The notes beneath the pieces were generated by a model. That model searched no databases, was not told the DNA's origin, and was given only the letters and a program-made list of their open reading frames with translations. Below are positions 1 through 43,851 of a stretch of 43,851 bases of DNA, piece by piece. Position numbers and translations under genes: made by a program. Source of the stretch: an uncultured Lachnospiraceae bacterium (GTDB lineage: Bacteria > Bacillota > Clostridia > Lachnospirales > Lachnospiraceae); NCBI GenBank assembly GCA_948470905.1, contig CAOKQK010000023.1, positions 1-43,851 of the forward strand, read 5' to 3'. Position 1 is the first letter of the stretch. Each line of letters starts with the position of its first letter.

Positions 1-366
1 TGTGAGTTTTCTTTTCTCTCATGCAGCTCACCGTCCTTTCCTGCTTCCATTATATATAGAAACGATGGGATACTCAAATGTGCCGTATCTGGTAGCAGGT
101 AAACCTATAAAACAAGCTATTGAACTTGGAACTATCGCCATTCAAATTAGCACGATTTTTAGCAGCTTTTTTCGGAAAATTAGCAGGAAAAGCATTTTGA
201 TTAGCAAACTCGGCAAAAATCCTGCTAATCATTAGCAAGCCGAAGCAGGCTAACCGATGAATGAAAAAATCAAAGTTCGACTTTTCTCTGGTGCGTCTGA
301 TTAGCAAGATGGGCTTTTGCTAATCGCACTTTGCTATCTGTCCGATTTCTCTCGGAAAATAAGAAA
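1..366. other. Intergenic left edge, no supported gene
   Basis: No convincing gene is visible. Short open frames on both strands lack ribosome binding sites and have no recognisable domain. From about 146 to 335 the hexamer TTAGCA or its complement TGCTAA recurs about eight times in both orientations, often as ATTAGCAA or TTGCTAAT. The same TTGCTAAT reappears inside the tandem repeat at 609 and 734. No function is assigned. Confidence 0.5.
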
Positions 367-400
367 CGCCGAAAACCTTGATTTTACAGGGCTTTCGGCG
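367..400 (-). terminator. Terminator after tRNA-Arg
   Basis: Read on the minus strand, CGCCGAAA pairs with TTTTCGGCG around a loop that has further partial pairing, and is followed by TTTCTTATTTT. It lies just downstream of the tRNA-Arg 3' end, the expected place for a Rho-independent terminator. Confidence 0.6.
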
Positions 401-407
401 GGGTTTT

Positions 408-484
408 TGGCGTTCCCGAGGTGACTCGAACACCCGACCTACCGCTTAGGAGGCGGTCGCTCTATCCAACTGAGCTACGGAAAC
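408..484 (-). tRNA. tRNA-Arg (anticodon CCT)
   Basis: On the minus strand the sequence folds into a full cloverleaf. The acceptor GTTTCCG pairs with CGGGAAC with one wobble. The D stem GCTC/GAGC, the anticodon stem ACCGC/GCGGT and the T stem GGGTG/CACCT are intact. The anticodon loop CTCCTAA gives CCT, reading AGG arginine codons. The 3' CCA is encoded in the genome (408-410). It is the first of three tandem tRNA-Arg-like units and the only one that looks functional. Confidence 0.93.
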
Positions 485-540
485 ATCTATAAAAACTATT
501 AAATTGTGGAACTCGCAACATTTTCCTTTCCCTCCCAAGG

Positions 541-598
541 CGAGCGTTGGAACACTTTCTTAGGAGGCGATCGCTCTATCCAACTGAGCTACGAGGAC
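541..598 (-). pseudogene. Decayed tRNA-Arg(CCT) copy
   Basis: The 5' half (acceptor strand, D arm, anticodon loop CTCCTAA) matches the intact tRNA-Arg at 408-484 almost exactly. After the anticodon loop the 3' strand has changed from GCGGT to GAAAG, so the anticodon stem cannot close, and there is no T arm or matching acceptor strand. It cannot fold as a normal tRNA. Confidence 0.75.
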
Positions 599-764
599 TT
601 GTATGAAAAACTTGCTAATAGGCAAGTGATTCAGCTATGAAATTGTTGATTTTACGTTCCTCCGGCAATCGAACACCTACCACTTAGGAGGCGATCGCTC
701 TATCCAACTGAGCTACAAGGACTTGTATGAAAAACTTGCTAATAGGCAAGTGATTCAGCTATAA
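559..764 (-). repeat. Tandem 124-bp repeat with pseudo-tRNA
   Basis: Two copies spaced exactly 124 bp apart (559-640 and 683-764) share a nearly identical block of about 82 bp. Each holds the 5' half of a tRNA-Arg and about 40 bp of upstream flank, including a small hairpin CTTGC/GCAAG. This indicates tandem duplication of a tRNA and its leader followed by decay of the 3' halves. Confidence 0.8.
655..722 (-). pseudogene. Decayed tRNA-Arg(CCT) copy
   Basis: This copy keeps the D arm, the CCT anticodon and a weak anticodon stem (ATCGC/GTGGT, two wobbles). The variable and T arms are shortened by several bases, so no five-pair T stem forms, and the acceptor has two mismatches. No CCA follows. 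It is more complete than the copy at 541-598 but is probably not a working tRNA. Expression as a tRNA-derived fragment cannot be excluded. Confidence 0.7.
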
Positions 765-808
765 AAATATCAATTAAAGATTTATCAAAAAACCCTTTTG
801 GCAAATGG

Positions 809-1708
809 TCACAGTTCTTCTGGAAAATTAATATATCCCTGTAACCAAACAATTCCTTTGAAGCGTCTGCCGACCTGAGGTTCTCCGTATAAGTCTATTA
901 TATTAATAGAAACGTCAAATGTCAACTCATTACTGCAAATTGTTAAAATAAAAATTTGTTCTCCTGTTATCTGGTTAAAAATTGTGCGCATTTCGACGAT
1001 TTCACCAAGAACAGAATACTGATCGCACTCCACACCATAGGGCATGAAGTACGTATCCACCAGGCTGAATATATCTTCCTCCTGGATTCTCTTGGAAATA
1101 GCGGTATACATATCCATATCTTCAAGGGTAAGGGTTTCGATGGCATCTTCATCGCCCCTGCGCGCTGCTGCCATCAGTGTATTTCTGGTAGCAGAGTCTC
1201 TCTTGACTCGCTCTATCTGTTCTTCATCCTTCTGAATAGGAAACAGAATTGTCCCGCTGACCGACAGGGCTGACAATGTGAGAGTAGTTCCTCTCACAGG
1301 CAGTTTGTTCATCACCTGTGCTTTTATATAGGGAATCCTGTTTTTCAGGTAAAAAATTAAGGAAATGCCTACCTTCACATCATCGCAGATGCCTGCATAA
1401 GAATCCTTATCTGCATGACGTTCCACGGTTACATCATCATACGAAGTGACACCTTTGCCTTCCAGATATGGATAATAATACTCTATGGTAAATCTTTCTG
1501 ATTCGTCATCAAATTCCCCACAGACAGCTATGCCAAGACCTGAGGCGAAACTTTTGCAGAATTCACCCAGCAATACGTTATCCTGATTCAATGTAATGCT
1601 GCGTTTGTCAGCATTCATTACTATATCAGCCAAAAGCTCCTGAAGCTTCTTCCGGCTTTGAAATGTACTAAATCCAATAGCTCGCAAATATCTATGCAAA
1701 GATTTCAC
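809..1708 (-). CDS. DUF3881-like protein of unknown function
   Basis: A 299-residue soluble protein with no signal peptide or membrane segment. The N-terminus (MKSLHRYLRAIGFS) and overall pattern resemble the DUF3881 family that I associate with Lachnospiraceae; this is recognition from memory, not a search. The protein alternates short beta-type stretches with acidic loops, and residues 180-215 are charged and helical. No catalytic motif is seen. It is a single minus-strand gene, separated from its upstream neighbour by almost 600 bp of repeat-rich DNA, so it is probably transcribed alone. Role unknown. Confidence 0.75.
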   Translation of the reverse strand: MKSLHRYLRAIGFSTFQSRKKLQELLADIVMNADKRSITLNQDNVLLGEFCKSFASGLGIAVCGEFDDESERFTIEYYYPYLEGKGVTSYDDVTVERHADKDSYAGICDDVKVGISLIFYLKNRIPYIKAQVMNKLPVRGTTLTLSALSVSGTILFPIQKDEEQIERVKRDSATRNTLMAAARRGDEDAIETLTLEDMDMYTAISKRIQEEDIFSLVDTYFMPYGVECDQYSVLGEIVEMRTIFNQITGEQIFILTICSNELTFDVSINIIDLYGEPQVGRRFKGIVWLQGYINFPEEL

Positions 1709-1730
1709 CTTCTTCCTAAAATAATGAAAC

Positions 1731-2101
1731 TCCCCGCAGCAAGCTGCGGGGTATCAGCCCGAGACTCACTTTGTTCGTCATTAACTTGTTGCGCAGCAAG
1801 CTGCAGGGAATTAAACCCTCTTCGGGATTAAAATTTGTATCATCTTCCAGATACGATAAAATCCGTAACAGTTCAGACAGGTCACTGAACTGTTTTCCTG
1901 ACGCATGTAGAAACGCATTGCGGAAAGGGCATCCATAAAAAGAATGTGTTCTGTCACCTGCAAGCCTCGCAAAGCCGCGCATAAATGTGTCTGAAAAATG
2001 CATTGCAGTTGTTTACTTCGCGGAGGGTGGTCTGAACTGTTCTAAAATTCCTCCCTCAGTGTTGCAGGGTATTAATCCGAGACCCGTTTTGCTCATTATC
2101 C
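1731..2101. repeat. Repeat cluster (CAGCAAGCTGC family)
   Basis: Three related blocks lie here: 1731-1783, 1791-1816 and 2055-2101. The shared core runs GCAGCAAGCTGCGGGGTAT, then AGCCCGAGACTCACTTTG, with substitutions in the third copy. The first copy contains a perfect hairpin, CCCCGCAGC/GCTGCGGGG (1732-1751). A 95-codon open frame spans the repeats (1716-2003, minus) but encodes only repeat-derived sequence and is not called. Confidence 0.6.
1867..1894. repeat. Hairpin, AACAGTTCAG family
   Basis: A perfect 10-bp stem AACAGTTCAG/CTGAACTGTT closes an 8-base loop ACAGGTCA. The same loop and a compensated stem occur at 26503-26534, and related stems occur at 31357-31388 and 39896-39930, so this is a dispersed structured element. 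No T-tract follows on either strand. Confidence 0.7.
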
Positions 2102-2107
2102 GTTTTG

Positions 2108-2156
2108 TATAACAAATTCCTTTTTATAGAATAAATTTGTTATAGATTATTTTTTT
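2108..2156 (+). terminator. Hairpin with T-tract, orphan terminator-like
   Basis: The stem TATAACAAATT/AATTTGTTATA is a perfect 11 bp (2108-2118 with 2134-2144), followed by GATTATTTTTTT on the plus strand. It has the form of a plus-strand terminator, but no plus-strand gene lies upstream. It might serve an unannotated RNA or be an operator-like palindrome. Both readings are inference. Confidence 0.4.
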
Positions 2157-2288
2157 AAATCAAACTTTTTTAGTTCAAGGATTCAATAAGTTATAATGTG
2201 CAATTTAACCTTGGATGATACTTTACGCCCCAACATTGATAGGCTCCCATGTTTACACATGGCAGGATTTTACCCTCTTATCAGTCTA

Positions 2289-3005
2289 TTATGTATAATC
2301 CATTATTTTGGCCTGCATGATGCTTTCAATATCCACATGATAATTTTTGTAGTTCTGCCGGTCGACAAAAACCTTTATTTCACTGCCAGGCTGGACGAAA
2401 TATTCAGGATTTGTCCAGATATTGTCACTCTTAAACCGATAGATTATATTCTTATAGTCATCCTTATATGTACAATAAATAATAAAAGGATGCTGACCGT
2501 TCATGGTGTAGTTTTTATTGTATTGTATGCTCTCCACCGTTGCATAGATATATTGTCCTGAAGCAATCAGTTTCTTTTGCACTGAAGAACTTCTTCCCAA
2601 CCCTATCAGCGGAAAAATCCCTACACAGGCAAAAATTACACCCATTCCAATGAATATTCCCGAACCAAGATACAATCCAAGGTTCATCATATTCACTCTT
2701 GGATTATTGGGGTCTATCATGATTTCAATCTCTTTGCCCTCATACATATTGCTGCTGTATTCATTCAGCCGTACGTTCTCGTAATTTTGCTCATTATAGG
2801 AATAGCTTACATAAACTCTGTGGCTTAAATCCCCATCGGAGTCCCTGTACTGTTCTATTTCCTGAATAACCGCGCTGACCTCCACTGCATTTTTCTTAAA
2901 TCTGCTGCCGATTGCAAGCCAGAGGATTCCAACAATGATAAATATAATGCCCAGTGCCGCAAAAAGACCAAAAATCATTTTTACGACTTTAATTTTGTCT
3001 TTCAC
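2289..3005 (-). CDS. DUF3592-like two-TM membrane protein
   Basis: 238 residues with two hydrophobic segments (about 8-30 and 108-134). Each is followed or preceded by a small beta-rich domain of the type ATVESI / SAVIQEI with YSYNEQNY and a late D-x-xNP element (MIDPNNPRVN), a pattern typical of the DUF3592 family. The two soluble halves look like tandem copies (residues 38-105 and 150-235). It is probably a small inner-membrane protein of unknown role. The start ATG at 3005 precedes MKDKIKVVKM. It stands alone between repeat-rich gaps. The identification is by pattern only. Confidence 0.7.
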   Translation of the reverse strand: MKDKIKVVKMIFGLFAALGIIFIIVGILWLAIGSRFKKNAVEVSAVIQEIEQYRDSDGDLSHRVYVSYSYNEQNYENVRLNEYSSNMYEGKEIEIMIDPNNPRVNMMNLGLYLGSGIFIGMGVIFACVGIFPLIGLGRSSSVQKKLIASGQYIYATVESIQYNKNYTMNGQHPFIIYCTYKDDYKNIIYRFKSDNIWTNPEYFVQPGSEIKVFVDRQNYKNYHVDIESIMQAKIMDYT

Positions 3006-3137
3006 TTTTATACTCCCTGCTCGCTCCTGCGGGTATAATGCAAACTGTGAATACTTATTTTCCTATTTTCACCCCTATGCGTGCTTCATAAGAAGTTGTA
3101 TAAACACCCTTCTTTACCCATGCCAATCCATATTTTT

Positions 3138-3250
3138 GACAATAGAATTCTTTTCTGGAAAAATTCTATTGTCTGGAAAATTTCTTTATGCTCGTGCAGC
3201 ACGGCATAAAGTCAACTGTGTTGACTTGACTCATTGCTTGCGGGAATAAA
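3138..3250. repeat. Three-hairpin array ending in repeat terminus
   Basis: Three consecutive hairpins are visible. GACAATAGAATT/AATTCTATTGTC (3138-3173) is a perfect 12 bp. TTTATG-CGTGC/GCACG-CATAAA lies at about 3184-3210. AGTCAAC/GTTGACT lies at about 3210-3226. They end in TTGACTCATTGCTTGCGGG AATAAA, the terminal sequence of the dispersed repeat family described at 19704-19882. No gene is seen in the 3006-3367 gap. Confidence 0.6.
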
Positions 3251-3282
3251 TACGCCAGTCGAAAACCCTTCTACAAACAAAA

Positions 3283-3356
3283 GGGACATCAATCTTACAG
3301 CCCTGCATAGCAGAATGCATTTCTCTCCGGACTTGCGGCTCATTGCCAAGGAACCC
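3283..3356 (+). repeat. Dispersed TIR repeat, short derivative
   Basis: It begins GGGACATCAATCTTACAGC and ends GGACTTGCGGCTCATTGCC, matching the two ends of the 19704-19882 element (GGGACATCAAGCTTGCAGC and GGACTTGTAACTCATTGCC) with the middle deleted. It lies just downstream of the serS stop codon. Confidence 0.65.
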
Positions 3357-3367
3357 AGTTTCCCGGT

Positions 3368-4657
3368 TTATTTTTTAATGGGCATTATCTTCTCTTTTCC
3401 GCCCATGTAAGGACGCAAGGCTTCCGGGATATTAATGCTTCCATCTTCGTTTACATTGTTTTCAAGAAATGCGATCAGGCCTCTGGGAGACGCCAGCACC
3501 GTATTGTTCAAGGTATGAACATAATATGTGCCATTTTCTCCTTTGGTGCGTATACCAAGGCGTCTCGCCTGTGCATCACCAAGGGTAGAACAGGAACCGA
3601 CCTCAAAATACTTCTGCTGTCTGGGGCTCCATGCTTCCACATCGCAGGATTTCACCTTTAAATCCGCCAGATCACCGCTGCAGCATTCCAATGTTCGTAC
3701 AGGTACATCCAGGCTGCGGAAAAATTCAACAGTATAAGACCACATCTTGTCATACCATTCCATGGACTCCTCCGGCTTACAGATAACAACCATCTCCTGC
3801 TTTTCAAACTGATGTACGCGATATACGCCTCTCTCCTCTATTCCGTGAGATCCCACTTCTTTCCTAAAGCAGGGGGAATAGGAAGTCATGGTAATCGGCA
3901 GGTCATTTTCCTGCACCATTTCTCCCTTGAATTTACCTATCATAGAGTGTTCGGAGGTCCCTATCAGATACAGATCCTCTCCCTCGATCTTGTACATCAT
4001 GGCTTCCATTTCTCCAAAGCTCATGACGCCATTGACTACGCTGCTGCGGATCATAAAAGGAGGGATACAATAAGTAAATCCCCTGTCAATCATAAAATCC
4101 CTCGCATAGCTTATCATGGCAGAATGGATTCTTGCAGCATCACCCATAAGATAATAAAAACCATTTCCGCTGGTACGTCCGGCAGCATCCTTGTCCAATC
4201 CGCAGATCCCGTTTAAAATATCTGCATGATAGGGAACCTCAAAGTCAGGCACCACAGGTTCACCATATTTCTTAATTTCCACATTTTCCGTGTCATCCCT
4301 GCCGATGGGTACAGAAGGATCGATGATATTAGGTATCACCATCATGATCCTGGTAATTTTATCCTGAAGCTCCGCCTCCATGGTTTCCAGCTCTGCAAGC
4401 CTTTTGGAGCCTGCTGCAACCTCCGCTTTCCTGGCCTCCGCTTCCTCTTTTTTGCCCTGCGCCATTAAAGCTCCTATTTCCTTGGATATCTTGTTGCGTC
4501 GTGCGCGCAGGTCATCCCCCTCCTGCTTTGCCTTTCTGTTTTGAAAATCCAAGGCAATAACCTCGTCTACCAGAGGGAGCTTTTCATCTTGAAACTTTTT
4601 CTTAATATTTTCCTTAACAATATCGGGATTCTCTCTCAAAAATTTAATATCTATCAT
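3368..4657 (-). CDS. serS: Seryl-tRNA synthetase
   Basis: 429 residues, the usual length. It charges tRNA-Ser with serine in the cytoplasm. The N-terminal long coiled-coil arm spans about residues 30-105 (rich in K/E/A), followed by a class II aminoacyl-tRNA synthetase core. Motif 2 is visible as SPCFRKEVGSHG...RVHQFEK and motif 3 as TLNNTVLASPRGLIAFLEN. The start ATG at 4657 has a strong AGAGGAGGAT ribosome binding site. The gene lies 12 bp after the HD-GYP-type gene, so the two are probably co-transcribed. No T-box leader can fit in that gap, unlike many Firmicute serS genes. Confidence 0.97.
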   Translation of the reverse strand: MIDIKFLRENPDIVKENIKKKFQDEKLPLVDEVIALDFQNRKAKQEGDDLRARRNKISKEIGALMAQGKKEEAEARKAEVAAGSKRLAELETMEAELQDKITRIMMVIPNIIDPSVPIGRDDTENVEIKKYGEPVVPDFEVPYHADILNGICGLDKDAAGRTSGNGFYYLMGDAARIHSAMISYARDFMIDRGFTYCIPPFMIRSSVVNGVMSFGEMEAMMYKIEGEDLYLIGTSEHSMIGKFKGEMVQENDLPITMTSYSPCFRKEVGSHGIEERGVYRVHQFEKQEMVVICKPEESMEWYDKMWSYTVEFFRSLDVPVRTLECCSGDLADLKVKSCDVEAWSPRQQKYFEVGSCSTLGDAQARRLGIRTKGENGTYYVHTLNNTVLASPRGLIAFLENNVNEDGSINIPEALRPYMGGKEKIMPIKK

Positions 4658-4669
4658 GATATCCTCCTC

Positions 4670-5722
4670 TTAATCTATGGCTTTTTCTATAAAAATGTTG
4701 TGAACCTGTACAAGATTCTTTTTTACCTCGCCCTTTACATCATTTCCGTTTTTATCCTTCAGAATGAGCAGGACCGGCCTGTCCTGAAACTCTTTATTCT
4801 GCGACACCACCACCGCAATTTCGCCCTCATTTGTTATGACATGGCTGCCCACAGGATATACCGCTGTAAAACTTAGAAAAGCATCTATTATTTTACCATC
4901 AAATAGGATATTTTTAAAGCCTTTTAAATATTCAACAGCTTCATATACCTTAATCCTCTTACAGGCAATGCCGCAGATCATCTCATCAAAGGTGTCACAT
5001 ACATTGACAATCTGGCACTCAAAGGGGATTTTCTTCATGTGCAGAGGAAATCCGGAACCGTCCAGCGCTTCGTGGTGATACAGGATGATATTCTTGCTCA
5101 GTTCAGAAATCCAGTCTTCATTTTTCAGGGAAGTATAACCATACACAGGATGCTTTCTAAACTCTGCTTTTTGATGCTTATTCAGCACATCCACATCCTT
5201 ATTGTAATAATCAAGTTCCATATACCTGAGTCCGATATCATGCAGTAGACAACCTACACCTATATCATGGATTGCTTTATATTCTACTCCAAGTTTCAGA
5301 GCTGTCAAGATAGCCAGGGAACAAATACTGATAGAATGTTCATAAATATCAGCACTTCTTTCTTTTATATCATATACCCTCTCTATTACCTGTTCTTCTT
5401 CCGTAATCGTAGAAATAATACTGTCCGCAGCCATGCTCAATTCCGCTAACTCTTTGTTTTTCTGATAGGTATGTCTCTCTAAAATGCCTTTGACAGTATT
5501 TTTCACTGACCTTTCCATTTCAGATTTCAAAATCAAGATACTGCTGTCTTCAGTTTTTTCATCCCTGATATATACTTCTTCAATGGCAAGCTCACTCAGC
5601 TTTTCTATATATTCCTTGCGGATCACAGAACCCGCGGGCAGAATCACCTGATAATCACTGGTAATAATATCTCCTGCCAGGATCTCATCGCCGTTTAATT
5701 CCTTCACTTTTTTCAGACTCAT
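4670..5722 (-). CDS. HD-GYP-type phosphodiesterase, variant motif
   Basis: 350 residues. Residues 1-60 form a small N-terminal domain seen in many HD-GYP proteins. The HD domain follows with H129, HD at 161-162 (LLHDIG), H191, HH at 216-217 and D243, the usual metal-ligand set. The signature appears as HHEALDGSGFP (216-226), with F in place of Y in GYP. HD-GYP proteins hydrolyse cyclic di-GMP; whether the F variant does so is uncertain. The C-terminal 60 residues (from VYPVGSHV) are a beta-rich tail. No membrane segment is present. It precedes serS by 12 bp. Confidence 0.85.
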   Translation of the reverse strand: MSLKKVKELNGDEILAGDIITSDYQVILPAGSVIRKEYIEKLSELAIEEVYIRDEKTEDSSILILKSEMERSVKNTVKGILERHTYQKNKELAELSMAADSIISTITEEEQVIERVYDIKERSADIYEHSISICSLAILTALKLGVEYKAIHDIGVGCLLHDIGLRYMELDYYNKDVDVLNKHQKAEFRKHPVYGYTSLKNEDWISELSKNIILYHHEALDGSGFPLHMKKIPFECQIVNVCDTFDEMICGIACKRIKVYEAVEYLKGFKNILFDGKIIDAFLSFTAVYPVGSHVITNEGEIAVVVSQNKEFQDRPVLLILKDKNGNDVKGEVKKNLVQVHNIFIEKAID

Positions 5723-5999
5723 TTGTCTTTTTCCTCAATACCCTGTATTCACGGAATCCATTTTTAAAGATTACATACTATATTTACTATTGTTTTTCGA
5801 TACATGATCAATGGTAATAATTCAAACAATCCCTCCTGTTAAGTCAACAACTGCAATGCACCCATAATCATATTTCAAGGACAAAGAAACTCCATCTGCA
5901 ATTATTATAAGACGCGGGTGCCACAATTTTTTCGGATTTTCTTTCCTCATTGCATATGAATCAGTATAACAATTCCGTAACTTATCTGGACTGTTGGGG
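5723..5999. other. Intergenic, no clear gene
   Basis: This 277-bp gap holds an open minus frame (5822-6067, 81 codons) that overlaps the end of the DUF4446 gene in another frame and has no ribosome binding site. The stretch 5822-6000 translates to plausible protein-like sequence (VIDPNSPDKLRNCY and onward), but the start lies inside another gene. It could be a decayed gene tail. I do not call it as a gene. Confidence 0.4.
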
Positions 6000-6545
6000 T
6001 CAATGACCCATGGCAATCCCCAACGCCTCTGATTCTTCCGTGCCGAGAGAAAGGCTGCATTCTCCATTCTTTATTTCTTTTGAGTAAAAGTAACAGCCCT
6101 CAGTACTGTGGACAGAGTTCAAGATAAATCCATTATTATTTTCATCCAAAAGCGCCAGACAGAAACTTAACTGACCGCCCATCTGATTAAATGCATCATA
6201 TTTTACCAGACCCCTTTTCTGGAAGGTGTGCTCCATTCTCTTATTGATTTCCCTGATATCTCTCCTGTTCTTGTCTACATTATTTCTCAAAAATTTATTA
6301 TCTTCAAAGAGTTCTATCAGATCCTGTTCCAGGCTGGCGCCGTTCTTTCCAATCAAAAATTTGTCAAGTCTCTTTGCCAGTTTGCTTGTCCTGCACATCT
6401 GGACTATCATTAAAATAACCAATATGAGGACTAAAATTGCCAGAATCCCAACTATGACAACCAGATAGCCAACATCAAAGGAACCAAGCCCTATTTTATC
6501 CAAAAACGCACTTGACTGTGCGACAATACCTTCCTGTGCAATCAT
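6000..6545 (-). CDS. DUF4446 family membrane protein
   Basis: 181 residues. One strong transmembrane segment (about 25-48) is followed by a basic stretch, an acidic coiled-coil region (75-110) and a C-terminal domain with YDAFNQMGGQLSFCLALLD and NGFILNSVHS, the DUF4446 hallmark. The N-terminus is probably outside and the C-terminal domain cytoplasmic. The start ATG at 6545 is 33 bp after parB, with AAGGAG upstream, so it is likely the third gene of a parA-parB operon. Function is unknown. The constant position next to parB suggests a link to chromosome segregation or the cell surface, which is inference. Confidence 0.88.
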   Translation of the reverse strand: MIAQEGIVAQSSAFLDKIGLGSFDVGYLVVIVGILAILVLILVILMIVQMCRTSKLAKRLDKFLIGKNGASLEQDLIELFEDNKFLRNNVDKNRRDIREINKRMEHTFQKRGLVKYDAFNQMGGQLSFCLALLDENNNGFILNSVHSTEGCYFYSKEIKNGECSLSLGTEESEALGIAMGH

Positions 6546-6578
6546 CAGTCTTTCACACTCCTTAGTAACTATAGGCTT

Positions 6579-7490
6579 TTAATTACCCTTTATCATATCC
6601 AATAACCTGTCTAAATCATCATGATTATAAAATTCTATTTCAATTTTACCGGCGCCGCCATCCCCTTTTGAAGTAACTGTCACCTTCGTGCTGAGTTTTT
6701 GTTTTAACTTATTTGCAATATCCTGATAAATGGCATCCATAGTACTGTCATTCTCTTTTTTTGGCTTCACAGGCTTGTGAAGATTTTTGACCAGTTTTTC
6801 AACATCTCTTACATTGAGTTTTTCATCAAAAATCTTCTGCGCCAAGGTATATTGTTCTTCATGGTCTTCCACAGCCAGAAGGGCGCGGGCATGCCCAGTG
6901 CTGATCATATCGTCAATCACCATTTGCTGCACTCTGTCGTCCAGCTTCAACAGCCGGATGGAATTCGTCACAGCTGCACGGCTTTTGGATACTCTCTCAG
7001 CAACCTCATCCTGCTTTAAATTAAATTCTGTCAGAAGCCTCTTATATGCCTGAGCCTCCTCAATAGGATTTAAATCTTCCCTCTGAATATTTTCAATCAA
7101 AGAGATTTCCATGATCTCCTGCTCACTATAATCGCGGATGATAACAGGAACCTCTTTCAGACCTGCTATTTTGGCTGCCCTCCAGCGACGCTCCCCGGCA
7201 ATTATCTCAAAATGGTCCTTTCTGTCCTGGACAAGGATAGGCTGGATCAGGCCAAATTGTTTTATGGAATCAGCCAGCTCCTGTAAGGCATCTTCATCAA
7301 AATTTTTTCGAGGCTGCTTTCTGTTCGGTTCCACCATTGTAATCTTCACAATGGTTTCCGGTTCTCCCTTTTCATCCTTTACAGATACATCAGTTTGAGT
7401 ATCTGCTTCCTTTTTCGTTTTCGCCTCCCCAACTGCATCCGGTATCAGGGAATCAAGTCCCTTGCCCAATCCTCTTGACTTTAACGCCAT
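6579..7490 (-). CDS. parB: Chromosome-partitioning protein ParB/Spo0J
   Basis: 303 residues from ATG at 7490, which has a GAGGAGGAT ribosome binding site; an upstream in-frame start at 7553 lacks one. ParB binds parS, spreads as a CTP-dependent clamp and loads SMC condensin. Visible elements are the N-terminal ParA-stimulating peptide (RGLGKGLDSLIPD), the ParB/Srx domain with GERRWRAAK and ENIQREDLNPIEEA, a helix-turn-helix (KQDEVAERVSKSRAAVTN), and a C-terminal dimerisation domain after a linker (about 235-303). Its parS targets are at 8908, 9189 and 10906. It is 86 bp downstream of parA. Confidence 0.96.
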   Translation of the reverse strand: MALKSRGLGKGLDSLIPDAVGEAKTKKEADTQTDVSVKDEKGEPETIVKITMVEPNRKQPRKNFDEDALQELADSIKQFGLIQPILVQDRKDHFEIIAGERRWRAAKIAGLKEVPVIIRDYSEQEIMEISLIENIQREDLNPIEEAQAYKRLLTEFNLKQDEVAERVSKSRAAVTNSIRLLKLDDRVQQMVIDDMISTGHARALLAVEDHEEQYTLAQKIFDEKLNVRDVEKLVKNLHKPVKPKKENDSTMDAIYQDIANKLKQKLSTKVTVTSKGDGGAGKIEIEFYNHDDLDRLLDMIKGN

Positions 7491-7576
7491 ATCCTCCTCA
7501 TTTCTGCGCTGTTTTTTTATATAACAAATTTGTGTGGAACAGCGCGCATACACAAACCTGCAACTGAAAATATTCG

Positions 7577-8344
7577 TTATGCTTGTACATCCCTGATTAC
7601 TTCTTCCGCCAGCTGCATGTATGCTTCCGCTCCTGCAGATCTGGCATCATATTTGTTGATAGGCATTCCGTAGCTGGGGGCCTCTGCAAGCCTGATATTT
7701 CTGGGAATCAAGGTATCATAAACTTTCTGTTTCAAGTTCTGCTTTACATTTTCTACTACCTGTGTGGAAAGATTTGTCCGGGAATCATACATGGTAAATA
7801 CAACGCCATCCATATCCAAGTTAGGATTCAATCTCTCCTTCACCAGATTGATCGTATGGATCAACTGGCTTAACCCCTCCAAAGCGTAATATTCGCATTG
7901 AATTGGGACAAGGACGCTGTTCGCCGTAGTCATGGAATTGATGGTCAACATATTCAGTGATGGAGGACAGTCTATAATAATAAAGTCATATTCCTCTTTC
8001 ACATAATCTACTTCGTTCTTTAATATGTACTCTTTTTTCTCCACACCGATCAGTTCAATCTCTGCAGCAGCAAGATTTACATTGGAAGGAAGTACCGAAA
8101 CATTTTCTATAACTTCCTTTATGATGCAATCACTGATAGAACATTCTCCCAGAATCAATTCATATATGGTGTTTTCCAGATTATTCTTGTCAATGCCAAA
8201 ACCGCTGGTAGTGTTACCCTGAGGGTCAGTGTCAATGACCAATACCTTCTTTCCTTTTTCAGCAAGACACGCAGATAGATTAATGGAAGTGGTGGTCTTT
8301 CCTACACCACCTTTTTGATTTGCAATTGCTATAATTTTCCCCAT
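7577..8344 (-). CDS. parA: Chromosome-partitioning ATPase ParA/Soj
   Basis: 255 residues, typical length. The deviant Walker A motif is KGGVGKTTT (residues 11-19) with the signature lysine, followed by DTDPQGN (Walker A') and IIDCPPS (Walker B). It is a nucleoid-binding ATPase that works with ParB on origin segregation; in Bacillus, Soj also controls DnaA. The start MGKIIAIANQKGGVGKTT is standard. The promoter is not certain, but a TATAAT-like box occurs on the minus strand near 8411. Confidence 0.96.
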   Translation of the reverse strand: MGKIIAIANQKGGVGKTTTSINLSACLAEKGKKVLVIDTDPQGNTTSGFGIDKNNLENTIYELILGECSISDCIIKEVIENVSVLPSNVNLAAAEIELIGVEKKEYILKNEVDYVKEEYDFIIIDCPPSLNMLTINSMTTANSVLVPIQCEYYALEGLSQLIHTINLVKERLNPNLDMDGVVFTMYDSRTNLSTQVVENVKQNLKQKVYDTLIPRNIRLAEAPSYGMPINKYDARSAGAEAYMQLAEEVIRDVQA

Positions 8345-8739
8345 AGTTATTTGCCTTTCGTCGATTTACGCAGTTTTCTTTCATCTATATTGGTTTACTC
8401 AAGAACTAATTATAACACTTATTTTATTATATAGCTATTATTATTTTAAAACTTTAACATTTTTATTGCAACAGCTCAAGCAGGTCATTTAACTTACAAG
8501 TGTACATACAAAGTATAAAAATTATATTTCAGTATCCAAAAGCCTTGCAATAAGTGCATGGCAATTATTTTTTAACTGCTGCTTTAATTGCAGGAAAAGC
8601 TGGGTAAACTGCTGCTTATTATCCAGGCTCAGCTAAACCAATAGATATGTTTATGAGCATTTTTTTGCCCTTCTGCCTTTATGTTTCACATTAAACTTTA
8701 AAAAGGTCTATGAAATTTTTACCATATATATTTGTTTAT

Positions 8740-8786
8740 TCCTGTAGATAAAATGCCAAGTGCCGTTCCTGCAAAAAATTATATTT
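8740..8786. repeat. Decayed dispersed repeat
   Basis: GTTTATTCCTGTAG followed by AAGTGCCGTTCCTGC and AATT matches the terminus and interior of the copy at 22772-22856 (TTTATTCCTGCGG on its reverse strand, AAGTGCCGTGCCTGC). It is a strongly degraded copy. Confidence 0.45.
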
Positions 8787-8907
8787 ATATTGGCGTTAGT
8801 CCAAATTTGGGTTGGTGGCTGTATTATTACGCTGCAAACAGCGGAAAATCAAACCCTTCTTTTGCTTAAATATCATGTCCTCTGTAAACAATAAAATAAT
8901 CAACTTA

Positions 8908-8923
8908 TGTTTCACGTGAAACA
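8908..8923. promoter_or_regulatory. parS site (perfect)
   Basis: TGTTTCACGTGAAACA, an exact 16-bp palindrome matching the conserved bacterial parS consensus bound by ParB. It lies 0.56 kb upstream of parA and about 10 kb from oriC. Confidence 0.95.
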
Positions 8924-8959
8924 TTTTATTATTGCAGGCAATAAGAAAAGATGCTAAAG

Positions 8960-8988
8960 GTTTTGAAAAATGCCGCGAGGATCACATA
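8960..8988 (-). repeat. Fragment of dispersed repeat
   Basis: TTTTGAAAAATGCCGCGAGGATCACA matches the block CTTGACAAATGCCGCGAGGGTGACA of the copy at 32153-32350. Only this module is recognisable. Confidence 0.5.
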
Positions 8989-9188
8989 CCCCACTGCTTG
9001 ATATGCAAGCCTGATATCCTGTCAACCTGCCGAGAAATTGTTGATTGCTCCTAGTACATTGAAAAATAAGTTTCTGGCTATATCGCGCAGAATGATTTTT
9101 GCATAGACAAGGCGGAGGAATCGGCGCGGAATACCCAATGCTGCTCCATAGCAAAGTTCCATAAACCTATTCATTTTAAAGCACAAAA

Positions 9189-9204
9189 TGTTTCACGTGA
9201 AACA
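9189..9204. promoter_or_regulatory. parS site (perfect)
   Basis: A second exact TGTTTCACGTGAAACA, 281 bp from the first. Paired parS sites near the origin are the expected ParB nucleation points. Confidence 0.95.
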
Positions 9205-9513
9205 TTTAGATTGCAAAGCAACTTTCCAACTATATTTTAAAATTTCATAAGATATTTTATATATAACTCAGCCAGTCCCTTTTAAGTTTTTTGGTAGTGA
9301 ACGCAAGCAGATAAATATCCACAGTTTAAAAACTTATTAACACAGGTTTATAAGGCTCAGTAGCTGAGTTTAGTATATAATAATTTTGATTGTCTGCCTT
9401 ACTTGCCTATATCCAAATTCATTCGATATAGACAAATGCAGCAAATCATCTTAATAGTCTACTTTCCTTACCTATATGCGAGTAAACTCCTATAAGCAAA
9501 TACGGTACTATTT

Positions 9514-10155
9514 TCATAATTTAATAATATCATTTTTTATTGCAAATACAGCTGCCTGGGTCCTGTCAGAAACATCAATTTTTTTAAAAATATTGGAAAT
9601 ATGATTCTTAACTGTTCGTTCCGTAATATTAAGTATATTTGCAATCTCTTTATTAAACAGCCCATTGGCAACATGAATCAACACTTCTAACTCCCTGTTT
9701 GTCAAAGAGGCAATCTTATCCTTGTCTATATCTCTTGCAACCAAACGGTTATTCAAAGCAGGTATCAATTTAGGCTGTATATAAGTTTCACCATTCACTA
9801 CTGCATTAATTGCACGCTTCAATTCTGCTGATTCAGAATCTTTTAAGATATATCCATCAACTCCCATATCAACTGCTTTAATCAAGTACTCTATCTCTGC
9901 ATGAACTGTAAGGATTAATACTTTGACATTTATTTTTTTACTTTTTATTTCTTCCAGCACTTCTATTCCATTTTTTCCCTGCATATTGATATCCAGCAAT
10001 AATACCTGCGGATTAAGTGACACTAAATTAGCCAGGCACTCATTACCATCATTAGCCTCACCAATTACCTCAATGCTGCCATCAAATTCAAGAAGCTGGC
10101 GAATACCTTCTCTCATCATAATATGATCATCAGCCAGCATAACTTTTATAGCCAT
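9514..10155 (-). CDS. NarL/LuxR-family response regulator, DegU-like
   Basis: 213 residues. The receiver domain (1-120) has the acidic pair DD at 9-10, the phospho-acceptor D55 (VLLLDINMQG), T83 and K105 (GYILKDSE). The C-terminal LuxR-type helix-turn-helix (about 148-213) has LTNRELEVLIHVANG and NKEIANILNITERTVKNH. It should bind DNA after phosphorylation by the kinase encoded upstream. It is separated from the small gene at 10321 by 165 bp holding a dispersed repeat. The closest described pair is DegS/DegU, but overall similarity alone does not fix the regulon. Confidence 0.92.
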   Translation of the reverse strand: MAIKVMLADDHIMMREGIRQLLEFDGSIEVIGEANDGNECLANLVSLNPQVLLLDINMQGKNGIEVLEEIKSKKINVKVLILTVHAEIEYLIKAVDMGVDGYILKDSESAELKRAINAVVNGETYIQPKLIPALNNRLVARDIDKDKIASLTNRELEVLIHVANGLFNKEIANILNITERTVKNHISNIFKKIDVSDRTQAAVFAIKNDIIKL

Positions 10156-10206
10156 AATATCTCCTTCATAAAGTGGTATCAGTCAATCAATAACCACACG
10201 ACAAAC

Positions 10207-10282
10207 GGAATGCGCTCATAGGGCGCCATGATATGTGACCCTCGCGGCATTCACCAAGGTCTTGCGGACATTGGTTCATTGC
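10207..10282 (+). repeat. Dispersed TIR repeat, deletion derivative
   Basis: It reads GGAATGCGCTCATAGG, then TGACCCTCGCGGCATTCACC, AAGGT and finally TTGGTTCATTGCC. Order and orientation follow the full copy at 19704-19882, with the GAAGTAAAC hairpin missing. It sits inside the two-component operon, between the small unknown gene and the response regulator. Confidence 0.6.
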
Positions 10283-10320
10283 CTTTATGAATCAAAATCT
10301 CTTTCCTAAAACTAAACACC

Positions 10321-10608
10321 TCAAACTCTTTTTTGAAAAATTATAATTTCTTTTTCATCGTACAATAATGGCAGATTACACATAGTACAAATAAATTCAT
10401 ATAAAGATGTATTTTCCTGAACTTCATAATATTCACCAAACAAATATTGTACATCTATATGTCGGCTAATTACAGATTTATCATCACATGGAAACACATC
10501 AACACGGTACACGATACAGTATATATCTTCCCATAATTTATCATCAGATAAACCCATTTCCGAAGATATCTTTTGACTTATTTGTTTAACATCATCTATT
10601 GTGATCAT
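10321..10608 (-). CDS. Small unknown protein within two-component operon
   Basis: 95 residues, acidic, no membrane segment or signal peptide, with a CTMC motif late in the sequence. I do not recognise a family. The start ATG at 10608 has a GAGGAG ribosome binding site 11 bp upstream and lies only 15 bp after the kinase stop, so it is co-transcribed. Its position between a DegS-like kinase and its regulator suggests an accessory or connector role, which is inference only. Confidence 0.7.
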   Translation of the reverse strand: MITIDDVKQISQKISSEMGLSDDKLWEDIYCIVYRVDVFPCDDKSVISRHIDVQYLFGEYYEVQENTSLYEFICTMCNLPLLYDEKEIIIFQKRV

Positions 10609-10623
10609 CCATGTAGTTTCTCC

Positions 10624-11574
10624 TCATAAAGGTATCTCGATATGTATCCAAGTACCTGTACCTTCTCTCGATTTAATTTTAATTTCACCATTTAATAAAT
10701 CTACTCTCTCCTTCATCAATGAAATTCCAAAATGCTTATCTCCTATGTCCTTCTGGATAAAGCCTTTACCATCATCTCTAATGTCAATTACATAACTTTT
10801 ATCTACTATCTTAAACTGAAATGTTATTTTTTTTGCTTCCGAATGTTTTACAATATTGGCTAAAGACTCCTGAACAATGCGATATATGGAAACCATTTTC
10901 ATATTTGTTTCACATGAAACATTTTCAATATCAGATTGTATCTCAAAACTGTTATTTTCATTGATATTAATGAGCAACCTTTCAAAAACTGCTTTCATGC
11001 CTAAATCATCAAAAGTCATGGGACGCAGATCAAATATTGTTCCTCTAATCTCATCAATTGTTTCTCTTAAATGTTTATTTATGATAGACAGCTCCAGTTT
11101 TGCCTGAATAGGATCTTTGTCAATATACATACTGCATAACTCAATTTTATGAATCAAGTGTGTCAGATTCTGCAGGGATGTATCATGCAGCTCTCTGGCA
11201 ATCCTCTTTCTGTCTTCCTCCTGGATTTTCAAAACTGTAAGTTCCTGATTTTCTCTGGTTAGGATTGTCTCCAATTTGCTGACTCTTTCAGAAAGGACAT
11301 CTCTCTTTTGAAATAATTGTTCATTCTGCTTTGTATAATCTTCTTTTAATTTTAATACCTTTTGAATTTCTTCTTTATAAACAGTCTGCAAATTTCTGGG
11401 ATTAAATAATTTTGATTCTTCTGGTTCTGTAAAACCATTCAAATAAACATCTGATTCTTTAATACGTCTGGAATTATCATCTATCTGCGCATCCAGATTT
11501 AAAATTTCCTGCCTTAATTCATTTATCACGTCAACCAAAATATTGTAATCATCAATTATCATATGAAACTCCAT
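10624..11574 (-). CDS. DegS-like cytoplasmic sensor histidine kinase
   Basis: 316 residues without membrane segments. An N-terminal coiled coil (about 10-115) with a central break is followed by the HisKA_3 dimerisation helix with the phospho-acceptor H130 (RKRIARELHDTSLQNL). The HATPase domain has the N box (RIVQESLANIVKHS), DDGKGF and a final GTGTWIHIEIP. The cytoplasmic coiled-coil layout is that of DegS. It is expected to phosphorylate the regulator at 9514. The gene starts 27 bp after rsmG, so it may be in the mnmE-mnmG-rsmG transcript. The ATG at 11574 or the ATG at 11562 (M5) could be used. The coding sequence contains a parS-like site. Confidence 0.9.
   Translation of the reverse strand: MEFHMIIDDYNILVDVINELRQEILNLDAQIDDNSRRIKESDVYLNGFTEPEESKLFNPRNLQTVYKEEIQKVLKLKEDYTKQNEQLFQKRDVLSERVSKLETILTRENQELTVLKIQEEDRKRIARELHDTSLQNLTHLIHKIELCSMYIDKDPIQAKLELSIINKHLRETIDEIRGTIFDLRPMTFDDLGMKAVFERLLININENNSFEIQSDIENVSCETNMKMVSIYRIVQESLANIVKHSEAKKITFQFKIVDKSYVIDIRDDGKGFIQKDIGDKHFGISLMKERVDLLNGEIKIKSREGTGTWIHIEIPL
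10906..10921. promoter_or_regulatory. Intragenic parS-like site, one mismatch
   Basis: TGTTTCACATGAAACA differs from the perfect parS at one central base (G to A at position 9). It lies within the kinase coding region, encoding part of ENVSCETNM. Intragenic parS sites are normal in Bacillus subtilis (one is inside spo0J), so this is a credible third ParB site. Confidence 0.75.
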
Positions 11575-11601
11575 TTCACAATTTCGGATGGAACATATGT
11601 T

Positions 11602-12363
11602 CTAAACTAAAGGTTCCTTTGTGGGAAGCCCTGCTTTTCTGGGATATTTCTTTGGAGTAGCTCTCTGCTTTCTTATCATGACAAGATTTCTGTAAATATC
11701 AGAATCCGGCAGAGTGAACTCTGTCTGCCTGTCCAGCTTTCCTCCCAAAAGAGAGATTGCATTACCAGCTGCATCCATTTCTTCAGAAATCCTTTCCGAC
11801 TTATAAGAGATAAAGAAACCACCCTGTTTTACATAAGGCAGGCAATATTCTGAAAGAGAAGCCAAATTTGCCACTGCTCTTGAAACACATAGATCAAAAC
11901 TCTCCCGAAGCTTTCCAGGCCTTGCAAAATCTTCTGCACGGCCATGCAATGTCTCTACTCCATCCAAGCCAAGCCTCTCTATCACTGCATCCAGGAAATG
12001 GATCCTCTTATTCAGGGAATCCAGCAATGTGACCTTTAAATTTGGAAAAGCAATTTTCAGGGCAAGTCCCGGAAATCCTGCTCCCGTCCCCACATCAATA
12101 ACAGAAACAGGCTTTGTCAGCATATAATGTTTCTCTGCATCAAAAACCTTGGTCAAAGACAGGCTGTCCACAAAATGCTTTTTCATGACATCATCATATT
12201 CCGTAATGGCAGTGAGATTCATCACCTGGTTCCACTCCGCCAGCATTTCATAATAAACAAGAAATTGTTCCAGCTGTTTTTGAGACAATTGTATGCCAAG
12301 GTATTCCAAGTCACTTTGAAACTGTGCAGTTGAATATTTTTGCAGCAAATCATTTTCATTCAA
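11602..12363 (-). CDS. rsmG: 16S rRNA m7G527 methyltransferase RsmG (GidB)
   Basis: 253 residues from TTG at 12363. It uses SAM to methylate N7 of G527 in 16S rRNA. The Rossmann core shows VIDVGTGAGFPGLALKIAFP (SAM binding), LLDSLNKRIHFL, and SRAVANLASLSEYCLPYVK. The TTG start is preferred because TGAGGA lies 7 bp upstream and the resulting MNENDLLQ resembles other RsmG N-termini. An ATG at 12390 gives 262 residues but has no ribosome binding site and sits at the foot of a hairpin. It follows mnmG, the classic gidA-gidB order. Confidence 0.93.
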   Translation of the reverse strand: MNENDLLQKYSTAQFQSDLEYLGIQLSQKQLEQFLVYYEMLAEWNQVMNLTAITEYDDVMKKHFVDSLSLTKVFDAEKHYMLTKPVSVIDVGTGAGFPGLALKIAFPNLKVTLLDSLNKRIHFLDAVIERLGLDGVETLHGRAEDFARPGKLRESFDLCVSRAVANLASLSEYCLPYVKQGGFFISYKSERISEEMDAAGNAISLLGGKLDRQTEFTLPDSDIYRNLVMIRKQRATPKKYPRKAGLPTKEPLV

Positions 12364-12389
12364 AATTATATCCTCACTAAGGCAAATCA

Positions 12390-12429
12390 TTCAGACAGCT
12401 AAAATTAAGAGTTCAACAGCCTGTCTGAA
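12390..12429 (-). other. Hairpin at mnmG-rsmG junction
   Basis: TTCAGACAG (12390-12398) pairs with CTGTCTGAA (12421-12429) around a 22-base loop that contains the mnmG stop codon. It may affect translational coupling or transcript processing between mnmG and rsmG. No T-tract follows, so it is not a standard terminator. Confidence 0.4.
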
Positions 12430-14378
12430 CTATCACGATTAAAATGCTCCAAATATACCAGCAAAACAGATATGTCAGCAGGTGAAACTCCGGAAATCCT
12501 GGATGCCTGTCCAATAGAAGCAGGCATAAATATTTTTAATTTCTGTCTCGCCTCCAGGCGCAGAGAAGGAATATCATCATAATCAATTTCTTCCGGAATC
12601 ATTTTCTTTTCCATCTTTTTATACTGCTCTACCTGACGCTTCTGTCTGAGAATGTAACCTTCATACTTAATCTCTATCTCCACCTGCTCAATTACAGCCG
12701 CAGGCAGGGACTTTCTTCCTATGTCAATTTCCCGCAAAATTTCATAATCAAGTTCCGGCCGGCAAATCAGATCCGCCAGACTTGCAGCTGTTTTTAACGG
12801 GGAACTTTCATGTGCCGCAAGGAAATCCTGTATTTCTCTATTTGCACCCACTATCGTCTTTTTCAGACGGGTGATTTCTTCCTCTATCATCTTTTCTTTT
12901 GACAAAAGTGCCTGATAATCTTCCTCCGGGACCAGGCCAACCTGATAACCTTTTTTGCGAAGCCGCAGATCCGCATTGTCCTGACGAAGAAGAAGCCTGT
13001 ATTCCGCCCGCGAGGTCATCATCCGATAAGGCTCTCTGTTATCTTTCGTCACCAGATCGTCAATCAGCACACCTATGTAGCTCTCAGAACGATCCAGGAC
13101 TATGGGCTCTCTCCCAAAAACAGACATGGCAGCATTGATCCCAGCAATCAGCCCCTGACAAGCTGCTTCCTCATATCCGCTGCTGCCATTTAACTGTCCT
13201 CCACTGAAAAGCCCCTTTATCAACTTAAATTCCAGAGTGGCACGAAGCTGCCTGGCATCAATGCAATCATATTCGATGGCATATGCGTTCCTGACAATCT
13301 TACAATTCTCCAGGCCCGGAACTGTCCTGTACATAGCCAGCTGGACATCCTCCGGCAGAGAAGAAGACATACCGCCCACATACATTTCACTGGTATGTAA
13401 TCCTTCAGGCTCAATAAATACCTGATGACGTTCCTTTTCTGCAAATTTCACAACCTTATCTTCAATGGAAGGGCAGTATCTGGGACCTGTCCCCTCAATA
13501 ATTCCCGCGTAAATAGGGGAACGGTCAAGATTGGCACGAATGATCTCGTGAGTTCTTTCATTGGTGTAGGTCAGCCAGCAGGAAGCCTGTTCCTTCTGGA
13601 TTGTCTCAGGATCCGTGGAAAAAGAAAAGGGTACTATCCTCTCATCTCCTAACTGTTCCTCCATCTTGGAAAAGTCAATACTTCTTCCATCCATCCTCGC
13701 CGGAGTGCCTGTCTTAAATCGACGCAGCTCTATACCCATAGCTTTCAGGGAATCCGTCAGATAAGTCGCTGCCTGCAAGCCATTGGGACCGGTATGCGTG
13801 ATAGCTTCCCCGCATAGACATCTGGCCCTCAGGTAAGTTCCAGTGCAAAGGACCACGGCTCTGCATTCGTAGACAGCACCCGTAAATATTTTAACGCCTG
13901 TTACCTTCTTCTTAATTTTTCTATTTCCAGATTCGTCCTCTCCTGCACATCCATCCTTTGGCAAATCGTACTTATCCTCAGCTTCCCACAAAATCTCACA
14001 GACCTCTGCCTGCTTAATAGTCAAGTGTTCCTGATTTTCCAGGACCTTTCGCATGGCACGGGAATATTCCGCCTTGTCCGCCTGAGCACGGAGAGAATGG
14101 ACGGCAGGACCCTTTGAAATATTAAGCATCTTAGACTGAATAAATGTTTTGTCAATATTTTTGCCCATTTCGCCGCCCAGCGCGTCAAGCTCACGCACCA
14201 GATGTCCCTTTGATGAGCCGCCAATGTTTGGATTGCAGGGCATGAGGGCAATACTGTCCACACTGACCGTAAAAATCACAGTCTCCAAGCCAAGTCTGGC
14301 GCAGGCAAGCGCCGCCTCACAGCCTGCATGCCCTGCCCCTATCACACATACATCAACCTTTTCTCTGATCTCTGACAT
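12405..14378 (-). CDS. mnmG: tRNA uridine-5-carboxymethylaminomethyl enzyme MnmG
   Basis: 657 residues from the ATG at 14378, with [19 protein letters not shown] giving the usual short leader before the FAD dinucleotide-binding motif [10 protein letters not shown]. An ATG at 14420 would add 14 residues. With MnmE it makes the cmnm5 modification of U34 in several tRNAs, using FAD. The [18 protein letters not shown] and [13 protein letters not shown] motifs and the C-terminal MnmE-interacting helical region are intact. An acidic/basic loop of about 20 residues after DLPKDG (roughly residues 135-158) appears to be an extra insertion. It follows mnmE by 51 bp. Confidence 0.95.
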
Positions 14379-14429
14379 ATTATTTCCAATCCTTTGTCCA
14401 TCCTGCAGGATAATTTCCATTCTTTTATA

Positions 14430-15950
14430 TCATTTTCCCATGCAGAATTTCGAGAAAATCTCATTTACCAAATCATCATCTACTTCCTCTCCTATGATCC
14501 TGCCAAGAGAAGAATAAGCACTCATGAGGTCTATGGAATAAAAATCCTCCGGCATATTATCCTGAATGCTCTTTTTTACCATTCCCAGGGAATCATAAGC
14601 TTCCTGAAGCGCCTCTTTATGGCGCATATTTGTAATAACAATCTCGTTGCTGCTCTTAATTTCTCCCTGGAAAAAGATACTTTTTATTGTATATTCAAGC
14701 TGCTCCAAACCTGATTGATTTCTGGCAGAGGATTTTATCATAATTACTTTTTCTGTTCTGTTACCAGGTTTTTCTACAATTATCTGCTCTGCATTGTTTT
14801 CTTTAGAATTGATATCGTCCAGCGGCACATTTGCTTTTAATGTATCATTCTGTGCTGTATCAGCTTTTTTCCCGTTTTGTCCGGAAAGTTCTTCAAATAA
14901 GCCTCTGATTTCATCCTCTGTGGTCACACTGGGCAAATCACTTTTGTTTAAAAGAACAATGACATTTTTCTTATGAGAAGACAGGAAAGAAATGATTTCC
15001 CTGTCATTCTCGTCCAAACTTACAGAGGTATCCGCCACATATAAGACCAGGTCTGCTTTCCCGGCAAATTTTTTTGCCTTTTCCACACCTATTTTTTCCA
15101 CAATATCCTCTGTATCCCTGATGCCTGCAGTATCCATAATATTTAAACTGATCCCGCCCAGGCGGATTGTTTCCTGCAGGATGTCTCTGGTAGTCCCCGC
15201 CACATCTGTCACAATAGCCCTGTCCTCTCCCATGATCAGATTCAAAAGTGAAGACTTTCCTGCATTAGGTTTGCCCACAATAACAGTGCTGATGCCCTCC
15301 TTTATCAATTTACCGTTATCCGCCGTTTTGATCAATGCACTAACGGATTCCGACAAATTGTCAATTTTTTTTGCCAATCTATCAGTATATCCATCCAGAC
15401 TGATATGTTCAGGATCATCAAGGGCAGATTCTATAAAAGCAATCTCATAGAGGATATCTGCCCTCAGAGCCTTTACCTTTTCGGAGAGCATTCCCTTTAA
15501 CTGATTGACAGAGGATGTGAGGGCAAACTCGTTCTGAGAATGGATCACATCAATCACTGCCTCTGCCATGGAAAGATCCATCCTGCCGTTTAAAAAAGCC
15601 CGCTTTGTAAACTCACCCGGCTCGGCAAGCCTTGCCCCTGCCTTCAGGATGGCTTCCAGTATTTTCTGCATCACAAGTACGCCGCCGTGACATTGTATCT
15701 CTACTATATCCTCTCCTGTAAAGCTTCTTGGGGATTTCATTACCACTGCCATCACTTCATCTATATTCAAAAAAAAACCATGGTACAGCCTGTGGCTCTC
15801 TGCATTTTTCAATATTCTTTTCCCGGAAGGGGAAGTGAACAGCCCATCTCCTATCTCAACTGCCTTTTTCCCGCTGATCCTGACAATCCCGATTCCCGAA
15901 TCCGTCATTCCGGTAGCAATTGCCGCAATTGTGTCTGTCGTCAATACCAT
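14430..15950 (-). CDS. mnmE: tRNA modification GTPase MnmE
   Basis: 506 residues; the family is usually about 450-460. It is the GTPase partner of MnmG. The N-terminal tetrahydrofolate-binding domain (1-120) is followed by a helical domain interrupted by the G domain: P loop GKPNAGKSS (226-234), TDVAGTTRD (248-256), DTAG (273-276), NKSD (335-338). The C-terminal FCMGK corresponds to the catalytic-cysteine C(I/L/M)GK motif. Extra length comes from a polar low-complexity insertion between NKSD and the G5 motif (about residues 352-400), rich in N, E, K, D. The insertion should lie on the surface of the G domain. Confidence 0.95.
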   Translation of the reverse strand: MVLTTDTIAAIATGMTDSGIGIVRISGKKAVEIGDGLFTSPSGKRILKNAESHRLYHGFFLNIDEVMAVVMKSPRSFTGEDIVEIQCHGGVLVMQKILEAILKAGARLAEPGEFTKRAFLNGRMDLSMAEAVIDVIHSQNEFALTSSVNQLKGMLSEKVKALRADILYEIAFIESALDDPEHISLDGYTDRLAKKIDNLSESVSALIKTADNGKLIKEGISTVIVGKPNAGKSSLLNLIMGEDRAIVTDVAGTTRDILQETIRLGGISLNIMDTAGIRDTEDIVEKIGVEKAKKFAGKADLVLYVADTSVSLDENDREIISFLSSHKKNVIVLLNKSDLPSVTTEDEIRGLFEELSGQNGKKADTAQNDTLKANVPLDDINSKENNAEQIIVEKPGNRTEKVIMIKSSARNQSGLEQLEYTIKSIFFQGEIKSSNEIVITNMRHKEALQEAYDSLGMVKKSIQDNMPEDFYSIDLMSAYSSLGRIIGEEVDDDLVNEIFSKFCMGK

Positions 15951-16000
15951 AAATACCTCTTATCCGCTAAGGAACTGCCCCTAGTACAAGATCAGAAATC

Positions 16001-16045
16001 CCGCTGCAGGCAACGGATACAAGCCTGTCCTCGCAGGAATAAAAT
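16001..16045 (+). repeat. Fragment of dispersed repeat
   Basis: CCGCTGCAGGCAACGGATAC, then AAGCCTGTCCTCGCAGG AATAAA, has both ends of the family (GCAGGCAA and GCAGGAATAAA) brought close together. It is a very short internally deleted copy between jag and mnmE. Confidence 0.5.
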
Positions 16046-16080
16046 TAATAAAAGGGACCGCAGCAAAATAAAGCTTTCAT

Positions 16081-16125
16081 ACAATATGCCGTGTTGTTGT
16101 TCGGTTACGAACATCATCATATTGT
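16081..16125. other. Imperfect hairpin between jag and mnmE
   Basis: The outer stem ACAATATG/CATATTGT and the inner stem GTTCG/CGAAC enclose a GTTA loop, with wobble pairing between them. It may terminate or process the transcript after jag, but there is no T-tract. The remainder of the 251-bp gap shows no gene. Confidence 0.4.
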
Positions 16126-16201
16126 AACAAACTTATATTTTGCATCAGCCCCCTTCACAGAATATCTCCTTGACTTCAGCATCAGATACTGCCTGTTCAC
16201 A

Positions 16202-16834
16202 TTATCTCTTTAATGCCACAACTACCCTTCGGAAGGGTTCATCTCCTTCACTGTAGGTAGTGACATATTTATCGCCCTGCAGAGCCGAATGAATGATCCT
16301 TCTCTCATAGGGATTCATGGGCTCCAAGGACACAGGTCTCTTTGTTCTCTTTACCTTATAGGCAATATTCTTTGCAAGGTTCTCCAGGGTCTCCCTGCGT
16401 CTCTCGCGATAGTTTTCCGTGTCAAGCTTGACCCTGACATAATCCTCAACCTCTTTATTTACCACCAGGGATACAAGATACTGCAGGGAATCAAGGGTCT
16501 GCCCTCTTTTTCCGATCAGGACGCCCATCTCATCCCCGGAGACTTCGATATCCATCGTCTTCTTATCTTCATCATAAACCACATCAACGGTTACAGCCAT
16601 ATTCATCGCATTGAATACATTATGAAGGAAATCTTCTGCCACTTCCGATACAGAAAGCTTCTCAATCTTTACAGCCGCCCTGATAACAGCAGGCCTGGAA
16701 CCAATCCCAAGAAATCCCGAAGAACCTTCTTCTATCACTTCATAATCAAGCCTGTCGCTGGTAACGCTGAACTTCTGACATGCATCGGTGATCGCTTCGC
16801 TGACTGTTTTAGCAGAAAACTCAATATATTCCAT
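16202..16834 (-). CDS. khpB: KhpB/Jag RNA-binding protein
   Basis: 210 residues with three domains: a Jag N-terminal domain (1-52, with GFLGIGSRPA), a KH domain (about 75-145, GVLIGKRGQTLDSLQYL with the GxxG loop) and an R3H domain (about 147-208, ERRRE...NPYERRIIHSAL). KhpB/Jag partners KhpA in global RNA binding and affects cell elongation in related Gram-positives. The start ATG at 16834 has GGAGGGG upstream. It follows yidC by 148 bp, the conserved order, and that gap carries only a small GGTTTGT/ACAAACC hairpin (16946-16963). Confidence 0.93.
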   Translation of the reverse strand: MEYIEFSAKTVSEAITDACQKFSVTSDRLDYEVIEEGSSGFLGIGSRPAVIRAAVKIEKLSVSEVAEDFLHNVFNAMNMAVTVDVVYDEDKKTMDIEVSGDEMGVLIGKRGQTLDSLQYLVSLVVNKEVEDYVRVKLDTENYRERRRETLENLAKNIAYKVKRTKRPVSLEPMNPYERRIIHSALQGDKYVTTYSEGDEPFRRVVVALKR

Positions 16835-16982
16835 AACCTGACCCCTCCAATCAAATATTGCAATTAATTACTTCTTTTTAGCCAATCTCTTGAAAATTAC
16901 TTGTATCCTTTTATGATGGTTCCTTTTATGGCAAGCTTATAACCTGGTTTGTACAAACAAACCTGACCGAAAATGAATACAG

Positions 16983-18299
16983 CTACTTCTTGTCATTATA
17001 TTGTTTGACCATGTTAGCCTTAGCCGCCATGCTTCCAGGCTTCGCACTGCCGTTCCTGTTATAATCCGTAGCCTTTTTCATGGCTTCTTCCTTTTCTTTC
17101 TCGGACATGCTGGAAGTAACGTTAGCCCTGTTCTGGATACTCCTGGTATTCATGCTTGCATAAGCCGCCATTCTCTCCTGGTTTTGTTTCATCTTTTCCA
17201 GTTTCTTAGCGCTCTTTGCTGAATTTTTCTTGATGATCTCATCAAAATCCATCTTGTCGATATGCTTGTTGATGACCACCTGCTGGATACTTCTTACAAC
17301 GCTTCCCGCAACCCAGTAAAGACCCAAACCGGAAGGAAGGGTAAAGCACAGCCATGCGGAAAACAGCGGCATTACCGTATTCATCATCTTCATGGAAGAC
17401 ATCATGGTATTTGCCTGCTCATCATAAGAATTATCCGGATGAGGCATCAGCTTGTAGTTGATCCACTGAGTCGCCGCAGAAAGGATAGGAATCAGAACCG
17501 CCCCTATGACAATCCCGATAGCTCCCACTGCCCAGGCTGTCTTGATCAGGTAAAGGGGGGAATCACCCATATTCAACCCAAGAAAATTATTGTAAGTATC
17601 TATAAGCCCTCTGGTGGTCTCCGTGCTCAGGATCAGGCTGCCTCCCTCTGCAGGATAGGTCAGTCCTGAAAGTCCATATTTCTCTGCAACAACAGCCAGG
17701 TCCGTGGAAGAAAGCCTGTTCAGAACGTCAACAATACCATTGGAAAGATTTCCGTCCAGCATGGATTTTCCATAGACACTCACTGTATTCTGAATGCTGT
17801 CAATACCTGAATTCTGCAAAAATTCCGCATTATCCACCGAGATAATCTTATCTGCAAGAACACGGAAGGTATTGCCTATCTTACTGACATAAGCAGGCAT
17901 TGAATTAATAACCCGATAGAGCGACAAAAGGATGGGAAACTGTATCAACAGCTGAACGCAGCTGCCGCTGGGAGAGATCCCATATTTGGCATAGAGAGCC
18001 TGTCTCTCCTGCTGCATCGCCATCATGGCTTCCTGATCCTGCCTCCCCTTATACTTTGCCTGGATTGCCTGCATTTCAGGGTTGATCTTTGCGGACAGTT
18101 TCGAGAATTTCTGCTGCCTGATATTCAATGGCAGCATTAACAGGTTTACGACGATAGTGAACAATATGATTGCCAGTCCTACATTGGGGATCCCGATCAA
18201 GTCAAGCAGATTGAATATCCCATTCATGATAAATCCCAGGAGCTTGGCGACCCACCCTATGATAAAGGTTTCGTTTTGAGTCAATAAGATAAAATTCAT
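16983..18299 (-). CDS. yidC: Membrane protein insertase YidC/OxaA
   Basis: 438 residues. It inserts proteins into the cytoplasmic membrane with or without SecYEG. Five or so hydrophobic segments are visible: 15-35, 38-58 (VGLAIILFTIVVNLLMLPLN), 113-133, 245-270 and 315-345. The conserved arginine follows as LNIRQQKFS, before a charged cytoplasmic hairpin. An outer loop of about 110 residues (135-245) is longer than usual. The basic C-terminal tail (370-438) resembles ribosome-contacting tails. No lipobox cysteine occurs at the N-terminus, unlike Bacillus SpoIIIJ. The leader hairpin at 18304-18334 is shared with gyrA. Confidence 0.94.
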   Translation of the reverse strand: MNFILLTQNETFIIGWVAKLLGFIMNGIFNLLDLIGIPNVGLAIILFTIVVNLLMLPLNIRQQKFSKLSAKINPEMQAIQAKYKGRQDQEAMMAMQQERQALYAKYGISPSGSCVQLLIQFPILLSLYRVINSMPAYVSKIGNTFRVLADKIISVDNAEFLQNSGIDSIQNTVSVYGKSMLDGNLSNGIVDVLNRLSSTDLAVVAEKYGLSGLTYPAEGGSLILSTETTRGLIDTYNNFLGLNMGDSPLYLIKTAWAVGAIGIVIGAVLIPILSAATQWINYKLMPHPDNSYDEQANTMMSSMKMMNTVMPLFSAWLCFTLPSGLGLYWVAGSVVRSIQQVVINKHIDKMDFDEIIKKNSAKSAKKLEKMKQNQERMAAYASMNTRSIQNRANVTSSMSEKEKEEAMKKATDYNRNGSAKPGSMAAKANMVKQYNDKK

Positions 18300-18303
18300 T
18301 TAT

Positions 18304-18334
18304 ATACCCCCATGCGCACTTTAACGCGCATACC
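18304..18334 (-). promoter_or_regulatory. yidC leader hairpin adjoining the RBS
   Basis: On the minus strand GGTATGCGCGTTAAAG, then TGCGCATGGGGGTAT, directly precedes the yidC start. TGCGCGT pairs with GTGCGCA (two wobbles) around TAAA, and the next bases are the Shine-Dalgarno GGGGG. The same element, with Watson-Crick pairs in place of the wobbles, precedes gyrA at 26606-26635. Confidence 0.65.
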
Positions 18335-18392
18335 GGTCAGTGATCTGAAAATAAGCTATCCAAATCCTGAATTACACCCTGTTCCCCTGTGT

Positions 18393-18602
18393 CTAAGGGA
18401 CAGGATCATATCCTCCCTTTGAAAAAGGATTGCACCTCAATATGCGCCAGACGGCGAGAAGACTCCCCTTCAAAGCCCCATATTTCTGCACCGCCTCCAA
18501 CCCATATTGGGAACAGCTGGGAATGTAGGGACACTTTGTGCTTTTCATGGGAGAAATATATTTTTGATAAAATCTGATACCGGCAACTAAAAATTTTTTC
18601 AT
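18393..18602 (-). CDS. yidD: Membrane insertion efficiency factor YidD
   Basis: 69 residues from ATG at 18602, the family length; a longer open frame upstream overlaps rnpA and is not needed. YidD is a small membrane-associated protein that aids YidC-dependent insertion. The signature [20 protein letters not shown] with cysteines, the YGALKG segment and [14 protein letters not shown] are all present. It sits between rnpA and yidC as usual. Confidence 0.95.
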
Positions 18603-18630
18603 AATCCTGATTTTTATACCCTGATCCTTT

Positions 18631-18984
18631 TTAATCAGAATAAAAATAAACCTTAATGATATGATGAAGCTTTCCAAGGTGAAGCAGCGCATTCTCAATT
18701 TCTTCATATCCCACCGAAGCCGCACCCGCCCTTGCAACGATCACAATGTCCAAACCACTATTGAACACCGCTTCATGTAATCGGTAGCTTTCCCGTACCA
18801 GCCTTGTAATCCGGTGCCTCACAACGCTGTTACCAACTTTCCTGCTCACACTTATCCCAAGCCTGTTTTTTTCGGTGCCATTTTCCTTAACATACATGAC
18901 CAGATATTTATTTGCATAAGATCTGCCATACTTATAAACAAACCGGAACTGGTGATTTTTTTTTAAGCTTTCAGAAATTTTCAT
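18631..18984 (-). CDS. rnpA: Ribonuclease P protein component
   Basis: 117 residues from ATG at 18984 (MKISESLKK); an ATG two codons upstream at 18990 is equally possible. RnpA is the protein subunit of RNase P, which trims the 5' ends of tRNAs. The RNR signature region is [20 protein letters not shown], preceded by the [20 protein letters not shown] strands. It lies 42 bp after rpmH, with a hairpin in the gap. The expected partner RNA, rnpB, is not in this window. Confidence 0.95.
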
Positions 18985-19008
18985 TATCATTCTACCCAAG
19001 ACGATAAA

Positions 19009-19028
19009 AGGTCACATTTCTGTGACCT
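19009..19028 (-). terminator. Hairpin between rpmH and rnpA
   Basis: AGGTCACA pairs perfectly with TGTGACCT around a 4-base loop and overlaps the rpmH stop codon. On the minus strand it is followed by TTTATCG. A short stem with a brief T run in an operon gap suggests partial termination that keeps rpmH expression above rnpA. That reading is inference. Confidence 0.45.
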
Positions 19029-19161
19029 ATGCAGATAAAACTTTTCTTCCTTTTGCACGTCTTGCTTTCAAAACTTTTCTTCCGCCGGGAGTACTCATTC
19101 TTGCTCTGAAACCGTGAACCTTAGAGCGAGAACGCTTTTTGGGCTGAAATGTCATCTTCAT
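19027..19161 (-). CDS. rpmH: 50S ribosomal protein L34
   Basis: 44 residues, reading [20 protein letters not shown] and then [20 protein letters not shown], followed by VLSA: a complete L34, rich in K and R. The start ATG at 19161 is preceded by AGGAGGTG. It is the first gene of the minus-strand rpmH-rnpA-yidD-yidC-jag group and diverges from dnaA across the origin. A consensus promoter lies at 19242-19270. Confidence 0.98.
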
Positions 19162-19241
19162 GGAAAAGCACCTCCTTCTTTCACTCAATTATATATACGG
19201 TCCTACGCCCGTACCTGTTTTTCAGGAAAATAGCATATTTG

Positions 19242-19270
19242 ATTGTATAAGAAAAAAGGCATATTGTCAA
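19242..19270 (-). promoter_or_regulatory. Sigma-A promoter of rpmH
   Basis: On the minus strand TTGACA (19270-19265), a 17-bp spacer and TACAAT (19247-19242) form a near-consensus vegetative promoter about 80 bp upstream of the rpmH start. The leader between them contains a CCTG/CAGG hairpin (19214-19226). Confidence 0.8.
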
Positions 19271-19314
19271 GAAAATTCAGCAAAAATCACGCATTTATTG
19301 GCAAAGAAAAAAAA

Positions 19315-19630
19315 TTTTCAAGTTATACACAGAGATATCCACATATTACATCTGAAAAAAGTTATACACACAATGTGCATTTTCTGTGAATAACTCAGAT
19401 AATTTATATTTTTTCATGTGCAATAAATGTGCAAAATCCAAAAATTCCTCTCAACCACAAGTAATTTATAAAAACCATATTTATCCACTTATTCACAACG
19501 ATATCCACATTCCTTATTCACATCTCATTTTATAAACATAGTTATGAACAACTTGTGGATAACTTTATCCATATAATGTTTATAACTAACATTTGAAATA
19601 TCAATTAATATATATTAAAATGTAAATGTC
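19315..19630. other. oriC: DnaA-box cluster and AT-rich region
   Basis: At least nine matches or near matches to the DnaA box TTATCCACA lie between rpmH and dnaA. They are TTATACACA at 19323 and 19362, ATATCCACA at 19335 and 19501, TGTGAATAA at 19385, TTATCCACT at 19481, TTATTCACA at 19489 and 19514, the perfect TGTGGATAA at 19554 and TTATCCATA at 19565. A very AT-rich stretch (19525-19630) follows and could be the unwinding element. The dnaA-dnaN gap may hold a second part, as in Bacillus. Confidence 0.9.
19593..19621 (+). promoter_or_regulatory. Candidate dnaA promoter
   Basis: TTGAAA, a 17-bp spacer and TAAAAT lie just right of the DnaA boxes and about 310 bp upstream of the dnaA ATG. Overlap with the box cluster would allow autoregulation by DnaA. 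The AT-rich context makes chance matches easy. Confidence 0.4.
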
Positions 19631-19703
19631 TGGTATAACATTGCTTAAATTCCTGCGAGCGTGTAAAATCAGGCTGTATATAAAAGACATCATAATTAAA
19701 TCT

Positions 19704-19882
19704 CCCTCCGCAGGCAATGGGACATCAAGCTTGCAGCGCCGCAGAGCGCAATGCGTCCAAGGGACGCTATGGTCATGTCCTTTAGGACATTGCTACCATC
19801 GCAGCATTCGCCAAGGTCCCAGAGAAGTAAACCTTAAGGAAGTTTACTTCCCTGGACTTGTAACTCATTGCCTGGGGGAATA
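19704..19882 (+). repeat. Dispersed TIR repeat, fullest copy (dnaA leader)
   Basis: A 179-bp element lies in the dnaA leader. The ends are inverted repeats: CCGCAGGCAATGGGACA at the left and, at the right, the complement of CCCCAGGCAATGAGTTACAAG. Internal hairpins are GCGTCC/GGACGC, ATGTCCT/AGGACAT and GAAGTAAACCTT/AAGGAAGTTTACTTC. The copy at 32153-32350 matches over most of this length in reverse orientation. It encodes no protein. Confidence 0.8.
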
Positions 19883-19886
19883 AAAA

Positions 19887-19917
19887 ATGGACTTGCGGCT
19901 CACTGCCTGCGGGAACC
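19887..19917 (+). repeat. Extra repeat terminus next to dnaA
   Basis: TGGACTTGCGGCTCACTGCC, then TGCGGGAACC, repeats the right end of the element just upstream and matches 3343-3362. It provides an in-frame ATG at 19887 that extends the dnaA frame artificially. Confidence 0.6.
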
Positions 19918-19934
19918 AAGAAAGGTCTGAGAAA

Positions 19935-21314
19935 ATGGATGAAATAAAAGAAAACTGGCTTGCCATAAAAGACATTATCAGAAAAGAATACATCTTGTCC
20001 GACATTGCCTATGAGACCTGGATCTCCCCTCTTGAATATTATAATGTGGCAAATGATGTGGTAAATATCATTGTGCCGCCCAGCAAGGCTCAGCTGCTGG
20101 ATTATTATTCTACCAAATATAAGGATCCCTTTCGAGTTACCATTACAGAAATGTTTGATAACCATAATTATGATGTCCAGTTCATCCTGGAAAGCGATGT
20201 GGCTAAGGCAGAAATGGAGAATCCGGCCCCTTCGCCCGTACCTTCCACAAATAATGTCAATTATGAAAACGCAAACCTGAACCCAAAGTATATATTTGAT
20301 ACTTTTGTGGTGGGAAGCAACAATGAATTCGCGCATTCCGCCGCCCTGGCCGTGGCGGAATCACCTGGGGATGCCTACAACCCCCTTTACCTGTACGGGG
20401 GGCCGGGACTGGGCAAGACTCACCTGATGCATTCCATCGGACATTACATCCTGGAGCAGTTTCCGGAGAAAAAGGTGATCTATGTCACCAGTGAGGATTT
20501 CACAAACGAAGTCATCGAATCCATCCGAGGCGGGAACAAAGCGGTTTCCATGGCAAAACTCCGCGAAAAATACCGGACTGTGGATGTCCTCATGATAGAT
20601 GATATACAATTTATCATAGGAAAAGAAAGTACGCAGGAAGAATTTTTCCACACCTTTAACACGCTCCACGCCGCAAGGAAACAGATCATCCTTTCATCGG
20701 ACAAGAACCCGAAGGAGATAAAGCCACTGGACGAGCGTATCCGCTCCCGTTTTGAGTGGGGGCTGACCGCTGACATCCAGGCTCCCGACTATGAGACAAG
20801 AATGGCAATCCTGCGCAAAAACGCGGAAGTTTACAGAAAGAAGATTGACGAGGAAATCATCAAGTATATTGCCACAAACATAAAATCCAACATCAGGGAG
20901 CTGGAAGGCGCCTTTAACAAGATCATCGCCTTTTCAAAGCTGAATAAGGTTGATCTGGAAGATTTGACATTGGAATCCGCAGAAGAAGCATTAAAAGATA
21001 TCATCTCCCCCAACAAGGCAAAGGAAATCACTCCTACCCTTATCATCAACACTGTTGCAGAGCATTTTGGCGTAAGGCCTGAGGACATTACTTCCAAGAA
21101 AAGAAACTCGGAGTTCGTGCAGCCAAGGCAGGTTGTCATGTACCTCTGTCGGGAGCTGACAGAAAACTCTCTCAGCGCCGTAGGAAAGATTCTGGGCAAA
21201 AAGGATCATACCACTGTTATCCACGGTATCAAAAAGATTGAGGCTGAGCTGGAGCACAACGAAGAATTGAAAAATAAAATTGATATCATAACAAAGAAGC
21301 TGAATCCTTCTTAG
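19935..21314 (+). CDS. dnaA: Chromosomal replication initiator DnaA
   Basis: 459 residues from ATG at 19935 (MDEIKENWLAIKDIIRKEY), with AAAGG upstream. An in-frame ATG at 19887 lies in repeat DNA and is rejected. DnaA binds the boxes at 19323-19573 and opens oriC. Domain I spans 1-80, a linker 80-110, the AAA+ domain III has Walker A GGPGLGKTHL and Walker B VDVLMIDDIQF, and domain IV has RQVVMYLCRELTENSLSAVG and the signature KDHTTVIHG. It is followed by dnaN after 311 bp. Confidence 0.98.
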   Translation: MDEIKENWLAIKDIIRKEYILSDIAYETWISPLEYYNVANDVVNIIVPPSKAQLLDYYSTKYKDPFRVTITEMFDNHNYDVQFILESDVAKAEMENPAPSPVPSTNNVNYENANLNPKYIFDTFVVGSNNEFAHSAALAVAESPGDAYNPLYLYGGPGLGKTHLMHSIGHYILEQFPEKKVIYVTSEDFTNEVIESIRGGNKAVSMAKLREKYRTVDVLMIDDIQFIIGKESTQEEFFHTFNTLHAARKQIILSSDKNPKEIKPLDERIRSRFEWGLTADIQAPDYETRMAILRKNAEVYRKKIDEEIIKYIATNIKSNIRELEGAFNKIIAFSKLNKVDLEDLTLESAEEALKDIISPNKAKEITPTLIINTVAEHFGVRPEDITSKKRNSEFVQPRQVVMYLCRELTENSLSAVGKILGKKDHTTVIHGIKKIEAELEHNEELKNKIDIITKKLNPS

Positions 21315-21625
21315 GCGCCGGATCTGCTTCAAATATTGTGATTTATGTGGTTAAGCCTGTACAGTTCCTGTTGAAACTGTTGATAACTTTTCTCAGGGAA
21401 AAAGGCAAAAAAGAAGGGCTGTTAATAACTTCAAATTTATCCTTATGCTAAATTTGAAATATTCACCACATTTACCATTTCCTTTTTCCTTGAAAAATAG
21501 TATAATAGAAACAGTTGTACACATATGAACAGCCACTATGACTTATAATACTAAATTATTTTATATATATTATATCATTTCGCCCGGCGAAATTTCATTT
21601 TAACCAACGAAGGGAGTCGTTCAAA
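21315..21625 (+). promoter_or_regulatory. dnaA-dnaN intergenic region
   Basis: An AT-rich gap with no gene. It contains a hairpin ACAGTT/AACTGT (21361-21380), a DnaA-box-like TGTTGATAA (21379-21387), and a TATAAT (21501-21506) that could be the -10 of a dnaN promoter, although no good -35 stands 17 bp upstream. A small palindrome ATTTCGCCCGGCGAAAT lies at about 21577-21593. In Bacillus the equivalent gap contributes to oriC. Confidence 0.5.
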
Positions 21626-22735
21626 ATGAAGCTAATTTGTTCAAAATCTAATCTGTTGAATGGAGTCCAGATTGTATCGAAAGCTGTATCAAATAAGACT
21701 ACGATGTCTATTCTCGAATGTATTATGGTAGACGCCACGAAAGGCAGCATAACCCTGACCGGCAATGACATGGATCTGGGAATTGAAACGATCATAGAGG
21801 GCGAGATTGTAGAACAGGGCGCCATAGCGCTGGATGCAAAAATATTTTTGGAAATCGTAAGGAAGCTCCCTGACAACGATATCATCATGGAGACAGATCC
21901 TTCGTACAAGACCACTATTACCTGCGGGAAGGCAAGGTTTGCCATTATAGGCAAGTCAGGGGAAGATTTCTCTTATCTGCCGGTGGTGGAGAAGAAAAAC
22001 AGCATCAGTATCAGCCAGTTTACACTGAAAGAGGTCGTGAGGCAGACCATATTTTCCATATCGGATAACGAAAACAATAAGCTTATGACAGGTGAGCTGT
22101 TTGAGATCAACGGAAATGAGTTAAAGGTTGTATCTCTTGATGGGCACAGGATTTCCATCCGCAAGATCCAGCTGAAGGAAAACTATGAGACAAAGAAAGT
22201 GGTAGTTCCCGGCAAGACTCTGAACGAGGTCAGCAAAATACTTCCCGGCGGAGCGGACAGCTTTGTGAAGATTTCCTTTGCAGAAAAACACATTGTGTTT
22301 GAATTTGATAATACGACAGTGGTTTCAAGGCTGATCGAAGGGGAATATTTCAAAATAGACCAGATGTTGTCCAGCGATTATGAGACAAAGGTTAAGATTA
22401 ACAAGAGGGAATTTCTTGAGTGTATAGACAGGGCTACCCTTTTGGTGAAGGAAGGTGACAAAAAGCCCATCATTATCAATATCCTGGACGGTATGATGGA
22501 GCTTAAGATAAATTCCCTTCTGGGAAGCATGAATGAAGACATTGATATAGAAAAACAGGGCAAGGATCTGATGATTGGCTTTAATCCCAAGTTTTTGATC
22601 GATGCGCTCAGGGTCATTGACGATGAAAGCGTAGATCTTTATATGGTGAATCCAAAGGCACCCTGTTTTATCAAAAATGTGGATGAAACTTATATTTACC
22701 TGATACTGCCTGTGAATTTTACAACTGTCAGTTAA
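21626..22735 (+). CDS. dnaN: DNA polymerase III beta sliding clamp
   Basis: 369 residues, the usual length, with three repeated clamp folds. The dimeric ring tethers the replicative polymerase. The start is MKLICSKSNLLNGVQIVSKA, with GGGAG 9 bp upstream. Recognisable family segments include GNDMDLGIETIIEGE, LSDYETKVKINKREFLECIDRA-type sequence and a C-terminus YLILPVNFTTVS that matches the usual PMR-type end only loosely. It is the second gene of the dnaA-dnaN-yaaA-recF-gyrB-gyrA group. Confidence 0.97.
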   Translation: MKLICSKSNLLNGVQIVSKAVSNKTTMSILECIMVDATKGSITLTGNDMDLGIETIIEGEIVEQGAIALDAKIFLEIVRKLPDNDIIMETDPSYKTTITCGKARFAIIGKSGEDFSYLPVVEKKNSISISQFTLKEVVRQTIFSISDNENNKLMTGELFEINGNELKVVSLDGHRISIRKIQLKENYETKKVVVPGKTLNEVSKILPGGADSFVKISFAEKHIVFEFDNTTVVSRLIEGEYFKIDQMLSSDYETKVKINKREFLECIDRATLLVKEGDKKPIIINILDGMMELKINSLLGSMNEDIDIEKQGKDLMIGFNPKFLIDALRVIDDESVDLYMVNPKAPCFIKNVDETYIYLILPVNFTTVS

Positions 22736-22771
22736 GGGAATGACGGCTTCTGAGGGCAGTTTAATTCAATG

Positions 22772-22856
22772 CCTCCGCGGGCAATGAGACAAGTGCCGTG
22801 CCTGCGCGGATAATTTGCGGATGTCGCGGGGGTTTTGTCTCATTGCCCGCAGGAAT
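22772..22856 (+). repeat. Short dispersed repeat with near-perfect TIRs
   Basis: An 85-bp element between dnaN and yaaA. The left end CCGCGGGCAATGAGACAA (22775-22792) and the complement of the right end TTGTCTCATTGCCCGCAGG (22835-22853) agree at all but one position. The interior GTGCCGTGCCTGCGCGG differs from the long copies. In RNA it would form one long stem-loop in the middle of the replication operon. Confidence 0.8.
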
Positions 22857-22878
22857 AAATTATAAAAAGGACTGGAAA

Positions 22879-23088
22879 ATGGAAATTATTCAATTGAGGG
22901 AAGATTTTATCAAGCTTGGCCAGGCTTTGAAGGCAGCAGGCCTTGTGGGGTCCGGCGTGGAGGCAAAGCTGGCGATACAGGATGGCCAGGTCAGGGTAAA
23001 CGGGCAGGTGGAGGTTCAGCGCGGCAAGAAGCTTGTAGCCGGAGATGTGGTTGAATTTGCCGGGGGGACTATCAAAATAGAATCGTAA
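22879..23088 (+). CDS. yaaA: S4-domain RNA-binding protein YaaA
   Basis: 69 residues from ATG at 22879 (MEIIQLREDFIKLGQALK), with AAAAAGGACTGG upstream. An upstream in-frame start at 22798 lies in the repeat and is rejected. The protein is a single S4 domain: GVEAKLAIQDGQVRVNGQVE and RGKKLVAGDVVEF. S4 proteins at this locus are thought to bind RNA or ribosomes. It precedes recF by 14 bp, the standard position. Confidence 0.93.
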   Translation: MEIIQLREDFIKLGQALKAAGLVGSGVEAKLAIQDGQVRVNGQVEVQRGKKLVAGDVVEFAGGTIKIES

Positions 23089-23102
23089 AGACGGTAAAAA
23101 GA

Positions 23103-24203
23103 ATGATCATTAAATCAATTGAGCTTGCGTATTATAGAAATTACGATTCTCTTAATATGCAGTTTGACAGCGGCACAAACATTCTCTACGGAGACAATGC
23201 CCAGGGTAAGACTAATATCCTGGAGGCAATTTATGTTTCTGCCACAACAAAGTCCCACAAGGGGAGTAAGGACAGGGAAATTGTAAATTTTGATAAGGAT
23301 GAGGCGCATATCCGAACTTATCTTGAAAAGGATAATGTGGAAACCAGGGTTGATATGCACCTTAGGAAGAATAAATCCAAGGGAATAGCCATCGACGGAC
23401 AGAAGATCAAAAAGGCGGCTGATTTGCTTGGGCTTTGTAATGTGGTTTTCTTTTCCCCGGAGGATTTAGGGATAATAAAGAACGGCCCGGCGGAGAGAAG
23501 GCGTTTCGTGGATATGGAGCTATGCCAGCTGGACAGCTTTTATCTTTATAACCTCAATTGCTACAACAAAATAGTGAACCAGCGCAACAAGCTTTTGAAG
23601 GATATGTATATGAACCCGGATTTAAGGGAAACCTTGGGAATATGGGATATGCAGCTGGTGTCCTTCGGGAGTAAGATGATCGAGCGCAGGAAGCTTTTTA
23701 CAGAGCAGCTAAATGAAATTATTTACGATATACATAAAAAAATTTCCGGCGGTAAAGAGGAGCTTTCCATTCACTACGAACCGGATGTGGGGATAGATGA
23801 ATTTGAGAAAAAGCTAAAATCAAGCCAGGAAAGAGATATCAGGTCGAAAATGACTTCGGTGGGACCGCACAGGGATGACTTTTCTTTTTTTGTGGGGAAC
23901 GTGGATATCAGGAAATTTGGTTCTCAGGGGCAGCAAAGGACGGCTGCGCTTTCCCTTAAGCTTTCCGAGATAGAGCTTGTGAGAAAGATAGCAAAGAATA
24001 ATCCCGTGCTGCTGTTGGATGATGTGCTTTCGGAGCTGGATTCCAACAGGCAGAACTATCTGCTTAACAGCATAGGGGACATTCAGACCATCATTACCTG
24101 TACCGGTCTGGAGGAGTTTGTAAACAACAGGTTTCACATAAATAAGGTCTTTAAGGTGTCTGATGGGACCGTCACCTGTATGAGTGACGAATCAGAAAGC
24201 TGA
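23103..24203 (+). CDS. recF: DNA replication and repair protein RecF
   Basis: 366 residues, typical length. It is an ABC/SMC-like ATPase that helps load RecA at gaps. The N-terminal strand MIIKSIELAYYRNYDSL leads into Walker A GDNAQGKTN (30-38). The signature region is FGSQGQQRTAALSLKLSEIE and Walker B is NPVLLLDDVLSELD. The start is 14 bp after yaaA, so translation is probably coupled. It is followed by gyrB after 51 bp. Confidence 0.96.
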   Translation: MIIKSIELAYYRNYDSLNMQFDSGTNILYGDNAQGKTNILEAIYVSATTKSHKGSKDREIVNFDKDEAHIRTYLEKDNVETRVDMHLRKNKSKGIAIDGQKIKKAADLLGLCNVVFFSPEDLGIIKNGPAERRRFVDMELCQLDSFYLYNLNCYNKIVNQRNKLLKDMYMNPDLRETLGIWDMQLVSFGSKMIERRKLFTEQLNEIIYDIHKKISGGKEELSIHYEPDVGIDEFEKKLKSSQERDIRSKMTSVGPHRDDFSFFVGNVDIRKFGSQGQQRTAALSLKLSEIELVRKIAKNNPVLLLDDVLSELDSNRQNYLLNSIGDIQTIITCTGLEEFVNNRFHINKVFKVSDGTVTCMSDESES

Positions 24204-24254
24204 CCGCTGTTTTCAGGCAGCGTCAGATAAGCTTCGGAAAGGCATGGTTATTGA

Positions 24255-26483
<2,229 letters not shown>

Positions 26484-26502
26484 TCAGGATTTCAGAAAGA
26501 GT

Positions 26503-26534
26503 ATAACAGCTCAGACAGGTCACTGAGCCGTTAT
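26503..26534. repeat. Hairpin, AACAGTTCAG family (gyrB-gyrA gap)
   Basis: ATAACAGCTCAG pairs with CTGAGCCGTTAT (12 bp, one mismatch) around the loop ACAGGTCA, identical to the loop of the copy at 1867-1894. A T-A pair in that copy is a C-G pair here, a compensatory change. No T-tract follows. Confidence 0.75.
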
Positions 26535-26605
26535 GAAGGTCCCTTTAAGGCAGAATGACTATTGACAGGGGTAAAAATTTGAAAGTAAACTTTCAAATAT
26601 TGATT

Positions 26606-26635
26606 GGTATGCGCGCCAAAGCGCGCAAGGGGTAT
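26606..26635 (+). promoter_or_regulatory. gyrA leader hairpin adjoining the RBS
   Basis: TGCGCGC (26610-26616) pairs perfectly with GCGCGCA (26621-26627) around CAAA and runs directly into the Shine-Dalgarno AAGGGG (26627-26632). Its sequence and position match the yidC leader element at 18304-18334. Just upstream is a palindrome GAAAGTAAACTTTC (26581-26594). Confidence 0.65.
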
Positions 26636-26639
26636 GAAG

Positions 26640-29213
26640 ATGAACGACGATATTTTTGATAAAGGACCGGAAGTAGATAAGATCCAGGAAGTCGACCTCA
26701 AAGAAAGGATGGAGACTTTCTTTATCGACTATGCCATGAGTGTCATTGCGGCGCGAGCCCTTCCTGACGTGAGGGACGGTTTGAAGCCGGTGCAGCGCCG
26801 TGTGCTTTATTCCATGATAGAGCTGGGCAACAGTCCTGACAAGCCTCACCGTAAGAGTGCCCGTATTGTGGGTGATACAATGGGTAAATATCACCCTCAC
26901 GGAGACAGCTCCATTTACGGCGCCCTGGTGAATATGGCCCAGGACTGGAATATGAGATATCCTCTTGTGGACGGCCACGGGAATTTCGGTTCCATGGACG
27001 GAGACGGCGCCGCTGCCATGAGGTACACGGAGGCGCGTCTTTCCAAGATTTCCATGGAGCTTCTGGCGGATATCAATAAAGATACCGTTGATTTTGTACC
27101 GAACTTTGACGAGACGGAAAAGGAGCCTGTGGTCCTTCCCAGCCGTTATCCCAATTTGCTGGTAAACGGTACGATAGGCATTGCCGTGGGCATGGCGACC
27201 AATATCCCTCCTCACAACCTGCGGGAGATTGTGGCGGCGGTTGACAAGATCATTGACAACAAGATAGAGGAAGGAAAGGGTACTTCCATCGAGGAAATCC
27301 TTCAGATTGTCAAGGCGCCTGATTTTCCTACCGGAGGTCTTATCCTGGGTACAAGAGGCTGTGAGCAGGCGTACAGGACCGGCAGGGGCAAGATTGTAGT
27401 GCGCGCCGTGACTGATATTGAGACTCTGCCCAACGGAAAGAGCCAGATTGTCGCAACAGAGCTGCCTTATATGGTGAACAAGGCCAACCTGATCGTAAAG
27501 ATCGCGGAGCTTGTAAAGCTTAAGAAGGTTGACGGTATCACCGACATCAGGGATGAGTCCAACAGAGAGGGCGTCAGGGTGGTCATTGAGCTGCGCAAGG
27601 ATGCCAATGCCAATGTGATTTTGAATCAGCTGTATAAGCACACCCAGCTGCAGGACAGCTTTGGCGTCATCATGCTGGCCCTGGTAAACAATGAGCCCAA
27701 GGTCATGAATCTCCTGGATATGTTAAATTATTACCTCAGGCACCAGGAGGATGTTGTCACCAGAAGAACAAAGTATGAGTTAAACAAAGCCGAGGAAAGA
27801 GACCATATCTTGCAGGGTCTGCTCAAAGCCCTTGACTTTATAGATGAGGTTATCTCCATCATCCGCAGCAGCCGGAATGCACAGGTAGCAAAAGAAAGGC
27901 TGATAGAGAGGTTTGAACTTACCGACCCCCAGGCACAGGCAATCGTGGATATGCGTCTGCGCGCACTGACGGGTCTGGAAAGAGAGAAGCTGGAAAGTGA
28001 GCATGAGGAGCTGCTTGCCCGCATTGAGGAATTGAAGGCGATTCTGGGGGATGAAAAAATACTCTTAGGCGTTATCAAAAAAGAAATCAATGAGATCGCG
28101 GACAAGTATGGAGATGACAGACGCAGCAAGATAGGCTATGATGAATTTGATATCTCCATGGAGGATCTGATCTCCAAAGAAAATACAGTGATAGCAATGA
28201 CAAATATGGGCTACATAAAGCGTATGACAGTTGACAACTTTAAGGCTCAGAACCGCGGCGGCAAGGGCATCAAGGGCATGCAGACCATAGAGGATGATTT
28301 TATAGAGGATCTGCTGATGACCACCACCCATCATTATCTGTATTTCTTTACCAGCCTTGGACGGGTGTACCGTCTGAAGGCATATGAGATCCCGGAGGCG
28401 GGAAGGACAGCCCGGGGAACGGCAATTGTAAATCTGCTGCAGCTGACCCCTGGAGAAAAGATCACCGCCATGATTCCTATTGACGAGTATGGGGAGAATA
28501 AAAATCTCTTTATGGTCACAAGAAAGGGAATTGTAAAGAAAACTTCCCTGACAGAATTTTCCAATGTGCGTAAAAAGGGTCTTACCGCCATCAATTTAAA
28601 GGATGATGACGAATTGATAGAGGTTAAGAGCACAGATAAGGACAGCGAGATTTTCCTTGTCACCAGGCAGGGTATGTGTATCCGCTTTAAGGAGACGGAC
28701 GTCAGAAATACCGGCAGGAGCACTATGGGCGTCATTGGTATGAACCTGTCTGACGGCGATGAAATTGTGGGTATGCAGCTGCAGATGCAGGGTGATTCCC
28801 TGTTGATCGTTTCTGAGAACGGTATGGGAAAAAGAACTTACCTGGATGAATTTACGGTGCAGAACCGGGGTGGCAAAGGCGTAAAATGCTACAAGATCAC
28901 AGAGAAGACCGGCAATGTGATAGGTGTCAAGGCTGTCACCGATGAAAACGAGATCATGATGATCACCACAGAAGGCGTTATCATACAGCTTAGGATGGAG
29001 GACATTTCTACGCTTGGAAGGATTACATCCGGAGTGAAAATGATGAACCTGGACGAGGGAGTTAAGGTGGCGAAAATTGCCAAGGTGAGGGAAAAGCTGT
29101 CCAACGGCGAACAGGAAATTGACGATATTGACGAAGTTCTGGAAAATGTGGAGGACGGCAGTATAGAGGATACATCTTCTGAAGATACCATAGAAGGAGA
29201 TGTGAAGGAATAA
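26640..29213 (+). CDS. gyrA: DNA gyrase subunit A
   Basis: 857 residues from ATG at 26640 ([14 protein letters not shown]), chosen because AAGGGG is 7 bp upstream; ATGs at 26634 and 26604 are alternatives. It carries the breakage-reunion function of gyrase. The catalytic tyrosine lies in [14 protein letters not shown] (Y129). The quinolone-determining region reads [13 protein letters not shown], with Ser at the E. coli Ser83 position and Gly at the Asp87 position. The C-terminal beta-pinwheel has repeated blades, including the GyrA box [10 protein letters not shown] and a second QNRGGKGVK. The tail is acidic (last 35 residues). Confidence 0.97.
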
Positions 29214-29233
29214 GACAGTCAGGGACCGTCTTA
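29211..29233 (+). other. Hairpin over gyrA stop codon
   Basis: TAAGACAGTC pairs with GACCGTCTTA (one mismatch) around AGG. The 5' strand includes the gyrA TAA stop. No T-tract follows. A second perfect hairpin, CAGGTTTGTG/CACAAACCTG, lies at 29328-29361. The 245-bp gap to the antiporter holds no gene. Confidence 0.45.
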
Positions 29234-29458
29234 ATGATAACAAAACAGCAAAGAAAATTAAAGTAACCAACAGGGCGAGAACAAGGATATTTATGTTTCT
29301 CGTCTTGTTTATGCCGGAAAAAGGCTGCAGGTTTGTGTCTGCGCCGTCTGTCACAAACCTGTAAAAAAACGCAGCATGTTCCGATATGTGGATCATATAT
29401 GGATAAGGATCATTAACGCGTAAATAAAAAGCAGCGCAGAAACGAGGGTTAAGGTAAA

Positions 29459-30640
29459 ATGGAAACGTACAGTGTATTTAAGGATTTGGCTATCATCATT
29501 ATTTTTGCCAAGGCATTTGGCATTCTGGCGAGAAAGTGCAAGGTGCCTCAGGTCGTAGGTGAGATCATTGCCGGACTTTTGATAGGGCCGAGTATTTTTG
29601 GCCTGGTCCAGCAGACGGAATTTCTCACGGAAATGGCGGAGGTAGGCGTGGTGCTTCTGATGTTTTCCGCAGGATTGGAGACGAATCTGAAGGATTTGAT
29701 GAAAACAGGTCCCATAGCCTTTTTGATCGCCTGCGCAGGGGTGTTCGTCCCTTTGCTGGGAGGAACCTTGCTCTACATGGGATTCTACGGCATGGCGCCC
29801 TGGGGGTCTGATAAATTTTATCAGGCAGTCTTTGTAGGTGTGATCATGACTGCCACCAGTGTCAGCATTACGGTGGAATCCTTAAGGGAGATGGGAAAAT
29901 TAAAGGGAAAGGTAGGCACTACGATCCTGAGTGCCGCTATCATAGATGACGTGATCGGCATTATCGTGCTTACTTTTGTGATAGGCTTCAAGAATCCTGA
30001 CTCTAATCCTGGAAAGGTTGTCCTAAACACCTTCCTGTTCTTTGCTGCCGCCCTTGCAGTGGGATTTATTTTGTATAAGGTGTTCAAGAAACTGGACGAA
30101 AAATATCCTCATACCAGGAGGATCCCCATACTGAGCCTGGCACTCTGCTTTATCTTTGCCTATGCGGCTGAAAAGTATTTTGGGATTGCGGATATCACCG
30201 GCGCATATGTGGCAGGTATCGTCCTCTGTTCCATGAGGGACGCCAATTATGTGGAGGAGAAAATGGAGGTCAGCTCCTACCTGATATTTGGTCCGGTGTT
30301 CTTTGCAAGTATCGGGTTAAAGACCAGCATTGATAATGTCACCGGAGGGATCCTGTTATTCTCTCTTGGGTTCGTTGTAGTTGCTTTGATCGCAAAGGTA
30401 ATAGGCTGCGGACTTATGGCAAAGATATGCAGGTTCCGTACAATGGACTGCCTGAAGATTGGAGTGGGAATGATGACCAGGGGAGAGGTCGCCCTGATCG
30501 TGGCACAGAAGGGGCTGTCGGTTGGACTATTGACGCCTGTTTATTTCACTTCGGTAATTTTGCTGATCATTATCTCCAGCATATGCACACCGATTATTCT
30601 GAAACTGTTGTATGCGAAGGATAAGGTAGCCGAGGCATGA
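29459..30640 (+). CDS. CPA2-family cation:proton antiporter
   Basis: 393 residues, almost entirely transmembrane (about 12 segments). The family pattern is clear: KVPQVVGEIIAGLLIGPS near the N-terminus, TATSVSITVESL in the unwound helix, and AAIIDDVIGIIVL with D163-D164, the paired aspartates associated with electrogenic Na+/H+ exchange in the NapA/NhaA fold. There is no C-terminal RCK domain, unlike Kef channels. It is likely a Na+/H+ or K+/H+ antiporter for pH and ion balance. The substrate is not determined by sequence alone. Its last four bases overlap the start of the AlkD-like gene (ATGA). Confidence 0.9.
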   Translation: METYSVFKDLAIIIIFAKAFGILARKCKVPQVVGEIIAGLLIGPSIFGLVQQTEFLTEMAEVGVVLLMFSAGLETNLKDLMKTGPIAFLIACAGVFVPLLGGTLLYMGFYGMAPWGSDKFYQAVFVGVIMTATSVSITVESLREMGKLKGKVGTTILSAAIIDDVIGIIVLTFVIGFKNPDSNPGKVVLNTFLFFAAALAVGFILYKVFKKLDEKYPHTRRIPILSLALCFIFAYAAEKYFGIADITGAYVAGIVLCSMRDANYVEEKMEVSSYLIFGPVFFASIGLKTSIDNVTGGILLFSLGFVVVALIAKVIGCGLMAKICRFRTMDCLKIGVGMMTRGEVALIVAQKGLSVGLLTPVYFTSVILLIIISSICTPIILKLLYAKDKVAEA

Positions 30641-31338
30641 CGAAAATCCAGGAAAAATTATTTGAACTGCAGGATGTTGAATACAAAAAGTTTCACTGCA
30701 ATCTGATGCCGACGGTGGACCCGGACACGGTGATCGGAGTGCGCACGCCCAAGCTTCGCAGGCTGGGCAGGCAGCTTGCGAAGGGGCTTGATAAAGAACC
30801 TGAGATAATAGACTTTTTGGGAGAGCTTCCCCATAAATATTATGATGAAAATAATCTCCATGGTTTTATCATAGAGACGATAAAAGATTATGATAAATGT
30901 GTCAGCGCAGTGGATAGTTTCCTGCCATATGTGGATAACTGGGCTACCTGTGACTTAATATGTCCAAAAGTATTCGGCAGGCACCTGCCGGAGCTGATGG
31001 ATAAGATTAAGGAGTGGATCGCATCAAACAGGACCTATACGATCCGTTTTGGCATAGGCATGCTGATGCGTTTTTATCTGGATGAAGATTTCCTGCCGGA
31101 TTATCTTGAGATGGCGGCATCTGTGCAGTCGGAAGAATATTATGTAAAGATGATGATTGCCTGGTATTTTGCCACTGCTCTTGCGAAACAATATGAGGCA
31201 GCAGTTGCCTGTATGGAACAGGACAGGCTGGATACATGGACTCACAACAAGGCAATCCAGAAAGCTGTGGAAAGCCGCAGGATCACAGAGGAACAGAAAG
31301 AGTATCTGAAATCTTTGAAGAAGAAGCTGATCAAATAG
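30637..31338 (+). CDS. DNA alkylation repair protein, AlkD-like
   Basis: 233 residues, helical throughout, matching the ALK (HEAT-like) repeat family. Characteristic pieces are GVRTPKLRRLGRQLAK, HKYYDENNLHGFIIE, VDNWATCDLICPK and WIASNRTYTIRFGIGMLMRFYL. Members are base-excision glycosylases for alkylated purines; several relatives are catalytically uncharacterised. The W-x-x-x-D element (WATCD) is the segment carrying the catalytic aspartate in AlkD. It overlaps the antiporter gene by 4 bp, so the two are translationally coupled. It ends in a bidirectional terminator. Confidence 0.88.
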   Translation: MTKIQEKLFELQDVEYKKFHCNLMPTVDPDTVIGVRTPKLRRLGRQLAKGLDKEPEIIDFLGELPHKYYDENNLHGFIIETIKDYDKCVSAVDSFLPYVDNWATCDLICPKVFGRHLPELMDKIKEWIASNRTYTIRFGIGMLMRFYLDEDFLPDYLEMAASVQSEEYYVKMMIAWYFATALAKQYEAAVACMEQDRLDTWTHNKAIQKAVESRRITEEQKEYLKSLKKKLIK

Positions 31339-31356
31339 GATAGAAACCCGAGAAAA

Positions 31357-31388
31357 ATTACAGTCCAGCCTGGAAACTGGACTGTAAT
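31357..31388. terminator. Bidirectional terminator
   Basis: A perfect 12-bp stem ATTACAGTCCAG/CTGGACTGTAAT has an 8-base loop. T-rich tails follow on both strands (CTAATTTTT on plus, TTTTTCTCG on minus). It separates the convergent AlkD-like gene and the gene at 31389. The stem belongs to the AACAGTTCAG hairpin family seen at 1867, 26503 and 39896. Confidence 0.85.
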
Positions 31389-32129
31389 CTAATTTTTCAC
31401 ATTATAAAGATATAAATTTCCCTTTTTCCCCACCCTCTCTAAAGTGCCTACATAATGTAAAATATTCAGTACTGTCTGTGCCAGAGGAACAGGAATGTGG
31501 GCAGCCTTTGCAAATTCCTTTGAAGTGAAGCCGTTTTCCAGCTCAAAAGGGACAAACTGCATATAATCCTCAAGGCAGCTGATCTCTATTTCCTCCACCA
31601 ATTCCGTGGGAATGCGGTCATAACGGCTTGCCCCTTTCTTCCTGTCTTTGCTCCAGCCGTTCAGAAGCTTATATTCCTCCATATCCATCAGGGCAAGACG
31701 CAGCCTTAAATTTGGGTCTTTCAGAAATGATTTGATCTTATAGAGCTCTGGAAACACAATATAGGGATTTCCCTTGGCGGGGGATTTCCTTTTTTTGCTC
31801 AATTCGCCGCTTTCCTCGTCAATCCAGATGATCCATTTTTCCCTTGGGATAGGATAGACAATCGTGACGGGAAACTGCGGCAGAAAAGTATTTAACTTAT
31901 TTCTCATCTTGTCAAACTGCCTGGTCTGGATCTCAATGACCTCGCCTTCGGAATAAATATCAGCCACATAATTGTCGATGGGAATCTCCTGCCTGTCTTC
32001 GTCAGGTTCATAATAATTTTTCAGTATGGCATGGACTGTTTTTTCGGACAGAGTGCCGATTCCCAGTCTCTGTCTGTCAACTCCTATGACTTTTTTCTTT
32101 GCCTGTTCAAAAGCTTCTCTGTTGGGCAT
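31389..32129 (-). CDS. Unknown protein, nuclease-like N-half plus winged helix
   Basis: 246 residues with no signal peptide or membrane segment. I do not recognise a named family. The N-terminal half contains IDNYVADIY, then GEVIEIQTRQFDKMRNKLNT, then FPVTIVYPIP. A D in one strand, an E-x-Q in the next and a basic helix is the arrangement of PD-(D/E)xK nuclease folds. The middle is basic (KKRKSPAKG). The C-terminal 70 residues (GFTSKEFAKAAHIPVPLAQT...LERVGKKGNLYLYN) read as a winged helix-turn-helix. A DNA- or RNA-acting enzyme is plausible but unproven. The gene is alone on the minus strand. Confidence 0.72.
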   Translation of the reverse strand: MPNREAFEQAKKKVIGVDRQRLGIGTLSEKTVHAILKNYYEPDEDRQEIPIDNYVADIYSEGEVIEIQTRQFDKMRNKLNTFLPQFPVTIVYPIPREKWIIWIDEESGELSKKRKSPAKGNPYIVFPELYKIKSFLKDPNLRLRLALMDMEEYKLLNGWSKDRKKGASRYDRIPTELVEEIEISCLEDYMQFVPFELENGFTSKEFAKAAHIPVPLAQTVLNILHYVGTLERVGKKGNLYLYNVKN

Positions 32130-32152
32130 TGTACTTTCCTGCGTTATTGTTT

Positions 32153-32350
32153 TATTTCTGCGGGCAATGAGCTACAAGTTCAGGGAAGTAAACTTTTTAA
32201 AAGTTTATTTCTCTGGGACCTTGACAAATGCCGCGAGGGTGACAATGTCCTAAAGGACATAACCATAGCGTCTCTTGGACGCGTTGCGCTCTGCAGCGTT
32301 GTAAGCTTGATCCCCATGCATCATGGATGCATTGTGCTTTGCAGCGGGAT
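32153..32350 (-). repeat. Dispersed TIR repeat, full-length reverse copy
   Basis: Read on the minus strand it reproduces the 19704-19882 element in order: AAGCTTACAACGCTGCAGAG, GCGTCCAAGAGACGC, ATGTCCTTTAGGACAT, CCTCGCGGCATTTGTCAAGG, the AAACTTTTAAAAAGTTTACTT hairpin (split by one base here) and TTGTAGCTCATTGCCCGCAG. At the far end a second, diverged copy of the GCGTC-GCTCTGCAGCG module (32315-32350) is attached. Open frames through it resemble frames through the dnaA-leader copy. Confidence 0.8.
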
Positions 32351-32477
32351 ATTTGATTGTAGTTGCCGTGATGTGTTGCTACACCTTTTATGTGTAAAAA
32401 AGCTATGACCGGAACCATTCCTTAAATATGATTTTATTATACTATGCCGAAAAACAGAATGCAATATAATGCCAGGA

Positions 32478-32506
32478 TTGTAATTTTGTGGAATGTCGTA
32501 TATACT
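32478..32506 (+). promoter_or_regulatory. Promoter of the GtrII-like gene
   Basis: TTGTAA, a 17-bp spacer and TATACT lie about 80 bp upstream of the ATG at 32588. The leader then holds a hairpin AGTTCCCG/CGGGAACT (32547-32566) just before the ribosome binding site GGAGAGG. Confidence 0.55.
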
Positions 32507-32587
32507 GTAACTGTGCGGAAACGGTACAGGTTCCCGCAGGCGGAAAAGTTCCCGCGGACGGGAACTGGAATCAGGAGAGGAATATAA

Positions 32588-34231
32588 ATGTTCATAAAAA
32601 ATATATGGGAAGAAATGGGTTATTTTCTGAAGAATAAAATTTTCATGGCAGCAGTGCTGCTGACAGCGGCGGGCAGCTATGGCTTTGCTGTGACTCATGA
32701 GAGCATAGGTGTGGACGATACCTTGGTAAAGCTGTATCTTGATCAGGGGCTGGAGGCGTATATGGGCCGCTGGACAATATATCTGCTCAACAAGCTGTTC
32801 CGCGTTGACAATTTTATGCCCTTCGTAACGGAATTGGGGGGGGTATTGCTCCTTTTGGCAGGTGTTCTCTTGTTTTGTGTCCTGTTTAAGAGGATTTTTG
32901 GAGATGGAATCGGGATTCTGGGATATGCCGTTTTTTCCTGTGTTTTTATTTCGTATCCTTTTATCAGCGAGGTATGGGTTTATTATTATCATAATGGTGT
33001 GGATCTGGGGTATATCCTTCTCACCCTCTCGCTTCTCTTATTTATGGAGGGCTTTGTACATACCGGCAAAAAGCGTGTGAAGTATCTGTTGGGGAGCATG
33101 GGGTTATTATGTGCGGCGGTAGGCTGTTATGAATCCTTTTTGATCCTGTATGTAGTTGGCGTCCTGGTGATGCTTTTTTTTCAGGGTATGTGCGACAGAG
33201 AGAAGATGGACCGGCATATGGTATGGAAGGTATTTCTATGCGGCTGTCTGGCAATTGGCTGTATTGTACTGCGGATGCTGATACAGAATCTGATTATAAT
33301 CATTTTTTCACTACAGGATTTGGGCGAGGTAGCTGCTGCCAGGGAGGTAGCGGACAGTCTGAAGCTCTTTAGGGGGGATAATTGGTTCAGTGACCTGTTT
33401 ATGCTTGTGAAAAGGTATCTGTTAGTGTATTTTGTCAATGCCACAGTCTATTTTCCCATTGCCGAATATGTGGCATCCGTGGTATTTTTCGGCATTGCGT
33501 CTGTTGTTTTGACCATAAAAAAGAAAAATGGCTGGTTTCTGCTGCTGTTTGTCGGCATGGTCGTGGTGCCTGTGACCCTTACCTTCATGGTGGGTATGGC
33601 GCCCTTGTACCGCAGCTGTCAGTTCATGCCCTTTTTTATCGCGTCCGCCTTATTATTGCCTTATCTTCTTATGAAAAGGTATTGGAAAAAATATGGGGCT
33701 GCGGTCTTTGCCCTGTGCGTATGTCTTGTATGGAACCAAATGTATGAAACAAATCATATTTTCTATACGGATCATAAGAAATATTTATATGACAAGGAGG
33801 TGTTGACTACAATCGCCAGAGAGGTGATCCGGGAATACAGTGCCGATGCAAAAGTGATATTTACAGGAAAATATACAACTCCCTATTCTCTGATCCAAGA
33901 TTATCATATCGGTTATTCTTCAAAGGAGTTTCAGAGGATCTGCGCTCTCACGGACTGGCTGGATCCTCATTTAAAGGAAAAATATTATACCCCTTATGGT
34001 TATTCCTTTGCGGGGGAAGCGAAGTATTCCGTCATTGAGTGGGGCTTGTATGCTTTTGGCAACCCTGGTCTGGAATTGGGGCATTTTCTTGAAATGCATG
34101 GCTATAGCCTTCAGGTTGAAACGGAGAAAATATTGTTGGAAAGAGCAGAAAATTTTGCAGCGGAAATGCCCAGGTGGCCGGAGGAAGGCTCTATTGCAGA
34201 AATGGATGGGTATGTTGTGATTCATTTTTAA
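32588..34231 (+). CDS. GtrII-like membrane glucosyltransferase
   Basis: 547 residues with about ten transmembrane segments (for example 19-36, 80-101, 107-127, 142-155, 165-198, 214-240) and a soluble C-terminal part of about 150 residues. The first outer loop carries ESIGVDDTLVKLYLDQGLEA followed by GRWTIYLLNKLF, the pattern of GtrII-type (GT-C fold) enzymes. These transfer glucose from a polyprenyl-phosphate carrier to a surface polysaccharide. D43-D44 are the likely metal or carrier-binding acidic pair. Codons 83-86 contain a run of eight G (32836-32843). No partner gtrA or gtrB is seen nearby. Confidence 0.75.
   Translation: MFIKNIWEEMGYFLKNKIFMAAVLLTAAGSYGFAVTHESIGVDDTLVKLYLDQGLEAYMGRWTIYLLNKLFRVDNFMPFVTELGGVLLLLAGVLLFCVLFKRIFGDGIGILGYAVFSCVFISYPFISEVWVYYYHNGVDLGYILLTLSLLLFMEGFVHTGKKRVKYLLGSMGLLCAAVGCYESFLILYVVGVLVMLFFQGMCDREKMDRHMVWKVFLCGCLAIGCIVLRMLIQNLIIIIFSLQDLGEVAAAREVADSLKLFRGDNWFSDLFMLVKRYLLVYFVNATVYFPIAEYVASVVFFGIASVVLTIKKKNGWFLLLFVGMVVVPVTLTFMVGMAPLYRSCQFMPFFIASALLLPYLLMKRYWKKYGAAVFALCVCLVWNQMYETNHIFYTDHKKYLYDKEVLTTIAREVIREYSADAKVIFTGKYTTPYSLIQDYHIGYSSKEFQRICALTDWLDPHLKEKYYTPYGYSFAGEAKYSVIEWGLYAFGNPGLELGHFLEMHGYSLQVETEKILLERAENFAAEMPRWPEEGSIAEMDGYVVIHF
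32836..32843 (+). repeat. Coding G8 homopolymer tract
   Basis: Eight consecutive G within codons 83-86 (L-G-G-V) of the glucosyltransferase-like gene. A one-base slip would shift the frame early in the protein, so this is a possible contingency locus. Confidence 0.8.
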
Positions 34232-34364
34232 GAGATAGAGTAAGTTTTCATTGCTTTCACGCTCACATTAGAATAAAATAGAATCAGGTAGCTATCCGGG
34301 ATAGTACGGCAGGATCCGGACAGCGAGAAAATAAACAGCCCACCTGTGGCGGAATGGAGGATGT

Positions 34365-35417
34365 ATGTTACAACTGGAGTATGACAAGAAACAGATTGAG
34401 GAGGTTATTGACAAGATTGTAAGGAAGACCATGAACATGGATCTGACCTGGGACTGGCCCTGCGGCGTCGCGTATTACGGAATCGGCGAGGCTTATGAAA
34501 AGACGGGCAAAGAGGAGTACCTGACCCTGTTAAAGGACAGGGTAGACGAGCTCATCAGCCTGGGGCTGCCCAAGGTATGGACTGTCAATGCCTGTGCCAT
34601 GGGCCATTGCCTGATCACTCTTTACAAGGCTACCAACGACAAAAAGTATTATGATATCCTGATGAGTAAAATTAACTACATATCCAATGATGCGCTTCGT
34701 TTTGCGGATCATGTGCTGCAGCATACCGTATCCGCAAACAATGATTTCCCCGAGCAGGCATGGTGTGACACGTTGTTTATGGCGGCATTCCTGCTTCTGC
34801 GTGTGGGCGTTATGAACAAGGATGAGGCGATGATAGACGATGCGCTGAATCAGTATTACTGGCATATCAAATATCTCCAGAACCCCAGCAGTGGTTATTA
34901 TTATCATGGTTATGATAATATTAAGGGAGATCATATGTCCGGCATTTACTGGGGCAGGGCAAACGCGTGGGCTGCGTTCACCATGTCTCAGGTGGGCGGC
35001 ATTCTTCCGGAGTGTTATCTGTATCCCAAGTATATTGATATTGCAGGCTCCTTAAATGAACAGCTTGCAGCTCTGAAGACGGTGCAGACAGAGAACGGGC
35101 TCTGGAGGACTGTGCTGGATGACGAGGAGTCCTATGAGGAAATATCCGCTTCCGCAGGTATTGCCGCGGCAATGCTGACCAGAGGCAATCCTCTCCATTC
35201 CAAGTATATCAACAAGTCCATCAAGGGACTGCTTGCAAATGTCAGCGAGGACGGCAAGGTAATGAACGTATCCGGCGGCACGGCTGTCATGAGGGACAAG
35301 GAAGGCTACAGAGGCATTCCCAAGGCGTATATCCAGGGCTGGGGCCAGGGACTGGCGCTGGCATTCTTTGCAAATCTGCTGGTTTCCGACAAGATTGAGA
35401 AGGATGGTGCGTTGTAA
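34365..35417 (+). CDS. GH105 unsaturated rhamnogalacturonyl hydrolase
   Basis: 350 residues, typical of GH88/GH105 (YteR-like) enzymes. They remove the 4,5-unsaturated galacturonate left by rhamnogalacturonan lyases. The (alpha/alpha)6 barrel helices are evident. The probable catalytic aspartate is D135 in EQAWCDTLFMAAF, and the conserved WGRANAW motif (196-202) lines the active site. There is no signal peptide, so the enzyme acts in the cytoplasm on imported disaccharides. The start ATG at 34365 has TGGAGG 5 bp upstream. The next gene begins at the base after its stop codon, so the two are tightly linked. Confidence 0.9.
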   Translation: MLQLEYDKKQIEEVIDKIVRKTMNMDLTWDWPCGVAYYGIGEAYEKTGKEEYLTLLKDRVDELISLGLPKVWTVNACAMGHCLITLYKATNDKKYYDILMSKINYISNDALRFADHVLQHTVSANNDFPEQAWCDTLFMAAFLLLRVGVMNKDEAMIDDALNQYYWHIKYLQNPSSGYYYHGYDNIKGDHMSGIYWGRANAWAAFTMSQVGGILPECYLYPKYIDIAGSLNEQLAALKTVQTENGLWRTVLDDEESYEEISASAGIAAAMLTRGNPLHSKYINKSIKGLLANVSEDGKVMNVSGGTAVMRDKEGYRGIPKAYIQGWGQGLALAFFANLLVSDKIEKDGAL

Positions 35418-37283
35418 ATGTTTCAGAGAAAATATGTTTTTGGAATTGCGGACGGCACAGCCCAGGCTGTGAAGGATGATGGTGCAGCAGGCGGCAGCAC
35501 CGCTGCGGAAACGGTTTCTGTCACTCCGGAGGATTTATATTCCCCGGAAAAGGGCTATGGGTTCGTGGTTGAAAAGAACAGAAGGCAGCAGGAGCTTCTG
35601 AAAATCCCGGAGCTTAATTCCGCTTTTGACACGGTCTACTGGTATCAGGATAAGGATCTGAGTTTTCTGCAGGGAGACGGTACAGGTTGTCTTCTGGATT
35701 CGGACGGAGAAATCGCGCATCTGGAGGAAGTTACCGGGGAGCCCATGGAGGGCGAGCACAGGAGGATCCCTCTCTGCTTTAAGACAGATGTCCCCCATGA
35801 GGGAAATTACAAGGTGACAGTGACGATCCAGACGGATGAGCCCATGAAAAATGTGATCATCTTTACAGGGCGCAGGAGGCTGGGTTTCCTGGGGGACATC
35901 AAGGGGGATGCCCCTGAGTATGCGGCATTTACCCATACCATGATGGTAAATGTATGTGATATTGTGCCCAGAGGGAAAAAGGAATGCTATGCGGATACTA
36001 CCCTGGATATCACAGTGGTGGCTGACAGACCGAAGATCAGCTCTGTCACCATAGAGGAGGCGGACTGTCCCACTGTGTACATTGCAGGGGACTCCACGGT
36101 GACGGACCAGAGTGCGGATTACCCTTATGCGCCGGGCACCAGCTACAGCGGCTGGGGGCAGATGATCTCAGGATATTTTAATGAGAATGTAGCAGTTTCC
36201 AACCATGCACATTCCGGGCTGACCACAGCCACTTTCCGAAAGGAAGGGCATTATGCCATTGTGGAGAAATACAGCCATGCCGGGGATTTCTGCTTTTTCC
36301 AGTTTGCCCACAATGACCAGAAGCTGGATTCCCTGAAAGCCCAGGGCGGCTACAGGAGCAACCTGGAGCGGTATGTGAATGAGAGCAGGGAAAGGGGTGT
36401 GTATCCCCTGATCGTTACGCCCATTGCCAGAAATACCTGGAAGGGCAACGATGAAACCTACAATGATCTGCTGGAGGAATATGCCGAGGTCTGCATTCAG
36501 ATAGGCCAGGAGATGAATGTGCCTGTGATAGACCTGCACAGGCACAGCATGGAATTTATTATTAAGACGGGCAGAGAGGCATCCAAATCCTGTTTCTTCC
36601 CCAATGACTATACCCACAGCAATGACTATGGGGCGTATTTTATGGCTGGCTTTGTAGCGGAGGAGATCAAAAGAGTTTGCAGCGATACGGAGGAACCGGC
36701 TTATCATCTTCTTGCGGAAAGCATTACAGAAGGATATGGAACCTGGAAGCCTGACGGTAGGATTGTGCCTTTACAGAAGCCTAAGATTTATGAGGAAGTG
36801 GCTAATCCTGAGGAGGCGAAGAAGCTTCTCTCCGAGGTGGATAAGCTTGACAAGCCTGCAGACAGGGCATCCGTGCTTGACATGATCATCAAGACTGCAA
36901 GGTTTTTCCCTACAAATGTGTACAATGATATGTTCACCGATGTTGTGGGGCATGAGTGGTATGCGGGCGCGGTGGAGTGCGCTTACCAGAACGGTATTAT
37001 CGATATGGCTCTGGTGGACGGCAAGGAATTTCATCCGCTGCAGCCTGTGACGATGGAAGAATTTCTGGTATTTGCCATGAACGGCTACAAGAGCCGCAAG
37101 ACGCTTCCGGAACGCTGCGAGGAGAAGGCATGTACCTATGACGACAAGTGCAGCAGCTTTGCGAAGAATTATGTCCGTGCCGCTGTAAGTGTGGGATTGA
37201 TCGCGGCGGACGGCAGCACAGACTTGAAGAAAGTGCTCACAAGAGGCGAGGCGGTGGAACTGTGCCGCAAAATGAACATCTAA
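35418..37283 (+). CDS. CE12-type acetylesterase with SLH-like C-terminus
   Basis: 621 residues. A beta-rich N-terminal domain (about 40-205) precedes an SGNH/GDSL hydrolase like rhamnogalacturonan acetylesterase: block I YIAGDSTVTD with S226, block III FAHND with N299, and block V NDYTHSND with D397 and H400. After a linker come two S-layer-homology-like repeats (about 502-556, starting YNDMFTDVVGHEWYAGAVE; and 577-618). SLH domains anchor secreted proteins to the cell wall, yet no signal peptide is seen at the N-terminus (MFQRKYVFGIADGTAQ). The start codon abuts the GH105 stop. It likely deacetylates pectin fragments. Confidence 0.85.
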   Translation: MFQRKYVFGIADGTAQAVKDDGAAGGSTAAETVSVTPEDLYSPEKGYGFVVEKNRRQQELLKIPELNSAFDTVYWYQDKDLSFLQGDGTGCLLDSDGEIAHLEEVTGEPMEGEHRRIPLCFKTDVPHEGNYKVTVTIQTDEPMKNVIIFTGRRRLGFLGDIKGDAPEYAAFTHTMMVNVCDIVPRGKKECYADTTLDITVVADRPKISSVTIEEADCPTVYIAGDSTVTDQSADYPYAPGTSYSGWGQMISGYFNENVAVSNHAHSGLTTATFRKEGHYAIVEKYSHAGDFCFFQFAHNDQKLDSLKAQGGYRSNLERYVNESRERGVYPLIVTPIARNTWKGNDETYNDLLEEYAEVCIQIGQEMNVPVIDLHRHSMEFIIKTGREASKSCFFPNDYTHSNDYGAYFMAGFVAEEIKRVCSDTEEPAYHLLAESITEGYGTWKPDGRIVPLQKPKIYEEVANPEEAKKLLSEVDKLDKPADRASVLDMIIKTARFFPTNVYNDMFTDVVGHEWYAGAVECAYQNGIIDMALVDGKEFHPLQPVTMEEFLVFAMNGYKSRKTLPERCEEKACTYDDKCSSFAKNYVRAAVSVGLIAADGSTDLKKVLTRGEAVELCRKMNI

Positions 37284-37325
37284 AATATATGCGGAACCTG
37301 CTGTTACAGGCAGTAATGGAAATCT

Positions 37326-37580
37326 AAAAACAGCCTCGAAGTAAAGAGGCGGAACTGGAAAACAGCCTCGTAGCGGAGACGCCCCCGGGAGAATTTTCAG
37401 ATGCGTACTTTTGCAGCTGAAAATTGCTCCCAGACAAGGGGGGCGTAGAAGCGTAGAGGCGGAACTGGAAAACAGCCTCGAAACGGAGACGCCCCCGGAA
37501 GGAAATTGCAGCTGAGTTACTTATCAGATGGAATTTCCTTCCAGCTAAGGGGGGGGCGTAGAAGTGCAGAGGCGGAACTG
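37326..37580 (+). repeat. Tandem nested-hairpin repeats before GH112 gene
   Basis: Three direct copies of AACAGCCTCG ... GAGGCGGAACTG occur (37326-37357, 37358-37467, 37468-37580). The first is only a small CCTC/GAGG hairpin. In the second and third, GCCTC/GAGGC encloses ACGCCCCC/GGGGGGCGT, which encloses an inner stem. The inner stem is GGGAG-AATTTTCAG/CTGAAAATT-CTCCC in one and GGAAGGAAATT/AATTTCCTTCC in the other. Inner sequences differ but pairing is kept. The last copy ends 19 bp before the GH112 start. An artificial in-frame extension of the GH112 gene runs through it. Confidence 0.8.
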
Positions 37581-37598
37581 ATATTAGGAGGATTAAAA

Positions 37599-39755
37599 AT
37601 GTCTAAGGCAAAGGGCGGATTCACTCTCCCGGGGGAATCCGGATTTGAACAATTGACTTTAAAGATGGCGGAGAAGTGGGGAGCGGACGTCATAAGGGAC
37701 AGTGACGGGACAGTGCTCTCAGACGAGATCGTACATGCGGGCTACGGGATTTATTCTACCATATGCATTATCCGCGACCATAACGAATGGGCAAAGAAGA
37801 ATCTGGATAAGCTGCAGCAGACCTTCCTCTGCACGCCTGCAAAGGTGGCGGAGAGTGAGAATGTCACGATCAATCTTATGGAGAGCTTTTTTGACCAGCA
37901 GTTCACTGTCAATGACAAAGACGCTGCCATGAAGTACTGGGAAGTTTATGACAGGACTGTCAATGAAAAGGTTGACGGCTCCAAGTGGAGCTATGACAAG
38001 GCAGCAGGGACTGTTACCGTAAAGGGGATCACCCCCTTTCACAAATATACGGTGAGCTTCCTTGCCTACCGTATCTGGGAAGAAATTTCCATGTACAATC
38101 ATACCACCAACAACTGGGACAAGGAGCATTTGATGCAGATTGATCCCAGGTATCCTGAAACGCAGGAATATATGCTGGGCTGGATGAAAAACTGGTGTGA
38201 AACCCACCCTGACACTACTGTCGTCCGCTTTACATCCATGTTCTACAACTTTGTGTGGATCTGGGGAAGTGATGAGAGAAACCGTCAGATGTTCTCCGAT
38301 TGGGGCTCCTATGACTTTACGGTGAGCGATATCGCCCTGGATGAATTTGCGAAGAAATATGGCTATTCCATGACAGCGGAGGATTTTATCAATAAGGGAC
38401 AGCTTCATGTGACCCATATGCCCGGAACGCAGCGCAAAGCTGACTGGATGGCATTTATCAATGATTTTGTCATCAGCTTCGGCAGGAAGCTCATAGATAT
38501 GGTGCATGAGTACGGCAAGAAAGCCTATGTGTTCTATGACGACAGCTGGGTAGGTGTGGAGCCATATAATGGAAGATTCCAGGAATTTGGCTTTGACGGC
38601 CTGATCAAGTGTGTGTTCTCCGGTTATGAGGCAAGGCTTTGCGCAGGCGTGGATGTGCCCACCCATGAGCTGCGCCTGCATCCTTACCTGTTCCCGGTGG
38701 GGCTGGGCGGCGCGCCTACCTTTGCGGAGGGCGGCGATCCTACCCTGGATGCGAAGAAATATTGGAACAGTGTAAGGCGTGCCCTGCTGCGGGCAAAAAT
38801 CGACAGGATCGGCCTGGGCGGATACCTGCATCTGGTTGAGCCTTTCCCGGATTTCTGCGACTATATTGAAAAGGTTTCTGACGAGTTCCGCCTGATCCGC
38901 ACCTTCCATGATGCGGGCAAGCCTTACACGATCAAGACAAAGGTGGCGGTGCTGCACAGCTGGGGAGCGCTTCGTTCCTGGACCTTGTCCGGGCACTTCC
39001 ATGAGACTTATATGCATGATCTGATCCATATCAATGAGGCACTCTCCGGCCTGCCTGTGGATGTGAAGTTTATTTCCTTTGAGGATGTGAAAAACGGCGC
39101 ATTGAAAGATGTGGACGTGGTGATCAACGCCGGCTACGCGGGAAGCGCATGGAGCGGCGGTGACAACTGGAAGGATGATGAAATCGTCACCATCCTGACC
39201 AAATGGGTACATGACGGCGGGACATTCCTGGGTGTAAATGAGCCTTCTGCAGTGGAGGGTTATGATTATAACTTCCGCATGGCACATGTACTGGGTATTG
39301 ACAAGGATACGGGGGCGCGTGTCTGCCATGGAAAGTGGAGCTTCGAGGCAGAGGATACCGAGGAGCTGCTTCCCGAAGGAGCAACTGTGGAAAGCAAAGA
39401 TAACCTCTATCTCACGGATGGCAGGGCAAAGGTGCTGATGGCAGATGAAGATAACAGGCCGCTGGTGACGGTAAATCAGTTTGGCAAAGGAAAGGGCATC
39501 TACCTCGCTTCCTTCCAGGTGGATCTGGAGAATACGAGAATGCTGTACCAGCTCATTCGTTATGCAGGCGGCGAGGGTACAAGCGGTCTGTATATGACTG
39601 ACAATCTCTATACGGAGTGCGCATACTATCCCGAGAGCGGCAAGCTGGTAGTTATAAACAACAGCGATCAGGAACAGACAACTACGATCCCTACGGAGAA
39701 GGGTGACAGAACTGTGACGATTGCGGCGTACGATACCACATTTATAGAGCTGTAA
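37599..39755 (+). CDS. GH112 galactosyl-rhamnose/HexNAc phosphorylase
   Basis: 718 residues from ATG at 37599 (MSKAKGGFTLPGESGFEQLT) with AGGAGG upstream; an upstream in-frame start at 37506 lies in the hairpin repeat and is rejected. GH112 enzymes phosphorolyse beta-galactosyl disaccharides to galactose-1-phosphate. Family segments include EKWGADVIRDSDGTVLSDEI, RVLFTSMFYN-type sequence (RFTSMFYNFVWIW), and YVFYDDSWVGVEPY. Because the neighbours degrade rhamnogalacturonan, D-galactosyl-beta-1,4-L-rhamnose phosphorylase is the likelier specificity than galacto/lacto-N-biose phosphorylase. That choice is inferred from context. No signal peptide; cytoplasmic. Confidence 0.9.
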   Translation: MSKAKGGFTLPGESGFEQLTLKMAEKWGADVIRDSDGTVLSDEIVHAGYGIYSTICIIRDHNEWAKKNLDKLQQTFLCTPAKVAESENVTINLMESFFDQQFTVNDKDAAMKYWEVYDRTVNEKVDGSKWSYDKAAGTVTVKGITPFHKYTVSFLAYRIWEEISMYNHTTNNWDKEHLMQIDPRYPETQEYMLGWMKNWCETHPDTTVVRFTSMFYNFVWIWGSDERNRQMFSDWGSYDFTVSDIALDEFAKKYGYSMTAEDFINKGQLHVTHMPGTQRKADWMAFINDFVISFGRKLIDMVHEYGKKAYVFYDDSWVGVEPYNGRFQEFGFDGLIKCVFSGYEARLCAGVDVPTHELRLHPYLFPVGLGGAPTFAEGGDPTLDAKKYWNSVRRALLRAKIDRIGLGGYLHLVEPFPDFCDYIEKVSDEFRLIRTFHDAGKPYTIKTKVAVLHSWGALRSWTLSGHFHETYMHDLIHINEALSGLPVDVKFISFEDVKNGALKDVDVVINAGYAGSAWSGGDNWKDDEIVTILTKWVHDGGTFLGVNEPSAVEGYDYNFRMAHVLGIDKDTGARVCHGKWSFEAEDTEELLPEGATVESKDNLYLTDGRAKVLMADEDNRPLVTVNQFGKGKGIYLASFQVDLENTRMLYQLIRYAGGEGTSGLYMTDNLYTECAYYPESGKLVVINNSDQEQTTTIPTEKGDRTVTIAAYDTTFIEL

Positions 39756-39756
39756 T

Positions 39757-39845
39757 TCCCGATGGCAATGAGCCACAAGCCCAGGAAAATAAATTTCCCG
39801 AGAAGTAAACTTCTGTGAGGTCATGGCGAAAGCCGTGAGGATCAA
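39757..39845 (-). repeat. Dispersed TIR repeat, truncated copy
   Basis: On the minus strand it contains GAAGTTTACTTCTCGGGAAA followed by CTGGGCTTGTGGCTCATTGCC, matching the right half of the 19704-19882 element. The left half is reduced to a GCCGTGAGGATCA-like block. It immediately follows the GH112 stop codon. Confidence 0.65.
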
Positions 39846-39876
39846 CACCCCCGCTGCACTGTAGCGGGGGTGTTGA
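39842..39876 (+). terminator. Strong GC hairpin after GH112
   Basis: TCAACACCCCCGCT pairs perfectly over 14 bp with AGCGGGGGTGTTGA around a 7-base loop. The following bases CTTTCAGTT are only moderately T-rich. It is the likely end of the GH105-CE12-GH112 transcript and lies between convergent genes. Confidence 0.65.
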
Positions 39877-39895
39877 CTTTCAGTTGGTTACAATC

Positions 39896-39930
39896 AAATA
39901 ACAGTCCAGCTTTTAACTGAACTGTTATTT
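39896..39930. repeat. Hairpin, AACAGTTCAG family
   Basis: AAATAACAGTCCAG pairs with CTGAACTGTTATTT (14 bp, one C-A mismatch) around CTTTTAA. The outer bases give short T runs on both strands, so it may act as a terminator between the GH112 gene and the convergent HD-GYP gene. Confidence 0.65.
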
Positions 39931-39972
39931 GACAGGGCGCGCCGGCCAGCGCACGTTTGCACAGGGCTGTAA

Positions 39973-41904
39973 TCACTCTATTATTTTATAATCGCCGTCA
40001 TCCAACAGTATACTGCGGATGATCTCCAGGAGGGCAAGAGACATGATAGGCTTGACCAGATAGTCTTTTATATTCATCTGTGCTATTTTTTCAATGGTAT
40101 CATAATCCTTGTTGGCAGTCATAAAGACAATGGGTATATCGGAAATTTTCTGTATTTCCTCGCACACCTCAAAACCGTCCATCACGGGCATCTGGATATC
40201 AAGGAGCACCAGATCCATGGAAGTTTCGCTCAGGATATGCATTGTCTTTTCACCGGACAACGCCTTGTATATGATATATTCAGGATTGTCCTGCAGTATG
40301 AATTCAACCTGGTCCAGGGACATGGGATCATCGTCCACAATCAGGATATTCTTGGATGTTTCGCTTTTCTGCTTCATCTGATATTCCTGGTCTTCATCAA
40401 TCATATGCAGCATAATGTCTGCAATCTCCGGATCAAATTGTGTTCCTTTTCCCTTTTCAATTTCTGCCCGGACTTTTTCCTGGGGCATTATATTTCTATA
40501 GATCCTGTTGGAGGTCATGGCATCATAGGCATCCGCAACCCCAATGATACGCGCGACTTCGGGAATGTTTCTCCCGGCAAGCCCGTTGGGATAACCGTTG
40601 CCGTCATATCTCTCATGATGCCATTTAGCACCCTGGGATATCAAAGCAATTTCGTCTATATCCTTCAGGATATAGTAGCCTGACAGGGGATGAAGCTTAA
40701 TATGGGCAAATTCCTCGTCACTCAGCCGGGATGGCTTGTTGATAATGGCGTCTGGAATATGTATCTTACCTACATCATGCAGCAACGCTGCATAGTAGAT
40801 TTCGCGCTGTTCATCTTCTGTCTTGCCCATTCTTTTTGCCAGTTCCAGGGCATATTTTGCAACCCGTTGGGAATGACCGTTGGTATATCGATCTCTTGCA
40901 TCGATGGTCTTGGCAATCGTGGCAACAATCTTTTCGTTCATTTTTTCCAGAGCCAGCTGACCTTCTTCCACCTTTTTCATGTGATGCCCGATTTTGCGGA
41001 ACGCGGCGGTACAGAAGGAAGCGATCAGGGCAAAAACAACAATGCATAATATGGCGTTTTGCACCAGGATGTTGCGGATATCATGGTATAGTTTGGTATT
41101 GCTGATGATCATGGTGACATACCAGTCATTCATGACAGTATCCACGAAAACAGTGCAGTCCTCGCCGTTTAGTTCCATATGGAAGGTCTTGTTGTTCTCT
41201 TTGTATACCCTGTCCAGAAGCTTCTTCATCTCGGCGTCATTTTCGTAATTCTTTCCTTTCTCCGACTTATCGGAATGGGCGACTACCAGCCCCTCTCTGT
41301 CAATGATAAAGCCGTAACCCATCCCATTCATGTTGATATCCTGGGTGATGATCTGTATCTGGTTTAAAACAATGTCCAGGGAGATAACGCTGTCGTTGTC
41401 ATAAAGCATCTGGCTGACGGAGATCATGATTGTATTGGTCTGGGCGTCAAGGTACGGCGACACAATTGTCGGTTTTCCATGAGCTTCCTTTGCAGCCGTG
41501 TACCATTCTCTCTCACGGGGGACATAATCTTCATCAGGCACCCAGCCTATACCATCAATATAGTCTCCGTTAAACAGTCCGTATATCCCTGTGAAGTTAG
41601 TGTCAATTTCAGCCATGTACCGGTCGGATTCCTCAACCAGAAAGGCTTCTATCTCGTCGGAGGAAGCTCCGTGGCGCATCATGTATTCAATTGTGATGGC
41701 AGTCACCTGCAGGACATCCAGTCCTTTTGTCAGATAACCTTCGAGATATTCCCGTTCCTTTGCCAGGCTGCTGGCGCCGATTTCGTCCATATTGGAGACT
41801 GCATTTGCATAAAAGGAAGAAAAATTATAGATAACCATAAAAATCAGGGCAGTCAGGGTAAAGAGCAAGGTTGCAATATAGGATATGTTTTCTTTTTTAC
41901 GCAT
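39973..41904 (-). CDS. Membrane sensor with HD-GYP and C-terminal REC
   Basis: 643 residues. A transmembrane helix (about 8-29) is followed by an extracellular dCache-like domain (35-275, with DIDREGLVVAHSD-type strand IIDREGLVVAHSD), a second helix (about 282-302), an HD-GYP domain (325-500; HD at 376-377 in LLHDVGKIHIPD, HHERYDGNGYP with GYP intact at 437-439), and a receiver domain at the C-terminus (518-635; phospho-acceptor D569, K618). It should hydrolyse cyclic di-GMP. Placing REC after HD-GYP in a membrane sensor is less common than REC first. Single gene on the minus strand. Confidence 0.88.
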   Translation of the reverse strand: MRKKENISYIATLLFTLTALIFMVIYNFSSFYANAVSNMDEIGASSLAKEREYLEGYLTKGLDVLQVTAITIEYMMRHGASSDEIEAFLVEESDRYMAEIDTNFTGIYGLFNGDYIDGIGWVPDEDYVPREREWYTAAKEAHGKPTIVSPYLDAQTNTIMISVSQMLYDNDSVISLDIVLNQIQIITQDINMNGMGYGFIIDREGLVVAHSDKSEKGKNYENDAEMKKLLDRVYKENNKTFHMELNGEDCTVFVDTVMNDWYVTMIISNTKLYHDIRNILVQNAILCIVVFALIASFCTAAFRKIGHHMKKVEEGQLALEKMNEKIVATIAKTIDARDRYTNGHSQRVAKYALELAKRMGKTEDEQREIYYAALLHDVGKIHIPDAIINKPSRLSDEEFAHIKLHPLSGYYILKDIDEIALISQGAKWHHERYDGNGYPNGLAGRNIPEVARIIGVADAYDAMTSNRIYRNIMPQEKVRAEIEKGKGTQFDPEIADIMLHMIDEDQEYQMKQKSETSKNILIVDDDPMSLDQVEFILQDNPEYIIYKALSGEKTMHILSETSMDLVLLDIQMPVMDGFEVCEEIQKISDIPIVFMTANKDYDTIEKIAQMNIKDYLVKPIMSLALLEIIRSILLDDGDYKIIE

Positions 41905-42042
41905 TCTAAGTTTTTTCCTCTCAGGTTTTGTTATAGAGATATATCAAATTATACTATAATACGAAAGCATTGTACCATAAAAAAAACCGCTTTAACAGAC
42001 TTTTTATGCAGTATTGTCCTTTTGCATGTATCTGTCTTACAG

Positions 42043-42909
42043 CTACAGATGCATGTCATCTGTCATCAGTTCACAAGTAATCGATTCTATATCATAATTT
42101 GGTGCATATTTTCCAGCCACGTCGCATATACGCTGCACTTTGCCTGCATCCTCCTCCAGGTCTTCTGCTATCAGCTCCGGTGTTTTCCCTTTGGATAGTT
42201 TGCGACATATCAGATCTACAAGATTTATCAGCTTTCCTTCCTTTATTCCTTCTCTTTTGCTGTCCATCATCATCCGTTCTATTACCATATATTCCTGCCT
42301 CCAATCTTTATGTAATCTGGCAGCAATCACTGCCTGATCCAGTTTTCCGGTGAAAGCATTCTGCGGTACCTTGCTCTCGAAATAATCCAGAAGGCTGCGG
42401 AGTTCATCATCTACATCATTCATTGTTCCTTTTGTGTTCAGAAATATCTTCTCTGTTCCGTCTTCCAGGCGCAAAGTGGGGTCTTCATGGCAGAGATTCT
42501 TGAAATGATAGATGTGCTTGCCTTTGCCAAACGGGTCAAAAGTACAGATAAAAATAATGTAGCTTTTTTTCAGGCGTTCGTAATCCAGTCCTTTTTCAAT
42601 CAGATTGATGTCAACCACTGCCTGGTAATATCGGCTCCTCATCGGCAGCTCTCCTGTATTCCGAGCCTGCATCTCTACTGCATAGACTGTGTCCGCGCCG
42701 TCTTCTACATACACGTCCATCCTGACGCCTTTGGACATGTAGTCAGGATTCATTGTTTTTTGATCTTCTAAGAAGGTTATCTTCCTGATTTTTACATCTA
42801 AAATAATTTCTAATAGCTTTTTGCAGTGTTCCGGGTTCCGCATTATCTTTCCAAACATAAAATCATCAACAATTGTCAGTTCTTCGTACTTCTTTTTCGT
42901 TCTGCCCAT
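42043..42909 (-). CDS. Rpn-family PD-(D/E)xK nuclease
   Basis: 288 residues from ATG at 42909 (MGRTKKKYEELTIVDDFMFGKIM), which has GAGGAGGAT upstream; a longer open frame to 43005 lacks a ribosome binding site. It is a recombination-promoting nuclease / 'PD-(D/E)XK nuclease family transposase' protein. The catalytic core is GVRMDVYVEDGADTVYAVEMQ with D, E and Q in the expected order, then RSRYYQAVVDINLIEKG and YIIFICTFDPFG. The C-terminal part has a KREGIKEGK element typical of the family. Homologues are often multicopy and act in DNA processing or phage defence. No partner gene is visible. Confidence 0.85.
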   Translation of the reverse strand: MGRTKKKYEELTIVDDFMFGKIMRNPEHCKKLLEIILDVKIRKITFLEDQKTMNPDYMSKGVRMDVYVEDGADTVYAVEMQARNTGELPMRSRYYQAVVDINLIEKGLDYERLKKSYIIFICTFDPFGKGKHIYHFKNLCHEDPTLRLEDGTEKIFLNTKGTMNDVDDELRSLLDYFESKVPQNAFTGKLDQAVIAARLHKDWRQEYMVIERMMMDSKREGIKEGKLINLVDLICRKLSKGKTPELIAEDLEEDAGKVQRICDVAGKYAPNYDIESITCELMTDDMHL

Positions 42910-43134
42910 ATATATCCTCCTCGCAAATGGGTGCAGGAGTGATTCTTTATGAAAACTCCTGCCTGTAATGTTGCGCCTGTGGGACGCCGATTGTGGTGAA
43001 AGCATGAATTTCCATAAGAATTTCTATATGAGATAAATAGAAGAAAGATGTATCTGTCAATGACCGATACAAAAGAAAATATGCTTCAGGTGTATTATAA
43101 CATTTCTCTGTAAAGTAATCAACTGTTTTTAGAT

Positions 43135-43180
43135 TCAGGGTTCTCTGGGATCTTAATAAATGCCACGAGGGTCAAAATCC
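43135..43180 (-). repeat. Fragment of dispersed repeat
   Basis: TTCTCTGGGATCTTAATAAA, then TGCCACGAGGGTCAAAA, matches the TTCTCTGGGACCTTGACAAA, TGCCGCGAGGGTGACAA segment of the copy at 32153-32350. No termini are preserved. Confidence 0.55.
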
Positions 43181-43295
43181 CTGTTGTTGTGGTGGGGAGT
43201 TTCATCTATAACATTATATTGTGAAAAATATAATTACATTTTGCGCAATATCTGCAAGGTAACAATGAAGATATTGCTCAATTAATTACCATAGA

Positions 43296-43327
43296 TTGAC
43301 AAAATGGGGGGGGGTAAATGCTATACT
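43296..43327 (+). promoter_or_regulatory. Promoter with G9 tract in the spacer
   Basis: TTGACA (43296-43301) and TATACT (43322-43327, preceded by TGC as an extended -10) are separated by 20 bp, which contain nine consecutive G (43306-43314). The optimal spacer is 17 bp, so loss of three G would create a consensus promoter. It lies 86 bp upstream of the start of a secreted repeat protein. Confidence 0.55.
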
Positions 43328-43412
43328 GAATCGGTAGAGTCGGTGAAAATTCACAAGTATTCTCATGGAAAAAAATAACCCATTAAACAAAATGATGAGG
43401 AGGAAGGAAAAA

Positions 43413-43851
43413 ATGAAGAAAGTTCATGTAAAAATGAACAAAGTGCTGGCGGCCGCGCTTTCGGCGCTGCTGGTTTGTTCATCTGCGTCAACGGAACATG
43501 TGTTCGCAGATACGATTAGTTCCGGCGAATCCTCGGGCGAAATGTCGGACAGTTTGAATGTCAATGAGCCTGGGGACGGCGCGGACTCAAATGTGCTGAC
43601 ACCTGGCGCGGACGAAAAGCCCACAGACGGAACAGACGAGAAGGATCCTACCACGGGAACAGAAGGGGATAAGCTAACCACCGGGACAGACGAAAAGGAC
43701 CCTGTAACCGGAACAGAAGGAGATGAGCCAACCACCGGGACGGACGAAAAGGACCCGACCACGGGAACAGAAGGAGACAAGCCAACCACCGGGATGGACG
43801 AAAAGGACCCTGTAACCGGAACAGAAGGAGATGAGCCAACCACCGGGACGG
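43413..43851 (+). CDS. Secreted repeat protein, 5' part only
   Basis: The reading frame is open to the window edge (146 codons seen). The N-terminus MKKVHVKMNKVLAAALSALL, then VCSSASTEHVFA, is a clear signal peptide with cleavage likely after VFA (about residue 32). A short acidic, serine-rich stretch precedes a proline/threonine/glycine/aspartate repeat of 18 residues (GTDEKDPTTGTEGDKLTT and variants). The start ATG has GAGGAGGAAGGA upstream. It is probably an extracellular or wall-attached protein with a stalk-like repeat; its functional domain lies beyond the window. Function unknown. Confidence 0.85.
   Translation, partial: MKKVHVKMNKVLAAALSALLVCSSASTEHVFADTISSGESSGEMSDSLNVNEPGDGADSNVLTPGADEKPTDGTDEKDPTTGTEGDKLTTGTDEKDPVTGTEGDEPTTGTDEKDPTTGTEGDKPTTGMDEKDPVTGTEGDEPTTGT
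43629..43851 (+). repeat. 54-bp tandem repeats in surface protein gene
   Basis: Four complete 54-bp units (starting 43629, 43683, 43737, 43791) and the start of a fifth are seen, all in frame. Each is made of two related 9-codon halves. Units alternate between the DPTT and DPVT variants, suggesting a 108-bp higher-order unit. Copy number is likely variable. Confidence 0.9.

Follow-up and report, generated by a model that had tools for sequence, protein, structure and literature searches.

The dispersed repeats of the window (the whole 43,851-nt stretch analysed, one contig of a 3.71-Mb draft genome of 157 contigs that is 89.9% complete) probably belong to a family of non-autonomous mobile elements of the IS200/IS605 type (HUH, single-stranded DNA), best described as PATE-like; we put the probability of this reading at about 0.65. 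That the elements are mobile and non-autonomous is very probable in itself. The PATE-like label was chosen because the features stated for PATEs are found here, except kinship to a complete transposon, where only the right end is alike. The evidence comes from the anatomy of the copies, their target sites, their strand orientation and a search for the mobilizing enzyme.

Copies in the window

The initial annotation had placed about ten dispersed copies in the window. Dispersal held in the window and in the genome, and a covariance model of the left stem recovered six of the eleven places at E<0.001: 19796-19881 (−), 32154-32239 (+), 39755-39841 (+), 10239-10292 (−), 22772-22856 (both strands) and 3196-3247 (−). 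The first of these matches by construction, as 19796-19881 is among the 41 copies on which the model was trained. Weak matches lay at 8928-8981 (E 0.097), 3301-3354 (E 0.88) and 8738-8811 (E 3.1). The model recovered neither position 16001 nor 43135-43180, and at the latter part of the left stem's right arm (AATGCCACGAGGGTCA; 43153..43176, plus strand) is present as a sequence match.

The copy with which the annotation was concerned is a long form at 19699..19878 on the minus strand (68.1 bits with the left-stem model, in whose training set it stands). Its left end, CCCCCAGGCAATGAG, runs from 19878 downwards and is preceded on the minus strand by TTTTTTATT; the interior carries the apical AGTAAACTT hairpin followed by GTCCTAAAGGAC and GCGTCC hairpins, and the right end is decayed (...CCCATTGCCTGCGGAGGGAGATT). 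A second long form occupies 32157..32358 on the plus strand (62.7 bits), with the target TTTTATT at 32150-32156 and the right end GCAGCGGGATATTTGATT. The copy at 39758..39878 (plus strand) is complete, reading CCCGATGGCAATGAGCC at the left and TCAACACCCCCGC...GCGGGGGTGTTGACT at the right. Other copies are reduced or rearranged. At 10206..10289 (minus strand) the left stem and AATGCCGCGAGGGTCA are still recognizable in a decayed copy (E 4.8e-7 for 10239-10292), and 3196..3247 (minus strand; E 3.3e-4) is a left-end copy with other apical hairpins (AAGTCAACACAGTTGACTT). The weak matches correspond to a decayed left-end copy at 3301..3354 (minus strand) and to a decayed copy with a AATGCCGCGAGGATCACA core at 8928..8986 (plus strand). 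The copy at 22772..22856 is symmetric, with one left end on each side (GGCAATGAG ... CTCATTGCC), and has no single strand.

The 19699-19878 copy sits just upstream of dnaA, which dnaN then follows; on its other side we noted by eye TTATCCACA stretches that we take to be DnaA-box-like. At 19887-19937 the listed dnaA open reading frame begins inside a decayed element end, where a second-end remnant GGTTCCCGCAGGCAGTGAGCCGCAAGTC (19890..19917, minus strand; GGCAGTGAG match) lies just upstream of the probable gene start. The true start of dnaA is likely the ATG at 19935, and remains of the element family would therefore form part of the dnaA leader.

Two further features of the window were recorded. 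A lacto-N-biose phosphorylase gene (37506-39755; three Pfam domains) lies directly upstream of the copy at 39758, and a separate dispersed palindrome of the TAACAGTTCAGACAGGTCACTGAACTGTT type has five copies at 69-100% (1866-1894, 5967, 8469, 26504 and 31358).

Distribution in the genome and beyond

With up to two mismatches the left-end motif occurs at 194 places in the 3.7-Mb genome, against none for the reversed control. BLAST with the 19699-19878 copy gave 44 own-genome matches at E≤0.001, and a short-form query gave 72 at E≤0.01 when partial matches were counted. The same left-end pattern was found 43 times in genus genome G001, 23 times in G005 and 0-5 times in each of the other 16 genus genomes searched; it was absent from all 12 genomes searched from the order's other families. 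A genus-wide search with the model built from the 41 copies, of the kind the initial annotation had proposed, gave matches in 73 of 138 genomes (38 candidates were scored per genome, so that counts for single genomes are 'at least'). Among 392 genomes drawn from the order, with 13 candidates scored per genome and the share outside Lachnospiraceae not stated, 31 matched at E≤1e-4, all within Lachnospiraceae. An exact 24-position left-end pattern hit 17 stretches among named genome contigs, 16 of them from the Lachnospiraceae MAG NALB_7861_4. A left end also occurs on a contig assigned to a MAG of Candidatus Gastranaerophilales, through mis-binning or transfer.

Carriage on phages or plasmids was considered and dropped: viral contigs held no exact match to the left-end pattern, and plasmid and phage collections gave no match with one copy each as query. 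Two matches to an inner 19-mer looked like chance.

Ends and internal hairpins

Elements measure about 90-205 bp, spanning from CCCGCGGGCAATGAG at the left to TTGAYT at the right. In the forward direction (the 19699-19878 copy is reversed) the left end CCCGCGGGCAATGAG pairs imperfectly with ATGCCGCGAGGG, and this stem encloses the further pairings GAGTCA/TGAC and GTCC/GGAC. The apical hairpin varies among copies (AGTAAACTT..AAGTTTACTT, GAGAAGTTTACTTCTC, AGGGAATCATGATTCCCT, ATGCTTGCAT and others). Long forms insert extra hairpins (GTCCTAAAGGAC and GCGTCC..GGACGC) between the left stem and the right end, and the set order of internal hairpins described at the outset was confirmed. The right end has the form TCAA-NNN-CCCC...GGGG-N'N'N'-TTGAYT, so that typical copies carry palindromes near both ends. 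Among 39 copies with both ends the ends are constant, and the flanks seem random from −7 outwards and beyond the right end.

A G-run with TGAYT within 260 bases was found in 48 of 90 own-genome copies (6.6% of random windows) and the stricter paired form of the right end in 31 of 90 (2.5% of random windows). Neither kind was recognized in 40 of the 90, and these copies may be truncated or decayed.

Inverted ends of the GGCAATGAG type had been proposed as a trait of the family, a view explained by two window copies, 19699-19878 and 22772-22856, in which GGCAAT ends are inverted. These two are exceptions: terminal inverted repeats are not typical, and copies with two left ends are rare, an inverted second left end being found in just two of 90 own-genome entries, which are one locus read from both sides. 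Bare GGCAATGAG-like 9-mers number 25 in the window where 14.4 were expected (1 of 100 shuffles reached as many).

Folding and compensatory change

RNA folding of the copies is far more stable than that of shuffles (z −9.4 for a short copy and −6.3 for the 19699-19878 copy). In the 17-pair left stem, aligned for 41 sequences, 93.2% of cells hold standard pairs, compared with 91.2% for shuffles and no more than 37.9% for slid controls. Cells changed on both sides number 22 against 8.4 in shuffles, and the covariation score is 0.104 against 0.069; none of 500 shuffles came as high in either case. The both-side changes fall mostly at one pair (UA 17, CG 15). The number of pairs with both-side change (4; 66 of 500 shuffles) and of further pair types (13; 71 of 500) was not unusual, the RNAalifold covariation term was small (−0.23), and relatedness of the copies inflates covariation counts.

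The right-end spacer behaves similarly. Its two sides are found as AAA/TTT, ATA/TAT, CAC/GTG, CAT/GTA, TAC/ATG and AGA/TCT, so the stem often stays paired through sequence change, and mismatches occur too (of 53 rows, 9 have ATA/TCT and 8 ATA/TTT; a few rows of this set, such as one at position 2921 of locus L120, are probably not elements). The earlier statement that stems change while pairing is mostly kept thus stands for the frequent pairing and has to be tempered for the mismatches. We regard the pairing changes as partly compensatory, and a functional RNA as a candidate reading of them. Template-switch correction of quasi-palindromes could yield compensatory changes without selection.

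A structured non-coding RNA or a dispersed terminator family, kept for its function with DNA mobility secondary, would account for the strong folding and the compensatory changes, and the right hairpin with its T-run would resemble a terminator readable both ways. The hairpins and pairing changes noted in the initial annotation, which had offered a structured RNA family as one possibility, were borne out, but the pairing is equally expected of single-stranded DNA hairpins. There was no Rfam match at the gathering threshold, and below it snoRNA and microRNA models alone appeared (E 0.27 or worse). Gene context is inconsistent, with 23 copies between genes pointing along with the element (>E>), 20 in <E>, 15 in <E<, 10 in >E< and 16 with one side unknown. 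Moreover, 65 of the 138 genus genomes, many of them drafts, have no match, and in the region 19300-20000 terminator-like sites are absent and promoter-like ones are not in excess. We consider this explanation unlikely.

Target sites and mobility

The clearest trace of movement is an empty site. At locus L208 the sequence reads TTTATT followed directly by CTTCGTC, whereas the occupied site reads TTTATT-element-CTTCGTC. The L208 site already has TTTATT, which therefore belongs to the target. It is the one empty site found and, within this genome, belongs to a repeated sequence: it is supplied by a second repeat family (TAAGGAACTGTCC...GGACAGTTCCTTA) in which L208 reads GCGGATTTATTCTTCGTCATC. At L016/L218 the element sits between TTTATT and CTTCGTCATC, and L054 is occupied at the same place.

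The repeat in question, itself dispersed and with TAAGGAACTGTCC...GGACAGTTCCTTA as its inverted ends, was seen at L208, L016, L054, L044 and L223 and near 15969 in the window, and is sometimes the landing site of the element. One of its arms gave 25 own-genome BLAST matches at E≤10, of which the weakest are probably chance. At the same site, L211 (G000:C58) reads GCGCGG-TTTTTGATT-CTTCATCATC, a right-end remnant without the element and possibly a deletion footprint.

The targets of 91 own-genome copies were TTTATT in 55 cases and TTGATT in 9, the share of ATT being somewhat favoured since it was part of one search pattern. Elements end in ATT, and a 3-bp duplication could hide there; yet in 11 of 66 copies a left ATT faces a right ACT, as in the copy at 39758..39878, where a duplication is thereby excluded. 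The check for target-site duplications thus came out negative, and insertion takes place 3' of a short fixed sequence. Copies abut one another in L126.

These results bear on the earlier description of the family as MITE-like and mobilized in trans. Mobilization in trans is supported by the empty site, the sharp ends, the many near-identical copies and a length too short for a transposase. The MITE comparison fared worse. A classical MITE, with terminal inverted repeats and a DDE transposase as mover, would also be short and multi-copy, and the inverted GGCAAT ends of 19699-19878 and 22772-22856 would suit it; however, typical ends are asymmetric, there is no target duplication, and the copies show an apparent orientation bias. 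The IS200/IS605 (PATE) type fits better, and we judge a MITE highly unlikely.

Single cases (L057, L122 and L074) had suggested targeting of hairpins or terminators, an idea dropped for want of an excess over chance in the larger own-genome set: hairpins lie upstream of the target in 15 of 90 copies and of 55 of 387 control TTTATT sites (p 0.43), and joined flanks pair in 4 of 48 cases against 4.8 in permuted pairs. No empty hairpin belonging to another repeat turned up when looked for. A bridge-RNA (IS110-like) reading was weighed by reasoning and set aside, as right-hand target specificity was not seen in the 39 two-ended copies. RNA-mediated spread by a reverse transcriptase, as in group IIC introns, which insert behind terminators, would likewise fit a T-rich target, the lack of duplication and an orientation bias, but there is no Rfam intron match and no significant hairpin upstream of the target; the probability of this route is very small.

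Strand orientation

We used the GC skew of flanking DNA as a proxy for replication direction, treating copies as independent on unordered contigs. Own-genome copies lie on the positive-skew (G-rich) strand in 65 of 91 cases, or 60 of 84 with longer loci and the window left out; among unused TTTATT sites in non-coding DNA the count is 27 of 61 (Fisher p 0.001 against the 60 of 84). Where flanking genes converge or diverge, 25 of 30 copies are positive. Between co-directional genes the skew is positive for 22 of 23 copies pointing with the genes and for 3 of 15 pointing against them. Local skew here largely follows gene direction, so that the test is confounded, and the 23 copies with against 15 opposing are no significant excess (p 0.26).

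Other sets point the same way. The NALB genome has 16 of 20 copies on the positive strand, a mixed set from other genomes that contains chance pattern matches has 11 of 13, and the model-search loci, a set beginning with one own-genome copy (L261), have 18 of 26 (p 0.08). The Y1-transposase loci of the genus show the same direction in 21 of 24. The strand direction of the element matches what insertion into the lagging-strand template would give, a mode described for IS608 and ISDra2 (PMC6006769). One published IS605 set shows no strand preference (10 of 22; PMC7290912). Since local skew follows gene direction, we lowered our confidence in the single-strand reading from 0.70 to the 0.65 given above.

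Search for a mobilizing enzyme

The link with IS200 is clearest at the right end. A GC-rich perfect hairpin followed within five bases by TGAYT occurs in the 3' region of 11 of 24 Y1 loci and in none of 72 control segments, which held just three such hairpin rows; 6 of 30 Y1 loci were too short for the comparison. By eye, IS200 copies L234, L235 and L248 sit 3' of TTTATT and several others 3' of T-runs. The left end of the element is unlike IS200 left ends, its stem starting at the cut site, and AATGAG could pair with TTTATT only via two G-T pairs (other genera have AACGAG).

The search for a transposase gene with the same ends, as the initial annotation had suggested, gave none among the Y1 loci examined. 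In the own genome the sole Y1 match is L134 (G000:C39:32019-32375), an IS200 with an in-frame TGA, where the element search was no better than E 0.16. None of 26 further Y1 (PF01797) loci (L235-L260) has a gene with the element's ends: a bare GGCAATGAG was present in L240 alone, at over 1 kb from the gene, while element BLAST was no better than E 0.03. In a search for a transposase gene carried between two ends, the open reading frames around copies in the own and other genomes were clustered, and none of the top 12 clusters, inspected by eye, looked transposase-like. A left-end fragment of an L134-type IS lies directly behind an element copy in L024.

Across genomes, Y1 matches do not follow copy number. 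G001, G005 and the NALB genome, all drafts, have no Y1 match over threshold despite many element copies, and a Y1 match is present in 7 of 25 genus genomes with at least 10 model matches (hand count) and in 42 of 113 others (p 0.49). Over 138 genomes, this missing association is a substantive argument against IS200 TnpA being the only mover. Draft assemblies often lose multi-copy IS, so the absence of Y1 is weak evidence. On balance, the IS200 TnpA of the genus itself is a possible mover, at somewhat less than even odds.

The same chemistry would operate in a REPIN-like system, in which a domesticated RAYT (TnpA_REP), its gene lying at another place in the chromosome, moves palindromic repeats. 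The genus does have long Y1 frames (246-338 aa), and compensatory changes and symmetric double-ended copies, here 22772-22856, occur in REPINs (PMC3116915). However, 10 of the 11 matches in frames of at least 246 aa lie in genomes with no listed model match or one, the exception being G122 (338-aa frame, partial 41-bit match) with at least 26. The ends also carry no GTAG/GTGG foot, and typical copies are asymmetric, not inverted doublets. A REPIN-like system therefore seems improbable, if less so than a MITE.

Discussion

The PATE-like reading implies a mechanism that would run as follows. An HUH transposase acting in trans would fold the exposed strand and make its left cut, as we infer, behind TTTATT and its right cut behind TTGAYT. 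The excised circle, with the right-left junction TTGAYT-CCCGCGGG, would then enter single-stranded DNA again, for the most part the lagging-strand template, 3' of a different TTTATT or TTGATT. A copy landing behind the TTGATT end of another would produce tandem arrays, and the inner hairpins would be free to change or be swapped provided that they fold.

A more far-reaching version, which we hold as doubtful, sees the family spread through Lachnospiraceae as an orphan single-strand transposon. Its mover would be an enzyme, HUH or other, so far unconnected with elements of this sort, and its inner hairpins would be swapped as modules with pairing kept, folded shape rather than sequence being inherited.

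As a kind, elements of this sort are known. As a family, the present one has no description in the literature searched, mostly titles and abstract openings, on bcr1, Lachnospiraceae repeats and MITEs, IS200/IS605, REPIN/RAYT and Clostridia intergenic repeats. With it, the single-strand elements described as lacking a transposase would gain a large Lachnospiraceae family whose recent copies and species are numerous enough for covariation to reveal how the ends are recognized. A further question is how such elements multiply in genomes without a visible matching transposase. The copies next to dnaA and close to many genes offer natural experiments for studying termination and replication.

Among known systems, bcr1 of the Bacillus cereus group, likened here by description alone, is also a short, structured, multi-copy intergenic repeat; unlike the element it shows a short TTTAT duplication. 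The IS200 elements of the genus (L134, L232-L254) share the T-rich left flank, the hairpin with TGAYT at the right end (11 of 24) and the apparent strand bias, but they carry tnpA, and by eye their left ends begin in a GTGTCACAG- or GTANGGCAAT-like manner, where an AATAAA-like stretch precedes a short hairpin. REPINs and BIMEs with their RAYT (PMC3116915 and PMC6006769) are likewise intergenic high-copy palindromic repeats with compensatory changes and a proposed link to single-strand transposition; the element differs in the missing GTAG/GTGG foot, the asymmetry of typical copies and the lack of a RAYT gene beside the copies searched.

The closest likeness is to the PATEs (palindrome-associated transposable elements) of Haloquadratum (PMC3119063). 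Both lack terminal inverted repeats and target duplication, have near-terminal palindromes, are too short for a transposase and exist as many divergent copies with nested insertions. A transposase puzzle akin to the present one is stated there too: strain-specific PATE insertions are found although nearly all IS200-type transposases are pseudogenes (PMC3119063). PATE palindromes resemble those of complete IS605-type transposons, whereas here just the right-end plan of hairpin and TGAYT resembles the IS200 of the genus. In further contrast to PATEs, the left stem of the element extends to the cut site, and entire hairpins are exchanged at its apex.
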